The position numbers were made by a program, and so were the translations under genes. Under the pieces are notes generated by a model, which worked only from the letters and a program-made list of their open reading frames with translations, did not search any database and was not told where the DNA came from. 45,941 bases of DNA from a virus, in IMG/VR virus record IMGVR_UViG_3300044492_000068, positions 1 through 45,941 of that record. One strand, given 5' to 3'. Shown one piece after another: positions 1 through 45,941 of this stretch (position 1 is its first letter; every line of letters starts with the position of its first letter).

Positions 1-36
1 CTGCGTCCTCGAGGAGCGACCGACTCGCGACGGCCG

Positions 37-54
37 CCCCTCCCCCTCCCCCCC
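37..54 (-). other. G-rich tract downstream of the last gene
   Basis: On the minus strand the bases following the TAG stop of the last gene read as runs of 7, 5 and 4 G separated by single A. Such a tract could fold as a G-quadruplex or act as a transcription pause. It lies at the window edge, so its context is incomplete. Confidence 0.4.
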
Positions 55-347
55 TATTGTCGCGTCGACGCCTGGCCATCACAGGCGCAGCGTTGCCGCA
101 CGTGCTCGACGATGGCGATCACGCGGCGGTACCCCCATCGCGCCTTGCCGTTCAGTCCTGTCGAGCGTCGTGCCTCGACACGGCCCTGCTCCTCGAGACG
201 GATGAGCGCGACAAAGATCGCGATGGCAGTCCAGAACCCGACGCGTCGACGCTGCGCGATGTAGGCCCGCACCTCGCCGAACGTCGGATCGGAGAGCCGA
301 TCGATTGCGTCGAGCGCGAGCTGCTCGAGCCGGTGTATGTCCCTCAT
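54..347 (-). CDS. Small winged-helix-like protein, unknown role
   Basis: A 97-residue basic protein. The core (residues about 15-75) has helical segments followed by a GKARWGYRR stretch that could be the wing of a winged helix, so DNA binding is possible but not shown. It is the last gene of the leftward early unit, 18 bases after the lipoprotein gene. No family is recognised with certainty. The G-rich tract begins immediately after its stop codon. Confidence 0.6.
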   Translation of the reverse strand: MRDIHRLEQLALDAIDRLSDPTFGEVRAYIAQRRRVGFWTAIAIFVALIRLEEQGRVEARRSTGLNGKARWGYRRVIAIVEHVRQRCACDGQASTRQ

Positions 348-365
348 GCCCTGGCCCTCCCTGCC

Positions 366-773
366 CTACTTCCCGATCTTCCCGCCAGTGATCGCCCCGG
401 GCGATCGGTTGAGCGAGAACGTGATGACGGCGGGCGCGCTGCTCTGCTGTCCGCTCCCCGGATCCGTGGAGATCAGGAGGTTCGTCGCCGTGATCGCTAC
501 CGTGTGCGAACCGAACGCCGGGATGGTGAGCGGGGTTCGTATGCACGAGCACGACTGATCGAGCGTCGGCGCCACACTGATCGGCGCGCCTCCGTCGAGC
601 GTCATTGTGTAGGACGTGACGCCATCCGCGGCGGGCGCCGGATCCCACTGCGCGTGCGCGACGAACGGGACCGATTGAGCGTAGAGCGTGACGCGGGCCG
701 GGCCAGTAAAGATCGCGCACGCGGCGAGAGCCAGGAGCGCGACGAGAATTCCGATCGAGCGTGTTCGTGTCAT
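366..773 (-). CDS. Predicted lipoprotein with Ig-like fold
   Basis: 135 residues. The N-terminus has arginines at residues 3 and 5, a hydrophobic stretch (residues 8-18) and an LAAC lipobox with the acceptor cysteine at residue 19, so export and lipidation by the host are predicted. The mature part, rich in Thr, Ser and Pro, looks like an immunoglobulin or fibronectin-type beta sandwich (SYTMTLDGG, SHTVAITATN). Phage lipoproteins encoded with early genes are known to act in superinfection exclusion, and that is a reasonable guess here but is only inferred from the signal and location. The start is an ATG preceded by AAGGGA. Confidence 0.7.
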   Translation of the reverse strand: MTRTRSIGILVALLALAACAIFTGPARVTLYAQSVPFVAHAQWDPAPAADGVTSYTMTLDGGAPISVAPTLDQSCSCIRTPLTIPAFGSHTVAITATNLLISTDPGSGQQSSAPAVITFSLNRSPGAITGGKIGK

Positions 774-792
774 TGCGTCGATTCCCTTCTAT

Positions 793-812
793 GGGTTGAG
801 GGTTGAGGGTTG
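793..812. repeat. Short tandem repeat GGGTTGA x ~2.9
   Basis: Three head-to-tail copies of the 7-mer GGGTTGA (the last lacking its A) fill much of the 42-base gap between the lipoprotein gene and the gene before it. Possibly a slippage product; no function seen. Confidence 0.6.
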
Positions 813-815
813 CCG

Positions 816-1118
816 CTACTCGTCGTCGTCGTCGCCGGGTTTCGAGATCTTGACCTTGACGTCCTCCGCTTCGGGGATCAGGTTGATCTCGATCCCGTGT
901 CGCTTGTACGTGGTTTTTTGGTGCTTGTGCATGAGCGGGATCAGGGCGGCCTTCCGTTTCCCCTCCTCGCGACTCAGCTCCATCCGCTCGTCGCGAACCT
1001 TCGCGTACGCCTTCGCCGCGTCCTCTAGCGGCTTGATCGCGCTGTCCTCCGTGCCGGGGAGATCGGCCTGTTCCGGCCGGGGTTTCCTCGAGCGCGTCGC
1101 GCCTGCCTTTTTCGCCAT
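816..1118 (-). CDS. Conserved-looking phage protein (internal start form)
   Basis: 100 residues starting at the internal ATG (MAKKAG). This start has its own AGAGGAG ribosome binding site about 9 bases upstream. The protein has a Lys/Arg-rich head, a charged helical middle (EDAAKAYAKVRDERMELSRE) and a C-terminal strand region ending in an acidic tail. It resembles small proteins found near replication and recombination genes of tailed phages, whose role is not known. The same frame continues open upstream to a GTG at 1304, so a longer form is also possible and is listed separately. Confidence 0.65.
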   Translation of the reverse strand: MAKKAGATRSRKPRPEQADLPGTEDSAIKPLEDAAKAYAKVRDERMELSREEGKRKAALIPLMHKHQKTTYKRHGIEINLIPEAEDVKVKISKPGDDDDE

Positions 1119-1304
1119 GCTGCTGTTCTCCTCTGAGCCCGGGCAATCCTCGCCGACGAGCGCCCCGGGCGGGTACGCTGGCCGGTCCTTCACGGTCTGA
1201 CGTCGCCAGAGCACGGCGCCGCATTCCTTGCACGCCTGGACGTCGAGCGCGTCGCGCGTCGCGCGATCCTCCGCCCGGTACCATGGGAGGACGTGCGCGC
1301 TCAC
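816..1304 (-). CDS. Long form: zinc-binding N-segment fused in frame to the 100-aa protein
   Basis: From the GTG at 1304, which overlaps the upstream TGA as GTGA, the frame stays open for 162 residues. The first about 62 residues carry CKEC and a later Cys (GEDCPG), compatible with a zinc knuckle. They look like an independent small gene whose stop has been lost, because the boundary is marked by a strong internal RBS and ATG at 1118. Both a long product and a separately initiated short product may be made. The overlap start is the usual arrangement in this operon. Confidence 0.5.
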   Translation of the reverse strand: MSAHVLPWYRAEDRATRDALDVQACKECGAVLWRRQTVKDRPAYPPGALVGEDCPGSEENSSMAKKAGATRSRKPRPEQADLPGTEDSAIKPLEDAAKAYAKVRDERMELSREEGKRKAALIPLMHKHQKTTYKRHGIEINLIPEAEDVKVKISKPGDDDDE

Positions 1305-1975
1305 GCGCTCGCCCGACGCTGTTCGTTCGCGAGATCGTCGCGCCGCTCCGCCCATGCTTTCCAGCACTCGCACCGATCCTTCCGCGAGACGCCGGCGTCG
1401 AGGACGTCGATCCAGCCAGGCGAGAGCGCGCACCGATCGCAATGCACGAACGGCCCGGCGCCCTGACGGCGGAGCGCCGCGGCGACTTGCTCGAGATCGT
1501 GCGAGTGCATCCCGTGACGCTCGATCACGTCGGCGAACTCCTCGACGTCGTGTTTCCGGAGGCGCCACACGGGCCGCCCGCGCTCGTCGACGGCCGGATC
1601 GCCGCCCTTCGTCGTCGCGCGCTGGCAATGGCACAACTGGTGATCCATCGCGGCGGCGCGCTGTTCGTCGGTGACCCGCTCGTCTTTCCAGAACGCCCGC
1701 CGGAGGAGAATCACGAAATCGAACTCGATCAGCTCGCGATCGAGATCGCTCGAGCGTTTGACCTGGCCGATCACGACGCGGCCGTCGGCGTCCGGTTGCC
1801 ACGTGAGGTTCCACGCGAGGACGAACCGGGCCGGGCGGAGATCGGGATGGTGCTCGCGGATCAATTCGTCCATGAGCGCGTATACCGGGTGTCCGTGCAC
1901 GTGATCGCGCGCGATCAGCTCGTACCCGACTCGCCGCGCCGTTGTGTTCCCGGGCTTGCCTTTTTTCGGTGCCAT
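1301..1975 (-). CDS. Phage metallopeptidase-like protein, active-site Glu replaced
   Basis: 224 residues. The central region DLDRELIEFDFVILL (residues 78-91) followed by an AMDHQLCHC motif (residues 109-117) matches the layout of the putative phage metallopeptidase family, in which the motif is normally HExxH. Here the second position is Gln (codon CAG at 1637-1639), so zinc could still bind through the two His but catalysis would be impaired. The C-terminal part has four more cysteines (CDRCALS and CECW). It lies between the RusA gene and the small zinc protein. The start is an ATG with a GGAGGAGGAG ribosome binding site. Confidence 0.7.
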   Translation of the reverse strand: MAPKKGKPGNTTARRVGYELIARDHVHGHPVYALMDELIREHHPDLRPARFVLAWNLTWQPDADGRVVIGQVKRSSDLDRELIEFDFVILLRRAFWKDERVTDEQRAAAMDHQLCHCQRATTKGGDPAVDERGRPVWRLRKHDVEEFADVIERHGMHSHDLEQVAAALRRQGAGPFVHCDRCALSPGWIDVLDAGVSRKDRCECWKAWAERRDDLANEQRRASA

Positions 1976-1990
1976 GGCTGTCTCCTCCTC

Positions 1991-2524
1991 CTACGTGAAC
2001 AAGGGCGGCGCCGCCGGATCGGCGACGGCCGCTTCGCTGACTGTGATCGTGACGCCGGCGCGCCCGCCGATCGGCGCGTATTGCTTCGCGAGTCGCATCG
2101 CCACGACCTGGCCGTCGTCGGCGTAGACGACGCCCGTGAGCGCGTCGAGGACACACCTCGCGAGCTTGTCGACGTCGGGCCTCGACGTGTGGGCGACGAT
2201 CGAGCTCCGGATCTTCTGCGGCCGCGCGAGGTGAAACACGAGATCGACGACGACGGCGCCCGCCATCAGTTCCCCTTGCACGAGCGGCCCTTTTCGGCGC
2301 GCCGCGATCGCCGTGTCCATCACGGTTTCCTGCCAGGCTTTCGCGTTCGGGTTGTCGTTCGTGATGAACGCCCGCGGCGAGATCCGTCGGCCGGTTTTCC
2401 GAAACTGATCGACGGCCGCGAGCACGTGCGCGAACGCGACGAACGCTTTCGCGGATCCCTTCGTCTGAGCGTCGCCCTCGACGGTGAACGTGAGCGAGCG
2501 CGAGCCAGCGGGAGCGACGATCAT
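1991..2524 (-). CDS. rusA: RusA-family Holliday junction resolvase
   Basis: 177 residues. The signature RPDVDKLAR (residues 115-123), then VLDALTGVVYADDGQV (125-140), places the acidic metal ligands Asp117, Asp119 and Asp136/137 as in RusA endodeoxyribonucleases, which cut four-way junctions during late replication or packaging. The start chosen is the ATG that overlaps the preceding stop as ATGA; a GTG/ATG further upstream (2551) would overlap the previous gene by 31 bases. It sits directly after the replication-like gene, the usual place in lambdoid-type replication modules. Confidence 0.88.
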   Translation of the reverse strand: MIVAPAGSRSLTFTVEGDAQTKGSAKAFVAFAHVLAAVDQFRKTGRRISPRAFITNDNPNAKAWQETVMDTAIAARRKGPLVQGELMAGAVVVDLVFHLARPQKIRSSIVAHTSRPDVDKLARCVLDALTGVVYADDGQVVAMRLAKQYAPIGGRAGVTITVSEAAVADPAAPPLFT

Positions 2525-3297
2525 CGGCCGGGCCTCCCCGCTGCGCGCCATTCCGATCGCTCAGCGTCACGCGCGGCGCCGGGCGACGAGAACCGCGCGA
2601 TCGCCAGCTCCGCCTGATTGTGGAAATCGTCGACGGCGTAGATCAGGCCGGCGCGCGCGGCCGTGCACTTGAGGTGCTCGATCACGTCGCCATGGTGAGG
2701 AGCCGGGCCGCCCGAACGGTAGAGACTCGCGACTTCCCGCCACACGAGGGCCCGGAGGACGTTCGTCGCCTCGACTGGCGGCCGTCGCCGTTTCGGGTTT
2801 TCCACAGGTTTTCCACGTTCCGCCGTGCGGAGCGCGGCGTGATCTTCGGCCTGTACGGGGACGGGATCCGGATCAAGGACGGGATCGCGCGCGCGCGAGC
2901 GCCGAGGACTCCGCGTGGAGTCCGAACGGACACGCTGATCCTTTTCCTCCCGCTCCTGTCGCTTCCGAGCGGCGTCGCGTTCCCGTTTGTCCTTTACGTC
3001 CTGAGACTTAGGGTTGTGATGGTGGTAATCATGGATCCGCCAGCCGCCCGGGACCGGATCCCATAATCCGACATCAGCGAATCCCAAAACGAGCGCGATT
3101 TCGCCCGGTTTTCGATCGATCTTGAACGACTTTACGACCGATTCCGACAGGAATCCGTCGGTCAGGTGCTTGTTCGCGTAGGCCAGCCCCGCCACGTAGA
3201 CGGCGAACGCCCGGGCGATTCCATGCCGCCCGAGGTGCCGCCCCGCGTCGAAAAACTTCGGGTGATCCGCGATGCCGTCGTCGAGCTTGACCCACAC
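2521..3297 (-). CDS. Replication-initiation-like winged-helix protein
   Basis: 258 residues with a GTG start. The N-terminus (MWVKLDDGIADHPKFFDAG, then AFAVYVAGLAYANKHLTDGFL) is typical of phage proteins with an N-terminal winged helix found at replication loci, analogous to lambda O-type or replisome organiser proteins. A highly charged linker (about residues 100-170) separates it from a C-terminal helical domain (about 175-240). It precedes the RusA gene with a 4-base overlap. Origin recognition is a role expected from the family layout, not shown here. No clear iteron array was found in the gene. Confidence 0.7.
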   Translation of the reverse strand: MWVKLDDGIADHPKFFDAGRHLGRHGIARAFAVYVAGLAYANKHLTDGFLSESVVKSFKIDRKPGEIALVLGFADVGLWDPVPGGWRIHDYHHHNPKSQDVKDKRERDAARKRQEREEKDQRVRSDSTRSPRRSRARDPVLDPDPVPVQAEDHAALRTAERGKPVENPKRRRPPVEATNVLRALVWREVASLYRSGGPAPHHGDVIEHLKCTAARAGLIYAVDDFHNQAELAIARFSSPGAARDAERSEWRAAGRPGR

Positions 3298-3300
3298 GGG

Positions 3301-3567
3301 CTACGACTCCGAACGCGTCGTGAGGCCCTCGCTCGAGGCGCCCGGCGCCCCGCCCTCCGGCGTCGATATCTCGCCGGGTGTTACCTCCCTCGAGCGCCGG
3401 GCGGGCCGCCTGGCCCCTTCTGCGGCCGCGTGGGCGCGGGCCGGTTCCGACTTCGCCCGTCGATCGATCGTGCCCTTGCAGACGGCGAGGACCGTACGAG
3501 CGGAGTCGAGATCGGCCGTCTGGAAAAACTCGACGGCGGCGTCGGCCGGGTTGCGTTTACGTGCCAT
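3301..3567 (-). CDS. Small hypothetical phage protein
   Basis: 88 residues, start ATG with a CACGAGGAGA ribosome binding site. The conserved-looking part is at the N-terminus (residues 9-36, with FFQTADLDSARTVLAVCKGT), which should be helical. The C-terminal half is a low-complexity Ala/Arg/Pro/Gly tail. It lies just before the replication-like gene. Function unknown. Confidence 0.65.
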   Translation of the reverse strand: MARKRNPADAAVEFFQTADLDSARTVLAVCKGTIDRRAKSEPARAHAAAEGARRPARRSREVTPGEISTPEGGAPGASSEGLTTRSES

Positions 3568-3600
3568 GGTTCAGTCTCCTCGTGTGTAGCGGGTTCGGGT

Positions 3601-3927
3601 TCAGACGTTCGATCGGTGCGGGCCGTCGCGGCGTCGCTTCTCAAACATCGGGTGCTGTCGTTCTTTCTCGCCGGAGAGTTTCGGCGCGCCGTCCCGCGCC
3701 GCGTTCTTGTGTTCGCGCTCGTGCACGTCGGCGTCGACGGCCGCGACGTCGGGAGCCAGGCCGGCCGCTGCGCGCGCGCGCGGTTGCTCGAGCTTCGCGA
3801 TCGTGTCGCACAGGTAACAGCCGCGGCCGCCGCGTTCGATCGAGCTGAGACACGGGCCGAACCCGCATCCCTCACGGCCCTCGCCCGTGCTCTCGTCGAC
3901 GCGGCGGCCGGCGGCGTTGATGATCAC
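3601..3927 (-). CDS. Cys-containing hypothetical protein
   Basis: 108 residues, GTG start overlapping the upstream TGA (GTGA). Cysteines near residues 21, 26, 37 and 40 (CGFGPC, CYLC) may form a small zinc site. The second half is charged and probably disordered. No family recognised. Confidence 0.6.
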   Translation of the reverse strand: MIINAAGRRVDESTGEGREGCGFGPCLSSIERGGRGCYLCDTIAKLEQPRARAAAGLAPDVAAVDADVHEREHKNAARDGAPKLSGEKERQHPMFEKRRRDGPHRSNV

Positions 3928-4067
3928 GGTTTCGTCCCGACGCAGAGCTTCGCGAGCTTGAGCGCGAGCGCCTCGAAATCGCGACAGGCTTTGTCCGGAT
4001 CGGGATCGGGCTCACGGTGGATCGCGAGGAGCTTCCGGGCGAGGGTTTTCTCGAGGTTCGTCGCCAC
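3924..4067 (-). CDS. 47-residue helical hypothetical protein
   Basis: A short gene fitting exactly between its neighbours: GTG start 2 bases after the upstream TAA, with a GGGGGGAAAG purine tract before it, and a stop overlapping the next GTG as GTGA. The product (MATNLEKTLARKLLAI at the N-terminus, ALALKLAKLCVGTKP at the C-terminus) is helical. Codon use matches the flanking genes. Function unknown. Confidence 0.6.
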   Translation of the reverse strand: MATNLEKTLARKLLAIHREPDPDPDKACRDFEALALKLAKLCVGTKP

Positions 4068-4069
4068 GG

Positions 4070-4285
4070 TTACTTTCCCCCCTTCCCGTGAGCGTCGGCG
4101 TAGTCGAGCATCGTCGAGAGCTGCTCGACCTGGCCGACGACGATCACGCCGACGAGCGGCCGTTCGCCTGCGTCGTTCGCGGGCCCGTAGAGCGGCCGCG
4201 TGTCCTCCGCCGCAAGCGTCGCGAGCGCGTCGGGGTTCCGATCGCCGATCGCGAACGTGACGCGCGGGATCTTGATCGTCCTCAT
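4070..4285 (-). CDS. Small hypothetical protein
   Basis: 71 residues beginning at an ATG that overlaps the nuclease stop codon (ATGA), which indicates translational coupling to the nuclease gene. It contains a VIVVGQVEQLSTMLDYADAHG stretch. No motif recognised. Confidence 0.65.
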   Translation of the reverse strand: MRTIKIPRVTFAIGDRNPDALATLAAEDTRPLYGPANDAGERPLVGVIVVGQVEQLSTMLDYADAHGKGGK

Positions 4286-5343
4286 GCGGTTTTCTCCTCC
4301 GGCGCCGCCGCCGGCCCGTCGAGCCGCACGATCTCGATCCGGAACGACCCTTTAGGATCGACCGTCGTGTACCGCTTTTTGATGTCGGCCGGGATCTCCG
4401 TCGTGCTCTTTTTCTGCCACTTGCCGGAGATTACGAACGGCCCGGCGATCCCGTCCTCGATCCCGCGAAGCTCGCCCTTGATCTGTTTGTCGAGCTTGTC
4501 GAATTCCTTCGCCGCCGCCTCAAGCTCGTCGCGTCGCGCGAGTCGCTTCTGCAGCTCCGGATCGGTGAGCACGACGGCGCCGCCTGCGATGAGCGGCGGA
4601 TTGCATTCGGTGCCGTACCACGCGCACCGCTTACACTCCGCCGCGTCGCCCTCGAGGAATGGCGGGAGGGTTTTCGCCTCGACGTGATCGATCGCCAGTT
4701 CGGCGCGCGTGAGGAAATCCTCCATCCGCTCGACGTGCTGATCCAGTTCCACGGGGAGGAGTTTCGGGATCCCGCTGCGATCGAGGAGGAGGAATCCGAA
4801 CGGTTCCCCGGCGCCCCACAGGTACGAGAGCAATTGATGCGCGCCCGATCGCGTCCATGGGTTGTCGAACAGATCCGCGAACGTCTCGATCCGATCGACC
4901 ATCATCGGCGACCACGCCTTCACCTCGAGCGGCGGCCGCGCGCCGCCGATCTCGATCCGCGCGTCGACCTTGCCGGAGATCGCGATCCGCCCCTTGCGAT
5001 CCTTGAGCTGAAACCGTTCCTGCTGGCCGATGAGGGTAAACGACGGTTCTGAGTCGCGCCCGATCCGTGTGAGATCGGCGAGGAGATCCCGCTCGCGATC
5101 GTCGCCGCGGCGGAACCGTGCGAGCACCTCCGGCGGCCAGGGCGGGAGCTTCTCCGGCCGGGCCATCTCGTACACCATGCGCCGGGTACACGTGCGATAG
5201 GCCGACGCGTAGGCGTACGGGTGAGGTGTCTGAGGGCGAGCGGAGCGCGCGAGGTACGCGCCCCATGCCGACTCGATCCCTTTGGCGACCACGGCGGGAT
5301 TGAGCGGCGGCGGCGTCGACGGAGCGGCGGATGGTTCCGACAT
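4282..5343 (-). CDS. PD-(D/E)XK nuclease, Cas4/RecB-like with Fe-S cysteines
   Basis: 353 residues. The catalytic core is SGKVDARIEI (Asp127) followed by PLEVKAW (Glu140-x-Lys142). A cysteine at residue 52 in CTRRMVYEM and three near the C-terminus (Cys237, Cys240, Cys247 in CKRCAWYGTEC) match the four-cysteine iron-sulfur arrangement of Cas4 and AddB-type nucleases. The expected role is a 5'-3' or single-strand exonuclease in phage recombination, working with the protein encoded just upstream. The start is one of two adjacent ATGs (5346 or 5343); 5343 sits 4 bases from AGGAGG. No CRISPR array or cas1 is nearby, so a CRISPR role is unlikely. Confidence 0.82.
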   Translation of the reverse strand: MSEPSAAPSTPPPLNPAVVAKGIESAWGAYLARSARPQTPHPYAYASAYRTCTRRMVYEMARPEKLPPWPPEVLARFRRGDDRERDLLADLTRIGRDSEPSFTLIGQQERFQLKDRKGRIAISGKVDARIEIGGARPPLEVKAWSPMMVDRIETFADLFDNPWTRSGAHQLLSYLWGAGEPFGFLLLDRSGIPKLLPVELDQHVERMEDFLTRAELAIDHVEAKTLPPFLEGDAAECKRCAWYGTECNPPLIAGGAVVLTDPELQKRLARRDELEAAAKEFDKLDKQIKGELRGIEDGIAGPFVISGKWQKKSTTEIPADIKKRYTTVDPKGSFRIEIVRLDGPAAAPEEKTA

Positions 5344-6371
5344 CATCCCTCCTGGCCGGGCTCGCGCGTCGAGCGGCGCGCCTGCCCGTGAGCGGGCCCG
5401 AAGATCTCGTCGGCCGGAACCTCGCGATCGACGCGGCCCGCCGGCGGAGCTGTCGAGCGCGTCGCGGTACCGGCGCCGGGCGACGGCGCGGCGGCGGCCG
5501 TCGTGCCTGCCGGTCCCGACGACGACGCGGCCGCGGCGGCGCGCTGCGCGGCGCCCTGCTCCCATTCGGCGGCGTCGACGATGAACCGCTTGTCGGCGTG
5601 ATCCTTGTATTTCGGACAGCCGTAGAACCCGGGCCGTCCGTCCTTCCCGGCGCGGAACACGCCGGCGCTCTTGCAGTGAGGACAGATCGGCGGATCGACG
5701 GCGGGCGCCTTTGCGCTCCTCGCGCCGAGCCGCTCGTCGCGCGTGCCGAACCCGCGCCCGTGCCGACAGTTGTCGATCTTTTTCGGCGTGCCCTCCCACG
5801 CGGCCGCGATCTCCTCGACGGGAACCGACTTCATCCCGGCGAGCTCGCGCGTCACGCCGCCGTCGAGGTTCGCGCGCGCCGCCTTGCGGACCAAAACCTC
5901 GAGCGCGACGCCGACGACGCCGCGACAGAAATCGTCAGTGCTCGAGCGCGCGCCCTCGATCTGCTCGAGCGTCTGACCCGTGATCCGGCATCGCCCCGAA
6001 CCGCGAACGATGTACGTGAACACGGCGGCGTCGTTGCCGGTGATCTTCTCCGGATCCGACACGTCGAACACGTCGATCCCCCACAGATCGCGGAACCGTT
6101 CGGCGCCGGAGTCCTGGCAGTACCCGACGATCTGCCCGCCCTGATCGTCCGGTGCTTTGAACAGGAGCCAGTCGGCCGGGCTCGTGAGTCGGATCGACGC
6201 CTTCCGGAGCGTCTCGACGACTTGCACACGGGCCTCGATGATCTCGACGGCCTCGCCCTTGCGGCCCGCCAGTTCGTTCAGGTTCGTCGGCGCGCCGGGA
6301 TGCCGGATCAGGTGTTTCGGTTCGGCGTCGAGCACTTCGGCGTCGACGGGGTTTGCTCTCTCACTGCTCAT
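5343..6371 (-). CDS. Recombination-associated phage protein with C-terminal zinc ribbon
   Basis: 342 residues. The N-terminal about 220 residues (with SPADWLLFKAP, DLWGIDVF, TDDFCRG and CRHGRGFG segments) resemble a phage protein family usually encoded next to an exonuclease, whose biochemical role I do not know. A following segment CPHCKSAG...GCPKYKDH resembles the C4 zinc finger of type I topoisomerases, with His replacing the last Cys. The tail after residue 275 is an Ala/Gly/Pro-rich linker. Its stop overlaps the nuclease start, so the two are coupled. A DNA-binding partner for the nuclease is the most likely role (inference). Confidence 0.65.
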   Translation of the reverse strand: MSSERANPVDAEVLDAEPKHLIRHPGAPTNLNELAGRKGEAVEIIEARVQVVETLRKASIRLTSPADWLLFKAPDDQGGQIVGYCQDSGAERFRDLWGIDVFDVSDPEKITGNDAAVFTYIVRGSGRCRITGQTLEQIEGARSSTDDFCRGVVGVALEVLVRKAARANLDGGVTRELAGMKSVPVEEIAAAWEGTPKKIDNCRHGRGFGTRDERLGARSAKAPAVDPPICPHCKSAGVFRAGKDGRPGFYGCPKYKDHADKRFIVDAAEWEQGAAQRAAAAASSSGPAGTTAAAAPSPGAGTATRSTAPPAGRVDREVPADEIFGPAHGQARRSTREPGQEG

Positions 6372-6410
6372 GGTTTCTGACTCCTATCCTTCGTGTTGAT
6401 CGGTGCTCTG

Positions 6411-6641
6411 TTACTGCCCGCGCCACGGTTCCGGCGCGATCCCCAGGCGGCGCGCGAGGATCGCCTCCCTGATCTCGTACCTCGCTCGACGACGCCGGCG
6501 CGCCTCGCTTCCACGGAACGCCCTCAGCTCACGCGCGAGCCCGACGAGCGCCGCTGTCGCCGCTCGAGCGGCCGCGCCCATCGGATCGAACGCGTCGACC
6601 ACTGCGCGCGCGATGGCGGCGCCGTCGAGCGTGACTCTCAC
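6411..6641 (-). CDS. Small basic hypothetical protein
   Basis: 76 residues, GTG start overlapping the upstream TGA. Mostly helical, Ala/Arg-rich, ending APEPWRGQ. No family recognised; codon use agrees with the operon. Confidence 0.55.
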   Translation of the reverse strand: MRVTLDGAAIARAVVDAFDPMGAAARAATAALVGLARELRAFRGSEARRRRRARYEIREAILARRLGIAPEPWRGQ

Positions 6642-6844
6642 TTGCGCCCCTTCACCTTGATCGAGACGCGGCGCGTTCCCTTCCGACGCGGCCGCGCGAT
6701 CCGCTTCTCCATCTCCGCGATCATCCCGTCGCGGATCCCCTCGAGCGCCTCCGTCGGGAGCCCGTTCGCGAGCGCCGCGACAACAGCCGTCGGTTCGCCG
6801 CGGAGCGTGAGCGCGACCGTGATCACTGCCGATCCCTTTTTCAT
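6638..6844 (-). CDS. Small basic hypothetical protein
   Basis: 68 residues, ATG start overlapping the upstream stop. Begins MKKGSAVITVALTLRGEP and ends with a strongly basic segment (ARPRRKGTRRVSIKVKGRK), suggesting nucleic acid contact. Unknown family. Confidence 0.6.
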   Translation of the reverse strand: MKKGSAVITVALTLRGEPTAVVAALANGLPTEALEGIRDGMIAEMEKRIARPRRKGTRRVSIKVKGRK

Positions 6845-7257
6845 CGTCTACCCCTTTTCCATTTGGTTGTATTGCCGGAGGGCCGCGGCGGCGCGGCGGC
6901 GTCGAGCGCGTGATCCTCCGGCGTCCCGAAGATCTCGCCGGAGTGTTTCGGACAGAGGAGGCCGTCGCCGGTCTGATCGGTCATGAACCGGCCCTCGCCG
7001 GCTTCGCACGTCGCCACGTGCGCGCCTGGCCCGGCGAGGATCAGGACGTCGGGCCATCGCCACTCGCCGCCGTCCGTTTTGACCTTGAAGTACTTCCCGC
7101 TCCCGTCCTTTTTCTCGCACGACAGGAGGCGCCCGGGCGCGCGATCGGCGCCGACGAGCACGCGATCGTAATGCTTGAAACACGACGGGATCGGTTTCCG
7201 CTCGCTCGCGCCGCCGCTGCGGAACCCGCCGAACGTGCCATACGGGAACCGCGCCAC
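6841..7257 (-). CDS. Hypothetical protein
   Basis: 138 residues from a GTG that shares a base with the upstream TAG. Three cysteines are spread over the protein (CFKHYD, SCEKKDG, ATCEAGEG) with a further LCPKHSG near the C-terminus, compatible with a zinc-stabilised fold. A WRWPDVLILAGPG strand segment lies in the middle. No family recognised. Confidence 0.6.
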   Translation of the reverse strand: MARFPYGTFGGFRSGGASERKPIPSCFKHYDRVLVGADRAPGRLLSCEKKDGSGKYFKVKTDGGEWRWPDVLILAGPGAHVATCEAGEGRFMTDQTGDGLLCPKHSGEIFGTPEDHALDAAAPPRPSGNTTKWKRGRR

Positions 7258-7571
7258 TACTTGCACGCCTCGAGGATCTCGCCGACGCGCGCGGCGCCCG
7301 TCACGCGCGACAGATAGGCCCGGGCCCCACAGTGCAGGCAGGCCAGGAACTCGCCGCCGGGCGCGGCTGGATCCTCGCGCCACGTCCCGAGATCGTGACG
7401 GTTCGCGCGCCCGTGGATCCTGACGGCGATCCGCTCGAGCGCGACGGACTGTTCAGGCGTCGGCGCGGCGCCGGGCGACTGGCGGGCGAGCGCGATCGAG
7501 GCCCTCGCGTGCTCGCGGTAGTGTGGATTTCCAGCGGGAAAACGGGATCGTGTAGAATGGCAATCGCTCAT
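7257..7571 (-). CDS. Hypothetical protein with CxxC
   Basis: 104 residues. A CLHCGARAYL motif near residue 78 and a final Cys suggest a small zinc site. The ATG is preceded by the recurrent CACGAAAGGA ribosome binding element and, further upstream, by a 13-bp hairpin, so this gene may be regulated separately from the Dam gene before it. Confidence 0.6.
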   Translation of the reverse strand: MSDCHSTRSRFPAGNPHYREHARASIALARQSPGAAPTPEQSVALERIAVRIHGRANRHDLGTWREDPAAPGGEFLACLHCGARAYLSRVTGAARVGEILEACK

Positions 7572-7581
7572 CGGGTTTCGG

Positions 7582-7591
7582 TCCTTTCGTG
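7582..7591 (-). promoter_or_regulatory. Recurrent ribosome binding element CACGAAAGGA
   Basis: The decamer CACGAAAGGA lies 10 bases before the start at 7571. The identical decamer precedes the starts at 11273 and 15216, and a one-mismatch copy precedes 45591. Confidence 0.6.
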
Positions 7592-7596
7592 CTCTG

Positions 7597-7639
7597 CGAA
7601 CGCCGCCGGGTTTCCCTCGCCAGGATCCGGCGGCGTTCG
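7597..7639 (-). terminator. 13-bp intercistronic hairpin (terminator or attenuator)
   Basis: CGAACGCCGCCGG (7597-7609) is perfectly repeated in inverse orientation at 7627-7639, with a 17-base loop. It sits in the 78-base gap after the Dam-type gene and ends about 26 bases before the next start. There is no U tract, so it may be a partial terminator or an mRNA processing/stability element. Confidence 0.6.
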
Positions 7640-7649
7640 TGTCTGTAGC

Positions 7650-8312
7650 CTACGATCGCGGCGGCGTCGATCGACGCTCGCCGATACTACTCCTCCTCAC
7701 CTCGCCGAACGCGCGGAACACCTTCGCGAACCGCGCCGGCGCCATCCCAAGGTAAACGATGTAGTTCGCGTGGGAGGGCGCGGCCGCGTCCCGCTTCGGG
7801 AGGAGCGCGAGGCCCTCGCGTCGACGTCGACGGTTCTCCGTGTCGATCTTGGCGAACCGCTCGATCCGCTTCGCCTCGCTCTCGACGAACGCGATCCGAC
7901 GATCGGGAACACAGATCGGGAAATCGAGCGGGTTGTAGATCCGCGGCGGCGCGAGCGCGTCGTCCATGGGTTCGTACCCTTGCAGGGTTTGAAGCTGCTC
8001 GAGCGAATAGCCGATCCAGATCGCCGCCCGGATCTCCTGGTGGAACCACGCGACCATGAGGCGGTACCAGAACGCGCCGACGTGCCCGCCGGGCGGGTTC
8101 AGGAACACGCGGCCCGACCACGGGCGCCGCAGGCCGTTCTGCTTTTCCGAGTAGAACCGGCGCGCGCGGACGATCCGATTCGCCTCGCGATGCGACGCCG
8201 GATCGAGATCGATCCCGCCGAGCACCTTCCGCGCCGCCTCGACGTAGGGCGCCGGCGTGAACCATTCCGGCGAGTCGCACGAGTGCCGGGCGCCCGTCGT
8301 CGAGCGCGTCAA
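7650..8312 (-). CDS. dam: Phage-type DNA N6-adenine methyltransferase
   Basis: 220 residues. The N-terminal block EWFTPAPYVEAARKVLGGIDLDPAS (about residues 16-40), followed by RFYSEKQNGLRRPW and VFLNPPGG (catalytic NPP[Y/G]-type motif IV near residue 72), is the pattern of the phage Dam-like family that methylates adenine. GATC is a likely target given the family, but specificity cannot be read here. The window is rich in GATC. No restriction endonuclease is nearby, so self-protection against host restriction is the likely purpose. Start overlaps the preceding small gene (4 bases). Confidence 0.85.
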   Translation of the reverse strand: MTRSTTGARHSCDSPEWFTPAPYVEAARKVLGGIDLDPASHREANRIVRARRFYSEKQNGLRRPWSGRVFLNPPGGHVGAFWYRLMVAWFHQEIRAAIWIGYSLEQLQTLQGYEPMDDALAPPRIYNPLDFPICVPDRRIAFVESEAKRIERFAKIDTENRRRRREGLALLPKRDAAAPSHANYIVYLGMAPARFAKVFRAFGEVRRSSIGERRSTPPRS

Positions 8313-8455
8313 CGGTACCGCTCCCGGTGAGCGTCGACCGATCCGAGGCTCGCGAGGCGCCGGGCCTCAGTCGAGCGACGTCGTACGATCGTACGCGCGA
8401 GGAGGTAGAGGCCCGCGAGCGCGAACCCGGCGGCCAGGGTGATCAGCGTAGCCAT
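8309..8455 (-). CDS. 48-residue single-span membrane protein
   Basis: Begins MATLITLAAGFALAGLYLL and continues into a basic tail (ARTIVRRRSTEARR), so one membrane helix (residues 2-21) with the basic tail in the cytoplasm is predicted. The ATG overlaps the end of the preceding gene by 13 bases. Role unknown; it is not next to the lysis genes. Confidence 0.55.
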   Translation of the reverse strand: MATLITLAAGFALAGLYLLARTIVRRRSTEARRLASLGSVDAHRERYR

Positions 8456-8721
8456 AGACAATGAAACTCCGGGTTCTGGTAGAACCGCGAGTCGAGGGCC
8501 GCGAAAATCGCGCCGTCGCTGAGCCGACGCCCGATCGACCATATCCACTGTTCCGTCGAGCCGACGCAGTAGTCGCAATCGTCGACGAACCGATCGAGCC
8601 GGAACGTTCCGCGATACAGCTCCCCCGGCGGCGCCGGATCGAGCGCGAGCATTTGCTCGACGTCGAGCGCCTCGCCCTTTTCGAGCTTGCGCCTCATTGC
8701 CTGATTTCTCATCGCGCCCAT
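8443..8721 (-). CDS. Hypothetical phage protein
   Basis: 92 residues. The N-terminus is charged and helical (MRRKLEKGEALDVEQMLAL), and the rest has aromatic-rich segments (CDYCVGSTEQWIWSIGR, RFYQNPEFHCLWLR) with three Cys. The look is that of small conserved phage proteins of unknown function. AGGAG precedes the ATG by about 10 bases. Confidence 0.6.
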   Translation of the reverse strand: MGAMRNQAMRRKLEKGEALDVEQMLALDPAPPGELYRGTFRLDRFVDDCDYCVGSTEQWIWSIGRRLSDGAIFAALDSRFYQNPEFHCLWLR

Positions 8722-8792
8722 TGGTTCGTGCTCCTGTCGGGTGAACGATCGGCCTCCCCCTCGCCAGAGGACGCGCGGCCGCCGTTCGGGGT

Positions 8793-10319
8793 TTACGTTA
8801 CTCCGTCGAGGCGTCGCAGGATGTCGCGGACGCGGCGGGCGACGACTTCGGCGACTTGCGGGACGATCGCGTTGCCGAGCGTGCCGAGCCGTTGCCGCCG
8901 GTTGGAACGTCGACGTCCGTCCAGCCGATCGGGAACCCCATCAGCGTCTCCACCCAATCCGGATTTAGCACGGGACGAGGCGATGACGCGGGGAGGTTCC
9001 CACTCGTGTTGCCGTTCGCCCGGTCGTGCAGGCCAGCCAATTGATCGGGGAGCCCGCCCGTGTATTCCCCCTTCGCGACCTTCTGACTGATCCCCTTGTG
9101 ATCGCGACTCTGCGGCGTGAGCCAGTTCGGCGCCGGTTCCGCTTCCGGTTGCTCCTCCGCGCGCGTCGCGTCGGTTAGCGTCGTTCCCGCGTGCATGATC
9201 CCGGTTGTCGTCGTGTGCCTGGCCGCTGCGTTCGCGTCCGTCGTCTGCGGCGTCGGCCAGTCCTTCACAGCTCCGGAGAGCGTGCGCCCCGAATTCGGGC
9301 TCGTGCGGCCGACGTCGGGCCTCCCCTCGAAACCCGCCGCGTCCATCGTCGTCGGCGTCGGCCAGTTCTCGCGAACGGCATCCGTCAGGGTTCCGTTCGC
9401 CGTGCGACTCTCGCTGTCCTCTTTGATCGGCGTCGGCCAGTCGCGCGAGGCCCTCGCCTGATCCTCGAGCGACGGCTTGCTCGAGCGGCCGCCCTCCGAC
9501 GGCGGGAGGAGCGTTCTCGCGCCCGTCACGTTGCACGCTGCGCGCGGCGTCGACCAGTCGCCCTTCGCCTGTTTCGCGAGGCTCTTGCCCGTCGCCGGGC
9601 GCCCGGCGTTCGATCCGTTGTTGCTCGTCGCTTCCGGCGTCGCGTTCGGCGTCAACCATGTATCCGATGATGAAAACCCGCTCCCTCCGGTGCGGCGCTC
9701 CAACATCGGACGCTCGTACAATCGCCCACTCCGCGTCATACCCTCGATCGGCCAAGCATCCGAGAACGGCATCGATTCCCCGAACAAGGAGTCCTCGCAC
9801 GTTCTCAATAACCACGATCCGAGGACGTAGCTCGCCAATGACACGATCGAACTCGTACCAGAGCCCGGAGCGATCCCCGTCCAGACCAACTCGCTTACCG
9901 GCGTCGCTGACGTCCTGACAGGGGAACCCTCCGACGAGCACGTCGACGCGGCTTGGGTGTTCAGGCCCGTCGAGCGTTTCCCGTCGGCCTCCCGTGCGCC
10001 GTTCGCGTCCGACGTCGCTGGCGTGAGCCAGATCGCCCGCTCGACCACTGTGACGAGATCGTCGCCGCCGCTGCCCGCTCGATTGCGACGCGCCAGATCC
10101 GGGCCGCTCGATCGGTTTTTCGCCTCCGGCGTCGGCCACTCCGATCGATCGGACGTCGCTGTAGCAGGGAACTCCGGGCCAATGTCGAGCGAGGACTGCT
10201 CGACAGAATTCGTCGCTCTCGCATTGCCAGAGGACCCGGAACCCCGCGCGCTCAAATCCGAGATCGAACCCGCCGACGCCGGAGAACAGGGATCCGACGG
10301 TGTACGCGCCATCCGTCAC
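8793..10319 (-). CDS. dcm: DNA cytosine-C5 methyltransferase
   Basis: 508 residues, GTG start overlapping the upstream TGA. Motif I is SLFSGVGGFDLGF (residues 10-22), the catalytic motif IV is GGFPCQDVS with PCQ at 133-135, motif VI is ENV (172-174), motif VIII is RRERVF (211-216), and motif X is LGTLGNAIVPQVAEVV near the C-terminus. Between motifs I and IV and in the target recognition region the protein carries repeated LADA/LAHA-like segments followed by hydrophilic, Asp/Arg-rich sequence. These repeats coincide with W-(P/L/S)-T-P motifs in the +1 frame (see the overlapping feature). The N-terminal repeat-containing insert of about 60 residues before PCQ is longer than usual for this family. 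Confidence 0.9.
   Translation of the reverse strand: MTDGAYTVGSLFSGVGGFDLGFERAGFRVLWQCESDEFCRAVLARHWPGVPCYSDVRSIGVADAGGEKPIERPGSGASQSSGQRRRRSRHSGRAGDLAHASDVGRERRTGGRRETLDGPEHPSRVDVLVGGFPCQDVSDAGKRVGLDGDRSGLWYEFDRVIGELRPRIVVIENVRGLLVRGIDAVLGCLADRGYDAEWAIVRASDVGAPHRRERVFIIGYMVDAERDAGSDEQQRIERRAPGDGQEPRETGEGRLVDAARSVQRDGRENAPPAVGGRPLEQAVARGSGEGLARLADADQRGQRESHGERNPDGCRSRELADADDDGRGGFRGEARRRPHEPEFGAHALRSCEGLADAADDGRERSGQAHDDNRDHARGNDANRRDARGGATGSGTGAELAHAAESRSQGDQSEGREGGIHGRAPRSIGWPARPGERQHEWEPPRVIASSRAKSGLGGDADGVPDRLDGRRRSNRRQRLGTLGNAIVPQVAEVVARRVRDILRRLDGVT
8798..9772 (-). CDS. Possible second coding frame inside the C5 methyltransferase gene
   Basis: This frame is open over nearly the whole methyltransferase gene (8798-10312); the start given is the ATG of MPFSDAWPIEGM. 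It contains SDAWPIEGMTRSGRLYERPM, then repeats with WLTP, WSTP and WPTP about every 100 bases, and ends near LNPDWVETLMGFPIGWTD. I recognise this pattern from phage proteins commonly annotated as cytosine methyltransferases or fragments. The frame may be truly translated, or be a conserved shadow of the methyltransferase frame. Low confidence as an independent gene. Confidence 0.3.
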   Translation of the reverse strand: MPFSDAWPIEGMTRSGRLYERPMLERRTGGSGFSSSDTWLTPNATPEATSNNGSNAGRPATGKSLAKQAKGDWSTPRAACNVTGARTLLPPSEGGRSSKPSLEDQARASRDWPTPIKEDSESRTANGTLTDAVRENWPTPTTMDAAGFEGRPDVGRTSPNSGRTLSGAVKDWPTPQTTDANAAARHTTTTGIMHAGTTLTDATRAEEQPEAEPAPNWLTPQSRDHKGISQKVAKGEYTGGLPDQLAGLHDRANGNTSGNLPASSPRPVLNPDWVETLMGFPIGWTDVDVPTGGNGSARSATRSSRKSPKSSPAASATSCDASTE

Positions 10320-10882
10320 TTGCCCTCATCGGCGTCGGCCTCGCCGAGCGCGACGAGGCACGCCCATTGCGCCTCATGGATCGCCGACGGGGGAACCGCG
10401 AACGTCCCGCCGCAACTCTCGCACGTGAGCATCCCGTCGCGCACGGCCTCGCCCCGGTTCTCGCCGATGTCGAACCCGCAAAACTTGCACGAGATCAGGA
10501 CGCTCGCGAGCACCTCGCGATCATCGTGCTCGCAGTCGGCGCGCTCGACGAGCTGCGGCGCGCGGAGCCCGCCCGCCTTGATCCACACGTCGAGCCGCTC
10601 CATTACAAAGTTATGGATCCGGGCCGCCCACTCCGCGCGCTCCGGATCGTCGCCGCCCTCGCCAGACACGTAGTAGATCGGCGACGTCGGTTCGTCGGCG
10701 CCGCCGTAGCAATTGGCGTCGGCGTGATCGTGGAGATCGGCGAAGCTCGCGACGTCGGCCGGGACGGCGCCCTTCTCGACGTCGGCCCGGATCTCCCGCT
10801 TCGCGCGCGCGATCATCGCGGAGGCGATCAGGCGATCGAGCGGCTTCATGTTCGCGCCGAGCACGAGGGCGGCGTTAGTCAT
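10316..10882 (-). CDS. Hypothetical protein with zinc ribbon
   Basis: 188 residues. The first 100 residues are helical, starting with AALVLGANMKPLDRLIASAMIARAK. A CKFCGFDIG and a CESCGGTFAVP pair (about residues 132-160) form a clear four-Cys zinc ribbon. It overlaps the methyltransferase start by 4 bases. No family named. Confidence 0.65.
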   Translation of the reverse strand: MTNAALVLGANMKPLDRLIASAMIARAKREIRADVEKGAVPADVASFADLHDHADANCYGGADEPTSPIYYVSGEGGDDPERAEWAARIHNFVMERLDVWIKAGGLRAPQLVERADCEHDDREVLASVLISCKFCGFDIGENRGEAVRDGMLTCESCGGTFAVPPSAIHEAQWACLVALGEADADEGK

Positions 10883-11273
10883 TGGGCACGCTCACGAGGA
10901 TACGGCCGTTTGTCGGATGGTTCACGAAATGCCACGAGGCGCCCGGGCGCTCGCGGTTCATCGTCGCGAGCTGCTCGCCCTCGACGATCGCGCGGAGGAT
11001 CCCGTCGCTGATCGCGTCGCTGTCGGCCGACGTCGACGGGATCGGCGCGCCGCTCGCGTCGAGCACCTCGACGGAAACGACGTGCTCGCCAGTCTCGACG
11101 GCGACGAGATCGCCGCCCCATGACGGGTTCGCCGTGCCGAACGCCCACGCGAGGCCGTCGAGATCGGACGGGTGCGCGAGGAATCCCGGGTATTCGATCG
11201 ACGCGTTCGGGAGGTGCGCGGCGACGGCCGCGAGGATCGCGTCGGCGGTTGCTGTCTGAGTGCTCATGCTCAT
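10875..11273 (-). CDS. Hypothetical protein
   Basis: 132 residues with mixed alpha/beta composition; no cysteine, membrane segment or catalytic motif recognised. The ATG at 11273 has the recurrent CACGAAAGGA element 8 bases upstream. A second in-frame ATG two codons later is possible. It follows the HTH gene. Confidence 0.6.
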   Translation of the reverse strand: MSMSTQTATADAILAAVAAHLPNASIEYPGFLAHPSDLDGLAWAFGTANPSWGGDLVAVETGEHVVSVEVLDASGAPIPSTSADSDAISDGILRAIVEGEQLATMNRERPGASWHFVNHPTNGRILVSVPND

Positions 11274-11281
11274 GGTTCGGT

Positions 11282-11291
11282 TCCTTTCGTG
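11282..11291 (-). promoter_or_regulatory. Recurrent ribosome binding element CACGAAAGGA
   Basis: Exact copy of the decamer, 8 bases before the ATG at 11273. Confidence 0.55.
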
Positions 11292-11293
11292 CC

Positions 11294-11479
11294 CTACGCT
11301 CCGACGACGACGCGCCGGAGTCCGAGCTTTTGCAGGATGGGTTCGGAGAACTCCCGGCGACCGTTCAGGAGATCCGACAGGTAAGGTCCGGAGATTCCGA
11401 GCGCGTCGGCGGCGGCCCTCTGCGTCTCGTGCTCGCCCACGAAACGCCGGAGCCGGTCAAGCGGATCGATTTCTTTCAC
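11294..11479 (-). CDS. Small Cro/CI-type HTH protein
   Basis: 61 residues, GTG start overlapping the upstream TGA. The sequence ETQRAAADALGISGPYLSDLLNGRR (residues 18-42) is a clear helix-turn-helix of the XRE/Cro kind (QRAAADALGIS, turn, PYLSDLLNG). It lacks a C-terminal dimerisation or cleavage domain, so it is Cro-sized rather than CI-sized. It is the third gene downstream of the promoter-operator at 11827-11855 and is the obvious candidate to bind that operator and control its own operon (inference). Confidence 0.8.
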   Translation of the reverse strand: MKEIDPLDRLRRFVGEHETQRAAADALGISGPYLSDLLNGRREFSEPILQKLGLRRVVVGA

Positions 11480-11616
11480 GCCTCCCCCTTTTCAAGCTCG
11501 ATCGTCCAGTCGGCGAGCGGCCAGCCGAGCGAGATCGCGACCATCGTCGCGGCCGTCATGCTGTCGAACCCGCCGACGTCGCCGAGCGTCCGATGCCGAA
11601 TCGTGTACTGCGTCAC
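11476..11616 (-). CDS. 46-residue hypothetical protein
   Basis: GTG start overlapping the upstream TGA and TGA stop overlapping the HTH start, both as GTGA, so the gene is tightly coupled on both sides. The product starts MTQYTIRHRTLGDVGG and contains AATMVAISLGWPLADWTIE. Codon use agrees with neighbours. Unknown function. Confidence 0.65.
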   Translation of the reverse strand: MTQYTIRHRTLGDVGGFDSMTAATMVAISLGWPLADWTIELEKGEA

Positions 11617-11816
11617 GAGCGCCTCCCGTTCGCGATTTCCGCGAGGATTTCAGGTGAGACCGGGATCTCGTCGGCGAGCGCCTCGCGCACGTCGGCGCCC
11701 CGGAACGTCGAGCGCGGGATCTCGATCCGCGCGTTCGTGAGCCACGGGCCAGCCGGGCGCGCGATGTCGTCGTTCATGGTTCCGAGGTAACGGCCGCTCC
11801 GGTCTGTGATCGTCAT
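11613..11816 (-). CDS. First gene of the early operon, hypothetical
   Basis: 67 residues if started at the ATG at 11816. The -10 box ends at 11827, which would put the transcription start near 11820, making this ATG nearly leaderless, as for lambda cI from its maintenance promoter. The alternative ATG at 11777 (MNDDI, 54 residues) would leave a leader of about 43 bases but has no good ribosome binding site. The protein has no recognisable motif; its C-terminus SPEILAEIANGRRS is helical. Confidence 0.6.
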   Translation of the reverse strand: MTITDRSGRYLGTMNDDIARPAGPWLTNARIEIPRSTFRGADVREALADEIPVSPEILAEIANGRRS

Positions 11817-11826
11817 GATGGATACG

Positions 11827-11855
11827 AGATTAGCAGATACGCTAATCCGTGTCAA
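11827..11855 (-). promoter_or_regulatory. Sigma70-type promoter of the leftward early operon
   Basis: On the minus strand a perfect -35 box TTGACA (11850-11855) is followed after exactly 17 bases by TAATCT (11827-11832). It is the best promoter seen in the window and lies directly before the gene at 11816, after a strong hairpin that closes the previous unit. Confidence 0.75.
11828..11847. promoter_or_regulatory. Operator: 7-bp inverted repeat inside the promoter
   Basis: GATTAGC (11828-11834) and GCTAATC (11841-11847) form a perfect inverted repeat with a 6-bp centre. It occupies the spacer and overlaps the -10 box of the promoter, so a bound dimer would block RNA polymerase. The small HTH protein encoded downstream is the natural candidate ligand. 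Confidence 0.75.
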
Positions 11856-11857
11856 AT

Positions 11858-11883
11858 GGGCGGGAACGGCGGGCGGGAACGGC
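11858..11883. repeat. Tandem 13-bp direct repeat upstream of the -35 box
   Basis: Two exact head-to-tail copies of GGGCGGGAACGGC immediately upstream of the TTGACA box. Could be an activator or repressor site, or simple duplication. Confidence 0.55.
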
Positions 11884-11894
11884 GGCGGGAGGGC

Positions 11895-11921
11895 GGCGCC
11901 GCCCCTCGTCGGAGCGGCGCC
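11895..11921 (-). terminator. Strong GC hairpin after the 170-aa gene
   Basis: In the transcript GGCGCCGCUCC pairs with GGGGCGGCGCC around a 5-base loop (one G-U pair), beginning 12 bases after the stop at 11933. There is no U tract, but its position between two transcription units, directly before the early promoter, supports a terminator role. Confidence 0.65.
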
Positions 11922-11932
11922 GGAGGGCGGGA

Positions 11933-12445
11933 TCAGGGTTTGCGGTCGGTGTCGGTGCCCGACGCGGACGGCGCGGGCGGGAGGTGATCGTTGGACCCGT
12001 GTCCGTGCGTCGCGTGCCCGTCGCCGAGATCGCTCGCGCGCTGCGCCGTGTCGACGCCTGGCACGCTCCCGGCGGCGCCCGTCGCGGTACCGGCGCCGAA
12101 CGACGCCGAACCGCTCGCGGCGTTCTTGTCGACCTTCGCGCCGTCGATCACGTGCACGGTTCCGATCACGGCGTCGACGCCCGCGCTCGCGACGGCCTCG
12201 ACTTCCGCCGAGTCGAGCTTCACGCGCCCGGAGCTGTTCGCGACGTTGACGGCCGTTCGTACCACGTTGAGCACGTGCGCCTTCTTCTCCGCGCCCGTCG
12301 CTCCCTTGATCTGTTCCGCCTCGCCGATCGCGTCGACGACTTGCGGAATGATCGCCCCGATTTTCTGCCCGCCCGGAACCGCTGCCAGGACCACGGGCCC
12401 GACCTGAGCGACGACTGCGAGGAACTTCCGTAGATCGAATTTCAT
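11933..12445 (-). CDS. Hypothetical protein with hydrophobic N-terminus
   Basis: 170 residues. The N-terminal about 45 residues (MKFDLRKFLAVVAQVGPVVLAAVPGGQKI) are hydrophobic but interrupted, more like a buried or membrane-associated helix than a classical signal. A middle Ala/Val-rich helical part and a disordered, His/Asp-rich tail follow. It could be a small membrane-associated phage protein; I do not recognise the family. The ATG has a GGAGGAGG site 7 bases upstream. It is the last gene before the hairpin and early promoter. Confidence 0.6.
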   Translation of the reverse strand: MKFDLRKFLAVVAQVGPVVLAAVPGGQKIGAIIPQVVDAIGEAEQIKGATGAEKKAHVLNVVRTAVNVANSSGRVKLDSAEVEAVASAGVDAVIGTVHVIDGAKVDKNAASGSASFGAGTATGAAGSVPGVDTAQRASDLGDGHATHGHGSNDHLPPAPSASGTDTDRKP

Positions 12446-12483
12446 GCTCTGCCTCCTCCCGGGATTCTACCGCGATCGACCTG

Positions 12484-13365
12484 TTATCCCTCCGCCTGAT
12501 CGAGCGGGAGCGAGAGCGTCGTCGGCCCGGCGTCACGCTGGCCACGAGCGACGACGGCGGCCGCGTCCAGCTCCGCGCCGACGCCCTCGACGTCCTCGAA
12601 ATCCTCGAGCGCCTCGAGCGCGAGGCCCGGGAGCATCCCTTGCGAGAGCCGACGGACGGCGATCCGACACTGCCGCTCGTCGACGTCGATCCCGATCGCC
12701 CGGAGTCCTCGACGCTTCGCGACGACGAGCGTCGAGCCGGAGCCCATGAACGGATCGACGACGAGCGCGCCCGGCGGAACGTTCGCCATCGCCCACTCCA
12801 TCACGGCGAGCGGCTTTTCCGCGAGGTGATGGCGGCGTGAGACGGGCGGCGGCGAGAACTCGAAACCTCCGGACGGATACGCGCCGTTTTCCACGAGCGG
12901 CCCGTGCGAGGCCCACGGGAGAAACTCGCACGCGCCGGAGAACCCCCCGTCGCGCGGCCGCCCGAATTTTTTCGACCACACGCCGACGCCGCGCCATACC
13001 CAACCGCCCGCCTGGATCGCGTCGGTGATCGTCGGGAGTTGTCGCCAGTCGATGAACGTCGCGAACGTCGCGCCCTCGATCGCCGCGTTGCGCGCCGCCG
13101 ACATCCAGAGCGAGCACCATGCCGCGAACGCGCGCTGGTCCCGGTTGTCGCCCGTGAACCCGATCCCGTCCTGCTGGCTGCTGTCCGAACTCGCGTACTT
13201 GCTCAGCGTCGAGAACATCCGATCGCCGCGGAACGCGCCGCCGGAGCTGTAGGGAACATCCGTCACGAACGCGCCGACGCCCTTGAGCGTGTGGAGCACC
13301 TCGAAACAGTCGGCCCGGTAGATCGTGATCCCGTCGTGCTGGTAGTAGGGTTCGGGCGCGTGCAT
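12484..13365 (-). CDS. DNA N4/N6 amino-methyltransferase (beta class)
   Basis: 293 residues. The catalytic tetrad DVPY (residues 36-39) in FVTDVPYSSGG comes first and the SAM-binding motif DPFMGSGSTLVVAKRRG comes near the C-terminus, the motif order of beta-class adenine-N6 or cytosine-N4 methyltransferases. Val replaces the usual Pro/Pro in DPPY, a variant seen in some members. ATG at 13365 is preferred; a GTG at 13383 is in frame but lacks a ribosome binding site. Flanked by terminator-like hairpins on its upstream side, so it may be expressed independently. No cognate endonuclease is adjacent. Confidence 0.85.
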   Translation of the reverse strand: MHAPEPYYQHDGITIYRADCFEVLHTLKGVGAFVTDVPYSSGGAFRGDRMFSTLSKYASSDSSQQDGIGFTGDNRDQRAFAAWCSLWMSAARNAAIEGATFATFIDWRQLPTITDAIQAGGWVWRGVGVWSKKFGRPRDGGFSGACEFLPWASHGPLVENGAYPSGGFEFSPPPVSRRHHLAEKPLAVMEWAMANVPPGALVVDPFMGSGSTLVVAKRRGLRAIGIDVDERQCRIAVRRLSQGMLPGLALEALEDFEDVEGVGAELDAAAVVARGQRDAGPTTLSLPLDQAEG

Positions 13366-13405
13366 GGTTGAGGAGGGTATCACGAGCGGCCAGGCGGGCC
13401 GGGAC

Positions 13406-13425
13406 GTCGCCCGGGCCCGGGCGAC
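13406..13425. terminator. Perfect 20-bp GC palindrome
   Basis: GTCGCCCGGG followed immediately by its reverse complement. As RNA it can form a hairpin only by opening the centre; as DNA it is a perfect twofold site. It lies in the 112-base gap between the glycoside-hydrolase-like gene and the methyltransferase gene. Confidence 0.55.
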
Positions 13426-13433
13426 AGGGGAAC

Positions 13434-13466
13434 GGCCGTCCGGACGCGCGCGGCGTCCAGACGGCC
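13434..13466 (-). terminator. Long hairpin after the glycoside-hydrolase-like gene
   Basis: Arms at 13434-13447 and 13453-13466 pair over 13 of 14 positions (7 bp, one mismatch, 6 bp) around a GCGCG loop. It begins 12 bases after the stop at 13478, as expected for a terminator, although no U tract follows. Together with the 20-bp palindrome it probably ends the lysis/late transcript. Confidence 0.65.
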
Positions 13467-13477
13467 CGGGAGGCGCC

Positions 13478-14776
13478 TCAGCGTTGCCCGTGGATGATGT
13501 ACGCGACGTCGGCCGACGTCCCGCCGCCGGGGAGCTCCATCACTTCGCCCTGCCCGAACGCCCGATCGGTGAAATCGGGGATCGGTGCCAGGGCGAGCGG
13601 ATCGAACACGGTAACGCCCGTGAGCCGGTACGAGGCCGTGAGCCGCACGCGGCCGCGAACGCCGCACGGCATTTGGATCACGCGGCCATCGGGCGCGAGC
13701 GCGCTATAGGCTTTGTTTACGCCGTCGCCCGTGTCGCCCTCCCAATGGTTGTGCGGTTGGAACGGCGCGACGGGGTTCGGCGCCTGCCATTGCGTGTTCG
13801 CTTGCCGCCAGTTCGGGAGGCCGGCCGGGAGGAGCGCCGCGACCGATCGCACGGCCTCGACGATCCGATCGATGTTGTCGATCTCCCAAAAATTCGGCGG
13901 CCGCGGCGCCCCGCTCGAGGACGGCGCGCCGTTGCCGTAGACGCCGGTTCCCGTGTGGAGCGTGAAGATCGGCGCGCCGCACATGATCGCGATCGCGCGT
14001 TTCATCGCGAGCCGTAGCGGATCCGTCAGAACCGAACCGCTCGAGCCCGGTCCCGGTCCCTCCCAATCGGCGCCGACGAACCCGCCGTCGTTGTGGAAGT
14101 CCCACGCCTGGCGAACGTCGCGCCAGCCGTGATCGCCGTCGCCGCGTTCCGTGTGGCGGATGAACACCTTCGCCGCGACGCGGCGAGCGGCCGCGTTGAT
14201 CTCGTCGGCCTCCGCTGCGTTGCCCGGCGTCGAGAGCGCGATCAGGTTCCGGATCAGCGGATCGATCTCGCGGGCCATCGCCTCGAGCGTCGAGAGCGGA
14301 TCGCCGCCGTTGCTGTACTCGTTTTGCATCTCGACGAGGAGCACGGCGGCCTCGCGGCCGTCCGCGATCACGCCGCCGACGTCGCGCGCGAGCCGCGGGA
14401 GATCGTAGCCGGTGCCCTTGCCGCTGAGCGTGATCCCGCTGCGGAGGCCGAGCGAGGCCGACAGATCGAGATCGCGCGCGATGGCGCCGAGGTGATCGGG
14501 GAACGTCGCCGGGTTGATGTCGAGCGGCGGCGCCCATGCCACCTCGTACAGCGGACGCTTGTAGTCGAACCCGTGAGCGGCGGCCCACTCGAGGTTCGCG
14601 CGGTAGCGTTCGGGTTCGTTCCGCGCGCCCTGGAGCGACCACATAAACGTCAGGCCGAGCGGGTACCATTCCCCGCCGTCGTCGACGATCGCGCGGCCGT
14701 TCGCGCGCGGGACGCCGGCGCGCGTCCCTCCGACGCCGCCGCCTCCGCCGCCGGAGAGCCGCCGGTGCGTTCTCAC
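13478..14776 (-). CDS. Glycoside-hydrolase-like (TIM-barrel) protein
   Basis: 432 residues, GTG start overlapping the upstream TGA. After a Gly-rich N-terminus (SGGGGGGVGG) the segment GLTFMWSLQGARNEPERYRANLEWAAAHGFDYKRPL and later VLLVEMQNEYSNGGDP (Asn152-Glu153) look like clan-A beta/alpha-barrel glycosidases, where Asn-Glu ends strand 4 and Glu is the acid/base. A C-terminal beta-rich part (about residues 360-432) could be an accessory module. There is no signal peptide, so it is probably a virion-associated or lysis-released enzyme acting on host polysaccharide. It is coupled to the multidomain gene upstream. Substrate unknown. Confidence 0.65.
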   Translation of the reverse strand: MRTHRRLSGGGGGGVGGTRAGVPRANGRAIVDDGGEWYPLGLTFMWSLQGARNEPERYRANLEWAAAHGFDYKRPLYEVAWAPPLDINPATFPDHLGAIARDLDLSASLGLRSGITLSGKGTGYDLPRLARDVGGVIADGREAAVLLVEMQNEYSNGGDPLSTLEAMAREIDPLIRNLIALSTPGNAAEADEINAAARRVAAKVFIRHTERGDGDHGWRDVRQAWDFHNDGGFVGADWEGPGPGSSGSVLTDPLRLAMKRAIAIMCGAPIFTLHTGTGVYGNGAPSSSGAPRPPNFWEIDNIDRIVEAVRSVAALLPAGLPNWRQANTQWQAPNPVAPFQPHNHWEGDTGDGVNKAYSALAPDGRVIQMPCGVRGRVRLTASYRLTGVTVFDPLALAPIPDFTDRAFGQGEVMELPGGGTSADVAYIIHGQR

Positions 14777-15216
14777 GAGAGGATCTCCACGGCGAGCGGG
14801 AACCCGAAAAACTTATGCCCGGCGCCGTCAGGGTGGTTTTCGTCCGTCGTCTGTTCGACCTGTGCCTCGAGCGCGCCGTTCTCGTTTCCGTCGTAGACGC
14901 GCCACTGCTCGAGATCCCCGGCGTCAGTGTTCCCCGTCGGTTTGTGGTACCCCTGCTTGTCGAGGCCCGCCGAGTACTGGCCGGCGTCGGCGCCCGCGAG
15001 ACAGTCGGCCTCGACGTTCGTGAACGTGTAGCGGTTCGACGGGAGTTTCTTCGCCTTGTACTTGGCGGCGCTCGCGTCTTTTCCGACGTAGAGCACGCCT
15101 CGCCATTCCGACGGTTTCCCGTCGAGCGTGCCCCAAATTCCGGTGCCTGGTGAGTCGGGCGCGATCACGCGGCCGCCCGCGCCCCGGAGTCGTACGATCT
15201 TGCCGTCGATTTCCAT
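14773..15216 (-). CDS. Possible separately initiated C-terminal domain
   Basis: 147 residues starting MEIDGKIVRLRG at an ATG with an exact copy of the recurrent CACGAAAGGA element 6 bases upstream. In the other places this element marks true gene starts, so this beta-rich domain may once have been, or may still be, a separate gene that is now also read in frame from the large gene. Confidence 0.45.
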   Translation of the reverse strand: MEIDGKIVRLRGAGGRVIAPDSPGTGIWGTLDGKPSEWRGVLYVGKDASAAKYKAKKLPSNRYTFTNVEADCLAGADAGQYSAGLDKQGYHKPTGNTDAGDLEQWRVYDGNENGALEAQVEQTTDENHPDGAGHKFFGFPLAVEILS

Positions 15217-16764
15217 TGCTGATCCTTTCGTGTGTGTACGGAACGGTCGAGGAGGTTTCGGCGGATCGATCGGTGGATCGATCGGCGGCGTCGTCGGGAC
15301 CGGCGTAAGCGACGCCTCGCCGACGAGCGCGGCCGCGAGCACGAGCGCGCCGAACGCGCGCGACAGGTTCGGGTTCGGCTTGATGCCGTTCGCCCGATCG
15401 TACGAGAACGGCGCGATCACTTTGATCCGCCGATCGAGGTTCACGATCTGATCGAGATACTCGAGGCCCTCGAGCACCTCCGCGTCCGTCCACAGCCAGC
15501 CGCCCGTCGCCGGATCGAACTGCTGATAGAACATCGGGATCACGCCGCAATCGCGCGGCCACTGCGCGAGGTTCGCGCGCGCCTGGCGATCCCATCGGGC
15601 CGCCGTTTGCGGGAGCGTTTCCGCCTTGAGCCGATAGAGCTCCCACAGGATCAGATCGTAGGATCGGAGCCCGTTCGACGGGATCGTCCAATCGGCTGGC
15701 GAGTCATGTCCGAGCACGAGCCGCCCCTTCGGGAGCGGGACGGGCGGCGTCGTGTTCTCCGAATAGGTTCCGAGCGTGAACACGTCAGGCCGTCCGCTCC
15801 CCTCCGCCCTGAACGGGTAGACGCTGACCGGATGCGAGAACCGGAACGACGGGAACACGAGCGGCGGCGCCGGGCGGAGATCGACGATCGCGCTCGCGAG
15901 ATCCCACTCGACGATCGTGAGCGAGCCGGGCGGTTCGCCGTCGATCGTCGCCCACGCGATCCGGATCCCGCCGTTCCACGCGATCGCGTCGTAATGAAAT
16001 TCACGATCGGCCGTCGCGAGGATCGTCCCGTGATCGGAGTCGGCCCGGCGCGCGACGAGCCCGACGCCCTCGAGCCAGTGCACAAGGTAGGCGACGCCGC
16101 CGGGCTCGACGTAGCACGCCCGGAGCGAGCCAGGGAGCCAGAGCGGCGCCGGGATGCCGAACGTTCCCCACGCGCCCGACGCGGGCCAGATCGCGCGCTG
16201 CGCGTCGATCAGGGTGAGGTGATACGGATCGGGCGCGCCAGCCCCGATCCCGGGTTGCCGGTCCTCCGGCGGGTTGAACGTCGGGAAGATCGAGCCATCG
16301 GGACGCCCGATCCGGAACCCGTTCCCGCCGCCCTGGTAGGCGTCGAGGAGGACGATCGAGCCGTCGCTCGCGGCCGCGCCGCGCCCGTCCGTCATTGCCC
16401 GGGAGATCGTTCCGCCGGGGAACTCCCCGCACGAGCCGAACGTGGCGCCCTGCCCGGCTTGCGCCGCCTGCCATCGCCCGCCAGCGGCCGCGAGAAACGA
16501 CGCCTCGCGGAGCGGCCCGGGAACGGCCTCGAGCGGCCGCCGGGCGCCTGTGCGGATGTCGACAGCCTGCGGAGCCGTCCCGCCCGGCGTGCCCTGCCAC
16601 GAGCCGCTGAGCGGCCCGAGATAGGCGATCTCGTCGGCGTTGAGCCAGAAGGTACAGCCGCCGTCGCAAAGCTGGATCGCCTCGCCGCTCCGCGAGCCGT
16701 ACGAGACTCGCCCGCCGGCCGTCCCGCACGCCGCGAGGCCGGTGATCGGATGTAGTTTCGGCAT
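14773..16764 (-). CDS. Large multidomain protein with propeller-like and carbohydrate-binding-like parts
   Basis: 663 residues. The N-terminal part (about 1-330) is rich in short Gly/Asp repeats (DGSIVLLDAYQGGG, GTILATADREFHYDAIAWNGG) that suggest a beta-propeller. A central helical part (about 370-480, with LILWELYRLKAETLPQTAARWDRQARANLAQWP) resembles the C-terminal portion of barrel glycosidases. A proline-rich linker (PTTPPIDPPIDPPKPP) leads to a C-terminal beta domain (517-663). A strong internal RBS and ATG at 15216 may allow separate synthesis of that domain. Placed between the lytic transglycosylase and the glycosidase-like gene, it probably binds or processes cell-surface glycans (inference). 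Confidence 0.6.
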   Translation of the reverse strand: MPKLHPITGLAACGTAGGRVSYGSRSGEAIQLCDGGCTFWLNADEIAYLGPLSGSWQGTPGGTAPQAVDIRTGARRPLEAVPGPLREASFLAAAGGRWQAAQAGQGATFGSCGEFPGGTISRAMTDGRGAAASDGSIVLLDAYQGGGNGFRIGRPDGSIFPTFNPPEDRQPGIGAGAPDPYHLTLIDAQRAIWPASGAWGTFGIPAPLWLPGSLRACYVEPGGVAYLVHWLEGVGLVARRADSDHGTILATADREFHYDAIAWNGGIRIAWATIDGEPPGSLTIVEWDLASAIVDLRPAPPLVFPSFRFSHPVSVYPFRAEGSGRPDVFTLGTYSENTTPPVPLPKGRLVLGHDSPADWTIPSNGLRSYDLILWELYRLKAETLPQTAARWDRQARANLAQWPRDCGVIPMFYQQFDPATGGWLWTDAEVLEGLEYLDQIVNLDRRIKVIAPFSYDRANGIKPNPNLSRAFGALVLAAALVGEASLTPVPTTPPIDPPIDPPKPPRPFRTHTKGSAMEIDGKIVRLRGAGGRVIAPDSPGTGIWGTLDGKPSEWRGVLYVGKDASAAKYKAKKLPSNRYTFTNVEADCLAGADAGQYSAGLDKQGYHKPTGNTDAGDLEQWRVYDGNENGALEAQVEQTTDENHPDGAGHKFFGFPLAVEILS
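15223..15232 (-). promoter_or_regulatory. Recurrent ribosome binding element inside a longer frame
   Basis: Exact CACGAAAGGA decamer located within the 663-residue frame, 6 bases before the in-frame ATG at 15216. Confidence 0.5.
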
Positions 16765-16768
16765 GGGT

Positions 16769-17335
16769 TCAGACCTTTCGGAGCTTCCGGTACCGCGCGA
16801 GCACGTCGTCGGCGTATGCCGCATTCCGGAGCGGCCCCGTCGGCGCGTTGCCGGAGCGCCCGCCATTGTATGCGGCGAGGGCCGCCCGCGTCGCCGTCGC
16901 CTGGCGCTGGCCCTCGAGCCCGACGTAGAGCGCGCCCGCCCACTTGACGTGCCCGGCGAGGTGCTCCGCCCCGATCGCGAGATTGATCTCGACGTCGGAG
17001 CATAGGCGGGTGAGGTACTTCCCCTTGTATCCGTGCTCGCGCGCGACGGCGCCCATGATCTGAGTGAGGCCCCACGAGGCTTGCTGGCCCCACCATTCCT
17101 GATCGGGATCGCCCGCGAGCGCGGGGAAATCCTTCGGGGGAAACTTTGAGGCGAGCTCGACATCCGACACGCGGCGGAACGGCCGCCCCTCGCGCACGTT
17201 CCAGAGGTATCGGTATTTCGGTTCCGGGTTCCACGCGTCCGGATCGCCGGAGGATTCCTTGTCGACGAGCGCCGCGAGTAGATCCGGATCGAGGACAGCC
17301 GTCGCGGCCGCCGCCTCGAGCTCCGCGCGGAACAT
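16769..17335 (-). CDS. Lytic transglycosylase (endolysin, SLT type)
   Basis: 188 residues. The family signature is present: catalytic Glu27 in VDKESSGDPDAW, then the GLTQIMGAVAREHGY motif, and AALAAYNGGRSGN near the C-terminus. These are the motifs of soluble lytic transglycosylases, which cleave the MurNAc-GlcNAc bond of peptidoglycan to form 1,6-anhydroMurNAc. No signal peptide, so release would need a holin; candidate membrane proteins lie just upstream (18737-19978). The ATG shares one base with the stop of the beta-helix gene. This is the most likely endolysin of the phage. Confidence 0.88.
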   Translation of the reverse strand: MFRAELEAAAATAVLDPDLLAALVDKESSGDPDAWNPEPKYRYLWNVREGRPFRRVSDVELASKFPPKDFPALAGDPDQEWWGQQASWGLTQIMGAVAREHGYKGKYLTRLCSDVEINLAIGAEHLAGHVKWAGALYVGLEGQRQATATRAALAAYNGGRSGNAPTGPLRNAAYADDVLARYRKLRKV

Positions 17336-18729
17336 CAGTACCCCGCGCCGCCGGCGAGGAGCTTCAACGTCGTCGGGTTGAGGAGCGCCGCGAGCGCGCC
17401 CGCCTTGACGATCTGATTGTTCGGGGGGAGCGCGATCGTCCGGAGATCCGACATTTCGATCACGTTGCCGGAGAACTCGACGACGGTCGTGTAGCTCGTG
17501 AGCGAAGCGAGCCCGGGACCCGTCGAGCCGTCGCCCATGATCCCATAGTCGCCGGTTCGGAGGACGTTCCGCGAGAACGTGATCGGCGTGATCACTTTCG
17601 TCGACGTCGAGCCGGAGAACTGTAGGAACCGACTCGCGACCCGGGGGAGCGTATTGTTCGTGACGACGAGCGCGTCGGCGACGCCGTTGATCACTTGGAA
17701 CCCGTTCGGCGACTCCGCGAACAGGTTTCGATCGATCGTCAGTTTCCGGAGCTGTCCGGACGGACCCGAGTCGTCGCGCCCGAGTACGTTCACGGCGAAC
17801 CCGTCAGGCGCGCGGCGAACGGTGTTCCCGCGGATCGTTACGTCGTCGACGGTGCACCATGGGCAATCGCCCTGCCCGCGAGCGGTGATCACGATCGGCG
17901 ATCCCGCCTGGCCGTCTGTCCAGTTGCCATCGATCGTATTGCCCTCGACGAGCACGCGCAGGCCGATCTTCGCCTCGACGGAATTCTTGACGGTGCCGAG
18001 CGTCCGGAAACTGTCAGGCTTGCGGATCGTGTTCCCCCGGATCGTGATGTCGGCCGGGTTCATCCCGACGATCCCCGGCGTCGCGCCGCCGATCAGGATG
18101 TTCTCGCCGCTCGCCTCGAGCACGGAGTCGAGCACGGCATACGGGCCGGGACCGTTGAGGATCCACACGGCCTGAGAGTCGCGGCCCTTTTCGTAGAACC
18201 CGAGCACGCTCACGCGCTGCAGGGTGATGTCGGAGCCGTGGAGCGCGAACCCGCGATGCCCGCCGCCCTTCGCCGACGGGAGCACCTTCACGTCCTCGAA
18301 ACGAACCCGGTGAGGTTGCGCGTCGGCGCTCGTCGCGTCGGCGGTCCCGACGACGATCGCGTCGCGATCCGGGTTCCCGAGTTGAACCGCGAGGCCCCGC
18401 ACGATAACGTCGTTCGCCGCGACCTTGAGCGTCGGCGTGAACCCGTCGGCGGCGACGAGCGTCGCGCCAGCCGCCGCGAGCGTCGTCGGTTTTGAGATCG
18501 TGAAGTTGCCGGAGTAGGTGCCAGGCGCGACGGTGATCGCGCCGCCGGTTCGGAGGGCGCCGACGAGGGCCGCGGCGTCGGTCACTGTCACGCCGCCCGG
18601 CTGCGGCGGCGGCGTCGTGATGGCGGCCCGGAGCTGCTCGAGCGTGCCCTGCAGTTGATCGATCAGTTGCGCCGGCGTTTGGGATTGCGCGAGGAGGAGG
18701 AGCGCGAGGAGCGCGGTTCGTGTGTTCAT
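17335..18729 (-). CDS. Secreted right-handed beta-helix protein
   Basis: 464 residues. Residues 1-20 (MNTRTALLALLLLAQSQTPA) form a typical Sec signal peptide. Residues about 45-430 show repeated short strands with Asn-Thr-Ile, Val and Gly (ITIRGNTIRK, VLVEGNTIDGN, VTIRGNTVRR, LTIDRNLFAES, LVVTNNTLPR, ITFSRNVLRTG), the coil pattern of parallel beta-helix proteins such as pectate-lyase-like and tailspike folds. A signal peptide is unusual for a phage virion protein, so this may be exported from the infected cell or lysogen and act on extracellular polysaccharide. Enzyme activity is not evident from the sequence. Confidence 0.8.
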   Translation of the reverse strand: MNTRTALLALLLLAQSQTPAQLIDQLQGTLEQLRAAITTPPPQPGGVTVTDAAALVGALRTGGAITVAPGTYSGNFTISKPTTLAAAGATLVAADGFTPTLKVAANDVIVRGLAVQLGNPDRDAIVVGTADATSADAQPHRVRFEDVKVLPSAKGGGHRGFALHGSDITLQRVSVLGFYEKGRDSQAVWILNGPGPYAVLDSVLEASGENILIGGATPGIVGMNPADITIRGNTIRKPDSFRTLGTVKNSVEAKIGLRVLVEGNTIDGNWTDGQAGSPIVITARGQGDCPWCTVDDVTIRGNTVRRAPDGFAVNVLGRDDSGPSGQLRKLTIDRNLFAESPNGFQVINGVADALVVTNNTLPRVASRFLQFSGSTSTKVITPITFSRNVLRTGDYGIMGDGSTGPGLASLTSYTTVVEFSGNVIEMSDLRTIALPPNNQIVKAGALAALLNPTTLKLLAGGAGY

Positions 18730-18736
18730 GGCTTTG

Positions 18737-19198
18737 TTACCGGCCCGCTACGGGCCCGACGCCTCCGACCTTTTGATGATTGGTACGGCCGAAATAGAAA
18801 CCCGTCACGAGGTTCGCGACGCCGAACAGGAACACGCCGGCGGCCAGTTGCAGCTCCGGCGAGCCGAGCGTTTTTCCGAAGATCGCGAGGGCGGTTGAGA
18901 CGGCGAGCGCCGCCCACACGACGGAGAGCGCGATCTTCATTTGGGTAGTTTCCCATATGAGGCTCACCTCGCGCTGGCTGGCGCTGACCCGCTCCTCCTC
19001 CTCCGTCGACGTCGGCGCCGCGACGACGCGGCCGCCCGGGAGCGTGATCACGTCGGGCTTAGCCGGAGCGGCGCCGCCTGCCTGGCCTGGGAGGATCTGT
19101 AGTGCGGGCGCTGCGCCGCCGACGATTTCGACAGGGACCGGATCCGGCGCGACGATCTTTACCGCTGCGGGATCGGACTCCGGGATCGGATCGCTCAT
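18737..19198 (-). CDS. Holin-like membrane protein with two predicted spans
   Basis: 153 residues. A disordered Pro/Ala-rich N-terminal part (1-85) is followed by two hydrophobic helices (about residues 92-115 IALSVVWAALAVSTALAIFG and 121-143 LQLAAGVFLFGVANLVTGFYFG) and a short polar tail. The topology and the position just upstream of the beta-helix and transglycosylase genes fit a class II holin, but no holin family signature is certain. The ATG overlaps the preceding stop (TGATG). Confidence 0.6.
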   Translation of the reverse strand: MSDPIPESDPAAVKIVAPDPVPVEIVGGAAPALQILPGQAGGAAPAKPDVITLPGGRVVAAPTSTEEEERVSASQREVSLIWETTQMKIALSVVWAALAVSTALAIFGKTLGSPELQLAAGVFLFGVANLVTGFYFGRTNHQKVGGVGPVAGR

Positions 19199-19365
19199 CA
19201 CTGCCTCGCGGGGTTCGTCACGTGCTCGATCACTTTGGCCTGAATGTCGACGAGCCGGAGCCGCTCCTCGACGGAGGCGCGCTCGCGCGAAAATTCCTCG
19301 TACTGCTCGCGGCCCTCCGCTGAGACTTTGCGGCGTTCGGCGGCGTCGTCGCGGTTGGGATTCAT
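19198..19365 (-). CDS. Small charged helical protein in the lysis region
   Basis: 55 residues from the ATG at 19365 (MNPNRDDAAERRK), which has GAGGTG 5 bases upstream. Almost entirely charged alpha helix (EQYEEFSRERASVEERLRLVDIQAKV). A longer form from an ATG at 19401, overlapping the previous stop, would add a basic hydrophobic N-terminus, but those codons (AGA, TTT, CTT, TTT) are unlike the rest of the genome, so the shorter start is preferred. Confidence 0.5.
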   Translation of the reverse strand: MNPNRDDAAERRKVSAEGREQYEEFSRERASVEERLRLVDIQAKVIEHVTNPARQ

Positions 19366-19397
19366 AGGACACCTCGAAAAAAGACGGCGGAGAAATC

Positions 19398-19652
19398 TCA
19401 TAGATCGTCGACCAACCTTTGCACGGTGATCGCCTCGAGATCTGTCCTGTTTAGGATAATGGCCCCCTCCTCGCGCTCGCCGACCCAAATCTCGAAAACG
19501 TGCCACTCGCGGCGGCCTTGAACGGTTCCGAGATAGCGCCCGGAGATCGCGCGGGGTTTCCCGAACTTCGGGTGCCCGACGTCCCACATTTTCGCGGGGA
19601 GGCCCTCGAGGTAGTACGCGAACCCGGCGACGAGACGGAGGGCGGCGCTCAT
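19398..19652 (-). CDS. Hypothetical protein of the lysis region
   Basis: 84 residues, ATG overlapping the upstream stop. Contains WDVGHPKFGKPRAISGRYLG and WHVFEIWVGEREEGAIILNR, a small beta-rich fold. No family recognised. Confidence 0.55.
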   Translation of the reverse strand: MSAALRLVAGFAYYLEGLPAKMWDVGHPKFGKPRAISGRYLGTVQGRREWHVFEIWVGEREEGAIILNRTDLEAITVQRLVDDL

Positions 19653-19978
19653 TTCCCTCCGGCGAGGAGCTTCCGGTTCACGGCGCCGACCTGCGTCGCG
19701 ACGTGCATCAGTTGCTCCGTCTGAGTCTCGAGCAGGCCCGTGTTCCGGAGCGCGATGTCGCGCCAAAAGACGATCTGTTCGTTCAGGATCCGCGCCTCCG
19801 CGTCGGCGCGCTCGTTTGCGTCGGCGAGCGCGGCCGCGTGCCGTGCCTCGAGATCGACGAGATCCTGACCCCATCGCCAGATCCGGAATTTGTTTCCGAT
19901 GAGCACGATCACGAGGAGCGTCGCGAAACTGACGCCGCCGAGCACGTTCGCGATCTTCGCTGCCTCGTCGATTCCCAT
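19649..19978 (-). CDS. Single-span membrane protein with coiled coil (holin or spanin-like)
   Basis: 109 residues. One transmembrane helix near the N-terminus (about residues 15-28, GGVSFATLLVIVLIG), then a long amphipathic, Ala/Arg/Glu-rich helix (residues 43-80) likely to form a coiled coil. This layout resembles inner-membrane spanins or a type III holin; no lipoprotein partner is encoded beside it, so the assignment stays open. It follows the tail hub/fibre gene directly. Confidence 0.6.
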   Translation of the reverse strand: MGIDEAAKIANVLGGVSFATLLVIVLIGNKFRIWRWGQDLVDLEARHAAALADANERADAEARILNEQIVFWRDIALRNTGLLETQTEQLMHVATQVGAVNRKLLAGGK

Positions 19979-20010
19979 GGACCCTCGCGGTTGATTGTAG
20001 CGCCCGCCCG

Positions 20011-23000
20011 TCAGTTGAGACGGAGGACGGCGAGCACGCGATTGGAGAACGTGCCGGTCCCGCTGCTCGTTTTGTAGCGGAGCGCGAACACGTTCGATCC
20101 GGCGTTGACGGTCATAACCACGCCGCGCCCGACGTGGTACACCGATCCCGCCGTGATCGCTTTCGCATTCGACACGCCATCCGCGGCGGCGATCGTCGTC
20201 GCGCCCGACACGTCGACGGCGACAGAGGTATCGATCACGCCGCTCCCGCTCGTGTTGACGCTGAAAAGCACGAGCACGAGGGTACCCGTCGTGAGCGTGA
20301 CGGAATCGGCCGTCGTGAGCGCGCCGTATGCCGTGCTCGCGCGCGTCTCCGCGGTTGCCACTGCCGACACGCCCTTGACGATCGGCGTTCCCCCGAACAC
20401 GCCGAGGAGGACGGCGATCCACCTGGCATAGCGCGTGTTGCTCCCGCCGTCGCTGGCGTACTGGAGCTTAAACGTCGTCGAGCCGGAGGCGAGCCGGGAC
20501 AGCATGAGCCCGCCCTGTAGCGCGATATTTTGCGCGCCGCTCGTCGACTGCGCCGCGAACGTCCCGGCGGCGAGCGTGTTCGCGCCGGAGACGACGACGC
20601 CGAGCGAGGAGGTTCCGGTCTGAACCCGGTTCTCCGAGTCGCCCGCGATCACGGCCGCGACGCCATCGCTCCCGATCGAGATCGTCGCCGACGGGCCAGC
20701 CGTCGCGAGATCGGCGAACGTGCCGGAACTCGACGCCTCCGCCGTTTCGACCGTCGCGGCGGCCGCCGACGTCACCAGATCCAGACAGACGAGAAACGGC
20801 TGGCCAGGCCCGGGCCCGCCTGCGAACGCCGCGCCGTTGACGCGCGCCGCGAACATGAGCGACGCGGCGTACTCTTTTCCCGCCGTGAGCCCGGTAATGT
20901 GCACGAGCCCGAACAGGTGCTGCCCGCCGAACGACACGAGCGATCGATTCATCACGGCCCGCGAGTCGTCGAGCGTGAGATCGGTTAGTTGCACGTTCGC
21001 GACGACGAGCGCGTCGCCGGTCCCGATCGCCCCGATGCCGACGACGAACGTGAGCGTGGTTCCCGTCGGTTTGATCAGGATCGGGCCCGCCGCGAGCACG
21101 GCCGCGCCGCCGCCGACGCCGAAAAACCCGTGATCCGCTGCGCTGCCTCCGCCGCCGCCCGCGTCGACGTATGCCTTCGTGGCGGCGTCCTGCGCGTTTG
21201 TCGGATCGGTAACGTCGGTGATCTTGTGGGCGCCCATGGACTGATCGCCCGTGAACGCGATCGAGCCGTCCCGCTTGATGTAGTGCTCCGCCGCGATGGC
21301 GGCCGCCAGGACGGCGTCGGCGGCGTCGGCGGCCACGTCGGCGGCCGCGAGCGTCGCGGCGTCGCCTGCGTCCGTGTACGCCTTTGTAGCGGCGTCCTGC
21401 GGGAGCGCCGGATCGTCGACGAACCGGAGCTTGTGCCCGCCCATGGACTGATCGGAGCGGAACGACGCGCGGCCGTCGCTGTAGATATCGCCCGCCACGG
21501 CTGCGCCGCCGTCGAGCGTCGCTGGCGCCGACGAGGACCCGGAGCCGCCGCCCGACGTGAGCGCCTTCCATTGCTCGACGTACGAGCCGGCGTATTCGTC
21601 CGACTCCTGAGCGGTGATCCGGTACTCCCACAGTTCGGCGTTGACAAGATGGATCCGCACGGCCGCGACGAGGAAATCGTCGACGATGCCGCCCCGGTAC
21701 GTCGTGTCGATCCCCAACTCCTGACCCGGGAGAAACCCGTCGACGTCGGTGAACACCTCAAGCTCGCGGCGATCGTTGCTCTCGCGCGCGAGGATCTGAG
21801 TCGCCAGATCGATCCCGTCGGCGTAGACGACGATCTCCGGATGCGCCTCGCGGAACGTGAGCGGCGGCGAGCCGATCGAAACGCGCGCGTGGAACGGGAA
21901 CACGGCGAGGTACTTCAGCTCGAGGATCGTCCCGGGCGCCGGCGCCGTGCCGACGAGCGTTATCGTTCCCCGCCCGGCGAGGACGTTCCATTCGTAGTCG
22001 ACGGCGAGATCCCCGGGAGGGCCGATCGTGCGCGCGAGCGTGCCGTTCTCGAGGATGTAACCCTGCGTCCATCCCGCCGCGCCCGACGGATCGGCGCCGA
22101 GCTGCATCGTCGAGATCGCGATCCCGCCCTCGCCGTACCACTGGCCGTTCCCCGTCGTCGCGAGCGCGATCGAATTCCCCGCGACGCCGATCGCGAGCGC
22201 GTTCGCCGCGAGCTGATCGGGGAAACGGATATAGGCGTCGGCGTCGGTGTTCACGGCCGTCGAGGGCGCATAGACGCCGCCGCCCGCGCCGACGATCGCC
22301 GCGACGAGGTTCGCGAGGCTCGCGTTGCCGTCGGCGCCGATCAGCACCTCGCCCGCGACGTCGCCGACGAGCGCCGCGCGCCACGTGTAAACCGACGAGC
22401 CGAGCGTCGTCGTGTCTCCGTCGGCGAAGTTGACCGCGACGCCGAGAAACGCGTGCGCCCGGGCGCCGGCGTAGGCGTCGCCGATCACGGCCTGGATGTC
22501 GACTTCCCACGAGGTAGCGTAGCCGTCGGCCTCCCATTGCTGCGTCGTGACGCCGGTTCCTGTCGGGCCACAGAGGAGATCGACCGTGTTCTTAGCGAGG
22601 TTCGGGGGATCGGTCCAGTCGAGATCGAACGCGTTGACGTTCGCGTCGGTGATCGTGACTGGCGCGGGCGAGTCGAGCGGGACGAACACGACGAGCGCCT
22701 TGAGCGGCCCCACGCGAAAGACGACGCCCGTCGCGTCGGTGATCCGCTTGAACGCGTCGACGACGGCGACGTCGACCCACTCGATCGGCGGAACGGTTTT
22801 CCCCGTCGGCGCGGCGTCGTACGTGATCCCGTAGACGGCGAGCGACTGAGCGACGATCTCCGCGATCACGTCCTCGAGGTATTGCGGCGCCGTCGCGACG
22901 ATGGTGATCGGATCCGCGTCGTCGAAAAAAATCGAGTAGTCGGCGAGATCGATCTCCGTCCGGTTCGCCGGGTTCGATGCCGTCATGCCCGCGAGGCGCC

Positions 23001-24105
23001 GCACGTGCACGATCCCCCCGAAGATCGGCGTCACGCCATCGCGCGCATAGACGAGGACGGGCGCGCCGCGCGTGGGGATGTAGTCGTCGCCGATCACGAA
23101 CCGGCCGGTCGCCTGTCGGTTCAGCGTTAGCTCGAGATCGGCCTCCTCGATCTCGATCGTGACGTCGACGAGCGGTTCGCCGATCAGGATCCGGAGGCCC
23201 GACACCTCGATCGAGTATTCGCGCTCCCCGAAATTCGCGGCGCCGTCGGTCGCGCGGACGGTGAACGTATAGAGGCCCGCCGCGGTGATCCGGCCCTCAA
23301 GCTCGCCCGTGATCGCGAGCGCCAGGCCGGGCGGGAGATCGCCATCGCTGATCGTGAAATCGTATGGCGCCCCGATCCCGCCCGTCGCCGTGAACAGAAC
23401 GCCGTCGGGCGCCGCGTAGATCTCGCCGCGTACCCCGTCGACGAGCGGCGGAACCGGGAACACGATGATCGCATCCGGCGCGAGCACCTCGAGCGCGTAC
23501 GCCTTGATCCCGCGACAGCCGTCGTCGTCGATCGCGCGAACCGTGAACGCGTAGGATCCCGCCGTCGTCGCGGCGCCCGTGAGGAGTCCTCCGCTCGAGA
23601 GCGCGAGCCCGTCGGGTAGCTCCGATCCCTCCGCGAGATCCCAGGTATACGGCGCCGTGCCGTCCTCCGCCTCAAACTGGATCGAGAGCGGGAGGAGCTC
23701 GATCGTGTCGGGGAGCGGCGACGCCGGGGAGATCGTGATCAGCGAACAGCCGCCGCCGCCCGGGCCAGCCGGAGGACCCGCGAGCGTGACCGTCTGTTCG
23801 CACGTGATGAACAGGTGCGACGCGTTTGAGAGCGTCGCGTCGATCGTGAAGTTGTAGACGCCGACGGCCTCCGGCGTCCCGCGGACGTACACGGCCGACG
23901 AGTCGCCCGGGCACAGGAACAGAGAGCTGCCAGGCGCCGGCGCCCCGGCGGAGATCGCGACGGCGACGATCGTGATCGCCGGGCCCCATGTCGTGACGTG
24001 CCAGAACTCCCCCGGCGTCGCTGGCGGGTTCGCCGCGACGCATGGCGTGAGCGGCGGGAGGTTCTGGTAGACGGCGAGGATCTGAGAGTGAACGGAATCA
24101 GCCAT
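20011..24105 (-). CDS. Tail hub/fibre protein with Ig-like domains
   Basis: 1364 residues. After an N-terminal domain, two putative Ig (He_PIG type) domains follow: residues about 121-208 (TAPYTWDLAEGSELPDGLALSSGGLLTG) and 214-300 (GLALAITGELEGRITAAGLYTFTVRA). The middle (300-840) is beta-rich and resembles a baseplate hub. Two tail-fibre repeats (DQSMGGHKLRFVDDP...DAATKAY and DQSMGAHKITDVTDP...DAATKAY) occur around residues 880-970, then a C-terminal domain likely to bind the host surface. The gene follows the tape measure, so it is the tail-tip protein, with hub and fibre functions in one chain. Ig domains in tail proteins are thought to bind cell-surface sugars. Confidence 0.8.
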   Translation of the reverse strand: MADSVHSQILAVYQNLPPLTPCVAANPPATPGEFWHVTTWGPAITIVAVAISAGAPAPGSSLFLCPGDSSAVYVRGTPEAVGVYNFTIDATLSNASHLFITCEQTVTLAGPPAGPGGGGCSLITISPASPLPDTIELLPLSIQFEAEDGTAPYTWDLAEGSELPDGLALSSGGLLTGAATTAGSYAFTVRAIDDDGCRGIKAYALEVLAPDAIIVFPVPPLVDGVRGEIYAAPDGVLFTATGGIGAPYDFTISDGDLPPGLALAITGELEGRITAAGLYTFTVRATDGAANFGEREYSIEVSGLRILIGEPLVDVTIEIEEADLELTLNRQATGRFVIGDDYIPTRGAPVLVYARDGVTPIFGGIVHVRRLAGMTASNPANRTEIDLADYSIFFDDADPITIVATAPQYLEDVIAEIVAQSLAVYGITYDAAPTGKTVPPIEWVDVAVVDAFKRITDATGVVFRVGPLKALVVFVPLDSPAPVTITDANVNAFDLDWTDPPNLAKNTVDLLCGPTGTGVTTQQWEADGYATSWEVDIQAVIGDAYAGARAHAFLGVAVNFADGDTTTLGSSVYTWRAALVGDVAGEVLIGADGNASLANLVAAIVGAGGGVYAPSTAVNTDADAYIRFPDQLAANALAIGVAGNSIALATTGNGQWYGEGGIAISTMQLGADPSGAAGWTQGYILENGTLARTIGPPGDLAVDYEWNVLAGRGTITLVGTAPAPGTILELKYLAVFPFHARVSIGSPPLTFREAHPEIVVYADGIDLATQILARESNDRRELEVFTDVDGFLPGQELGIDTTYRGGIVDDFLVAAVRIHLVNAELWEYRITAQESDEYAGSYVEQWKALTSGGGSGSSSAPATLDGGAAVAGDIYSDGRASFRSDQSMGGHKLRFVDDPALPQDAATKAYTDAGDAATLAAADVAADAADAVLAAAIAAEHYIKRDGSIAFTGDQSMGAHKITDVTDPTNAQDAATKAYVDAGGGGGSAADHGFFGVGGGAAVLAAGPILIKPTGTTLTFVVGIGAIGTGDALVVANVQLTDLTLDDSRAVMNRSLVSFGGQHLFGLVHITGLTAGKEYAASLMFAARVNGAAFAGGPGPGQPFLVCLDLVTSAAAATVETAEASSSGTFADLATAGPSATISIGSDGVAAVIAGDSENRVQTGTSSLGVVVSGANTLAAGTFAAQSTSGAQNIALQGGLMLSRLASGSTTFKLQYASDGGSNTRYARWIAVLLGVFGGTPIVKGVSAVATAETRASTAYGALTTADSVTLTTGTLVLVLFSVNTSGSGVIDTSVAVDVSGATTIAAADGVSNAKAITAGSVYHVGRGVVMTVNAGSNVFALRYKTSSGTGTFSNRVLAVLRLN
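21160..21470. repeat. Paired tail-fibre coding repeats
   Basis: Two related segments of about 90 bases, centred near 21205 and 21415, share the plus-strand string GCCCATGGACTGATCG and encode the DQSMG...DAATKAY repeats of the tail protein. Confidence 0.6.
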
Positions 24106-24107
24106 CG

Positions 24108-27100
24108 CTATCGACTCCTCACGCCGACACGCTCAAGCTCGTTAGGGAGGTGCCTCGCCTGATTGCGCGCGACGACGCGGCCGTCGAGCTGCGTCACGTT
24201 CGTGATCTCGATCGGCCGCTGCGCGACGGCGGCCAGGCCGAACGATTTCCCCTCGCCGGAGAACGCGAAGTCCTCGTTACCCCTCGAGTAGAACAGCGTC
24301 GGCCGGAGCACGCGGCCGCGGCCGCCTTTCGCCATCGGTACCGGCGTGTACTCCCCGTCGCCGCCTTCGTAGTCGTTTTCACCTGGCGCGATCCCCGTCG
24401 TGCGTTGCCGGAACTCGACGTCGATCGTCTTGCTGTTTGGGATCTTGTCGAGCGCCGCGGGAACGCCGCCGAGCGCCTTTGTCAGTTCCTTGATCGCCCC
24501 GACGACGGACTGGAACCCCTCCGTCATCGTTTGCGCGAACGTGATCCCCGAACCCTCGAGATCGGTGATCTTGTTTCCGTTCGCGTCGGTGAGCGTGCCG
24601 AGCTCGATCATTTTCTGGAGGAGCGGCCGCATAGCGGGCGGGATCTCCGTGCCAGTGCGGATCGCGTCCTGAATGTACGCGTTCACGCTATCGCTCATCT
24701 TCGTCGTGATCGTCTCGACGTCGACGCCCGCGCGCGAGAGATCGGCGAAGTCTTGGATCAGTTGCTTCGCCTGCTCGTCGAGGCGCGCCTGATTGACGGC
24801 CTGGCCGGCTTGCTCCCACGCGATCCCGTACTTCTCGAGCACGCCGGGGAGCCGCTGTAGCCAGTTGTCTTGATCGGCGAGCGCGGCGTTGATCGCCTCG
24901 ATCGCCTTTTTCGCGGCCGTGACGTCGCCCTTCCCGACCTTCTGCGTCGCGTCGATCCAGAGCTGCTCGCCGCCCGCGACTTTCAGGAGCTTCGCGTGCA
25001 GCTCGTCGAACCCGGTTCCCGCCGCGGCCGTGTCGAACGTCTTAGCGAAATCGACGACGGCGGAGCGGCCCGCGTTGAGGTTGCGGATCAGGCCGACGAG
25101 GGCGCCCGCCACGGCGCCGATCGCGACGCCGTAGGGACCGAACGCCGCCCCGGCTTTCGCGCCAGCCACGGCGCCGTGGAGCGCGCCGGTTGCCTTGCCG
25201 GTTTTTTCCGCCGTCGCCGCCCACACGTCCATCGCGCCCGACGCGATCGTCGCGCCCGACGCCACGGCGGCCGCCGCCTTTTGCGCGCCGGTCGCCGACG
25301 ACGAGAACAGAGGCGCCGCGACGCCGGCGGAGTTGCCCCACTGCTTTGTCGACGCGGCCGCGACGTCGATCGATTTCGCGACCGACGAGAGCCCGGAGAT
25401 CGCGGCGCCCATCTTGCCGCCGGTCCCGAACCCGTCGGCGAGGATCCCGGCGACGCTCGCGAGCACCGATCCCCACTGGACCGTCGCGCCGCGCGTTTTG
25501 TCGATCGCCGCCTGCATCCGCTCCCACGCGGCCTGTAGCTCGCTCGTCGCGTACAGGCCGGAGTCGCGCATCTGTTCATAGTCGCGAGTCGCCGCGTCGG
25601 CCGACGCCTGTAGCTCCGCGCGCGTGAGCACGCCCTGCGAGCGCATCCGTTGCTCGATCGTCGAGGCCGTGCCGTTCGCGGCGTCGAGCTGATTTTTATA
25701 GAACGCTTTGATGGCGGCGAGATCGCGATCGTAGATCGGGCCCCTCATGGTGCTCGCGGAGTTGAGCGCGGCGATCTCCGCGTCCCGCTCCCGCTCGATC
25801 TGGACGATCTTGAGATCGGCGGAGGAGCGCGCGAGATCTCCGGTTCGCTGCTCGTACGCGAGCGACTGGCGGAGTTGATCGGCGAGCGCCTTGCCCGACG
25901 CGTCGGCGATCTTCTGCTGGCCGTCCTGCCAGTCGGCGATCGCGGCCGTGATGAACTTGTGCGACGCCTCCGCCATTTTCGCGTGAGCGTCTTTCCACGC
26001 CTCCGCGATCGCCTCGCCGTTTTTCAGGCCGTCGAGGTACTTCGTTACGGCGTCCGCGCTCACGCCGAGCGCCTTCGCCGTCGTCGACGCCGACACGCCG
26101 AGCGCCTCGTTAGCGACGGCCGTCGCTTGCTGCGCGGCCGTGAGCGGGATCGCGGCGCGACGGATATCCTCGAGCGCCGCGGCCTGTTCTTTCTGCGCCG
26201 CCGTCGCTTTCGCCACGATGGGCGGGAGCGCGCCGACGGCCGCGCCGTGCGACTTCGCGGCGACGGTCGTCGTGTCCATCGCCTTTGCGACGTTCCCGTA
26301 CCAAACGGCGGATTCCTTGAGCGAGTCGACGAGCTTTTGATCGACGCCGATCTTGCTGGCGCCGGGGAGCTTCGCGGCGAGCGCGGCCAGGCCGGCGGCG
26401 TTCTCGTACAGCCGCTGAACCATCCGATACGCTTCGGCGACGAGCTTGTCGAAAAACCCGCGCGCGTAGTTGTAGGACTCCGCCGCCCACACCTTGAGCG
26501 TCGAGCCGAACCGCGCGATCGCGTCGCCCGCGGAGTCGAGGGCGAGGACGGTTTCCTCGCTCATGATCGGCGCGGCGGCGCCGAGCTCCTTGAAATTGGA
26601 GACGAGCGTCGGGAGGATTTCCGTTCCGGCTTTGCCGAACACCTCGACGGCGCGCTGCGCGCGGAGCGTCGGGTTCTCGATCTTGCCGATTGCCTCCGCG
26701 ACGGAGGAGAGCGCGTCATAGGGCGACGCGTCGCGGATCTGTTTGAAGTTGAGGCCGAGCGCCTCGATCCCGGCTTTGGCTTTCCCGTCGGCCAGCCGCA
26801 CCTGTAGCTTACTGATCGAGCCGGCGAGATCGTCGATCGAGTTGCCGGATTGCTCCGCGATGTATTGGAGCCGCTGTACGTCGTCGGTCGCGAGGCCGGT
26901 TCGATCGTGAACCTTCACGACGTTATCGGCGAGATCGAGGATCGATTTCCCGAACGCGACGACGGCGCCGACGGAGAGCCCGACGCCGAACGTCCCGAGG
27001 AGCCCGTTCACCTGGCCGAGCGGCCCGGCGAGCCCCTTCACGGACTCGCCGACCTTCGCGACCTTTTTCGGGACGTCGGCGAGCCCGGCGTCGAGTTGCT

Positions 27101-27155
27101 TGCCGTCGGTGGAAAGCTCGAGGACTGCCCGCCCGAGCGCCGCTTCGCCTGCCAT
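24108..27155 (-). CDS. Tail tape measure protein
   Basis: 1015 residues, the longest gene of the tail module after the hub/fibre gene. It is alpha-helical throughout, with a hydrophobic, Gly/Ala-rich region (about residues 560-700, e.g. AAAAVASGATIASGAMDVWAA and KAGAAFGPYGVAIGAVAGALVG) flanked by coiled-coil segments. This is the standard build of tape measure proteins, which set tail length and pass DNA through the host membrane. It sits after the chaperones, as in lambda (H after G/T). The C-terminal tail includes a short Arg-rich end. The ATG lies 4 bases after the T stop codon. Confidence 0.92.
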   Translation of the reverse strand: MAGEAALGRAVLELSTDGKQLDAGLADVPKKVAKVGESVKGLAGPLGQVNGLLGTFGVGLSVGAVVAFGKSILDLADNVVKVHDRTGLATDDVQRLQYIAEQSGNSIDDLAGSISKLQVRLADGKAKAGIEALGLNFKQIRDASPYDALSSVAEAIGKIENPTLRAQRAVEVFGKAGTEILPTLVSNFKELGAAAPIMSEETVLALDSAGDAIARFGSTLKVWAAESYNYARGFFDKLVAEAYRMVQRLYENAAGLAALAAKLPGASKIGVDQKLVDSLKESAVWYGNVAKAMDTTTVAAKSHGAAVGALPPIVAKATAAQKEQAAALEDIRRAAIPLTAAQQATAVANEALGVSASTTAKALGVSADAVTKYLDGLKNGEAIAEAWKDAHAKMAEASHKFITAAIADWQDGQQKIADASGKALADQLRQSLAYEQRTGDLARSSADLKIVQIERERDAEIAALNSASTMRGPIYDRDLAAIKAFYKNQLDAANGTASTIEQRMRSQGVLTRAELQASADAATRDYEQMRDSGLYATSELQAAWERMQAAIDKTRGATVQWGSVLASVAGILADGFGTGGKMGAAISGLSSVAKSIDVAAASTKQWGNSAGVAAPLFSSSATGAQKAAAAVASGATIASGAMDVWAATAEKTGKATGALHGAVAGAKAGAAFGPYGVAIGAVAGALVGLIRNLNAGRSAVVDFAKTFDTAAAGTGFDELHAKLLKVAGGEQLWIDATQKVGKGDVTAAKKAIEAINAALADQDNWLQRLPGVLEKYGIAWEQAGQAVNQARLDEQAKQLIQDFADLSRAGVDVETITTKMSDSVNAYIQDAIRTGTEIPPAMRPLLQKMIELGTLTDANGNKITDLEGSGITFAQTMTEGFQSVVGAIKELTKALGGVPAALDKIPNSKTIDVEFRQRTTGIAPGENDYEGGDGEYTPVPMAKGGRGRVLRPTLFYSRGNEDFAFSGEGKSFGLAAVAQRPIEITNVTQLDGRVVARNQARHLPNELERVGVRSR

Positions 27156-27159
27156 GGTG

Positions 27160-27513
27160 TTACCCCTTCCGCGTTGTCACGCGACGAACCGGGAGGCGCG
27201 AGAACACCTCGTCGGAGAACAGCCGCGGCTTACGTGTCGGCGCCGGTCCCGCCCGTCCCGCCGGTCCCGGCGACGTCGGCGCCTCGCCGCGCCGGATGCG
27301 TTCCCACTCGTCGGAGATCGCTCGAGGGTTCGCGACGGCGCCCGTTCCGACGGCGATCTCGTTTGACCGCCGGATCGACTCCTCCGCCTCGAGACGCGGG
27401 AGCATCCGGAGACAGGCGGCGACTACCCCCGTCGCCGTCCTCGTCGTCCACGCTTCAGGAGTCCCGCCGTAGAAGCGTAGGAGCCGGGGGATTGCTTCGT
27501 CCCAGGTGAGGGC
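27160..27513 (-). CDS. Tail assembly chaperone T segment (frameshift product)
   Basis: In the -1 frame relative to the G-like gene, coding-like sequence begins near 27513 (ALTWDEAIPRLLRFYGG) and runs to the stop at 27160, containing EAIPRLLRFYGGTPEAWTT and MLPRLEAEESIRRSNEIAVGTG. No ATG, GTG or TTG occurs in this frame upstream of 27405, so it cannot be started normally without losing its first part. The layout, -1 frame, overlap with the end of G, directly before the tape measure, is that of lambda G-T. No canonical slippery heptamer was found; a C-run at UCC-CCC is one candidate. The start coordinate is therefore approximate. Confidence 0.65.
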   Translation of the reverse strand, partial: ALTWDEAIPRLLRFYGGTPEAWTTRTATGVVAACLRMLPRLEAEESIRRSNEIAVGTGAVANPRAISDEWERIRRGEAPTSPGPAGRAGPAPTRKPRLFSDEVFSRLPVRRVTTRKG

Positions 27514-27881
27514 GCTCCGGCCGTCTGATTCGTCGCGATCGCTCTCGCCGCGAGAATCAGCGTCGGCGTCAAGAGCTCCGTGAAAACCTTGAACACCATC
27601 ACGCGCTGGATCGCGGTGAGCTTCGCGAGGACGGAGCCCGGCGCGTCGAGCGCGATCTTCGTAACCTCTTTCAGGCGCAGCTCAAGCTCCCGGTTCTCAT
27701 CCTTCGTGAGCGTGCGGGTTCGCGACAGGAGATCGCCGGTTCGGACGGAGATCCGCTCGAGGTGCTTGAAATCCTGCAAGGTGAGATCGCGCGCCGTCCG
27801 GAGCGGGTACGCGATCGCGTCGATCGTCACGACAGGGCGATCAACGTCGGTGGTTAGATCGAGGATGTTCTTGTCGGCCAT
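27423..27881 (-). CDS. Tail assembly chaperone (gpG-like)
   Basis: 152 residues. A helical protein (LRTARDLTLQDFKHLERIS, DENRELELRLKEVTKIALDAP) with a basic, Gly-rich C-terminus (LLKRGRRGRRRG). Its place between tail tube and tape measure, and the -1 frame open beyond its end, identify it as the first chaperone, which keeps the tape measure in a state ready for tail-tube assembly. ATG start overlaps the preceding small gene by 41 bases. Confidence 0.75.
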   Translation of the reverse strand: MADKNILDLTTDVDRPVVTIDAIAYPLRTARDLTLQDFKHLERISVRTGDLLSRTRTLTKDENRELELRLKEVTKIALDAPGSVLAKLTAIQRVMVFKVFTELLTPTLILAARAIATNQTAGAPSPGTKQSPGSYASTAGLLKRGRRGRRRG

Positions 27882-28074
27882 GGATGTCTCCTACGCCTTC
27901 GGGTTGGTTGATGATGGCGATCCCCAGGCGCCGCGCCTCCGTCTCGAGATCCTTGAGAGCGGCGGCGGCGACGCAGAGCTGATCGCGTGTCGTGCGGATC
28001 GTGAGCTTGTGGCGCGCGACGTCGGCCCGGGCTTTCGAGATCCTCGCGAGGAGATCCGGAACCGACGTCGCCAT
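27841..28074 (-). CDS. Small coiled-coil protein in the tail module
   Basis: 77 residues. Residues 5-55 are one continuous amphipathic helix (ARISKARADVARHKLTIRTTRDQL). It overlaps the G-like gene by 41 bases and lies after the tail tube gene, so a tail assembly role is likely. Family unknown. Confidence 0.55.
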   Translation of the reverse strand: MATSVPDLLARISKARADVARHKLTIRTTRDQLCVAAAALKDLETEARRLGIAIINQPEGVGDIHGRQEHPRSNHRR

Positions 28075-28146
28075 TTACTTGCCGAGCACCATCCGCGCGA
28101 GCCGCGCGAACAGTTTCAGGAATGCCGTAAACGCCCGATCGAGCAT
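28075..28146 (-). CDS. Possible 23-residue amphipathic peptide
   Basis: MLDRAFTAFLKLFARLARMVLGK ends with TAA directly abutting the ATG of the next gene. Strongly amphipathic helix. No good ribosome binding site was seen. It fills the gap after the tail tube gene. Low confidence. Confidence 0.3.
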   Translation of the reverse strand: MLDRAFTAFLKLFARLARMVLGK

Positions 28147-28153
28147 CGGCGCC

Positions 28154-28762
28154 CTACGTCGCGTCGGCCGTCTGGACGACGATCCGCCCGAAGTACTCCG
28201 ACGGATCCGACGCGTCGGGATCGACGAGCGCCGTCCACTCGATCGCCAGCATCGCCGGCTTGTCCTTCGTGTAAACCGGCTTCGGTTCGCCGGTCTGCGC
28301 TGCGCGCGGACACTCGTATTGCATCACGCCGTCCTCCATCTCCGGCGACGGGCCACGGAGGAGGACGGCGCGCGTGTCGACGATGAACCCGCGCGACAGG
28401 CCGATCTTCTTCGTGCCCGGGGTTCCGACGCCGGCGGCCGTCGGCGTGACGGTGTTTCCGTTGAGCGCGAAGCTGTACGCCTCCGGCGTGACGTCGACGA
28501 GCATCAGGCCGATCTTGAGATCCTCGCTCGAGCGGAACACCTTCCGCGATCCGGCGTCGCCGAGCGAGCGCCAGAACTCCATCGATTGCGAGTGCTCGAC
28601 GTTGACCCCCGCCTCGTCGTAGTTCAGGGGACCCGCCGCGCCGACGAGCGTCCAATTCGACGAGTCGGGCGCCTCGTCGACGGCCGGGAACGGGGTTCCG
28701 ACGGGCGCGACGTACATCGAGAACGGCGCGGCGAGAACTTCAAGCGGTACGGCATTCCTCAT
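28154..28762 (-). CDS. Major tail tube protein
   Basis: 202 residues, beta-rich, acidic, with short strands typical of tail tube subunits (SMYVAPVGTPFP, VNVEHSQSMEFWRSLGD, GTKKIGLSRGFIVDTRAVLLRGPSP, MLAIEWTALVDPD). Location between the connector genes and the chaperone/tape measure genes supports the call. RBS GGAGAT before the ATG. Close to lambda V-type in position. Confidence 0.7.
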   Translation of the reverse strand: MRNAVPLEVLAAPFSMYVAPVGTPFPAVDEAPDSSNWTLVGAAGPLNYDEAGVNVEHSQSMEFWRSLGDAGSRKVFRSSEDLKIGLMLVDVTPEAYSFALNGNTVTPTAAGVGTPGTKKIGLSRGFIVDTRAVLLRGPSPEMEDGVMQYECPRAAQTGEPKPVYTKDKPAMLAIEWTALVDPDASDPSEYFGRIVVQTADAT

Positions 28763-28776
28763 GGTGACGATCTCCT

Positions 28777-29364
28777 CTATGCGGCCGACTCACGAGCGGC
28801 CAGGGCGAACCTGAACTCTGATTGCAGGTTCTTGATCAACTGCTCGCGACCACGATCGATCCCGACCTGTTGATTTTTGGTGAACACCTTCCAGATCGAA
28901 GGGCCGAACAATTCGCGGATCGGGAGCTGCGATCGGTTCGGGAGCGGCCCGCGACGCCCCGTTCCGCCGTCGACGCGACGATAGACCCCACGGTGCCCGC
29001 TCCCCATCCGCGCGATGAACGCGTTCGGGATCCGCGTGCGGCCGCGCCCAAGTTTCACAGTGACGCCGGTTCCGCGGCCCCGCGAGGGTTCCGGCCCCTT
29101 CGCTCCGAAATCGATCAGCGGGATCCGCTTCGCGCTGGCGTAGAGCCGGGCGCGGAGCCGATCCGGCGTCGCCTGCTCGACGCGGATCTTGTCGCGGAGA
29201 TCCCCGATCTTGACCCCCATGTCGGAGGAGATCACGCGGAGCATTGCCGTGTTCGCCGACGCGATCGCGCGGTTGAGCGCGCGGACCTGAGCGACGGGCG
29301 CCTTCTTCCGGAGCCGCTCCACCATCGCGGGCGACGTCGTCGTGAACCTGACGGTCATTCCCAC
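28777..29364 (-). CDS. Minor tail protein Z-like / tail completion
   Basis: 195 residues. PVAQVRALNRAIASANTAM at the N-terminus, a basic middle (RIPLIDFGAKGPEPSRG, VTVKLGRGRTRIPNAFIARM) and a C-terminal helix (DRGREQLIKNLQSEFRFAL) match the pattern of the prophage minor tail protein Z family, which acts at tail completion. GTG at 29364 is preferred because GGAGG lies 8 bases upstream; an ATG two codons later is possible. Confidence 0.75.
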   Translation of the reverse strand: MGMTVRFTTTSPAMVERLRKKAPVAQVRALNRAIASANTAMLRVISSDMGVKIGDLRDKIRVEQATPDRLRARLYASAKRIPLIDFGAKGPEPSRGRGTGVTVKLGRGRTRIPNAFIARMGSGHRGVYRRVDGGTGRRGPLPNRSQLPIRELFGPSIWKVFTKNQQVGIDRGREQLIKNLQSEFRFALAARESAA

Positions 29365-29835
29365 TTAGGTTGCCTCCGGTACGCCATACGACGGGTTGCC
29401 CCACTCGTCGACGTAGGGACAGGAGTACGTGATCCCCGTGCCGATCGTGGGCGAGCCCGCCGGGCGCTCGACTGTCCGCGTCGCCCCGCGTTTCATCACG
29501 CCCTTGAGCACCGATCCGAGCGTCCGATCCTCAAGCTCGATCGCGTGCTTGACGTCGCCGAGGAGCAGCTCGACGTTGATCCACGCGTCGGCGGCGCCCG
29601 ACTTCCCGAGCGCCTGAACCTCGACGGGGAACAGGTTAGAGATCCGCCCGTCCTCCGTCGCGAGCTCGTCGCCTGGCACGACGGCGAGCACGTAGGCGGG
29701 ATCGGCGGGCCCCAGCTCCGGCGCGACGCCGATGTAGACGTGGAGCCCGGCATCGCTCGTGTAGCCGTTCGCCGTCGTGATCGACGCGAGGAGGGCGCCG
29801 ATCCGCTCGAGTATCAGGAGTCGGCGCGTGATCAT
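29365..29835 (-). CDS. Tail terminator-like protein
   Basis: 156 residues. A helix at the N-terminus (LILERIGALLASITTANG), then beta segments (LHVYIGVAPELGPADPAYVLAVVPGDE, VEVQALGKSGAADAWINVELLLGDVKHAIEL), the usual layout of tail terminator/U-like proteins that cap the tail tube. Assigned by layout and position; overlaps its upstream neighbour by 4 bases (ATGA). Confidence 0.55.
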   Translation of the reverse strand: MITRRLLILERIGALLASITTANGYTSDAGLHVYIGVAPELGPADPAYVLAVVPGDELATEDGRISNLFPVEVQALGKSGAADAWINVELLLGDVKHAIELEDRTLGSVLKGVMKRGATRTVERPAGSPTIGTGITYSCPYVDEWGNPSYGVPEAT

Positions 29836-30215
29836 GAGTCCTCATCCGGCGCGAGCACGAGACGGAGCCGCGTGTGATCGGCCTCGACGCCCGCGAACCC
29901 GTCAACCTGCCAGCGGAGGATCTCGCCGGGCGACGGCGGAGGCTCGAGGAGATCCGCCCACGCGGGCGACGCCGGCGCGAGCACGATCGATCCGTGCGGG
30001 ATGTCGAGGAGCGGGACGCCGAACACGTACGAACGTTCGCGACGCCGGAGATCGAACCCGCCGCCCGGAATGTCCTCCGTCTCCGGCGTGAGCCAAACTC
30101 CGCGCGTCGCGATGGGATCGAAAATGCCAGGAGGATCCGACTCGATCGTCGCGTCGACTCCGAACGTCGAGAAATTGATATTCCTCACGAGCGAACGGAG
30201 CGAACTCAGATCCAT
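29832..30215 (-). CDS. Head-tail connector-like protein
   Basis: 127 residues, Pro-rich, beta-rich (SLRSLVRNINFSTFGVDATIE, RRRERSYVFGVPLLDIPHGSIVLAP). It lies directly after the decoration protein gene and before the terminator-like gene, where a head-tail adaptor or stopper (FII-like) is expected. No direct family recognition. Confidence 0.5.
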   Translation of the reverse strand: MDLSSLRSLVRNINFSTFGVDATIESDPPGIFDPIATRGVWLTPETEDIPGGGFDLRRRERSYVFGVPLLDIPHGSIVLAPASPAWADLLEPPPSPGEILRWQVDGFAGVEADHTRLRLVLAPDEDS

Positions 30216-30233
30216 CGGCAGTCCTGCCGGGCG

Positions 30234-30590
30234 CTACGTGCCGTCGTGCGGGCGGCCGACGCCATCGAGGCGAACGGTTCCCGTCGTCTCGCCGACGCCG
30301 GCGCCGACGGCGACGGTCGCGACGCCGATCTGGAGGTTTCCCGCCGAGACGGTCGTCATTTTCTTCGCGGCTTCGTCCCAGTAGACGACGGCGCCTTCCG
30401 CCCACGCCTGGCTGCCCGGCTTCGTGTGCGTCACGACGCCTTCGATCAGGCCGTTGAACCGGGCGCCCTCCGCGGCCGTGACGGTCGCGATCACGAAAAG
30501 CTGACCGATCTGGACGCCGACGCCCGACACGACGCCGCCCGCGGGCGCCGTGAATTCGACCGACTCGCCGGGCTGTACGAAATTCTTCAT
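30234..30590 (-). CDS. Capsid decoration protein (DUF2190-like)
   Basis: 118 residues: MKNFVQPGESVEFTAPAGGVVSGVGVQIGQLFVIATVTAAEG at the N-terminus is a good match by eye to the DUF2190 family, small beta-sandwich capsid proteins usually encoded next to the major capsid protein and thought to cement capsomers as lambda gpD does. RBS AGAGGAGA precedes the ATG. Confidence 0.8.
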   Translation of the reverse strand: MKNFVQPGESVEFTAPAGGVVSGVGVQIGQLFVIATVTAAEGARFNGLIEGVVTHTKPGSQAWAEGAVVYWDEAAKKMTTVSAGNLQIGVATVAVGAGVGETTGTVRLDGVGRPHDGT

Positions 30591-30653
30591 GATCCGATCT
30601 CCTCTGAACGTTGACGCTCTCGAGACTCCGCCGACTACGCCGCGCGCCGCGCC

Positions 30654-32648
30654 CTACGAGGGTTCGGCGCCGACGTTCTTGTAGAGCCCGCGCCAGTCGA
30701 GCACCTTCGCCGCGAAGTCCTCGCGACACTTGATCTCGATCCCGTCGACGTCGAACCCGATCCGCGTCTCGATCGTCGGACCCTCCTCGCCCTCGAGGTA
30801 TCCGTATTCGATGATGTCGATCTGCTCCGGCGCGGCCGCGATGTACCACGCGAGCGGTTCGTTGTCGAGCCGTGGTTCGGCGATCACCATGAGCTTCCCG
30901 CTGAACGGGTTCACGGCGATCACGGTCTGCGGCGTGATCGGCGTCACGATGGCGTCGCCCTGCGTCTCGAGGGCGGAGCCCACGATCAGGAACTTCGGCG
31001 CGATGTTCAGCCGCTCGCCGTCGAGCGATACCTGCTGGCGCATGGACGCGCGCGCGGCGCCGAGCGAGTCGACATCGATCACGGCGCCCGCCGAGTCGAT
31101 GTTCAGGTGAGCCGCCGAGAAGAGCGCGTTGCCGTCGCCCATGATCGGATTGCTCGTGATCTGATCCCACACCAGATCGCTTTCGAGGTTCCGCGCCGCC
31201 CGTCCGAACATCGTCGGGACGCGACCGAACGCGTCGGCGTCGTCGTTCACGAGCGCCTTCCGCGTGATGGCGAACACGCGGCCGTACGTCGCGAGCTGGT
31301 ACGACTCGCGGCCCTCGCCGATCGTGCCCCGCTTGAACTCGCCGTGCTCCTTCACCTCGAGGAGCGCGGGCGCGTCGCCCATCTGCTGACGATAGACGGG
31401 CTTGAAATCGGGGAGGTTGACCTGCCGGGAGATCGCCTTGAACGTCTGCGGCGCCTCGTCGTACGCCTTGCGAACCGTCTTGTTCGCGACGTCGGCCAGG
31501 AGGTACGCGAAATCGCTCGTCGTGTGGTAGCCGTGCCCGCTGCGCTGATTGAGGCCGAGCGCCGCGGCGGCCAGCTCCATCTTCGACAGGCCCGACGTCC
31601 GGACGCCGGCGGCGTGCAGGAACGTGCGCGCCGTGTCGAGGAGCGTGAGCCCGCGATACGGCCGACTCTTGTCGTCGATCTTGAAGTACTGCGGCGCGAT
31701 CCGGTGCAGGAGCGCGGCCTCGATGCCGCCCCGCACGTGCACGAGCGGATCTTCGCCGAGCGTGATCGAGGACCCGCCCGGCTGCGGGCCGCGATCCTGC
31801 GCGCCGCGCGCCTGGAGCTCGACGAACACGAGTCGCGAAACCTCGTCGAGCGCGGTTCGCGCCTTGATGTGCTGATCGATGAACGTCTGCGGCATCCGCC
31901 CGGCGCGCGCGGCCGTCATGATGCCCTCGACGCGAGCGGTTTCCGCGGCGACGGCGCGATCGACGTCCGTCGGTTCGGCGGCCGGTCGCGCGGGCGGATC
32001 GGCCGGGTGGAGCCGGAGCGCCGCGGCGGCGGGATCTTCTGCGACGGTTTCAGGGCGGGCGGCGGGATCGTTTCGCACGGGCTGCTCCTTGCGGATGATG
32101 AGGCACGAGTTGGTCGCTACCTCGTGATTGCGGACGCGAGCGCCGACGTCGGCCGGCATCGGGACCATTGACACTTCGTAGGGTTCCCAATCGACGGCGG
32201 TACGAACCGGGATCGCGCCCGTCGTGTCCTCCATGAATTTGTGAACCCGATAGCCGACGCTGACGTTCTGGATCACGCCGTCGATCACGTCGCGATAGAT
32301 CTCCTCGACGGCGGCGCGTTTCGAGAACCGCACGCGGACGATCGCGTCGGTGCCCTCGAGTCGAAAGGAATTCGCGACGACGGTTCCGATCTGATCGGTG
32401 ATCGACCACGCGGAATGAGCGTCGAGGAGCGGCGCCGTGTTGAGGCGTCCCGTCCGGATCGCCTTTTTCGAGATCTCGAGCTGCTCGAGATATCGCGTGT
32501 CGCTCATCCAGTCGTACCGCTCGACGCCCGCGCCCGTCGAGAAAATCAGCTCGACGGATCGATCGTCCTCGTTTGCCGACGCGACGTTCGCGCGGGCCAT
32601 TAGGGAGAGCGGCGGAACATCGATCGTTTGTGACGCGCCCGGCTTCAT
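30654..32648 (-). CDS. Prohead protease-major capsid protein fusion
   Basis: 664 residues in one chain. The N-terminal region (about 1-200) has the HK97-type prohead protease pattern: DAHSAWS with His78 and QNVSVGYRV with Ser130. A Pro/Ala-rich linker (about 190-260) likely acts as the scaffold delta domain. The C-terminal part (about 310-664) is the capsid subunit (KMELAAAALGLNQRSG, GEGRESYQLATYGRVFAITRKALVNDD, NLESDLVWDQITSNPIMGDGNALF). Fused protease-capsid proteins are known in phages, and the fused protein must cleave itself to free the mature subunit. ATG at 32648 was chosen; no strong RBS was seen, but a stem-loop lies just upstream. Confidence 0.85.
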   Translation of the reverse strand: MKPGASQTIDVPPLSLMARANVASANEDDRSVELIFSTGAGVERYDWMSDTRYLEQLEISKKAIRTGRLNTAPLLDAHSAWSITDQIGTVVANSFRLEGTDAIVRVRFSKRAAVEEIYRDVIDGVIQNVSVGYRVHKFMEDTTGAIPVRTAVDWEPYEVSMVPMPADVGARVRNHEVATNSCLIIRKEQPVRNDPAARPETVAEDPAAAALRLHPADPPARPAAEPTDVDRAVAAETARVEGIMTAARAGRMPQTFIDQHIKARTALDEVSRLVFVELQARGAQDRGPQPGGSSITLGEDPLVHVRGGIEAALLHRIAPQYFKIDDKSRPYRGLTLLDTARTFLHAAGVRTSGLSKMELAAAALGLNQRSGHGYHTTSDFAYLLADVANKTVRKAYDEAPQTFKAISRQVNLPDFKPVYRQQMGDAPALLEVKEHGEFKRGTIGEGRESYQLATYGRVFAITRKALVNDDADAFGRVPTMFGRAARNLESDLVWDQITSNPIMGDGNALFSAAHLNIDSAGAVIDVDSLGAARASMRQQVSLDGERLNIAPKFLIVGSALETQGDAIVTPITPQTVIAVNPFSGKLMVIAEPRLDNEPLAWYIAAAPEQIDIIEYGYLEGEEGPTIETRIGFDVDGIEIKCREDFAAKVLDWRGLYKNVGAEPS

Positions 32649-32660
32649 GATGTGCGACAG

Positions 32661-32688
32661 CTTGCGGGAGGGCGGCGCCGTCCGCAAG
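32661..32688 (-). promoter_or_regulatory. Leader hairpin before the protease-capsid gene
   Basis: CTTGCGG (32661-32667) pairs with CCGCAAG (32682-32688) across a 14-base loop containing GGCGCC. It lies 12 bases before the ATG at 32648 in a 74-base gap, one of the few leaders in the packed head module, so it may regulate or process the capsid mRNA. Confidence 0.45.
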
Positions 32689-32722
32689 GGACTAGCGCCG
32701 CGAGCGATCACGAAAAGCCTAT

Positions 32723-32968
32723 TTACTCGACGGGCTTTCCATAGCGGCGCGCGTCGCGAATTCGGATCCGGAGATCCCCGCCGGGGAGGCGATAGGCCCG
32801 GAGCGCGCCTTTTCGGATGTCGCGATAGATCGTCTGGACGCGGACGCCCCACTTCGCCGCCAGCTCCGCGGGCGCGATCGCGGCCTCGAGGTACGGAGCG
32901 CCGCGCCGTCGACGCGTGTCGTTCCGTTCGTCGGGCCAGTGCACGGAGCGGGGAGGCTCGCCTGCCAT
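32723..32968 (-). CDS. Excisionase-like small HTH protein
   Basis: 81 residues. PAELAAKWGVRVQTIYRDIRKGALRAYRLPGGDLRIRIRDARRYG (residues 33-77) is the MerR/excisionase-type winged helix with wing, as in helix-turn-helix 17 proteins. It lies between the portal and protease genes, an odd place for a regulator; an accessory packaging or regulatory role is possible. Start ATG 2 bases after the portal stop. Confidence 0.7.
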   Translation of the reverse strand: MAGEPPRSVHWPDERNDTRRRRGAPYLEAAIAPAELAAKWGVRVQTIYRDIRKGALRAYRLPGGDLRIRIRDARRYGKPVE

Positions 32969-32970
32969 GG

Positions 32971-34524
32971 TTACGTGTCCTCCTCCGTCACGTCGGCCGA
33001 CGGCGACGCGGGTTCCGTCGGCGGAACGGGATCAGCCGGAGCGGCGGGCGCGGCCGGCTGCGTTTGCGACATCCCGGCTTGCGTCATTTTCCGGGGATCG
33101 CTGTCGAGGATGATCTCCGACTTGTCGAGGAGAGCGTTCCACGCCTTCATCTCCGCGATCACTTTCGTCGGGTTGAGCCCGCGCGCGCGAAGCTCCTCCT
33201 GCATCGTCGTGATCCCGGTTCGCACGTTGCGGAGGATCGCCAGGCCCTCCGACGCCGGATCGATGAACGGGAGCGGCGGCGGCGTCCACTCGACGTCCGG
33301 AACCTCCGCCGACTTGAGGAGCCCCGCGATCGCGGCCGCTTCCATCGCCCACGCCCACGCCGGATCACAGAACCCGGGGATCACGAGTCTCCATCGCCAG
33401 TCGTCGACGTCGGGCTGATGCGCGAGGCGCGACATACGCGCGGCGGAGAAACTGAGATCCCGGTGATCGCCGGTCATGCCCTCGTACAGCACGCGGAGCC
33501 CGCTCGAGATTCCACGGAGGTTGCGATCCATGTAATCGCCGTACTCATTCACGCGCGGAGGCTCGACGACGGAGATCTGTCGGCCCGCCGGGAGGTTCTG
33601 GATCATGCCCGGCGAGAGCGCATCGATCGACGGCGTTTGTGAGTCGTTCGGATCGCCGAGCGGCGCGCCGGAGCCGTCGAGATCGTCGCGCACGAACACG
33701 GCCAGGCACGCGGCGATCTTTTGCTTCACGAGCGTCGCGTCGTCGTAGTCGTCGAGATCCTTCCACTTGAGGAGCGACGGCGCGAACCATGAAACCGCGC
33801 GCACCTGGCCGGGCCGATCGCCGCGGAACAAATGCCGCACGCCCTCCGCCGGGATCCGCACGGAGGGCGCGTAAGCTCCGCCGACGCTGCCCGGGTGTTC
33901 GCGAAAGAGCCAGTACGCGACCCGCTCGCCGATCGGGGAGAACTCGACGCCCTGAACGATCTTCCCGCCGTTTGGCGTCGTGATCTGATCCTTTGTCGTG
34001 TCGAGGAAATCGGGCTCAAGGATCTGGAGCTGTAGCGGGATCGGGAGCCCGTCGGACGGGAGCCGGAAGCGTCGGCGGATCAGCACCTCGCCCGACTCCG
34101 CCATCGTTCGGAGCACGAGCTTTTGTAGGCCGTAGATGTCGTGCTGTCCGTCCGCGTCGCAGGCCGTCGTCTCCGCCCACTTCCGCCAGAGCGTCATCGC
34201 GCGAGCGTTCGGCGACTCCGCGACGATCCCCCATCCGATCGTTTCGTTCACGATCGACGAGAGCGCCGCCGACGCATAGGGATTGTTTCGCACGAGATCC
34301 CGCACGGCCTGACGGAGCGGCGCGGCGGCCGGGCCGATCGCCGCGTTCGCGTCCGTCGCCGGCTTGCGCCATCCCTGCGTCCGGTAGGTGTTCGCCGCCC
34401 CTTCGTAGTGGCGGGCGAGGATCTCGCCGGCGTAGCGCGCGCGCTGCCGCTTGAGCGTCCATCGCGGCGCGACCGTGGACGTCATCCGATCGAGCCAGTG
34501 CTGGCGCGCGATTCTATCGGCCAT
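32971..34524 (-). CDS. Portal protein (lambda B family)
   Basis: 517 residues. Segments such as RARYAGEILARHYEGAANTYRTQGW, PLRQAVRDLVRNNPYASAALSSIVNETIGWGI and ARAMTLWRKWAETTACDADGQHDIYGLQKLVLRTMAESGEVLIRRRF are characteristic of lambda-type portal proteins, the dodecameric ring through which DNA enters the capsid. Its gene follows the glycan cassette and overlaps it by 11 bases, so it is co-transcribed. Confidence 0.93.
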   Translation of the reverse strand: MADRIARQHWLDRMTSTVAPRWTLKRQRARYAGEILARHYEGAANTYRTQGWRKPATDANAAIGPAAAPLRQAVRDLVRNNPYASAALSSIVNETIGWGIVAESPNARAMTLWRKWAETTACDADGQHDIYGLQKLVLRTMAESGEVLIRRRFRLPSDGLPIPLQLQILEPDFLDTTKDQITTPNGGKIVQGVEFSPIGERVAYWLFREHPGSVGGAYAPSVRIPAEGVRHLFRGDRPGQVRAVSWFAPSLLKWKDLDDYDDATLVKQKIAACLAVFVRDDLDGSGAPLGDPNDSQTPSIDALSPGMIQNLPAGRQISVVEPPRVNEYGDYMDRNLRGISSGLRVLYEGMTGDHRDLSFSAARMSRLAHQPDVDDWRWRLVIPGFCDPAWAWAMEAAAIAGLLKSAEVPDVEWTPPPLPFIDPASEGLAILRNVRTGITTMQEELRARGLNPTKVIAEMKAWNALLDKSEIILDSDPRKMTQAGMSQTQPAAPAAPADPVPPTEPASPSADVTEEDT

Positions 34525-35149
34525 CGTTTACCCCTTCCGGAACAATTGCGATCCGCTTCGTCGGCGTCGGTTCAGGCCCTCGACAGGGACAGCGTTTCGC
34601 CGTCGGGACCGTCGACGGGAGCGCGTCGCCGTGCGCCCGTCGCCAATGGTAGACGTACAGACTCTCGAGCACGTAGACGCGGAGCCCGGCGCGCGCGACG
34701 GCGAAGTGCATCATGTGATCGACGCAGAGCATTCCGTCGACGAACCCGCCCGCGCGTTCCCACGTCGCCCGCGATAGACACATGAGCACGCCGCCGAGCC
34801 CCTTCGTGTCCGTGACGTCGAGGAGCGTTCGCCGCTCGAGGCGCGCGGCGCCGAGCTTCCGGTGATACGCCATGTCGTGATTGTCGCGATCGGCCTCCGC
34901 TGCGCGCTGCCAGGGCGAGGCGATCCGGTTCGTCGTCGCCGTGAGCAGGCCGACGTCGGGCCGGTGCTCGATCACTTCGACGAGTTGCCGGTACCACTCG
35001 CGCGTCGTCGGCATCGCATCATGATCGAACAGGCAGGCCCACGCGTCGGCGGGTAGCAGGGACATCGCGCGGTTGTAGGCGCGCCCGAGGTTCGCGTCGA
35101 GATCGAACGGCGTGAACGTGATCAGCTCTATCGCCACTCGCTCACCCAT
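34514..35149 (-). CDS. GT-A glycosyltransferase (family 2-like)
   Basis: 211 residues. A DHD metal/nucleotide-binding motif (residues 42-44 in ACLFDHDAMP), then GGVLMCLSRATWERAGGF and VDHMMHFAVARAGLRVYVL match the C-terminal acceptor half of family 2 glycosyltransferases. The N-terminus is shorter than normal (PFDLDANLGRAYNRAM takes the place of the nucleotide-binding strand). The ATG at 35149 overlaps the preceding gene by 22 bases; a GTG at 35137 is an alternative. It ends inside the portal start. Confidence 0.75.
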   Translation of the reverse strand: MGERVAIELITFTPFDLDANLGRAYNRAMSLLPADAWACLFDHDAMPTTREWYRQLVEVIEHRPDVGLLTATTNRIASPWQRAAEADRDNHDMAYHRKLGAARLERRTLLDVTDTKGLGGVLMCLSRATWERAGGFVDGMLCVDHMMHFAVARAGLRVYVLESLYVYHWRRAHGDALPSTVPTAKRCPCRGPEPTPTKRIAIVPEGVNDGR

Positions 35150-35832
35150 GGATACCGATCCCGCTCCTCGAGCGCCGCGAGATCGTCGGAGCCGAGCACG
35201 ACGATCCGCGCGCCTGTCGGGAGGTTCGGATGGCCAGGCCCGACGCCGCGCGCCTCGAGCCGCTCGTATCCCGCGCCGAAAAAGGTAACGAACCCGTCGG
35301 CCTCCGTCCACACGGCCGGGCGGATCTTCGTGTACGGGCGGGATAGAAAGTAATTGAGCATCGCCTGATCGCTCCCGACGCCGTTCGGCCAGGCGCGCCG
35401 CGGATAGCCGTCGGGATCCGCGTCGAACGCGCGCCAGAGCGGATCGAGCACGCCCGCGTCCATGAGGAGGATCGAGCCGGAGAACACGCCCGCGTATGCG
35501 ACGCGCCAGCACACGAGCGGATCGGGCCGATCGACGAGCGGCGTAATGTCGTCGACGAGCACGACGTCGAGATCGAGCGCGAGGATCCGATCGCCGATCG
35601 CCGTGATCCACTCGCGATCGAACTGTCGCATCCGCCGACGGCATCGCGGCGAGTCGCTGTAGCGGGCCGGGAGCGGGATCGTCTCGATCGCGTCGTCGAG
35701 GCCCTCAGCGTCGTCGGTGACACAGACGAGACGATGCGGGAGCGCGAGCCGGCGCGCGAGCATCGATCGGAGCGTGTTCACGTGACGCGCCGCGAATTTG
35801 GTTCCCCACTTCCACGTTAGGACGGTTAGCAC
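35128..35832 (-). CDS. Glycosyltransferase (GT8-like fold)
   Basis: 234 residues, GTG start overlapping the upstream stop. A DLD motif (residues 87-89) in RILALDLDVVLVDDI, followed by GSILLMDAGVLDPLW and NGVGSDQAMLNYFL, matches retaining glycosyltransferases that transfer sugar from a nucleotide sugar with a DxD-bound metal. It belongs to a block of four overlapping genes. Substrate unknown. Confidence 0.75.
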   Translation of the reverse strand: MLTVLTWKWGTKFAARHVNTLRSMLARRLALPHRLVCVTDDAEGLDDAIETIPLPARYSDSPRCRRRMRQFDREWITAIGDRILALDLDVVLVDDITPLVDRPDPLVCWRVAYAGVFSGSILLMDAGVLDPLWRAFDADPDGYPRRAWPNGVGSDQAMLNYFLSRPYTKIRPAVWTEADGFVTFFGAGYERLEARGVGPGHPNLPTGARIVVLGSDDLAALEERDRYPWVSEWR

Positions 35833-37487
35833 TCCTCGTACTCCCGTTGACTGTCGAGAAAAAACGCCGACGCCCGCGCGTGCGCGAGCTGCGAGCGGTA
35901 ACAGGCGAGCGCGCGGATCTTCCGCTCGATCGCGTCGGTCGCCTCCGGAACGATCTCGCGGCCGCCGACGACGCGGGCGCCGTCCCGGTACGTGTGGTAG
36001 CGCCGCACGGCGGAGCCGAACACCTCGACGGCCGCCCGGGCGACGGCGACGTGATCGGCGTGCGACGCCTCGAGGCTTGGCGCCCACACTTCCGACGGCA
36101 TCCCGTGCACCTCGACGAGCGCCCGCATACGCGCCGCGAGATCGCCGCCGCTCCACTGCTCGACGGGCCCGGCGCCGAGAATCGCGGCCGCTGCGCGCGA
36201 CTCCTCCGCCCTGGTGAACGTGTCGCCGTAGTCGCGGACGGATGGAAAACAGACGACGATCCGCGGCCGGGCGCGCTGTAGCACGAACGCCGCGAATAGC
36301 GTCTCGTCGTCGGCGTGCGGCGCGAACAGGAGCGCGTTCCGCTTCACGCCCTCGACAAAAAACACGTGCGGCGGTTCGCCGTGGTACCGCTGACAGAGCG
36401 AGTCGTCGCGGTAGCGGGTTTCGTACGGCCCCACGTCGGCGACGTCGAACCCGGCGCGCGCGAGCTGCTCGCGCACGAACGCCGGCGTCGTGAGCGTGAC
36501 GGCGGGTTGTGAACCCTTCCAGCCGCCGCGCCTCGACGATCGCGGATCGCTCGTCTCATCCTCCGTGATCCGCACGACGCCGCCGGGCTCGAGGACCCGC
36601 GCGAGCTCGTCGACGAACGCGGGCCAGTCGTCGGCCGCGAGGTACATGAGCGCATGAGAGATCGTGATCCCCGACACGGAGCCGCCCGCGAAATCGCGGA
36701 GCCCGTGCTCAAACTTCCAGCCGAGCGCCTTGTCGAGATTCACGAGGCCGGGGAGCGGATGCCAGGACCGATCGGCCGGGTTCCCGCATCCGAGGTTCAG
36801 GCGGAGCGGCGAGCGGATCCCGCTATGCGCCTGCCTGGCCGACTTCGGGATCCGGCTGCGGCCCGTGATGCCGTGCCGGTACGTCGCGAGCACCTCCGGA
36901 ACGTATCGGCATCGCGCCGCCTCCGCGATCGCGATCCAGAAGTACCAGTCCTCCGGAACCTGCTGATCGTCGAACCGGATCGATCCGATCGTCGCGCGTC
37001 GAATGAGCGGCGACATGATCGGGATCACGTTGCCGCGGCGGAGGATCGGCGCGATCCAGCCGCCGAGATCGAGCCGCTCGTATCCGTACTGAGAAGACGC
37101 CTTGATCGTCCGTTGCTTCGCGGCGTCCTGGATCTCGACGTCGCACAGTACCCAGCCGATCGTTTCGTCGAACGCGCGGATCTGCGTCTCGAGCTTTTCC
37201 GGTTCGATCGTGTCGTCGGCGTCGAGGAACATCACGAACGCGCCGCGCGCCAGCTCGATCCCGAGGTTCCGCGCCGACGATGGCCCGCTATGCGGTTGTC
37301 GCACGTAGCGGACGCGGGGATCGTCGGCGAACGCGGCGAGCGCCTCCGGCGTCGCGTCGGTGGAACCGTCGTCGACCACGATCACTTCCACGGGGATCGA
37401 CTGATCGAGCACGCTCCCGATCGCCTCGCCGACGACGGCGCCGTGATTGTGCGACGGGACGATCACGCTCACGAGCGGCGCGTTCAC
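35826..37487 (-). CDS. Glycosyltransferase-methyltransferase-PIG-L deacetylase fusion
   Basis: 553 residues, GTG start overlapping the upstream stop. Domain 1 (about 4-205) is a family 2 glycosyltransferase: VSVIVPSHNHGA, VVDDGSTD (38-45), LDADD (88-92), VPEDWYFW (178-184). Domain 2 (228-380) is a class I SAM methyltransferase with LNLGCGN (230-236) and SHALMYL. Domain 3 (385-553) is a PIG-L/LmbE N-deacetylase with FAPHADDE (388-395) and HADH (476-479), the zinc ligands of enzymes that remove acetyl from GlcNAc. The three may act in series: transfer an amino sugar, methylate it or an acceptor, and deacetylate it. The fusion lies in the head operon, pointing to virion glycan or host-surface glycan modification (inference). 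Confidence 0.85.
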   Translation of the reverse strand: MNAPLVSVIVPSHNHGAVVGEAIGSVLDQSIPVEVIVVDDGSTDATPEALAAFADDPRVRYVRQPHSGPSSARNLGIELARGAFVMFLDADDTIEPEKLETQIRAFDETIGWVLCDVEIQDAAKQRTIKASSQYGYERLDLGGWIAPILRRGNVIPIMSPLIRRATIGSIRFDDQQVPEDWYFWIAIAEAARCRYVPEVLATYRHGITGRSRIPKSARQAHSGIRSPLRLNLGCGNPADRSWHPLPGLVNLDKALGWKFEHGLRDFAGGSVSGITISHALMYLAADDWPAFVDELARVLEPGGVVRITEDETSDPRSSRRGGWKGSQPAVTLTTPAFVREQLARAGFDVADVGPYETRYRDDSLCQRYHGEPPHVFFVEGVKRNALLFAPHADDETLFAAFVLQRARPRIVVCFPSVRDYGDTFTRAEESRAAAAILGAGPVEQWSGGDLAARMRALVEVHGMPSEVWAPSLEASHADHVAVARAAVEVFGSAVRRYHTYRDGARVVGGREIVPEATDAIERKIRALACYRSQLAHARASAFFLDSQREYEEC

Positions 37488-38218
37488 TGGCGCGCCTCGA
37501 CGGCGGCCGCGTCGAGCGCGCGCCAGGCGGCGACGAGCGGCGTGAGCACGGGCCGCGGCGCGAGGCCCCGGAAGATCGCGCGCCGTAGATCGCTTTTCAG
37601 GTGAACGATCCGCGTGAGCGCGGGATCGAACCGCTTCCACGTCGAGTCCTCACAGTTCCAGATCTCGCCGGGGAGCTGCGCGACCTGGCATCCGTGCCCG
37701 GCGCGCTCGAGCATGAACCCGAGGGCCGCTTGATTGATCCCGGCGTACCGTGTGCGCCACGGGCGGAGCGCCGCCGCGTCGCCGAGAAAGCTCCGATTCA
37801 CGGCGGCCCACTGCTCGAGGAATCCCCGCGAGCGCGACGACGCGCGCACGAACACGACGCCGGCGTTGAGCGGGAGGCGATCGGCGGCCGTCGTGTAGGC
37901 GAGATCGAACGGGAGATCCCACACGGGATCGAGCGGCCCCGTGATCATCGTGTCGGCGTCGATCAGGAGAACCCGATCGCCGTCGTCGGCGGCCGCGATG
38001 ATGTCGCGCCATCGATCGAGCTTCGCGGAATTGTGCTCGTGAGCGGGAACGCCGAGCGTCGAGCGATAGCCGACGGCCGGGGGGATCTCGACGATCTCGA
38101 CGCGCCAGCCGGCGGCGTGACGGAGCGCCGAGTACTCGAGCGCGCGCGCCATCCGGCGGAACTCATCCCCGGCGACGCCTGACCCGAAGTACACGGAGGC
38201 GAGGAGCGGCGCGGCCAT
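37484..38218 (-). CDS. GT8-type glycosyltransferase
   Basis: 244 residues. DAD (87-89) in RVLLIDADTMITGPL, a region NAGVVFVRASSRSRGFLEQW and NQAALGFMLERAG are typical of GT8-type enzymes (glycogenin and LPS glycosyltransferase family). The gene is the first of the glycan cassette, beginning 17 bases after the gpW-like stop. Substrate unknown. Confidence 0.78.
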   Translation of the reverse strand: MAAPLLASVYFGSGVAGDEFRRMARALEYSALRHAAGWRVEIVEIPPAVGYRSTLGVPAHEHNSAKLDRWRDIIAAADDGDRVLLIDADTMITGPLDPVWDLPFDLAYTTAADRLPLNAGVVFVRASSRSRGFLEQWAAVNRSFLGDAAALRPWRTRYAGINQAALGFMLERAGHGCQVAQLPGEIWNCEDSTWKRFDPALTRIVHLKSDLRRAIFRGLAPRPVLTPLVAAWRALDAAAVEARQ

Positions 38219-38235
38219 GGTCGGCGCGGCGCGCG

Positions 38236-38451
38236 CTATACGCCCTTGCTCGTCGTTCCGACCCGGTACGCCCGACGCGTGTCGGTCCCGAGCGGCCCCG
38301 TGATCTCCGCCTCCATCCGCGCGAGGAGCTTGAGCATGTCGTCGATCGAATTGAACGTAACGGACTGATCCGAGAACGACATCGATCGAGCGCCTCGCCC
38401 GTCGGCGATTGCGCGCCGGAGGTTCTCCGCGTCGGTTGTGGTAAATGGCAT
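38236..38451 (-). CDS. gpW-like head-tail joining protein
   Basis: 71 residues from the ATG at 38451. FTTTDAENLRRAIADGRGARSMSFSDQSVTFNSIDDMLKLLARMEAEI is the size and pattern of lambda gpW and related head-tail joining proteins, which bind the portal to allow tail joining. In lambda gpW also lies between the large terminase and the portal. Here the glycan cassette follows it. Confidence 0.78.
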   Translation of the reverse strand: MPFTTTDAENLRRAIADGRGARSMSFSDQSVTFNSIDDMLKLLARMEAEITGPLGTDTRRAYRVGTTSKGV

Positions 38452-38571
38452 GGGCTTTGCCGCCGAGAATAGCACGGCGGCGAGCGCGGCCGTAAGCTCC
38501 GGGCGGCCTGGCGGCCCTAGAAACGGCGCGCCTGTCGGGAGGGCCGGGAGGCCGGGCCGCCGCCGTCCAGC

Positions 38572-38670
38572 CTACAGGCGGGCCGCGTGGCGCGAGCGCC
38601 GGGCGGTTTCGTCGAGGGCCGGTGTTCCACGTGGAACAATTCCGTAATCCGGCCGGGCTTGCTCCACCAC
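38572..38670 (-). CDS. Possible 32-residue ORF containing parS
   Basis: Starts at GTG-GTG directly after the terminase stop with a strong GAGGAGGGG ribosome binding site, and ends at TAG at 38572. The parS sequence encodes IVPRGT within it. Could be a real small gene or the RBS may belong to nothing. Low confidence. Confidence 0.3.
   Translation of the reverse strand: MVEQARPDYGIVPRGTPALDETARRSRHAARL
38623..38638. other. parS: parS: perfect ParB-binding palindrome
   Basis: TGTTCCACGTGGAACA is a perfect 16-bp palindrome and matches the bacterial chromosomal parS consensus TGTTNCACGTGNAACA at all fixed positions. It lies in the 229-base spacer between the large terminase and the gpW-like gene. 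No ParB-like gene is in the window, so the host ParB is the likely ligand. It is the only perfect copy seen; other CACGTG cores checked do not match. Confidence 0.8.
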
Positions 38671-38680
38671 GCTCCCCTCC

Positions 38681-40720
38681 TCAGCGGGGTTTCAGCCAGT
38701 CGGGCCGGGCCGGGAGCCAGCCAGGGCGGCCGGGCCGGGCGGGCGGCGTCGTCGGCGCCGGTCCGGACGCCGGCGCCGGGTTCGCGGGCGCCGGGCGAGG
38801 CACGAGGCCAGGGCGGAGCGGCGCGACAGGCGGCGGCGTCGGCGCGGCGCCGGGCGCCGTCGCTGGCGACGCGTCGCGACGCGGGCGGTTCAGTCCGAGG
38901 AATTCCGCGCGCGACTCCCAATCCCGATCGTTCGTCCGATCGACGCCCGCGAGGGCGGCCGCGGCCCGCGCGTAGACCCGGCAATCGAGCGCGTGATTCT
39001 GTCGCCCTTTGATGATCTCCCATTCCAGCCGCACGTACCCGCGCCGGTTCTTTCGCGCGATCAGTTGCTCCGCCGTGAGTTGCTTGAACCACTCCTCCGG
39101 GTACTCCGGAAAGCGAACATAGCCGGGCGGATCGGAGCCGTCCTCGTTTTGCTCGAGCCGGAGCCAGCCGTATAGTTCCGACTTCGCGATCCCAACCGAC
39201 ACGGGCCACTGACGGCCGCCGCGTTTCCGTTTCTTCCCGCTGATCATGATTTCGATCGACGTCGGCGTGCCGATCAGAGCGCCGCCGTGATCGTGTCCGC
39301 GAACCGGGATAACGCGCGCCATCGGGTACTTGCCCGCCCACGTGTAGACGGTTTGCGTTCGGTACTGCGAGTCGATCGCGAGGAGCCGGATCGGTTGCTC
39401 GACGTCGGGCGCGTCGGCGTGCGGGAACGTCCGCGCGAGCATCGCGTCGAGCTGCGGCCATGGCCCGCGCTCGAGATCGCTCGTGTCGCCGGGAAGCTCG
39501 CCCGCGTCGATCGACCACGATCGTTTCCCCTTGCCCCATCCGACGATCTCGTACACGAGGCGATCCTTCTGGACGTCGACGCCCGCCGTGAGCACGAGCG
39601 CGCCCGTCGGGATCGTGCCTGTCGGATAGTCGTCGCGGCGGCGATACAGGTACTCCCACTCCGGCGCCTCGCCTTTCGACGTCCACACCTCGCCGAGTAC
39701 GGTATTGATGAAAACCCGGAGCCGCTCCGGATCCTTTTCCGCCTCGACGAACTCCGTCGCGATCTCGCCCCACGAGATCCAGCCGACAGGCGCATAGAGC
39801 GCGTTGAGGTGATAGCTCCGGATCTTCCCGCCGCCGCGCCCTGGCTGCGTCGCGCGCCACTCGCCCGCCGCGAGCATCCCGGTTTTTTGATGGTTGCGGA
39901 TGTACCCGCCACACTCCGAGCATTCATAGACGGCCGCGGGCGCCGGGAGATCGAGCTTCGTCCAGACGAGCCGCGCGAACTCGAGCACCTGGAACGCGCC
40001 GCACATTGGGCACGGGACGAAATACTTCCGCTGATCCCCGCGATCGTGCGCCGCCTCGATCGCGCTGCGCCCGGCGATCGTCGGCGTCGAGATCTTCATC
40101 CGCTTCCGGCGGGCGAACGTGCGCTGACGAACCTCGACGAGCGCGATCGGGGAACCCTCCTCGTCGACGTCGATCGGGTAGCCGTCGATTTCGTCCATGA
40201 GCGCGTATTGCGCTGGCATCGATCGAAGTCCGACGGCGGAATTCGCTCCGGTGATGATCAGGTGCCCGCCTGGAAAACTCTTTTCGAGAACGGTGTTCTC
40301 AGAGTCGCGCGACTTCGCCGGGCCGATCTTCTCTGCGATCGACGGGCTCGTCGTCGTGAGCGGCGCGACGCGTTGACGGGATCCACGCTTCGCCGTTTCG
40401 ACCGTCGGCCACACGAGGATCACGGGACCCGGCGCGTGATCGATGATGTAGCCGAGCGCGTTGAGGAGCGCCTCCGTCGCGCCGATCTGGCTCGCCTTCA
40501 TGAACACGATCTCCTCGACGTCGGAGCGTGAGGAAAACGCGTCCATGATTTCGCGGAGGTACGGCGTCCGGTCGGTGCGCCACGGTCCCGGTTCCGCGCT
40601 CGACTTTTTCGGGAGCTTCCGGTGCGAGTCGGCCCACTCGCTCACGGTGAGGACAGCATCGGGCCGGATGCCGTTCGCGCGCGCCTGGCGGATCTCGCGT
40701 GCGGCGGCGGCGTCGCTCAC
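38681..40720 (-). CDS. terL: Terminase large subunit (lambda GpA family)
   Basis: 679 residues. ATPase domain: Walker A-like KASQIGATE (75-83) and Walker B ALMDEID (173-179). A zinc knuckle (CPMCGAF and CSECGGY) follows. The nuclease domain includes GVDVQKDRLVYEIVGWGKGKRSW, typical of GpA. It packages DNA into the prohead and cuts concatemers. A long disordered Pro/Ala tail (from about residue 620) is unusual and contains many GPA/PAP repeats. ATG overlaps the small subunit stop. Confidence 0.95.
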   Translation of the reverse strand: MSDAAAAREIRQARANGIRPDAVLTVSEWADSHRKLPKKSSAEPGPWRTDRTPYLREIMDAFSSRSDVEEIVFMKASQIGATEALLNALGYIIDHAPGPVILVWPTVETAKRGSRQRVAPLTTTSPSIAEKIGPAKSRDSENTVLEKSFPGGHLIITGANSAVGLRSMPAQYALMDEIDGYPIDVDEEGSPIALVEVRQRTFARRKRMKISTPTIAGRSAIEAAHDRGDQRKYFVPCPMCGAFQVLEFARLVWTKLDLPAPAAVYECSECGGYIRNHQKTGMLAAGEWRATQPGRGGGKIRSYHLNALYAPVGWISWGEIATEFVEAEKDPERLRVFINTVLGEVWTSKGEAPEWEYLYRRRDDYPTGTIPTGALVLTAGVDVQKDRLVYEIVGWGKGKRSWSIDAGELPGDTSDLERGPWPQLDAMLARTFPHADAPDVEQPIRLLAIDSQYRTQTVYTWAGKYPMARVIPVRGHDHGGALIGTPTSIEIMISGKKRKRGGRQWPVSVGIAKSELYGWLRLEQNEDGSDPPGYVRFPEYPEEWFKQLTAEQLIARKNRRGYVRLEWEIIKGRQNHALDCRVYARAAAALAGVDRTNDRDWESRAEFLGLNRPRRDASPATAPGAAPTPPPVAPLRPGLVPRPAPANPAPASGPAPTTPPARPGRPGWLPARPDWLKPR

Positions 40721-41307
40721 TCGCCGGCGGCCTCGAGCCGATCCGCCGCCTCGCCGAGCGCCTCGCGGATCGCGTCGTCGAGGCGCGTGAAGATCTTCCC
40801 CGGATCGGTTTCGGCGGCGAGCTCTGCGGAGATCCGGGCCGGGAGGTTCAGCAAGGTTTCACGGATGATACGGGAACTCTCAAACGCTTCCCGCTTCGCC
40901 GCCTTGACGTCGATCGTGAGGCCCGCCCGGAGATCGTTGTCGATCTTGAGCCGACGATGCCGCTCCATCGTCGCCATACGCGACGCCTCGCTGAGCGACT
41001 GACGATCGCCGCCGACGTCAGGCCCGGGCGGAACCTTCGCGGCGTTCGCGTCCCATGCGACGCGCGCGGCGTCGGCGTCGGTGATCACTTGCTTTCTCCC
41101 GCTGCGCGAGAGCCCGACGCACGTCGACGGGATCCGGCCCGACGCGATCCCCTTCCGCACCGCTTTCTCGTCGACGTTCACGAGACGGCCGAACGCGGCG
41201 ATCGATGTCTCGACGAGCGTCGGCGTCGCGGCTGCCGTCCGTGACGGCGGCGCGGGTTTCCGCTTCCGCTTGCCCTTCGTCGCTCGAGCCGATCGGCGAC
41301 GCGTCAC
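40717..41307 (-). CDS. terS: Terminase small subunit (Nu1-like)
   Basis: 196 residues, GTG start overlapping the upstream TGA. After a basic N-terminus (RRRSARATKGKRKRK) comes a winged-helix DNA-binding part (TSIAAFGRLVNVDEKAVRKGIASGRIP, VGLSRSGRKQVITDADAARVAWDANA) as in Nu1/gpNu1-like proteins, and a C-terminal helical part (MATMERHRRLKIDNDLRAGL, SSRIIRETLLNLPARISAELAAE) for binding the large subunit. Confidence 0.85.
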   Translation of the reverse strand: MTRRRSARATKGKRKRKPAPPSRTAAATPTLVETSIAAFGRLVNVDEKAVRKGIASGRIPSTCVGLSRSGRKQVITDADAARVAWDANAAKVPPGPDVGGDRQSLSEASRMATMERHRRLKIDNDLRAGLTIDVKAAKREAFESSRIIRETLLNLPARISAELAAETDPGKIFTRLDDAIREALGEAADRLEAAGE

Positions 41308-42047
41308 GCCCGCCGCCCTTCCGTCGTTCCTGGAACTGGCGACGCCTCGACGTCGTACCGGCGCCGGGCGACGTCCTCCGGCGGCGTCGCTGCGGTCCTG
41401 CGCGACAGCTCCGCCCACGCGCGCGAAACCGCTCCGGTCCCGGGGAACAAATCCTCGAGCGTGTCGCCGGGGAGCATCCCGAGGAGATCGAACAGCCAGG
41501 CACAGAACGCGATCGGCTTGCGCCCCGGGAGTCGCCCGGCGCCGCGCGCCGGCGCTGCGCGGAGCCAGTCCCGCTTGCCGGGCCGGAGTCGTCGCCCTGG
41601 CACGACGATCACGGGTTCCCACGTGTTGTGTAGGCCGTAGGTTCGCGAGCACGCGCCGATCGGCTTGACCCACGCGCACACGCGAGCGGCCGGAGGACAG
41701 AGCGGGAGGAGATCGCGGAGCGACGCCGCCGACGTCGAGAGCGCCCAACCTAGACACGCGCCCGCCGCGCGCGCCGCCTCAAGCTCCGCGATCAGCCGCG
41801 GGAAGTCCACCTCGCCCGCGTACGTCGGTTCGCCCCGGTAGTACTTCGCCGCGAGGCCGGGATAGGGAGGATCAGCGTATCGGAACGATCCCGGCGCCGT
41901 CGCGCCGTCGCTCGTGGCCACCGCGCCGGATCGTTTGCGGAGCCGGAACGCCGATTGTCGACACGCCTTAGAACAGAACCGTCGCGAGCTGCTCTGAGCG
42001 ACGCCGGGGATCTCCCCCTTGCACCATTGGCAGATCAATCGACACAC
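41304..42047 (-). CDS. Zinc-ribbon DNA methyltransferase with DPPY
   Basis: 247 residues. An N-terminal zinc motif (C6-x2-C9 and C25-x3-C29, in CQWC and RFCSKACRQS) precedes a methyltransferase: DPPY at 59-62 in RYADPPYPGLAAKYY and EDLFPGTGAVSRAW near residue 210 (a variant of the SAM-binding FxGxG loop). DPPY marks amino (N6-adenine or N4-cytosine) methylation. The methyltransferase is short, so the target-recognition part may be small or borrowed. The gene overlaps the PAPS-reductase-like gene by 13 bases. Confidence 0.75.
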   Translation of the reverse strand: MCRLICQWCKGEIPGVAQSSSRRFCSKACRQSAFRLRKRSGAVATSDGATAPGSFRYADPPYPGLAAKYYRGEPTYAGEVDFPRLIAELEAARAAGACLGWALSTSAASLRDLLPLCPPAARVCAWVKPIGACSRTYGLHNTWEPVIVVPGRRLRPGKRDWLRAAPARGAGRLPGRKPIAFCAWLFDLLGMLPGDTLEDLFPGTGAVSRAWAELSRRTAATPPEDVARRRYDVEASPVPGTTEGRRA

Positions 42048-42751
42048 ACGCGACAGCGTTCGTACTGCCGAAACAATTCCATTTGAACGTCGGCGCCTCG
42101 CGGGACGTCGCCCGCCTCGAAACGCGCGCGGAGATCCTTGAGCGCGGCGGGCCAGGTGTCACGGCCCGGGGATCGGAACGTGTGCCCGTGTCGCTCCTCG
42201 AGCAACTCGCCGCGCGCCCACTCCTCCGGATCGGCCCGCCACAGTTCCCACCATTCGCCGAGCTGCTGGTCGTAACAGAGTTTGCAGTTCGTGCGCTGCG
42301 GCGGATGGACGTCGCGCGAGTCGAGGTACTGGAGCACGGCCCGCCGGTTCCATCCCCACTCGCGGAGCGGATAGCGGTACGTCGCATAGCTCCCGTAAAT
42401 CCCGCCGCGATCCTCCTCGTCGGCCCGGAGCCCGACGGAGAGCGTGATCGGATCGGTCTGCTCGAGTAGCCAGGCGATACAGGGCTCGATCTTGATCTGC
42501 CGCGTGCACCATCGCTGCCGCCAGTTCGGGAGCGCGCCGTGGTGCTCGATCCAGAACATGAGCGACCGATTCGCCGGGCGGATGATCGGGCGGGAGATCG
42601 CGGCGGCGACGGCCTCGACGTGATCGAATAGCGCGGCGGGTTCGTTCCCGGCTGGCGTGAACAGCAGGGAGAATTCCTCCCCAAGCTCCGCGAGCCGGAG
42701 CGCCATCGCCGTTGAGTCGTTTCCGCCGCTGAACGCGAGAACCGATCTCAT
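42035..42751 (-). CDS. PAPS reductase-like (adenine nucleotide alpha-hydrolase) protein
   Basis: 238 residues. SGGNDS (8-13) is the PP-loop of N-type ATP pyrophosphatases. Cysteines in RWCTRQIKIEPC and TNCKLCYDQ may bind an iron-sulfur cluster. The combination is typical of phage PAPS-reductase-like proteins, related to DndC; here no dnd genes accompany it. Role unknown; sulfur chemistry on nucleic acid is a speculation. Confidence 0.8.
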   Translation of the reverse strand: MRSVLAFSGGNDSTAMALRLAELGEEFSLLFTPAGNEPAALFDHVEAVAAAISRPIIRPANRSLMFWIEHHGALPNWRQRWCTRQIKIEPCIAWLLEQTDPITLSVGLRADEEDRGGIYGSYATYRYPLREWGWNRRAVLQYLDSRDVHPPQRTNCKLCYDQQLGEWWELWRADPEEWARGELLEERHGHTFRSPGRDTWPAALKDLRARFEAGDVPRGADVQMELFRQYERCRVCVD

Positions 42752-43089
42752 GAGAGGTACTCGAAAGCGATCCGGGTGACGATCTGATCGCGGCGGCCGC
42801 CGTTTGCGCGTTTGTAGAACGCGACGAACTCGCGCGGCGTGAGGTTCGGGAAACCCTCCCGGTAGACATCTTGCGGCGTGATGTCGCCGAGCACGACGCG
42901 ATCGACGGCCGTGAACCGGATCGGCCCGCCGATCTTCTCGACGTGCTCCCCTTTCGGGATCCCCTGCGACTTGACGACGGGCTGAACGATCATCCCGACG
43001 CGCGCGAACCGCCAGCCGGATCGGCGCGTGACGGTTTTTCGCCGAGCCCGAACCTGTTCCGTCGTGAGCGCGAACGACATATTCCGCAC
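42748..43089 (-). CDS. ASCH domain protein
   Basis: 113 residues, GTG start. MRNMSFALTTEQVRARRKTVTRRSGWRF, then KGEHVEKIGGPIRFTAVDRVVLGDITPQDVYREGFPNLTPREFV, is the pattern of phage ASCH domain proteins, which have a PUA-like fold and are thought to bind RNA or modified nucleotides. It is followed immediately by the PAPS-reductase-like gene with a 4-base overlap. Confidence 0.82.
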   Translation of the reverse strand: MRNMSFALTTEQVRARRKTVTRRSGWRFARVGMIVQPVVKSQGIPKGEHVEKIGGPIRFTAVDRVVLGDITPQDVYREGFPNLTPREFVAFYKRANGGRRDQIVTRIAFEYLS

Positions 43090-43090
43090 G

Positions 43091-43420
43091 TCAGGATCTC
43101 GACAGGAGCGCGCGGAGGCGCGCCACGTGAACCCTGGCGGCGTCGCGCGCGGCCGCGACGTTCTCGAAACCCGGATACTCCTCGAGGAGCGCGTCGGCGC
43201 CGACGATCAGGACGTCGAGCGCCTCAAGCACGTCGCACGGTTCGCCGACGCCGAGCACGCGCTCAAGCGTCACGCCCTCGCGCGCGGGCGGCCAGAACAG
43301 CACCTCGTCTTGCTGCTCGAGGTACCCCCGGTGATCGCCGTCGTGCCCGGTCGCTTTGTCGCACACGAGCGCCGACGCGCCGGGAACGGAGCGCGTCGCG
43401 CCGCATGTATCAGCCGCCAT
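43091..43420 (-). CDS. Hypothetical protein
   Basis: 109 residues. The N-terminus contains DTCGATRS and LVCDKATGHDGDHRGYLE, a Cys/His pattern common in short phage proteins and likely to bind zinc. The C-terminal half is helical (AARDAARVHVARLRALL). Function unknown. Confidence 0.6.
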   Translation of the reverse strand: MAADTCGATRSVPGASALVCDKATGHDGDHRGYLEQQDEVLFWPPAREGVTLERVLGVGEPCDVLEALDVLIVGADALLEEYPGFENVAAARDAARVHVARLRALLSRS

Positions 43421-43865
43421 GGTTCGCCCCCTTGATCGCCGCGAATAGCTTCCGCCCGCCGTCGTGCACCTCGACGATCGCCGTGAGGGTTCCGTCCTGA
43501 GAGATCCGCACGTCGCGGATCTTCCCGAGCGAGGGACCCGGGCCAGTCGTCGGCGGCCCGCCCTCCTCGTCGTGTTCCCCGCGGAGATAGGCGGCGAACC
43601 ATCGCCCGGAATTACAGGCGCCGTCGCCCTCGCGTCGACACGTCGAGCACGTCTGGAAATGGAACGCCGCGTCCTCGAGCCGGGAGGCCCGGGCGCGGAG
43701 GACGTCGCGGCCGCGCGCGGCGATCCGGTTCCGCGCCTCGAGCGCGAGGCCCGCGAGGACGTCGCCCACGTGTCGGAGATCTTCGGGGATCGCCAGGCCG
43801 ATCCGGTTCGCGGCCAGCTCGATCGCCTCGAGCAATTCGGAGTCGCTCAGTCGTTCGGGTTTCAT
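43410..43865 (-). CDS. Hypothetical protein with CxxC
   Basis: 151 residues. The helical N-terminus (LSDSELLEAIELAANRIG), a CSTCRREGDGACNSGRWF motif and a C-terminal beta part (ISQDGTLTAIVEVHDGGR). The Cys could bind zinc. Unknown. Confidence 0.62.
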   Translation of the reverse strand: MKPERLSDSELLEAIELAANRIGLAIPEDLRHVGDVLAGLALEARNRIAARGRDVLRARASRLEDAAFHFQTCSTCRREGDGACNSGRWFAAYLRGEHDEEGGPPTTGPGPSLGKIRDVRISQDGTLTAIVEVHDGGRKLFAAIKGANHGG

Positions 43866-44155
43866 GGTTTCGCCTCACGCCGCGCGAGAGGCTCGAGCGT
43901 CACGGGATCGAGCCCCTCCCGGCAAACTATGCACGTGTCGTTCTCCTCACGCGTCCGGTAGAAACACGACGAGCGGGATCCGCCGTGACGGGTGAACGGA
44001 ACCCGACACGACGGACAGACGACGACGCGCGACGCCGGCGGGAGCGCGCGAGCGGCCTCGACGCTGCGCCGTTCGTCGCGCGCGATCAATCGCTCGAGGA
44101 GCCAGTCAGGGATCCAGATCGGGAGGCCGACGCCGCGGAACTTCGCGACGATCAT
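43862..44155 (-). CDS. Small zinc-finger-like protein
   Basis: 97 residues starting MIVAKFRGVGLPIWIPDWLLERLI; the start shares one base with the previous stop (TGATG). VCPSCRVPFTRHGGSRSSCFYRTREENDTCIVC holds five Cys and a His, a probable zinc ribbon. Unknown. Confidence 0.62.
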   Translation of the reverse strand: MIVAKFRGVGLPIWIPDWLLERLIARDERRSVEAARALPPASRVVVCPSCRVPFTRHGGSRSSCFYRTREENDTCIVCREGLDPVTLEPLARREAKP

Positions 44156-44385
44156 CAGATCCCCTCGCGGAGTTTGAACAGGCGGATGTAGTCGCCGATC
44201 TCGCGATCGAGCGCCTGGAGCCGGGCCTCCGCTGCGGCCTCGTCGAGCGTCGCGGCCTCGAGCATCGCCGAGTACATGGACGTCGCGCCGGAGTAGAACG
44301 CGCGTTTCGTCTCCTCGACCTGAACCTCGCCCGCGTCGGCCGGGAGGACGTTCGCGACGTAGCTCGCCCACGCTTCGCCGATCAT
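44155..44385 (-). CDS. Small hypothetical protein
   Basis: 76 residues, start overlapping the upstream stop. Wholly helical (WASYVANVLPADAGEVQVEETKRAF, AAAEARLQALDREIGDYIRLF). The pattern recalls phage proteins of unknown function. The frame extends upstream, but the ATGA overlap supports this start. Confidence 0.62.
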   Translation of the reverse strand: MIGEAWASYVANVLPADAGEVQVEETKRAFYSGATSMYSAMLEAATLDEAAAEARLQALDREIGDYIRLFKLREGI

Positions 44386-44708
44386 TCGCTCGCCTCGATC
44401 AGAGCGCGCGCGGCGGCGACGTTCTCTGGATGGTGGAGCCATTGCTGGATCGTCGCGAGCTTTTTGATCCGCGCGTTCTCGAGGGCGCCGACGTCGACGA
44501 TCAGCCGCTCGAGGAGGAGATCGATCGCCGCGCGCACGTGCCCGATCTCAAGCTCCAACCGCTCGCGATTGTCGAGCGCGCCGTACCTTCTATCGAGTCC
44601 GTGACGGCCGATCTTGCCGATCTCCTGTAGTACCTCGCCGAGCTCCTCGACTAGATGATCGAACAGCTCGCGATCCGCCGGCGTCGGGTAGTTGACTTCT
44701 CCGTTCAT
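44382..44708 (-). CDS. MazG-like nucleotide pyrophosphohydrolase candidate
   Basis: 108 residues. LFDHLVEELGEVLQEIGKIGRHGLD (residues 16-40) has the EExxExxxxxxKxxRHG layout of MazG-like phage proteins, where paired acids bind metal. The later acidic pair (ELEIGHVRAAIDLLLERL) resembles the family second helix. The likely role would be hydrolysis of NTPs or alarmones. The usual EExxE is spread here as E23-E24-x2-E27. Moderately sure. Confidence 0.6.
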   Translation of the reverse strand: MNGEVNYPTPADRELFDHLVEELGEVLQEIGKIGRHGLDRRYGALDNRERLELEIGHVRAAIDLLLERLIVDVGALENARIKKLATIQQWLHHPENVAAARALIEASE

Positions 44709-45247
44709 GGTTTCCCTTCCGGAATGAGGAGAGCAAACGCGCCGGAGAGCGGACCCGTCTCGACGATCTCGACGCTCGCGCGATAGACGTCGGCCAGTCG
44801 AGCGATCGAGGGCCGGAGCGGCGGCGACGATACCTTGTGATCCTCCGTCGGGATCAGGACGGCCCGGCATCGCTGCAGGCAGTACTCCAAAACGACGGGA
44901 CGGCGCGGCGTGTCGTGCGGCCCGTCGATCAGGGCGAGATCGTAGCGGTTCCCGTCGAGCGCCGGGATCGTCAGGGGATCCGCCCACGTGTAGGCGCGAA
45001 CCTCGACGACGCCGGCGAACTTCATTCCCAGGCGCCGCCGGTAGACGTCGAGCCACTTCGGATCGTCCTCGCACGTGTCGATCGTTGTCGCGCCGCCCTC
45101 GACGAGCGCGAGCGTCGACGAGCCCGGGCCGAACTCGAGAACCGTCCGCGCCGCGAGGGCGCGAACGGTTCCGAGGACAGCCGCATAGTCGGCGAAGCTC
45201 CACCAGTGTTTCTCGACGGGATAGAGCACGAACGGCGGCGGCGCCAT
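44705..45247 (-). CDS. Class I SAM-dependent methyltransferase
   Basis: 180 residues from the ATG at 45247, 5 bases after the upstream stop. VLEFGPGSSTLAL (about residues 38-50) is motif I, TIDTCEDDPKW the acidic loop after strand 2, and YDLALIDGPHDTPRRPVVLEYCL the strand 4-5 region. The family resembles Methyltransf_24-type O-methyltransferases. It may modify a sugar or small molecule rather than DNA, and so could work with the glycan cassette (inference). Confidence 0.72.
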   Translation of the reverse strand: MAPPPFVLYPVEKHWWSFADYAAVLGTVRALAARTVLEFGPGSSTLALVEGGATTIDTCEDDPKWLDVYRRRLGMKFAGVVEVRAYTWADPLTIPALDGNRYDLALIDGPHDTPRRPVVLEYCLQRCRAVLIPTEDHKVSSPPLRPSIARLADVYRASVEIVETGPLSGAFALLIPEGKP

Positions 45248-45252
45248 GGTGA

Positions 45253-45591
45253 TCACGTTCGGAGCTCGCACGTCGGCGCCTCCGCTGTAACCCACGCCGA
45301 TCGCGGGTTGCCGTTGTCGACCTCGACGTGCGCGCCGAGCGCCCATCCGACGAGCGACGGCGCGCCGATCGGGATCAGTCCGCGAGGGTAGTCGACGAGG
45401 ATCCGCTGACATCGCTCGCAGAGCTGCAGGCCGTGCTCGTCGAGCGCCCCGGCGACGTGGATCCCGGGGATCACTATGACGGGCGCGCCGAGCGTGTCGC
45501 GTTCGCCGACGTGATCGAACGTGTCGAGGTTTGGATCCCTCGACCACTGTTCCCCGTCGCTCACTGGCCCCGCGCCCGGCGGCCGTGTCAC
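45253..45591 (-). CDS. Hypothetical protein with CxxC
   Basis: 112 residues, GTG start overlapping the upstream TGA. A beta-rich middle (LGAPVIVIPGIHVAGALDEHGLQLCERCQRILVDYPRG) contains CERC; a further Cys ends the protein. The start has a one-mismatch copy of the recurrent RBS element. Unknown. Confidence 0.6.
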   Translation of the reverse strand: MTRPPGAGPVSDGEQWSRDPNLDTFDHVGERDTLGAPVIVIPGIHVAGALDEHGLQLCERCQRILVDYPRGLIPIGAPSLVGWALGAHVEVDNGNPRSAWVTAEAPTCELRT

Positions 45592-45854
45592 TGGCGCCGT
45601 TCCTTTCGTCCGCGTTCGGTTTCCTCGCGGGCCGCCTGGACGATCCGATCGATCTTCGTGTCGGTCGTCGTCGCCGGAGCTGCGGCCTCCTGAACCGGAG
45701 CCGCCGCGGCCGTCGGCGTCGCCGTGAGTCGGCCGATCGCCGCCTTCGACATCTCACGCGCGCGATCCGTCGAACCCTCGAAATCGCGGATCTCCTCGAG
45801 CCATGCGAGGACGGGATCGGCGCTCGCGTTCTGCCCTTCGTTTTCATTCGCCAT
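45588..45854 (-). CDS. Small hypothetical protein at the head of the late operon
   Basis: 88 residues with a helical N-terminus (SADPVLAWLEEIRDFEGST), an Ala/Pro/Thr-rich linker and a basic helix at the C-terminus (RIVQAAREETERGRKERRQ). The ATG has a perfect AGGAGG 5 bases upstream, overlapped by a leader hairpin. It is the first gene seen of the long leftward operon. Unknown function. Confidence 0.7.
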   Translation of the reverse strand: MANENEGQNASADPVLAWLEEIRDFEGSTDRAREMSKAAIGRLTATPTAAAAPVQEAAAPATTTDTKIDRIVQAAREETERGRKERRQ

Positions 45855-45864
45855 CGGAACCTCC

Positions 45865-45884
45865 TGATCCGGAGAACCGGATCA
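45865..45884. promoter_or_regulatory. 8-bp leader hairpin touching the ribosome binding site
   Basis: TGATCCGG (45865-45872) pairs perfectly with CCGGATCA (45877-45884) around a 4-base loop. The RBS (45860-45865) abuts the foot of the stem, so folding could limit translation of the first gene, or the twofold DNA site could be an operator. AT-rich sequence lies beyond it toward the right edge; no convincing -35/-10 pair was found. Confidence 0.55.
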
Positions 45885-45941
45885 CAAAAACCGGACCTAA
45901 AAACAATCCTGAAACTAGCGCTCGTTTGCGCCCCGCTCGCC

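Follow-up and report, generated by a model that had tools for sequence, protein, structure and literature searches.

Does the stretch from 8793 to 10319 of this viral DNA encode one protein or two? Claims of long overlapping genes on one strand in bacteria and phages generally meet with doubt, and few have been accepted. In the window (the whole stretch of 45,941 nucleotides analysed here) the initial annotation had described a C5 methyltransferase gene whose +1 frame is also open for about 500 codons, each frame with family-like motifs, and had proposed either two proteins or a conserved shadow. The two frames are indeed open: in the ORF list the methyltransferase frame, alpha, has 508 codons and its +1 frame, beta, has 504, on the same strand (minus) and with an almost complete overlap. 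The contig is that of a phage, with portal and capsid genes at 32971-34524 and 30654-32852. Very probably, according to our analysis, both overlapping frames code for proteins: one for a DNA methyltransferase, the next for a likely DNA-recognising partner. The frames and their motifs are located as follows.

8793-10319, minus strand: alpha, C5-cytosine DNA methyltransferase frame, 508 aa, GTG start (ORF list, PF00145, phrog_363, phmmer)
8798-10312, minus strand: beta, the +1 frame of alpha, 504 aa, ATG start (ORF list, phrog_1008, open-frame and selection tests)
10269-10292, minus strand: alpha motif I (SLFSGVGG), read from the alpha protein and aligned to HaeIII residues 5-32
9915-9932, minus strand: alpha motif IV (GGFPCQ, catalytic Cys), from protein reading and HaeIII/HhaI alignments
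9798-9806, minus strand: alpha motif VI (ENV), from protein reading and HaeIII/HhaI alignments
9672-9689, minus strand: alpha motif VIII (RRERVF), from protein reading and HaeIII/HhaI alignments
8856-8879, minus strand: alpha motif X (LGNAIVPQ), from protein reading; position common to the 133 dual loci defined below
8915-8968, minus strand: beta predicted motif IX (LNPDWVETLMGFPIGWTD), phrog_26627 match 449-467
9716-9763, minus strand: beta SDAWPIEGMTRSGRLY, on DNA shared with the region of motif VIII in alpha; in part the shadow of GYDAEW in alpha

Alpha belongs to the C5-cytosine DNA methyltransferases (PF00145): the Pfam profile match reaches 140.3 bits for a cut-off of 22 (E 1.3e-40), and motifs I, IV, VI and VIII are present. 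It also matches phrog_363 (E 2e-69) and is aligned by phmmer to M.HaeIII and M.HhaI. PCQ, ENV and RRERVF are found where the initial annotation had read them, and so is LGNAIVPQ; reading the alpha protein of the window by eye revealed no recognisable motif IX. Beta matches phrog_1008, ‘DNA methyltransferase’ (E 9e-29). Taken alone it gave no match in Pfam or NCBIfam (E<=1, HNH included) nor among PDB sequences, and a profile search of PDB with 26 beta pieces returned one match at chance level (E 0.58). The features first read in the +1 frame, i.e. SDAWPIEGMTRSGRLY, eight W-(P/L/S)-T-P words and the LNPDWVETLMGFPIGWTD end, are all present in beta. The eight words lie, in the beta frame, at 9113-9124, 9248-9259, 9353-9364, 9428-9439, 9545-9556, 9647-9658, 10019-10030 and 10127-10138, and opposite them alpha reads LAHA, LADA, LVDA, MVDA or VADA; the double LADA/WPTP reading thus holds at the eight sites first listed.

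The DNA of LNPDWVETLMGFPIGWTD is also that of the alpha linker ahead of motif X. In L156, a relative made of a single chain, the counterpart of this string aligns weakly to M.HhaI LHPRECARVMGYPDSY, with an i-Evalue of 3.9e2 for the segment alone, collinear with a strong N-terminal match. Just ahead of motif X, LNPDWVEWLMGFPIGWT of L156 aligns to M.HhaI LHPRECARVMGYPDSYK, and PF00145 spans residues 6-306 of L156 (profile 2-319), the motif IX segment included. By these alignments, LNPDWVETLMGFPIGWTD of beta is the predicted C5-methyltransferase motif IX that is missing from alpha. The tail of another relative, L116, which has no motif X, could not be used as support for motif IX.

To place this pair of frames among its relatives we collected 176 loci beyond the window, 7 from named phages (tblastn), 89 from viral contigs and 80 from contigs of bacterial or archaeal genomes. 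They were classified by regular expressions and a small purpose-made profile, which left 23 of the 176 unclassified. The other 153 have a catalytic domain together with a motif IX string, and relative to the former motif IX falls in the +1 frame in 146, in the same frame in 6 (including L152, with a stop within the catalytic domain) and in the +2 frame in 1; most loci having been found with the beta alignment, the presence of motif IX results from selection, but its relative frame does not. A sample drawn with the catalytic domain only (80 contigs, at least 13 of them already in the first set) has motif IX in the +1 frame in 43, in the same frame in 4, in the +2 frame in 1, and 32 unmatched, among which at least 6 (L234, L243, L244, L247, L254, L259) carry in the alpha frame what by eye is a variant of motif IX. 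From the 146 loci with motif IX in +1 we kept for later tests the 133 whose ends are complete and whose alpha holds motif X (the dual loci); motif X in alpha is therefore an entry condition for them. Four of the 146 (L041, L130, L140, L145) are truncated or lack a recognised motif X.

The dual architecture is found in viruses and bacteria and on one archaeal contig, at GC contents of 0.35-0.71, and a regular expression found a motif-IX-like string in alpha in none of the 133 dual loci. Nine other loci are split, with motifs IX and X both in beta, and L144, L134, L156, L116 and L122, plus L005 and L007, are single chains. L144 is a natural fusion, in which a phrog_363 match (10-200) is followed by a match to the beta family phrog_1008 (476-707). 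Since beta ends in the putative motif IX and has fused and split relatives, it appears as the missing part of the enzyme and not as a stranger. The closest relative of the window is L008, another viral contig, which keeps both frames end to end; the best beta segment is 65% identical between the two.

Could the open +1 frame be due to chance? In our null model the synonymous codons of alpha are permuted among themselves, leaving protein and codon usage unchanged. The +1 open run of the window, 505 codons, is matched by 0.3% of 2000 shuffles (P=0.003), while its +1 stop count, 2 for a null mean of 3.8 (P=0.15), is not unusual for a GC-rich gene. The window has 8 W[PLS]TP words, whereas 5000 shuffles averaged 0.77 and never exceeded 4; none of the 5000 produced a motif-IX string. 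GMTRSG, obtainable in +1 from the alpha GYDAEW codons, appeared in 21 of 5000. The family-like look of the +1 frame is thus beyond chance for the repeats and motif IX, but GMTRSG is not independent of alpha. Among the 133 dual loci the +1 run is significant (P<=0.05) in 121, against 11 for the +2 frame. At GC<=0.45 the observed run was unmatched by any of 300 shuffles in 29 of 32 loci, so that high GC is not the explanation. The stronger evidence for dual coding comes from the relatives, not from the window stop count.

The distribution of stop codons along the dual loci is uneven. At the alpha start the +1 stops are close to expectation (145 vs 150.5); they drop to 0.45, 0.35 and 0.11 of it approaching motif IV-VI, are about 0.01 of it by motif VIII, and exceed it past the beta end (153 vs 111.5). 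Stops in the +2 frame remain at 0.85-1.70 of expectation throughout. The depletion between the beta start and motif IX is partly a matter of definition, beta being the ORF that holds motif IX, but the position of its onset is not.

To analyse selection, substitutions silent in one frame and changing in the other were sorted, and rates expressed as observed over possible; in each pair below the alpha-silent/beta-changing rate comes first and the alpha-changing/beta-silent rate second. The control, five neighbouring genes compared between the window and L008, gave 120/396 for gene-silent/+1-changing against 49/437 for the reverse. Two alignments were left out of this pool: the ORF 8309-8578, which is not coding-like where it overlaps 8443-8721 (2/28 v 8/20), and the short alignment of 10875-11273 (23 codons, 6/16 v 2/18). 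Between the same two contigs, alpha motifs I-III and IV-VIII behave like the controls (26/114 v 11/109). The order is opposite in the insert ahead of PCQ taken together with the LADA/WPTP region (9/128 v 29/115, Fisher P=1.5e-4), and the insert alone also has a beta-type pattern (2/28 v 10/25). Motif IX shows no preference between frames in this comparison (10/40 v 10/34).

The same analysis on 44 independent pairs, from loci other than the window, gave 0.44 v 0.14 over motifs I-VIII, a reversed 0.116 v 0.311 from motif VIII to IX, 0.103 v 0.298 in motif IX, and 0.54 v 0.15 after the beta end. These reversals along the gene indicate that selection tracks alpha, then beta, then alpha again. In a beta-based alignment, 327, 326 and 802 substitutions fall at beta codon positions 1, 2 and 3 (rate ratio 2.82, bootstrap 2.41-3.33). 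The synonymous/non-synonymous test suggested in the initial annotation therefore reveals purifying selection on both frames in different stretches: on alpha over motifs I-VIII and past the beta end, on beta from VIII to IX. Stops or neutral drift of the +1 frame across homologues had been set beforehand as the refutation of dual coding, and the +1 frame passed this test. Within the repeats selection acts on the WPTP protein; LADA is largely the shadow of WPTP, what alpha tolerates. Between the two outcomes first envisaged, two proteins are supported, by the open-frame excess, the substitution pattern and the motif complementarity across relatives, and a shadow is retained for parts of each frame.

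The eight words divide the window beta into modules, delimited by module cutting and comparison across loci.

10031-10138, minus strand: u1, WPTP module ahead of PCQ
9941-10030, minus strand: u2, WLTP module ahead of PCQ (3' limit approximate)
9557-9658, minus strand: u3, WLTP module
9440-9556, minus strand: u4, WSTP module, absent from L008
9365-9439, minus strand: u5, WPTP module
9260-9364, minus strand: u6, WPTP module
9125-9259, minus strand: u7, WPTP module
8969-9124, minus strand: u8, WLTP module, leading into motif IX

Cutting 151 loci at every WPTP-like word produced 401 units, and for 356 of the 357 units having any match the best one is in another gene. In the window, u1 shares about 70% identity with modules of Jeffabunny (L006) and Chickaboom (L001), from mycobacteriophage and Arthrobacter phage methyltransferases; u6 has 82% identity over 33 aa with a module of L130, a Nitrospirae MAG; and u7 has 66% identity over 35 aa with a module of L122, a single-frame methyltransferase of a Myxococcales MAG. 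The catalytic domains (IV-VIII) of the window and of L006, L001, L130 and L122 are 56, 43, 41 and 44% identical, respectively. L008 carries a module missing from the window and similar to one in the single-chain L144. As L122 and L144 read the module as WPTP in the catalytic frame, WPTP is confirmed as the protein reading. The modules look exchangeable and resemble target-recognition units. In the AlphaFold model of the fused L116 the WPTP part has no confident fold (pLDDT 30-68), the catalytic domain alone being confident. The best VIA-align hit for L116, M.HhaI 2uyc (Z 18.8, 184 aligned, rmsd 2.7), was discarded as it rests on the catalytic domain.

We infer from these comparisons that the WPTP modules would be target-recognition units. 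Alternatively the enzyme would still have two subunits, but with the modules forming a structural or linker array and motif IX as the only part of beta that is needed. The low predicted-structure confidence of the modules is compatible with such an array, and so is the predicted target-recognition domain (TRD) of M.EcoHK31I, placed in the large subunit in the available part of PMC3404938. Against it, selection keeps the modules between motifs VIII and IX, where a TRD usually lies, and the 356 of 357 modules closer to those of other genes than to their neighbours fit exchangeable specificities better. Module selection and the exchange pattern together make a target-recognition role the better fit, and we regard the linker array as rather unlikely.

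How would beta be translated? Its ATG at 10312 is 7 bases downstream of the alpha GTG and is preceded by GAGG, a 4-base Shine-Dalgarno match; internal TTG candidates have no better Shine-Dalgarno, and L008 has a GTG at the site matching this ATG. In the relatives the onset of stop depletion near motif IV-VI suggests that most betas start within the catalytic domain. For the window, the modules ahead of PCQ and the beta-type substitutions found there suggest that beta probably starts near the alpha start; its exact start is uncertain. A Shine-Dalgarno match of at least 5 bases is twice as frequent at candidate starts of the beta frame (142/1679) as at those of the +2 frame (32/722), and at least one such start exists in 90 of 133 loci for the beta frame and in 29 of 133 for the +2 frame. 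This excess weakly favours a separate initiation of beta.

The start also bears on programmed ribosomal frameshifting, which would fuse the catalytic half of alpha to the C-terminal half of beta without a separately started beta. A fused product fits the fold, as in the existing single-chain forms (L144, L134, L156, L116, L122), and the +1 stop depletion that sets in near motif IV-VI points to no single start codon. But motif X lies in the alpha frame past the beta end, so that a second shift would be needed to regain it; M.EcoHK31I is reported, in the available text of PMC3404938, as two polypeptides; and the Shine-Dalgarno excess of the beta frame over +2 also argues for separate starts. Frameshifting is in our view improbable.

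Even less probable is a conserved shadow, i.e. that the methyltransferase alone is made and that the conservation and repeats of alpha keep +1 open and similar across relatives. GC-rich DNA often contains long shadow ORFs, with many in the window's own ORF list; GMTRSG, part of the conserved look of beta, derives from alpha codons; and the window stop count by itself is unremarkable. Yet the pattern persists at GC 0.35-0.45, the +2 frame has neither open-run excess nor stop depletion, and beta sequence is in-frame in the single-chain L144, L116 and L122 and in the split loci. The substitution pattern reversed between motifs VIII and IX contradicts a shadow. That beta is an unrelated overprinted protein, such as an out-of-frame homing endonuclease of the kind found in the ShiLan insertion, is hardly credible: out-of-frame HNH genes are known within phage methylases (PMC11855218, available part), but neither Pfam nor NCBIfam, HNH included, has a match for beta, which belongs to phrog_1008 (‘DNA methyltransferase’), terminates in motif IX and occurs joined to catalytic domains in relatives.

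Neither open frame is explained by chance, purifying selection acts on each in its own stretches, and the two hold complementary parts of one enzyme. We consider it highly likely, from sequence comparison, that the two proteins jointly form one C5 methyltransferase of the M.EcoHK31I type, with beta providing motif IX and the DNA-recognising part. In this model motifs I-VIII and X, the catalytic core, would come from alpha; beta would be translated from a separate +1-frame start, bind alpha and supply motif IX together with the recognition part, the WPTP array. Each module may be one target-recognition unit, and the phage enzyme may shield its own DNA from several restriction enzymes. Further than this, and here we are evenly divided, beta could be a specificity subunit of swappable recognition modules overprinted on its catalytic partner: the modules would move between unrelated methyltransferases of phages and bacteria, be they overprinted, split or single-chain, each exchanged segment having to remain open in both frames; alpha would tolerate this as the LADA shadow would be a loop, and overprinting would keep the subunits inseparable.

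The target of M.EcoHK31I is YGGCCR. Its small subunit, also called beta and said to be about 176 aa, was reportedly described by Lee et al. in 1995 as read from a frame overlapping the large one, a likeness to the second polypeptide of the window, read from the other frame of the same DNA. Neither this precedent nor the role of beta's motif IX as the missing part of alpha was in the initial annotation. In the part of PMC3404938 available, the large subunit of M.EcoHK31I carries motifs I-VIII and X while the smaller polypeptide holds motif IX; by motif layout alone this resembles the window, with I-VIII and X but no IX in alpha, and IX in beta. The window differs in that its beta has 504 codons and eight WPTP modules, two of them ahead of PCQ, in that the TRD-like part is in beta, not in the large subunit, and in being a putative phage orphan enzyme. 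M.AquI, in the same text one C5 methyltransferase made of two polypeptides, is comparable to the split loci (L001, L002, L015, L099 and others), whose beta has IX and X; in contrast to the window it is not overprinted, and motifs IX-X are both in its small subunit.

Tandem target-recognition domains between VIII and IX are described for the C5 methyltransferases of phages SPR, SPbeta, phi3T and H2, and domains at separated places for M.(phi)BssHII (PMC8936443, as far as its available text goes). The WPTP arrays and the two modules ahead of PCQ resemble this tandem or separated arrangement of units; the multispecific enzymes are single chains, with no overprinting. In phage ShiLan a second protein is also read in another frame of a C5 methylase, but there it is, in the available part of PMC11855218, a homing endonuclease in an insertion and not a part of the enzyme; no HNH match was found in beta.

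Genes 54/55 of Paenibacillus phage Tadhana and 7/6 of Mycobacterium phage Dylan belong to the same beta family (PHROG 1008). Both frames are already annotated there as CDS (906-1976 and 1108-1812 of L178 for Tadhana, genes 7 and 6 for Dylan), as methyltransferase, with no mention in these annotations of a motif split or overprinting. A plasmid search for a relative named EcoHK31I returned six records, none so named. Literature on Burkholderia P2-like phages and on rumen phages was set aside, its available parts being unrelated to an overprinted methyltransferase. In the freely accessible papers searched we found no account of the spread of this architecture or of its modules. The overprinted two-subunit architecture thus has one enzyme as precedent and can be seen here and there in annotations; relative to these searches, its wide occurrence, the modular repeats and the two modules inserted ahead of PCQ are new here.

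For this overlap, homologues of the second frame exist, its position within a known enzyme is defined, and its selection signature is clear at low and high GC. A single enzyme of 1995 becomes a widespread architecture, with more than 100 natural cases for studying DNA shared by two frames. The annotation of phage methyltransferases, as it stands, loses half the enzyme. Should the WPTP modules be target-recognition units, they would make up a parts list from which to read the sites methylated by these phages as an escape from restriction.

In two single-chain relatives (L134 and L156), motifs I-VIII, IX and X share one frame; WPTP-like repeats are still present in the +1 frame and end ahead of motif IX. 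Judging from the sequence, the repeat region of both loci contains frame switches. Two further relatives, L116 (1865-2773) and the Myxococcales MAG locus L122, which is cut by the contig end, encode the catalytic domain together with motif IX and the WPTP modules in a single frame, and no motif X string was found in any forward frame of either piece. These two genes are possibly decayed, or completed elsewhere.

Among the 153 classified loci, L158 (Fibrobacter MAG) is alone in reading motif IX from the +2 frame; there is no overlap between this and alpha, the methyltransferase frame. L157, on a contig binned as archaeal (label Euryarchaeota, Guaymas), has the split form, i.e. motifs IX and X both in beta, the +1-frame protein.

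In Babsiella (L007) the main methylase carries LLPTP repeats and already has IX and X within one frame. The same locus holds a short gene that is possibly a remnant beta:

L007 3045-3353, gp55, annotated "DNA methylase domain protein", in the +1 frame over motif VIII

Beside alpha/beta, the window has two other features of note:

8309-8578, minus strand, ORF similar in L008, the closest relative (window-L008 comparison)
7650-8312, minus strand, Dam-like gene downstream of alpha/beta

The window-L008 substitutions in the ORF better fit the overlapping frame 8443-8721; the ORF is probably non-coding, at least in part. The Dam-like gene matches PF05869 (phage DNA N-6-adenine methyltransferase, Dam; E 1.2e-6). 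On this match, the phage probably encodes a second type of DNA methyltransferase besides the C5-cytosine one.

Follow-up and report, generated by a model that had tools for sequence, protein, structure and literature searches.

What do four predicted sugar-modifying genes do in the middle of a phage head operon? The question is raised by IMG/VR virus record IMGVR_UViG_3300044492_000068, whose whole 45,941-nucleotide stretch is referred to here as the window. Four overlapping genes on the minus strand occupy positions 34514-38218, flanked on one side by a gpW-like gene and on the other by the portal gene. A first-pass annotation of this DNA had described them as an insert in the head operon, and we found all four frames open on the minus strand at these coordinates.

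Organization of the locus

The features discussed below are as follows.

38236..38475, minus strand: gpW-like head-tail adaptor (Ad1, PHROG 2545, E 2.4e-11), bordering the insertion site upstream
37484..38218, minus strand: GT8A, GT-A-type glycosyltransferase, 244 aa, with a DxD motif (LLIDADTMI)
35826..37487, minus strand: GT2-methyltransferase-PIG-L fusion, 553 aa, GTG start
36816..37487, minus strand: fusion domain 1, family 2 glycosyltransferase, residues 1-224 (VVDDGSTD, LDADD, PEDW; PF00535)
36345..36812, minus strand: fusion domain 2, class I SAM methyltransferase, residues 226-381 (LNLGCGN; PF08241)
35829..36341, minus strand: fusion domain 3, PIG-L/LmbE zinc deacetylase (predicted), residues 383-553 (PHADDE, HADH; PF02585)
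35128..35832, minus strand: GT8B glycosyltransferase, 234 aa (DLDVV motif; PHROG 1962)
34514..35149, minus strand: GT2C, small GT-A glycosyltransferase, 211 aa (DHDAM motif; PHROG 14179)
32971..34524, minus strand: portal protein gene (PF05136, E 2.9e-100), downstream border of the insertion site
44705..45247, minus strand: stand-alone SAM methyltransferase (LEFGPGSST), whose profile matches the O-methyltransferase 6jcl (E 5e-4)

A gap of 17 nt separates the gpW-like gene from GT8A, and from there each frame runs into the next: the GT8A stop overlaps the GTG start of the fusion by 4 nt, the fusion overlaps GT8B by 7 nt, GT8B overlaps GT2C by 22 nt, and the GT2C stop overlaps the portal start by 11 nt. 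No credible promoter or terminator signal was found inside the cassette, and the overlapping frames continue to the portal start. The gpA terminase and protease-capsid genes are further neighbours. The GC and GC3 of the cassette equal those of the adjoining head genes, for which reason we rejected a recent foreign import; a defence gene was likewise rejected, as PADLOC gave no match.

Domains of the fusion protein

Three sets of activity motifs had been noted in a 553-residue fusion; the protein is exactly 553 residues long and all three sets are present. Domain 1 matched Glycos_transf_2 (PF00535) in Pfam with an E value of 3.6e-32, and its structural matches included the GT2 enzyme WrtF (Z 24) and TarP (Z 23). 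Its GT-A fold with DDG, DxD and ED motifs was confirmed, the motif residues being invariant among relatives. Domain 2 matched Methyltransf_11 (PF08241; E 1.7e-4, 22.6 bits against a Pfam cut-off of 21.2), and its LNLGCG stretch, methyltransferase motif I, is also invariant among relatives; as this domain was poorly resolved in the structure model, its assignment is one of profile and motif, with no separate confirmation of the fold.

The PIG-L fold proposed for domain 3 was recovered by Pfam, by an independent AlphaFold2 model and by Foldseek. The Pfam match was to PIG-L (PF02585) at an E value of 6.2e-7 (30.4 bits against a cut-off of 28.2), and the family profile of the domain matched BshB (E 1.2e-11). 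Because Foldseek searches with the full-length fusion model were swamped by glycosyltransferase matches, we modelled this domain alone (pLDDT 86, pTM 0.85), and all 10 of the Foldseek matches under 1e-3 were then members of the PIG-L/LmbE family. The model aligned to 2ixd with a Z score of 15.9, the next unrelated fold scoring 7.7. The residues predicted to bind zinc or take part in catalysis (HxDDE and HxxH: H391, D393, D394, E395, H476 and H479) are invariant in 11 relatives, as are the three motif sets of the fusion, with the exception of one D478H. By sequence and model, the third domain is a member of the PIG-L/LmbE deacetylase family, with deacetylase as its predicted activity.

The remaining cassette genes and a fifth member

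The earlier description of GT8A and GT8B as GT8-type enzymes is weakly supported. The family profile of GT8A finds the Skp1 alpha-galactosyltransferase 6mw5 (E 1.7e-4), but GT8A itself falls below the Pfam cut-off (E 0.06), and GT8B was matched only by a PHROG. GT8B matched PHROG 1962 (glycosyltransferase, E 2e-8) and GT2C matched PHROG 14179 (glycosyltransferase, E 2e-20), and neither had matches other than to PHROGs of phage glycosyltransferases. Against solved structures nothing was found for GT2C, and for GT8B only a chance-looking match to a ribosomal protein.

The stand-alone methyltransferase at 44705-45247 sits outside the cassette in this phage. In four records of distant relatives (L008, L010, L065 and L066), its counterpart lies between the fusion and GT8B, and it is present in 8 of 9 records with the fused gene (the ninth is a 10-kb fragment) and in neither of the 2 records with the split form. 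It is a fifth member of the set and travels with the cassette. Several adjacent glycosyltransferase genes together with a methyltransferase are thus found here, as in a virion-glycosylation cassette of the Corndog/Che8 type.

Fused and split relatives and exchange at the gpW-portal junction

We identified 9 distinct fused copies, this one and 8 others in IMG/VR at 54-82% identity, which led us to reject the frameshift artefact that the first-pass annotation had named as a possible cause of the joined reading frame. Each of the three domains is under purifying selection (dN/dS 0.21-0.44). In two relatives (L012 and L013) the deacetylase has a gene of its own, with a 4-nt overlap, and a single well-supported branch of the tree divides the fused from the split forms. 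The set keeps together despite changes in gene order and is still found beside the terminase or portal. In L012, L013 and L066 most of it lies upstream of the terminase and not within the head operon, which counts against the virion reading proposed below.

The gpW-like and portal genes had been assumed to be normally adjacent, and this was seen directly in three cassette-free relatives (L081, L086 and L091), where the gpW-like gene abuts the portal gene. Other relatives carry a different glycan cassette at the same junction, in which GT8A also occurs, and the present cassette (A) and the alternative (B) are interleaved on the portal tree. Glycan cassettes are exchanged at the gpW-portal junction.

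Virion glycosylation as the probable role

We propose late cytosolic glycosylation of a virion protein with a glycan whose terminal unit is an amino sugar that has been methylated and de-N-acetylated, and give this reading a probability of about 0.6. It is suggested as the best explanation by the position in the head operon, the coupling to the portal gene, the lack of clear membrane or flippase genes, and the precedents of Corndog and Che8, in which phage-encoded glycosyltransferases modify the virion proteins (PMC12363180, reporting Freeman et al. 2023). Between the portal and protease genes of Corndog-type phages lie glycosyltransferase genes and one for an O-methyltransferase (PMC4351075; L072). 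Like the cassette, Corndog gp35-gp38 and Firecracker gp33-gp36 comprise an O-methyltransferase and three overlapping glycosyltransferase genes by the portal in the head operon; they differ in their insertion site, portal-protease instead of gpW-portal, and they have neither a PIG-L domain nor a three-domain fusion. In Che8, gp108-gp110 likewise comprise a GT2-methyltransferase fusion (gp108, 391 aa) followed by two glycosyltransferases, and the Che8 capsid is glycosylated (PMC12363180). However, gp108 is of the Methyltransf_24/TylF type and not Methyltransf_11, lacks PIG-L and is encoded near the right-hand genome end.

We rejected direct homology to the Corndog and Che8 enzymes, as none was found for the cassette enzymes except for a marginal match between GT2C and Firecracker gp35. 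PF01755, the family of the glycosyltransferase on which capsid glycosylation reportedly depends (gp38 in Corndog, gp110 in Che8), had no match in the cassette genes, and the cassette family profiles do not match Firecracker gp36, the counterpart of Corndog gp38. Since the cassette proteins have no clear homology to these proven enzymes, the precedents offer support by analogy of position and composition. True homologues were found in Cellulophaga phage phi12:1 (gp39-gp40) and Tetraselmis virus S20: GT2C has 27% identity to the C-terminal half of phi12:1 gp40 and GT8B 34% to a head-operon glycosyltransferase of S20. In both viruses the glycosyltransferase genes also lie among head genes with a methyltransferase nearby, but the fusion is absent and the remaining genes are unrelated or unmatched. 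In chlorovirus PBCV-1, A064R also joins glycosyltransferase and methyltransferase in one chain (GT-GT-methyltransferase) and completes the capsid glycan together with the separate methyltransferase A061L, which adds a second methyl; mutations define antigenic classes (PMC9614988). PBCV-1 differs as a eukaryotic virus with two glycosyltransferase domains, no deacetylase and an N-linked glycan, and the likeness is one of architecture, homology not being claimed.

In the pathway we envisage, the four cassette genes and the methyltransferase gene at 44705-45247 would act late in infection, in the cytoplasm of the host, to glycosylate a protein of the phage's own particle, be it the capsid or some other component of head or tail. 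GT8A would probably perform a step common to several cassettes, perhaps adding the first or core sugar. The GT2 domain of the fusion would attach a further sugar, most simply an N-acetylhexosamine, the methyltransferase domain would methylate it, and the PIG-L domain would strip the N-acetyl group, exposing a free amine with a positive charge. Lengthening or completing the glycan would fall to GT8B and GT2C together with the stand-alone methyltransferase. The virion target is inferred, as are the identity of the sugar, the order of the reactions and the benefit; sugar donors are not readable from sequence. Since the cassette is swapped whole at the gpW-portal junction, related phages may bear different surface sugars.

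An unlikely alternative is that the target is a host surface glycan, modified to bring about seroconversion or to exclude superinfecting phages, or else a lipid-linked precursor, in the manner of GtrABC of temperate phages. For the GT2 domain there are matches to GtrB-like PHROGs, which reach no further than the shared fold; cassette exchange is also compatible with changing host surfaces, and numerous phage glycosyltransferases target host glycans (PMC7326821). However, no membrane helices were predicted in the fusion, GT8A, GT2C or the separate methyltransferase, and GT8B has one borderline segment (KD19 1.63, the top of a range of maxima of 1.01-1.63), so that the cassette proteins have no clear membrane helices, and a GtrA-type flippase (PF04138) was absent in the 8 records searched. 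The membrane-anchored transferases and GtrA flippase of a GtrABC-type system were thus not found. The overlap with the portal gene and the site among late head genes, expressed when the cell is near lysis, also argue against this alternative.

Glycosylation and tailoring of phage DNA bases against restriction is very unlikely. This phage does encode a C5-cytosine methyltransferase and other DNA methyltransferases, and phages are known with glycosylated cytosine derivatives bearing further tailoring. Against this, no TET/JBP oxygenase was found in 9 records and no thymidylate-synthase-like hydroxymethylase in 6, the C5-methyltransferase is missing in 3 long cassette-bearing records (45-50 kb), and the cassette is located among head genes. 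With an enzyme for the base hydroxyl (TET/JBP or ThyA-like) absent from the records searched and the C5-methyltransferase inconsistent, we rejected DNA hypermodification. Virion glycosylation is a better fit than either DNA modification or host seroconversion.

In the literature we found, virion glycosylation of phages has been shown in only a few mycobacteriophages. If our reading is true, lambda-like phages with an unrelated host also modify their virions in this way, de-N-acetylation to a free amine is added, a chemistry that we found reported for no phage particle, and there is a site where close relatives swap sugar-coat cassettes; phage surface-sugar serotypes would become a comparative, testable subject, and biochemistry would have a compact carbohydrate enzyme with three activities. 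More tentatively, one enzyme might transfer an amino sugar to a capsid glycan, de-N-acetylate it and methylate it, possibly N-methylating the freed amine, to give a cationic methylated virion sugar, the cassette being swapped as a unit at a dedicated head-operon site so that near-identical capsids would bear different sugar serotypes.

Relationship to other PIG-L proteins

Instead, the fusion might make a nucleotide sugar or a soluble product containing an amino sugar that serves some other purpose, such as bacillithiol-like thiol synthesis, and its location with head genes would then be incidental. BshB is among the closest solved relatives of the PIG-L domain, and Stenotrophomonas phage DLP3 has genes for PIG-L and N-acetylglucosaminyl-malate synthase (PMC7326821). 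Thiol synthesis, however, would be expected to use a GT4-type rather than a GT2 domain, the same block holds three more glycosyltransferases, and it is conserved as a set; we regard this explanation as most improbable and retain virion glycosylation.

The first-pass annotation had suggested that the architecture may be undescribed. This stands for the three-domain fusion; glycosyltransferase-methyltransferase fusions were already known. The methyltransferase, PIG-L and GT8A parts had no match in 50,697 phage records, and a single pattern-based scan covering 84,980 species genomes, made with two short glycosyltransferase-domain patterns that can miss relatives, returned essentially GT2-domain matches and no fused relative. 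A literature search found no description of the GT2-methyltransferase-PIG-L architecture. A phage glycan enzyme extended by a PIG-L domain appears to be new. BshB, MshB, the teicoplanin/A40926 deacetylases and diacetylchitobiose deacetylase have the same fold, zinc ligands and catalytic motifs as the third domain, but these known deacetylases are stand-alone, whereas the phage domain is joined to a glycosyltransferase and a methyltransferase. The PIG-L family also holds at least one member that is not a deacetylase, the GalB hydratase, which was among the structural matches of the third domain.

Organization of the cassette

Four overlapping genes, GT8A, the fusion, GT8B and GT2C, sit between the gpW-like adaptor gene and the portal gene on the minus strand of the 45,941-base IMG/VR record.

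38236-38475, minus strand, gpW-like adaptor gene (PHROG 2545)
37484-38218, minus strand, GT8A
35826-37487, minus strand, fusion of 553 residues, GTG start
35128-35832, minus strand, GT8B
34514-35149, minus strand, GT2C
32971-34524, minus strand, lambda-type portal gene (PF05136)

The overlaps are 4 nt (GT8A/fusion), 7 nt (fusion/GT8B), 22 nt (GT8B/GT2C) and 11 nt (GT2C/portal start). A search for a sigma-70-like promoter at the cassette found none, terminator-like sites occurred there at chance frequency, and both GC and third-position GC were those of the adjoining head genes. We also observed that the prohead protease and major capsid protein form a single fused protein (30654-32852; PHROG 4523).

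The three-domain fusion protein

Pfam searches assigned the fusion to Glycos_transf_2 (3.6e-32), Methyltransf_11 (22.6 bits against a cut-off of 21.2) and PIG-L (30.4 bits against 28.2). Eight more distinct fused relatives were found in IMG/VR at 54-82% identity, which excludes sequencing error as the source of the fusion. Across an alignment of eleven relatives, glycosyltransferase residues D39, D40, D89, D91, E179 and D180, the methyltransferase motif LNLGCG and PIG-L residues H391, D393, D394, E395, H476 and H479 were invariant. Comparison with three close relatives gave dN/dS of 0.21-0.44 for each domain, indicating that purifying selection acts on all three.

The reading of the third domain in the first-pass annotation depended on a PIG-L fold, and this fold was present both in the model and in its structural matches. 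The domain modelled alone reached pLDDT 86 and pTM 0.85, and all ten Foldseek matches below 1e-3 were LmbE/PIG-L deacetylases. Structural alignment gave Z 15.9 with 2ixd (2.7 Å over 164 residues) and Z of about 15 with BshB, the teicoplanin and A40926 deacetylases and diacetylchitobiose deacetylase, compared with Z 7.7 for the nearest unrelated fold. Since GalB, also among the structural matches, is a hydratase, deacetylation cannot be concluded from the fold alone. The glycosyltransferase domain aligned with GT2 enzymes at Z 24, and the poorly modelled middle region is a putative methyltransferase by its Pfam match and motif.

In two related records (L012 and L013) a gene of its own encodes the PIG-L part; its start and the stop of the glycosyltransferase-methyltransferase gene share 4 nt (ATGA and GTGA). 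One tree branch, with support of 100/99, has the nine fused forms on one side and the two split forms on the other; the difference is consistent with a single fusion or fission event. The joining of adjacent genes into one chain suggests a shared product on which both activities act. Separately, on a distant phage contig (L015:8580-11708) a GT2-like gene clusters with a stand-alone gene for PIG-L and two for FkbM methyltransferases.

A fifth gene accompanies the fused form.

44705-45247, stand-alone methyltransferase

Profile searches found its homologue in eight of the nine fused records, the ninth being a 10-kb fragment, and in neither of the split records (47 and 50 kb long). The gene is distant from the cassette in the window and lies between the fusion and GT8B in four relatives (L008, L010, L065 and L066).

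Gene content at the gpW-portal junction

The gpW gene immediately precedes the portal gene in three related records (L086, L091 and L081; gaps of ∼4-12 nt), and likewise in Bordetella phage PY223. A different block lies immediately upstream of the portal in three records whose head genes are closely related (L078, L075 and L079); L075 and L079 begin within it, so that only its 3' part is visible there.

L078:3025-5787, alternative glycan cassette: Methyltransf_11 protein, IDADV-motif putative glycosyltransferase, GT8A homologue (56%), group-1 glycosyltransferase

The two cassette types interleave on the portal tree, where well-supported branches require a minimum of two changes for one type and three for the other, and the closest relative of the window's portal belongs to a phage with the alternative cassette. 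Because GT8A is retained in that cassette (seen in L078 and L075), we suggest that it may make a step common to both, the remaining enzymes making the variable part. In the more distant relatives L012, L013 and L066, most of the set lies upstream of the terminase, with GT8A near the portal. The junction of another record (L082:1950-2888) is filled by an ORF of 312 residues that belongs to no known Pfam family.

Proposed function and relation to known systems

The cassette most likely serves cytoplasmic glycosylation of a virion protein. This is favoured by its head-operon position, its overlap with the portal start, and precedent in Corndog-type phages, Che8 and PBCV-1. Neither a clear membrane segment nor a flippase was found, which favours a cytoplasmic process and leaves Gtr-type host seroconversion without its membrane components. 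Since PIG-L enzymes take N-acetyl groups off amino sugars, the expected product would be a sugar bearing a methyl group and a free amine; the methyl may be attached to oxygen or to the nitrogen so released.

In Corndog-type phages, genes for an O-methyltransferase and three glycosyltransferases lie between those for portal and protease (PMC4351075), an arrangement we also saw in the Corndog-type mycobacteriophage Firecracker. According to PMC12363180, which cites Freeman et al. 2023, Che8, Corndog and Myrna have glycosylated proteins, and Che8 gp110 and Corndog gp38 are described there as essential; in our analysis Che8 gp108 proved to be a GT2-methyltransferase fusion. PBCV-1 A064R, with two glycosyltransferase domains and a methyltransferase, completes the capsid glycan together with the separate methyltransferase A061L, and antigenic classes are defined by mutations in A064R (PMC9614988). 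This pair closely parallels the window's three-domain chain and separate methyltransferase.

The cassette would resemble those of Corndog and Che8 in its working, but homology lacks support: Firecracker proteins gave no match to family profiles of the window's genes except a marginal one between GT2C and gp35, and the essential GT25-type enzyme of Corndog/Che8 is absent from the window's cassette. Two cassette genes have true homologues in the head regions of other viruses, GT2C in Cellulophaga phage phi12:1 (27%) and GT8B in Tetraselmis virus S20 (34%). The methyltransferase and PIG-L parts of the fusion and GT8A had no matches in 50,697 phage records. In the literature searched we found no published description of the GT2-methyltransferase-PIG-L combination; in Stenotrophomonas phage DLP3, PIG-L, methyltransferase and glycosyltransferase are each encoded by a separate gene.

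DNA hypermodification is an unlikely role, as a TET/JBP gene was absent from the nine records searched, a thymidylate-synthase-like gene from the six searched, and the C5-methyltransferase is inconsistent, being missing in three long cassette-bearing records. A search for defence-system matches found none.

The number of DNA methyltransferase genes in the window is high for a 46-kb phage (7650-8312, 8793-10319, 12484-13383 and 41304-42047), comprising three genes of different types (Dam-like, C5-cytosine and N4/N6) and one further candidate that has a DPPY motif and no Pfam match. A PAPS-reductase-like gene (42035-42751) overlaps the DPPY-motif gene, possibly as a DNA-modification pair. A right-handed beta-helix protein (17335-18729) beside a transglycosylase (SLT) gene (16769-17335) provides candidate glycan-degrading tail or lysis proteins.
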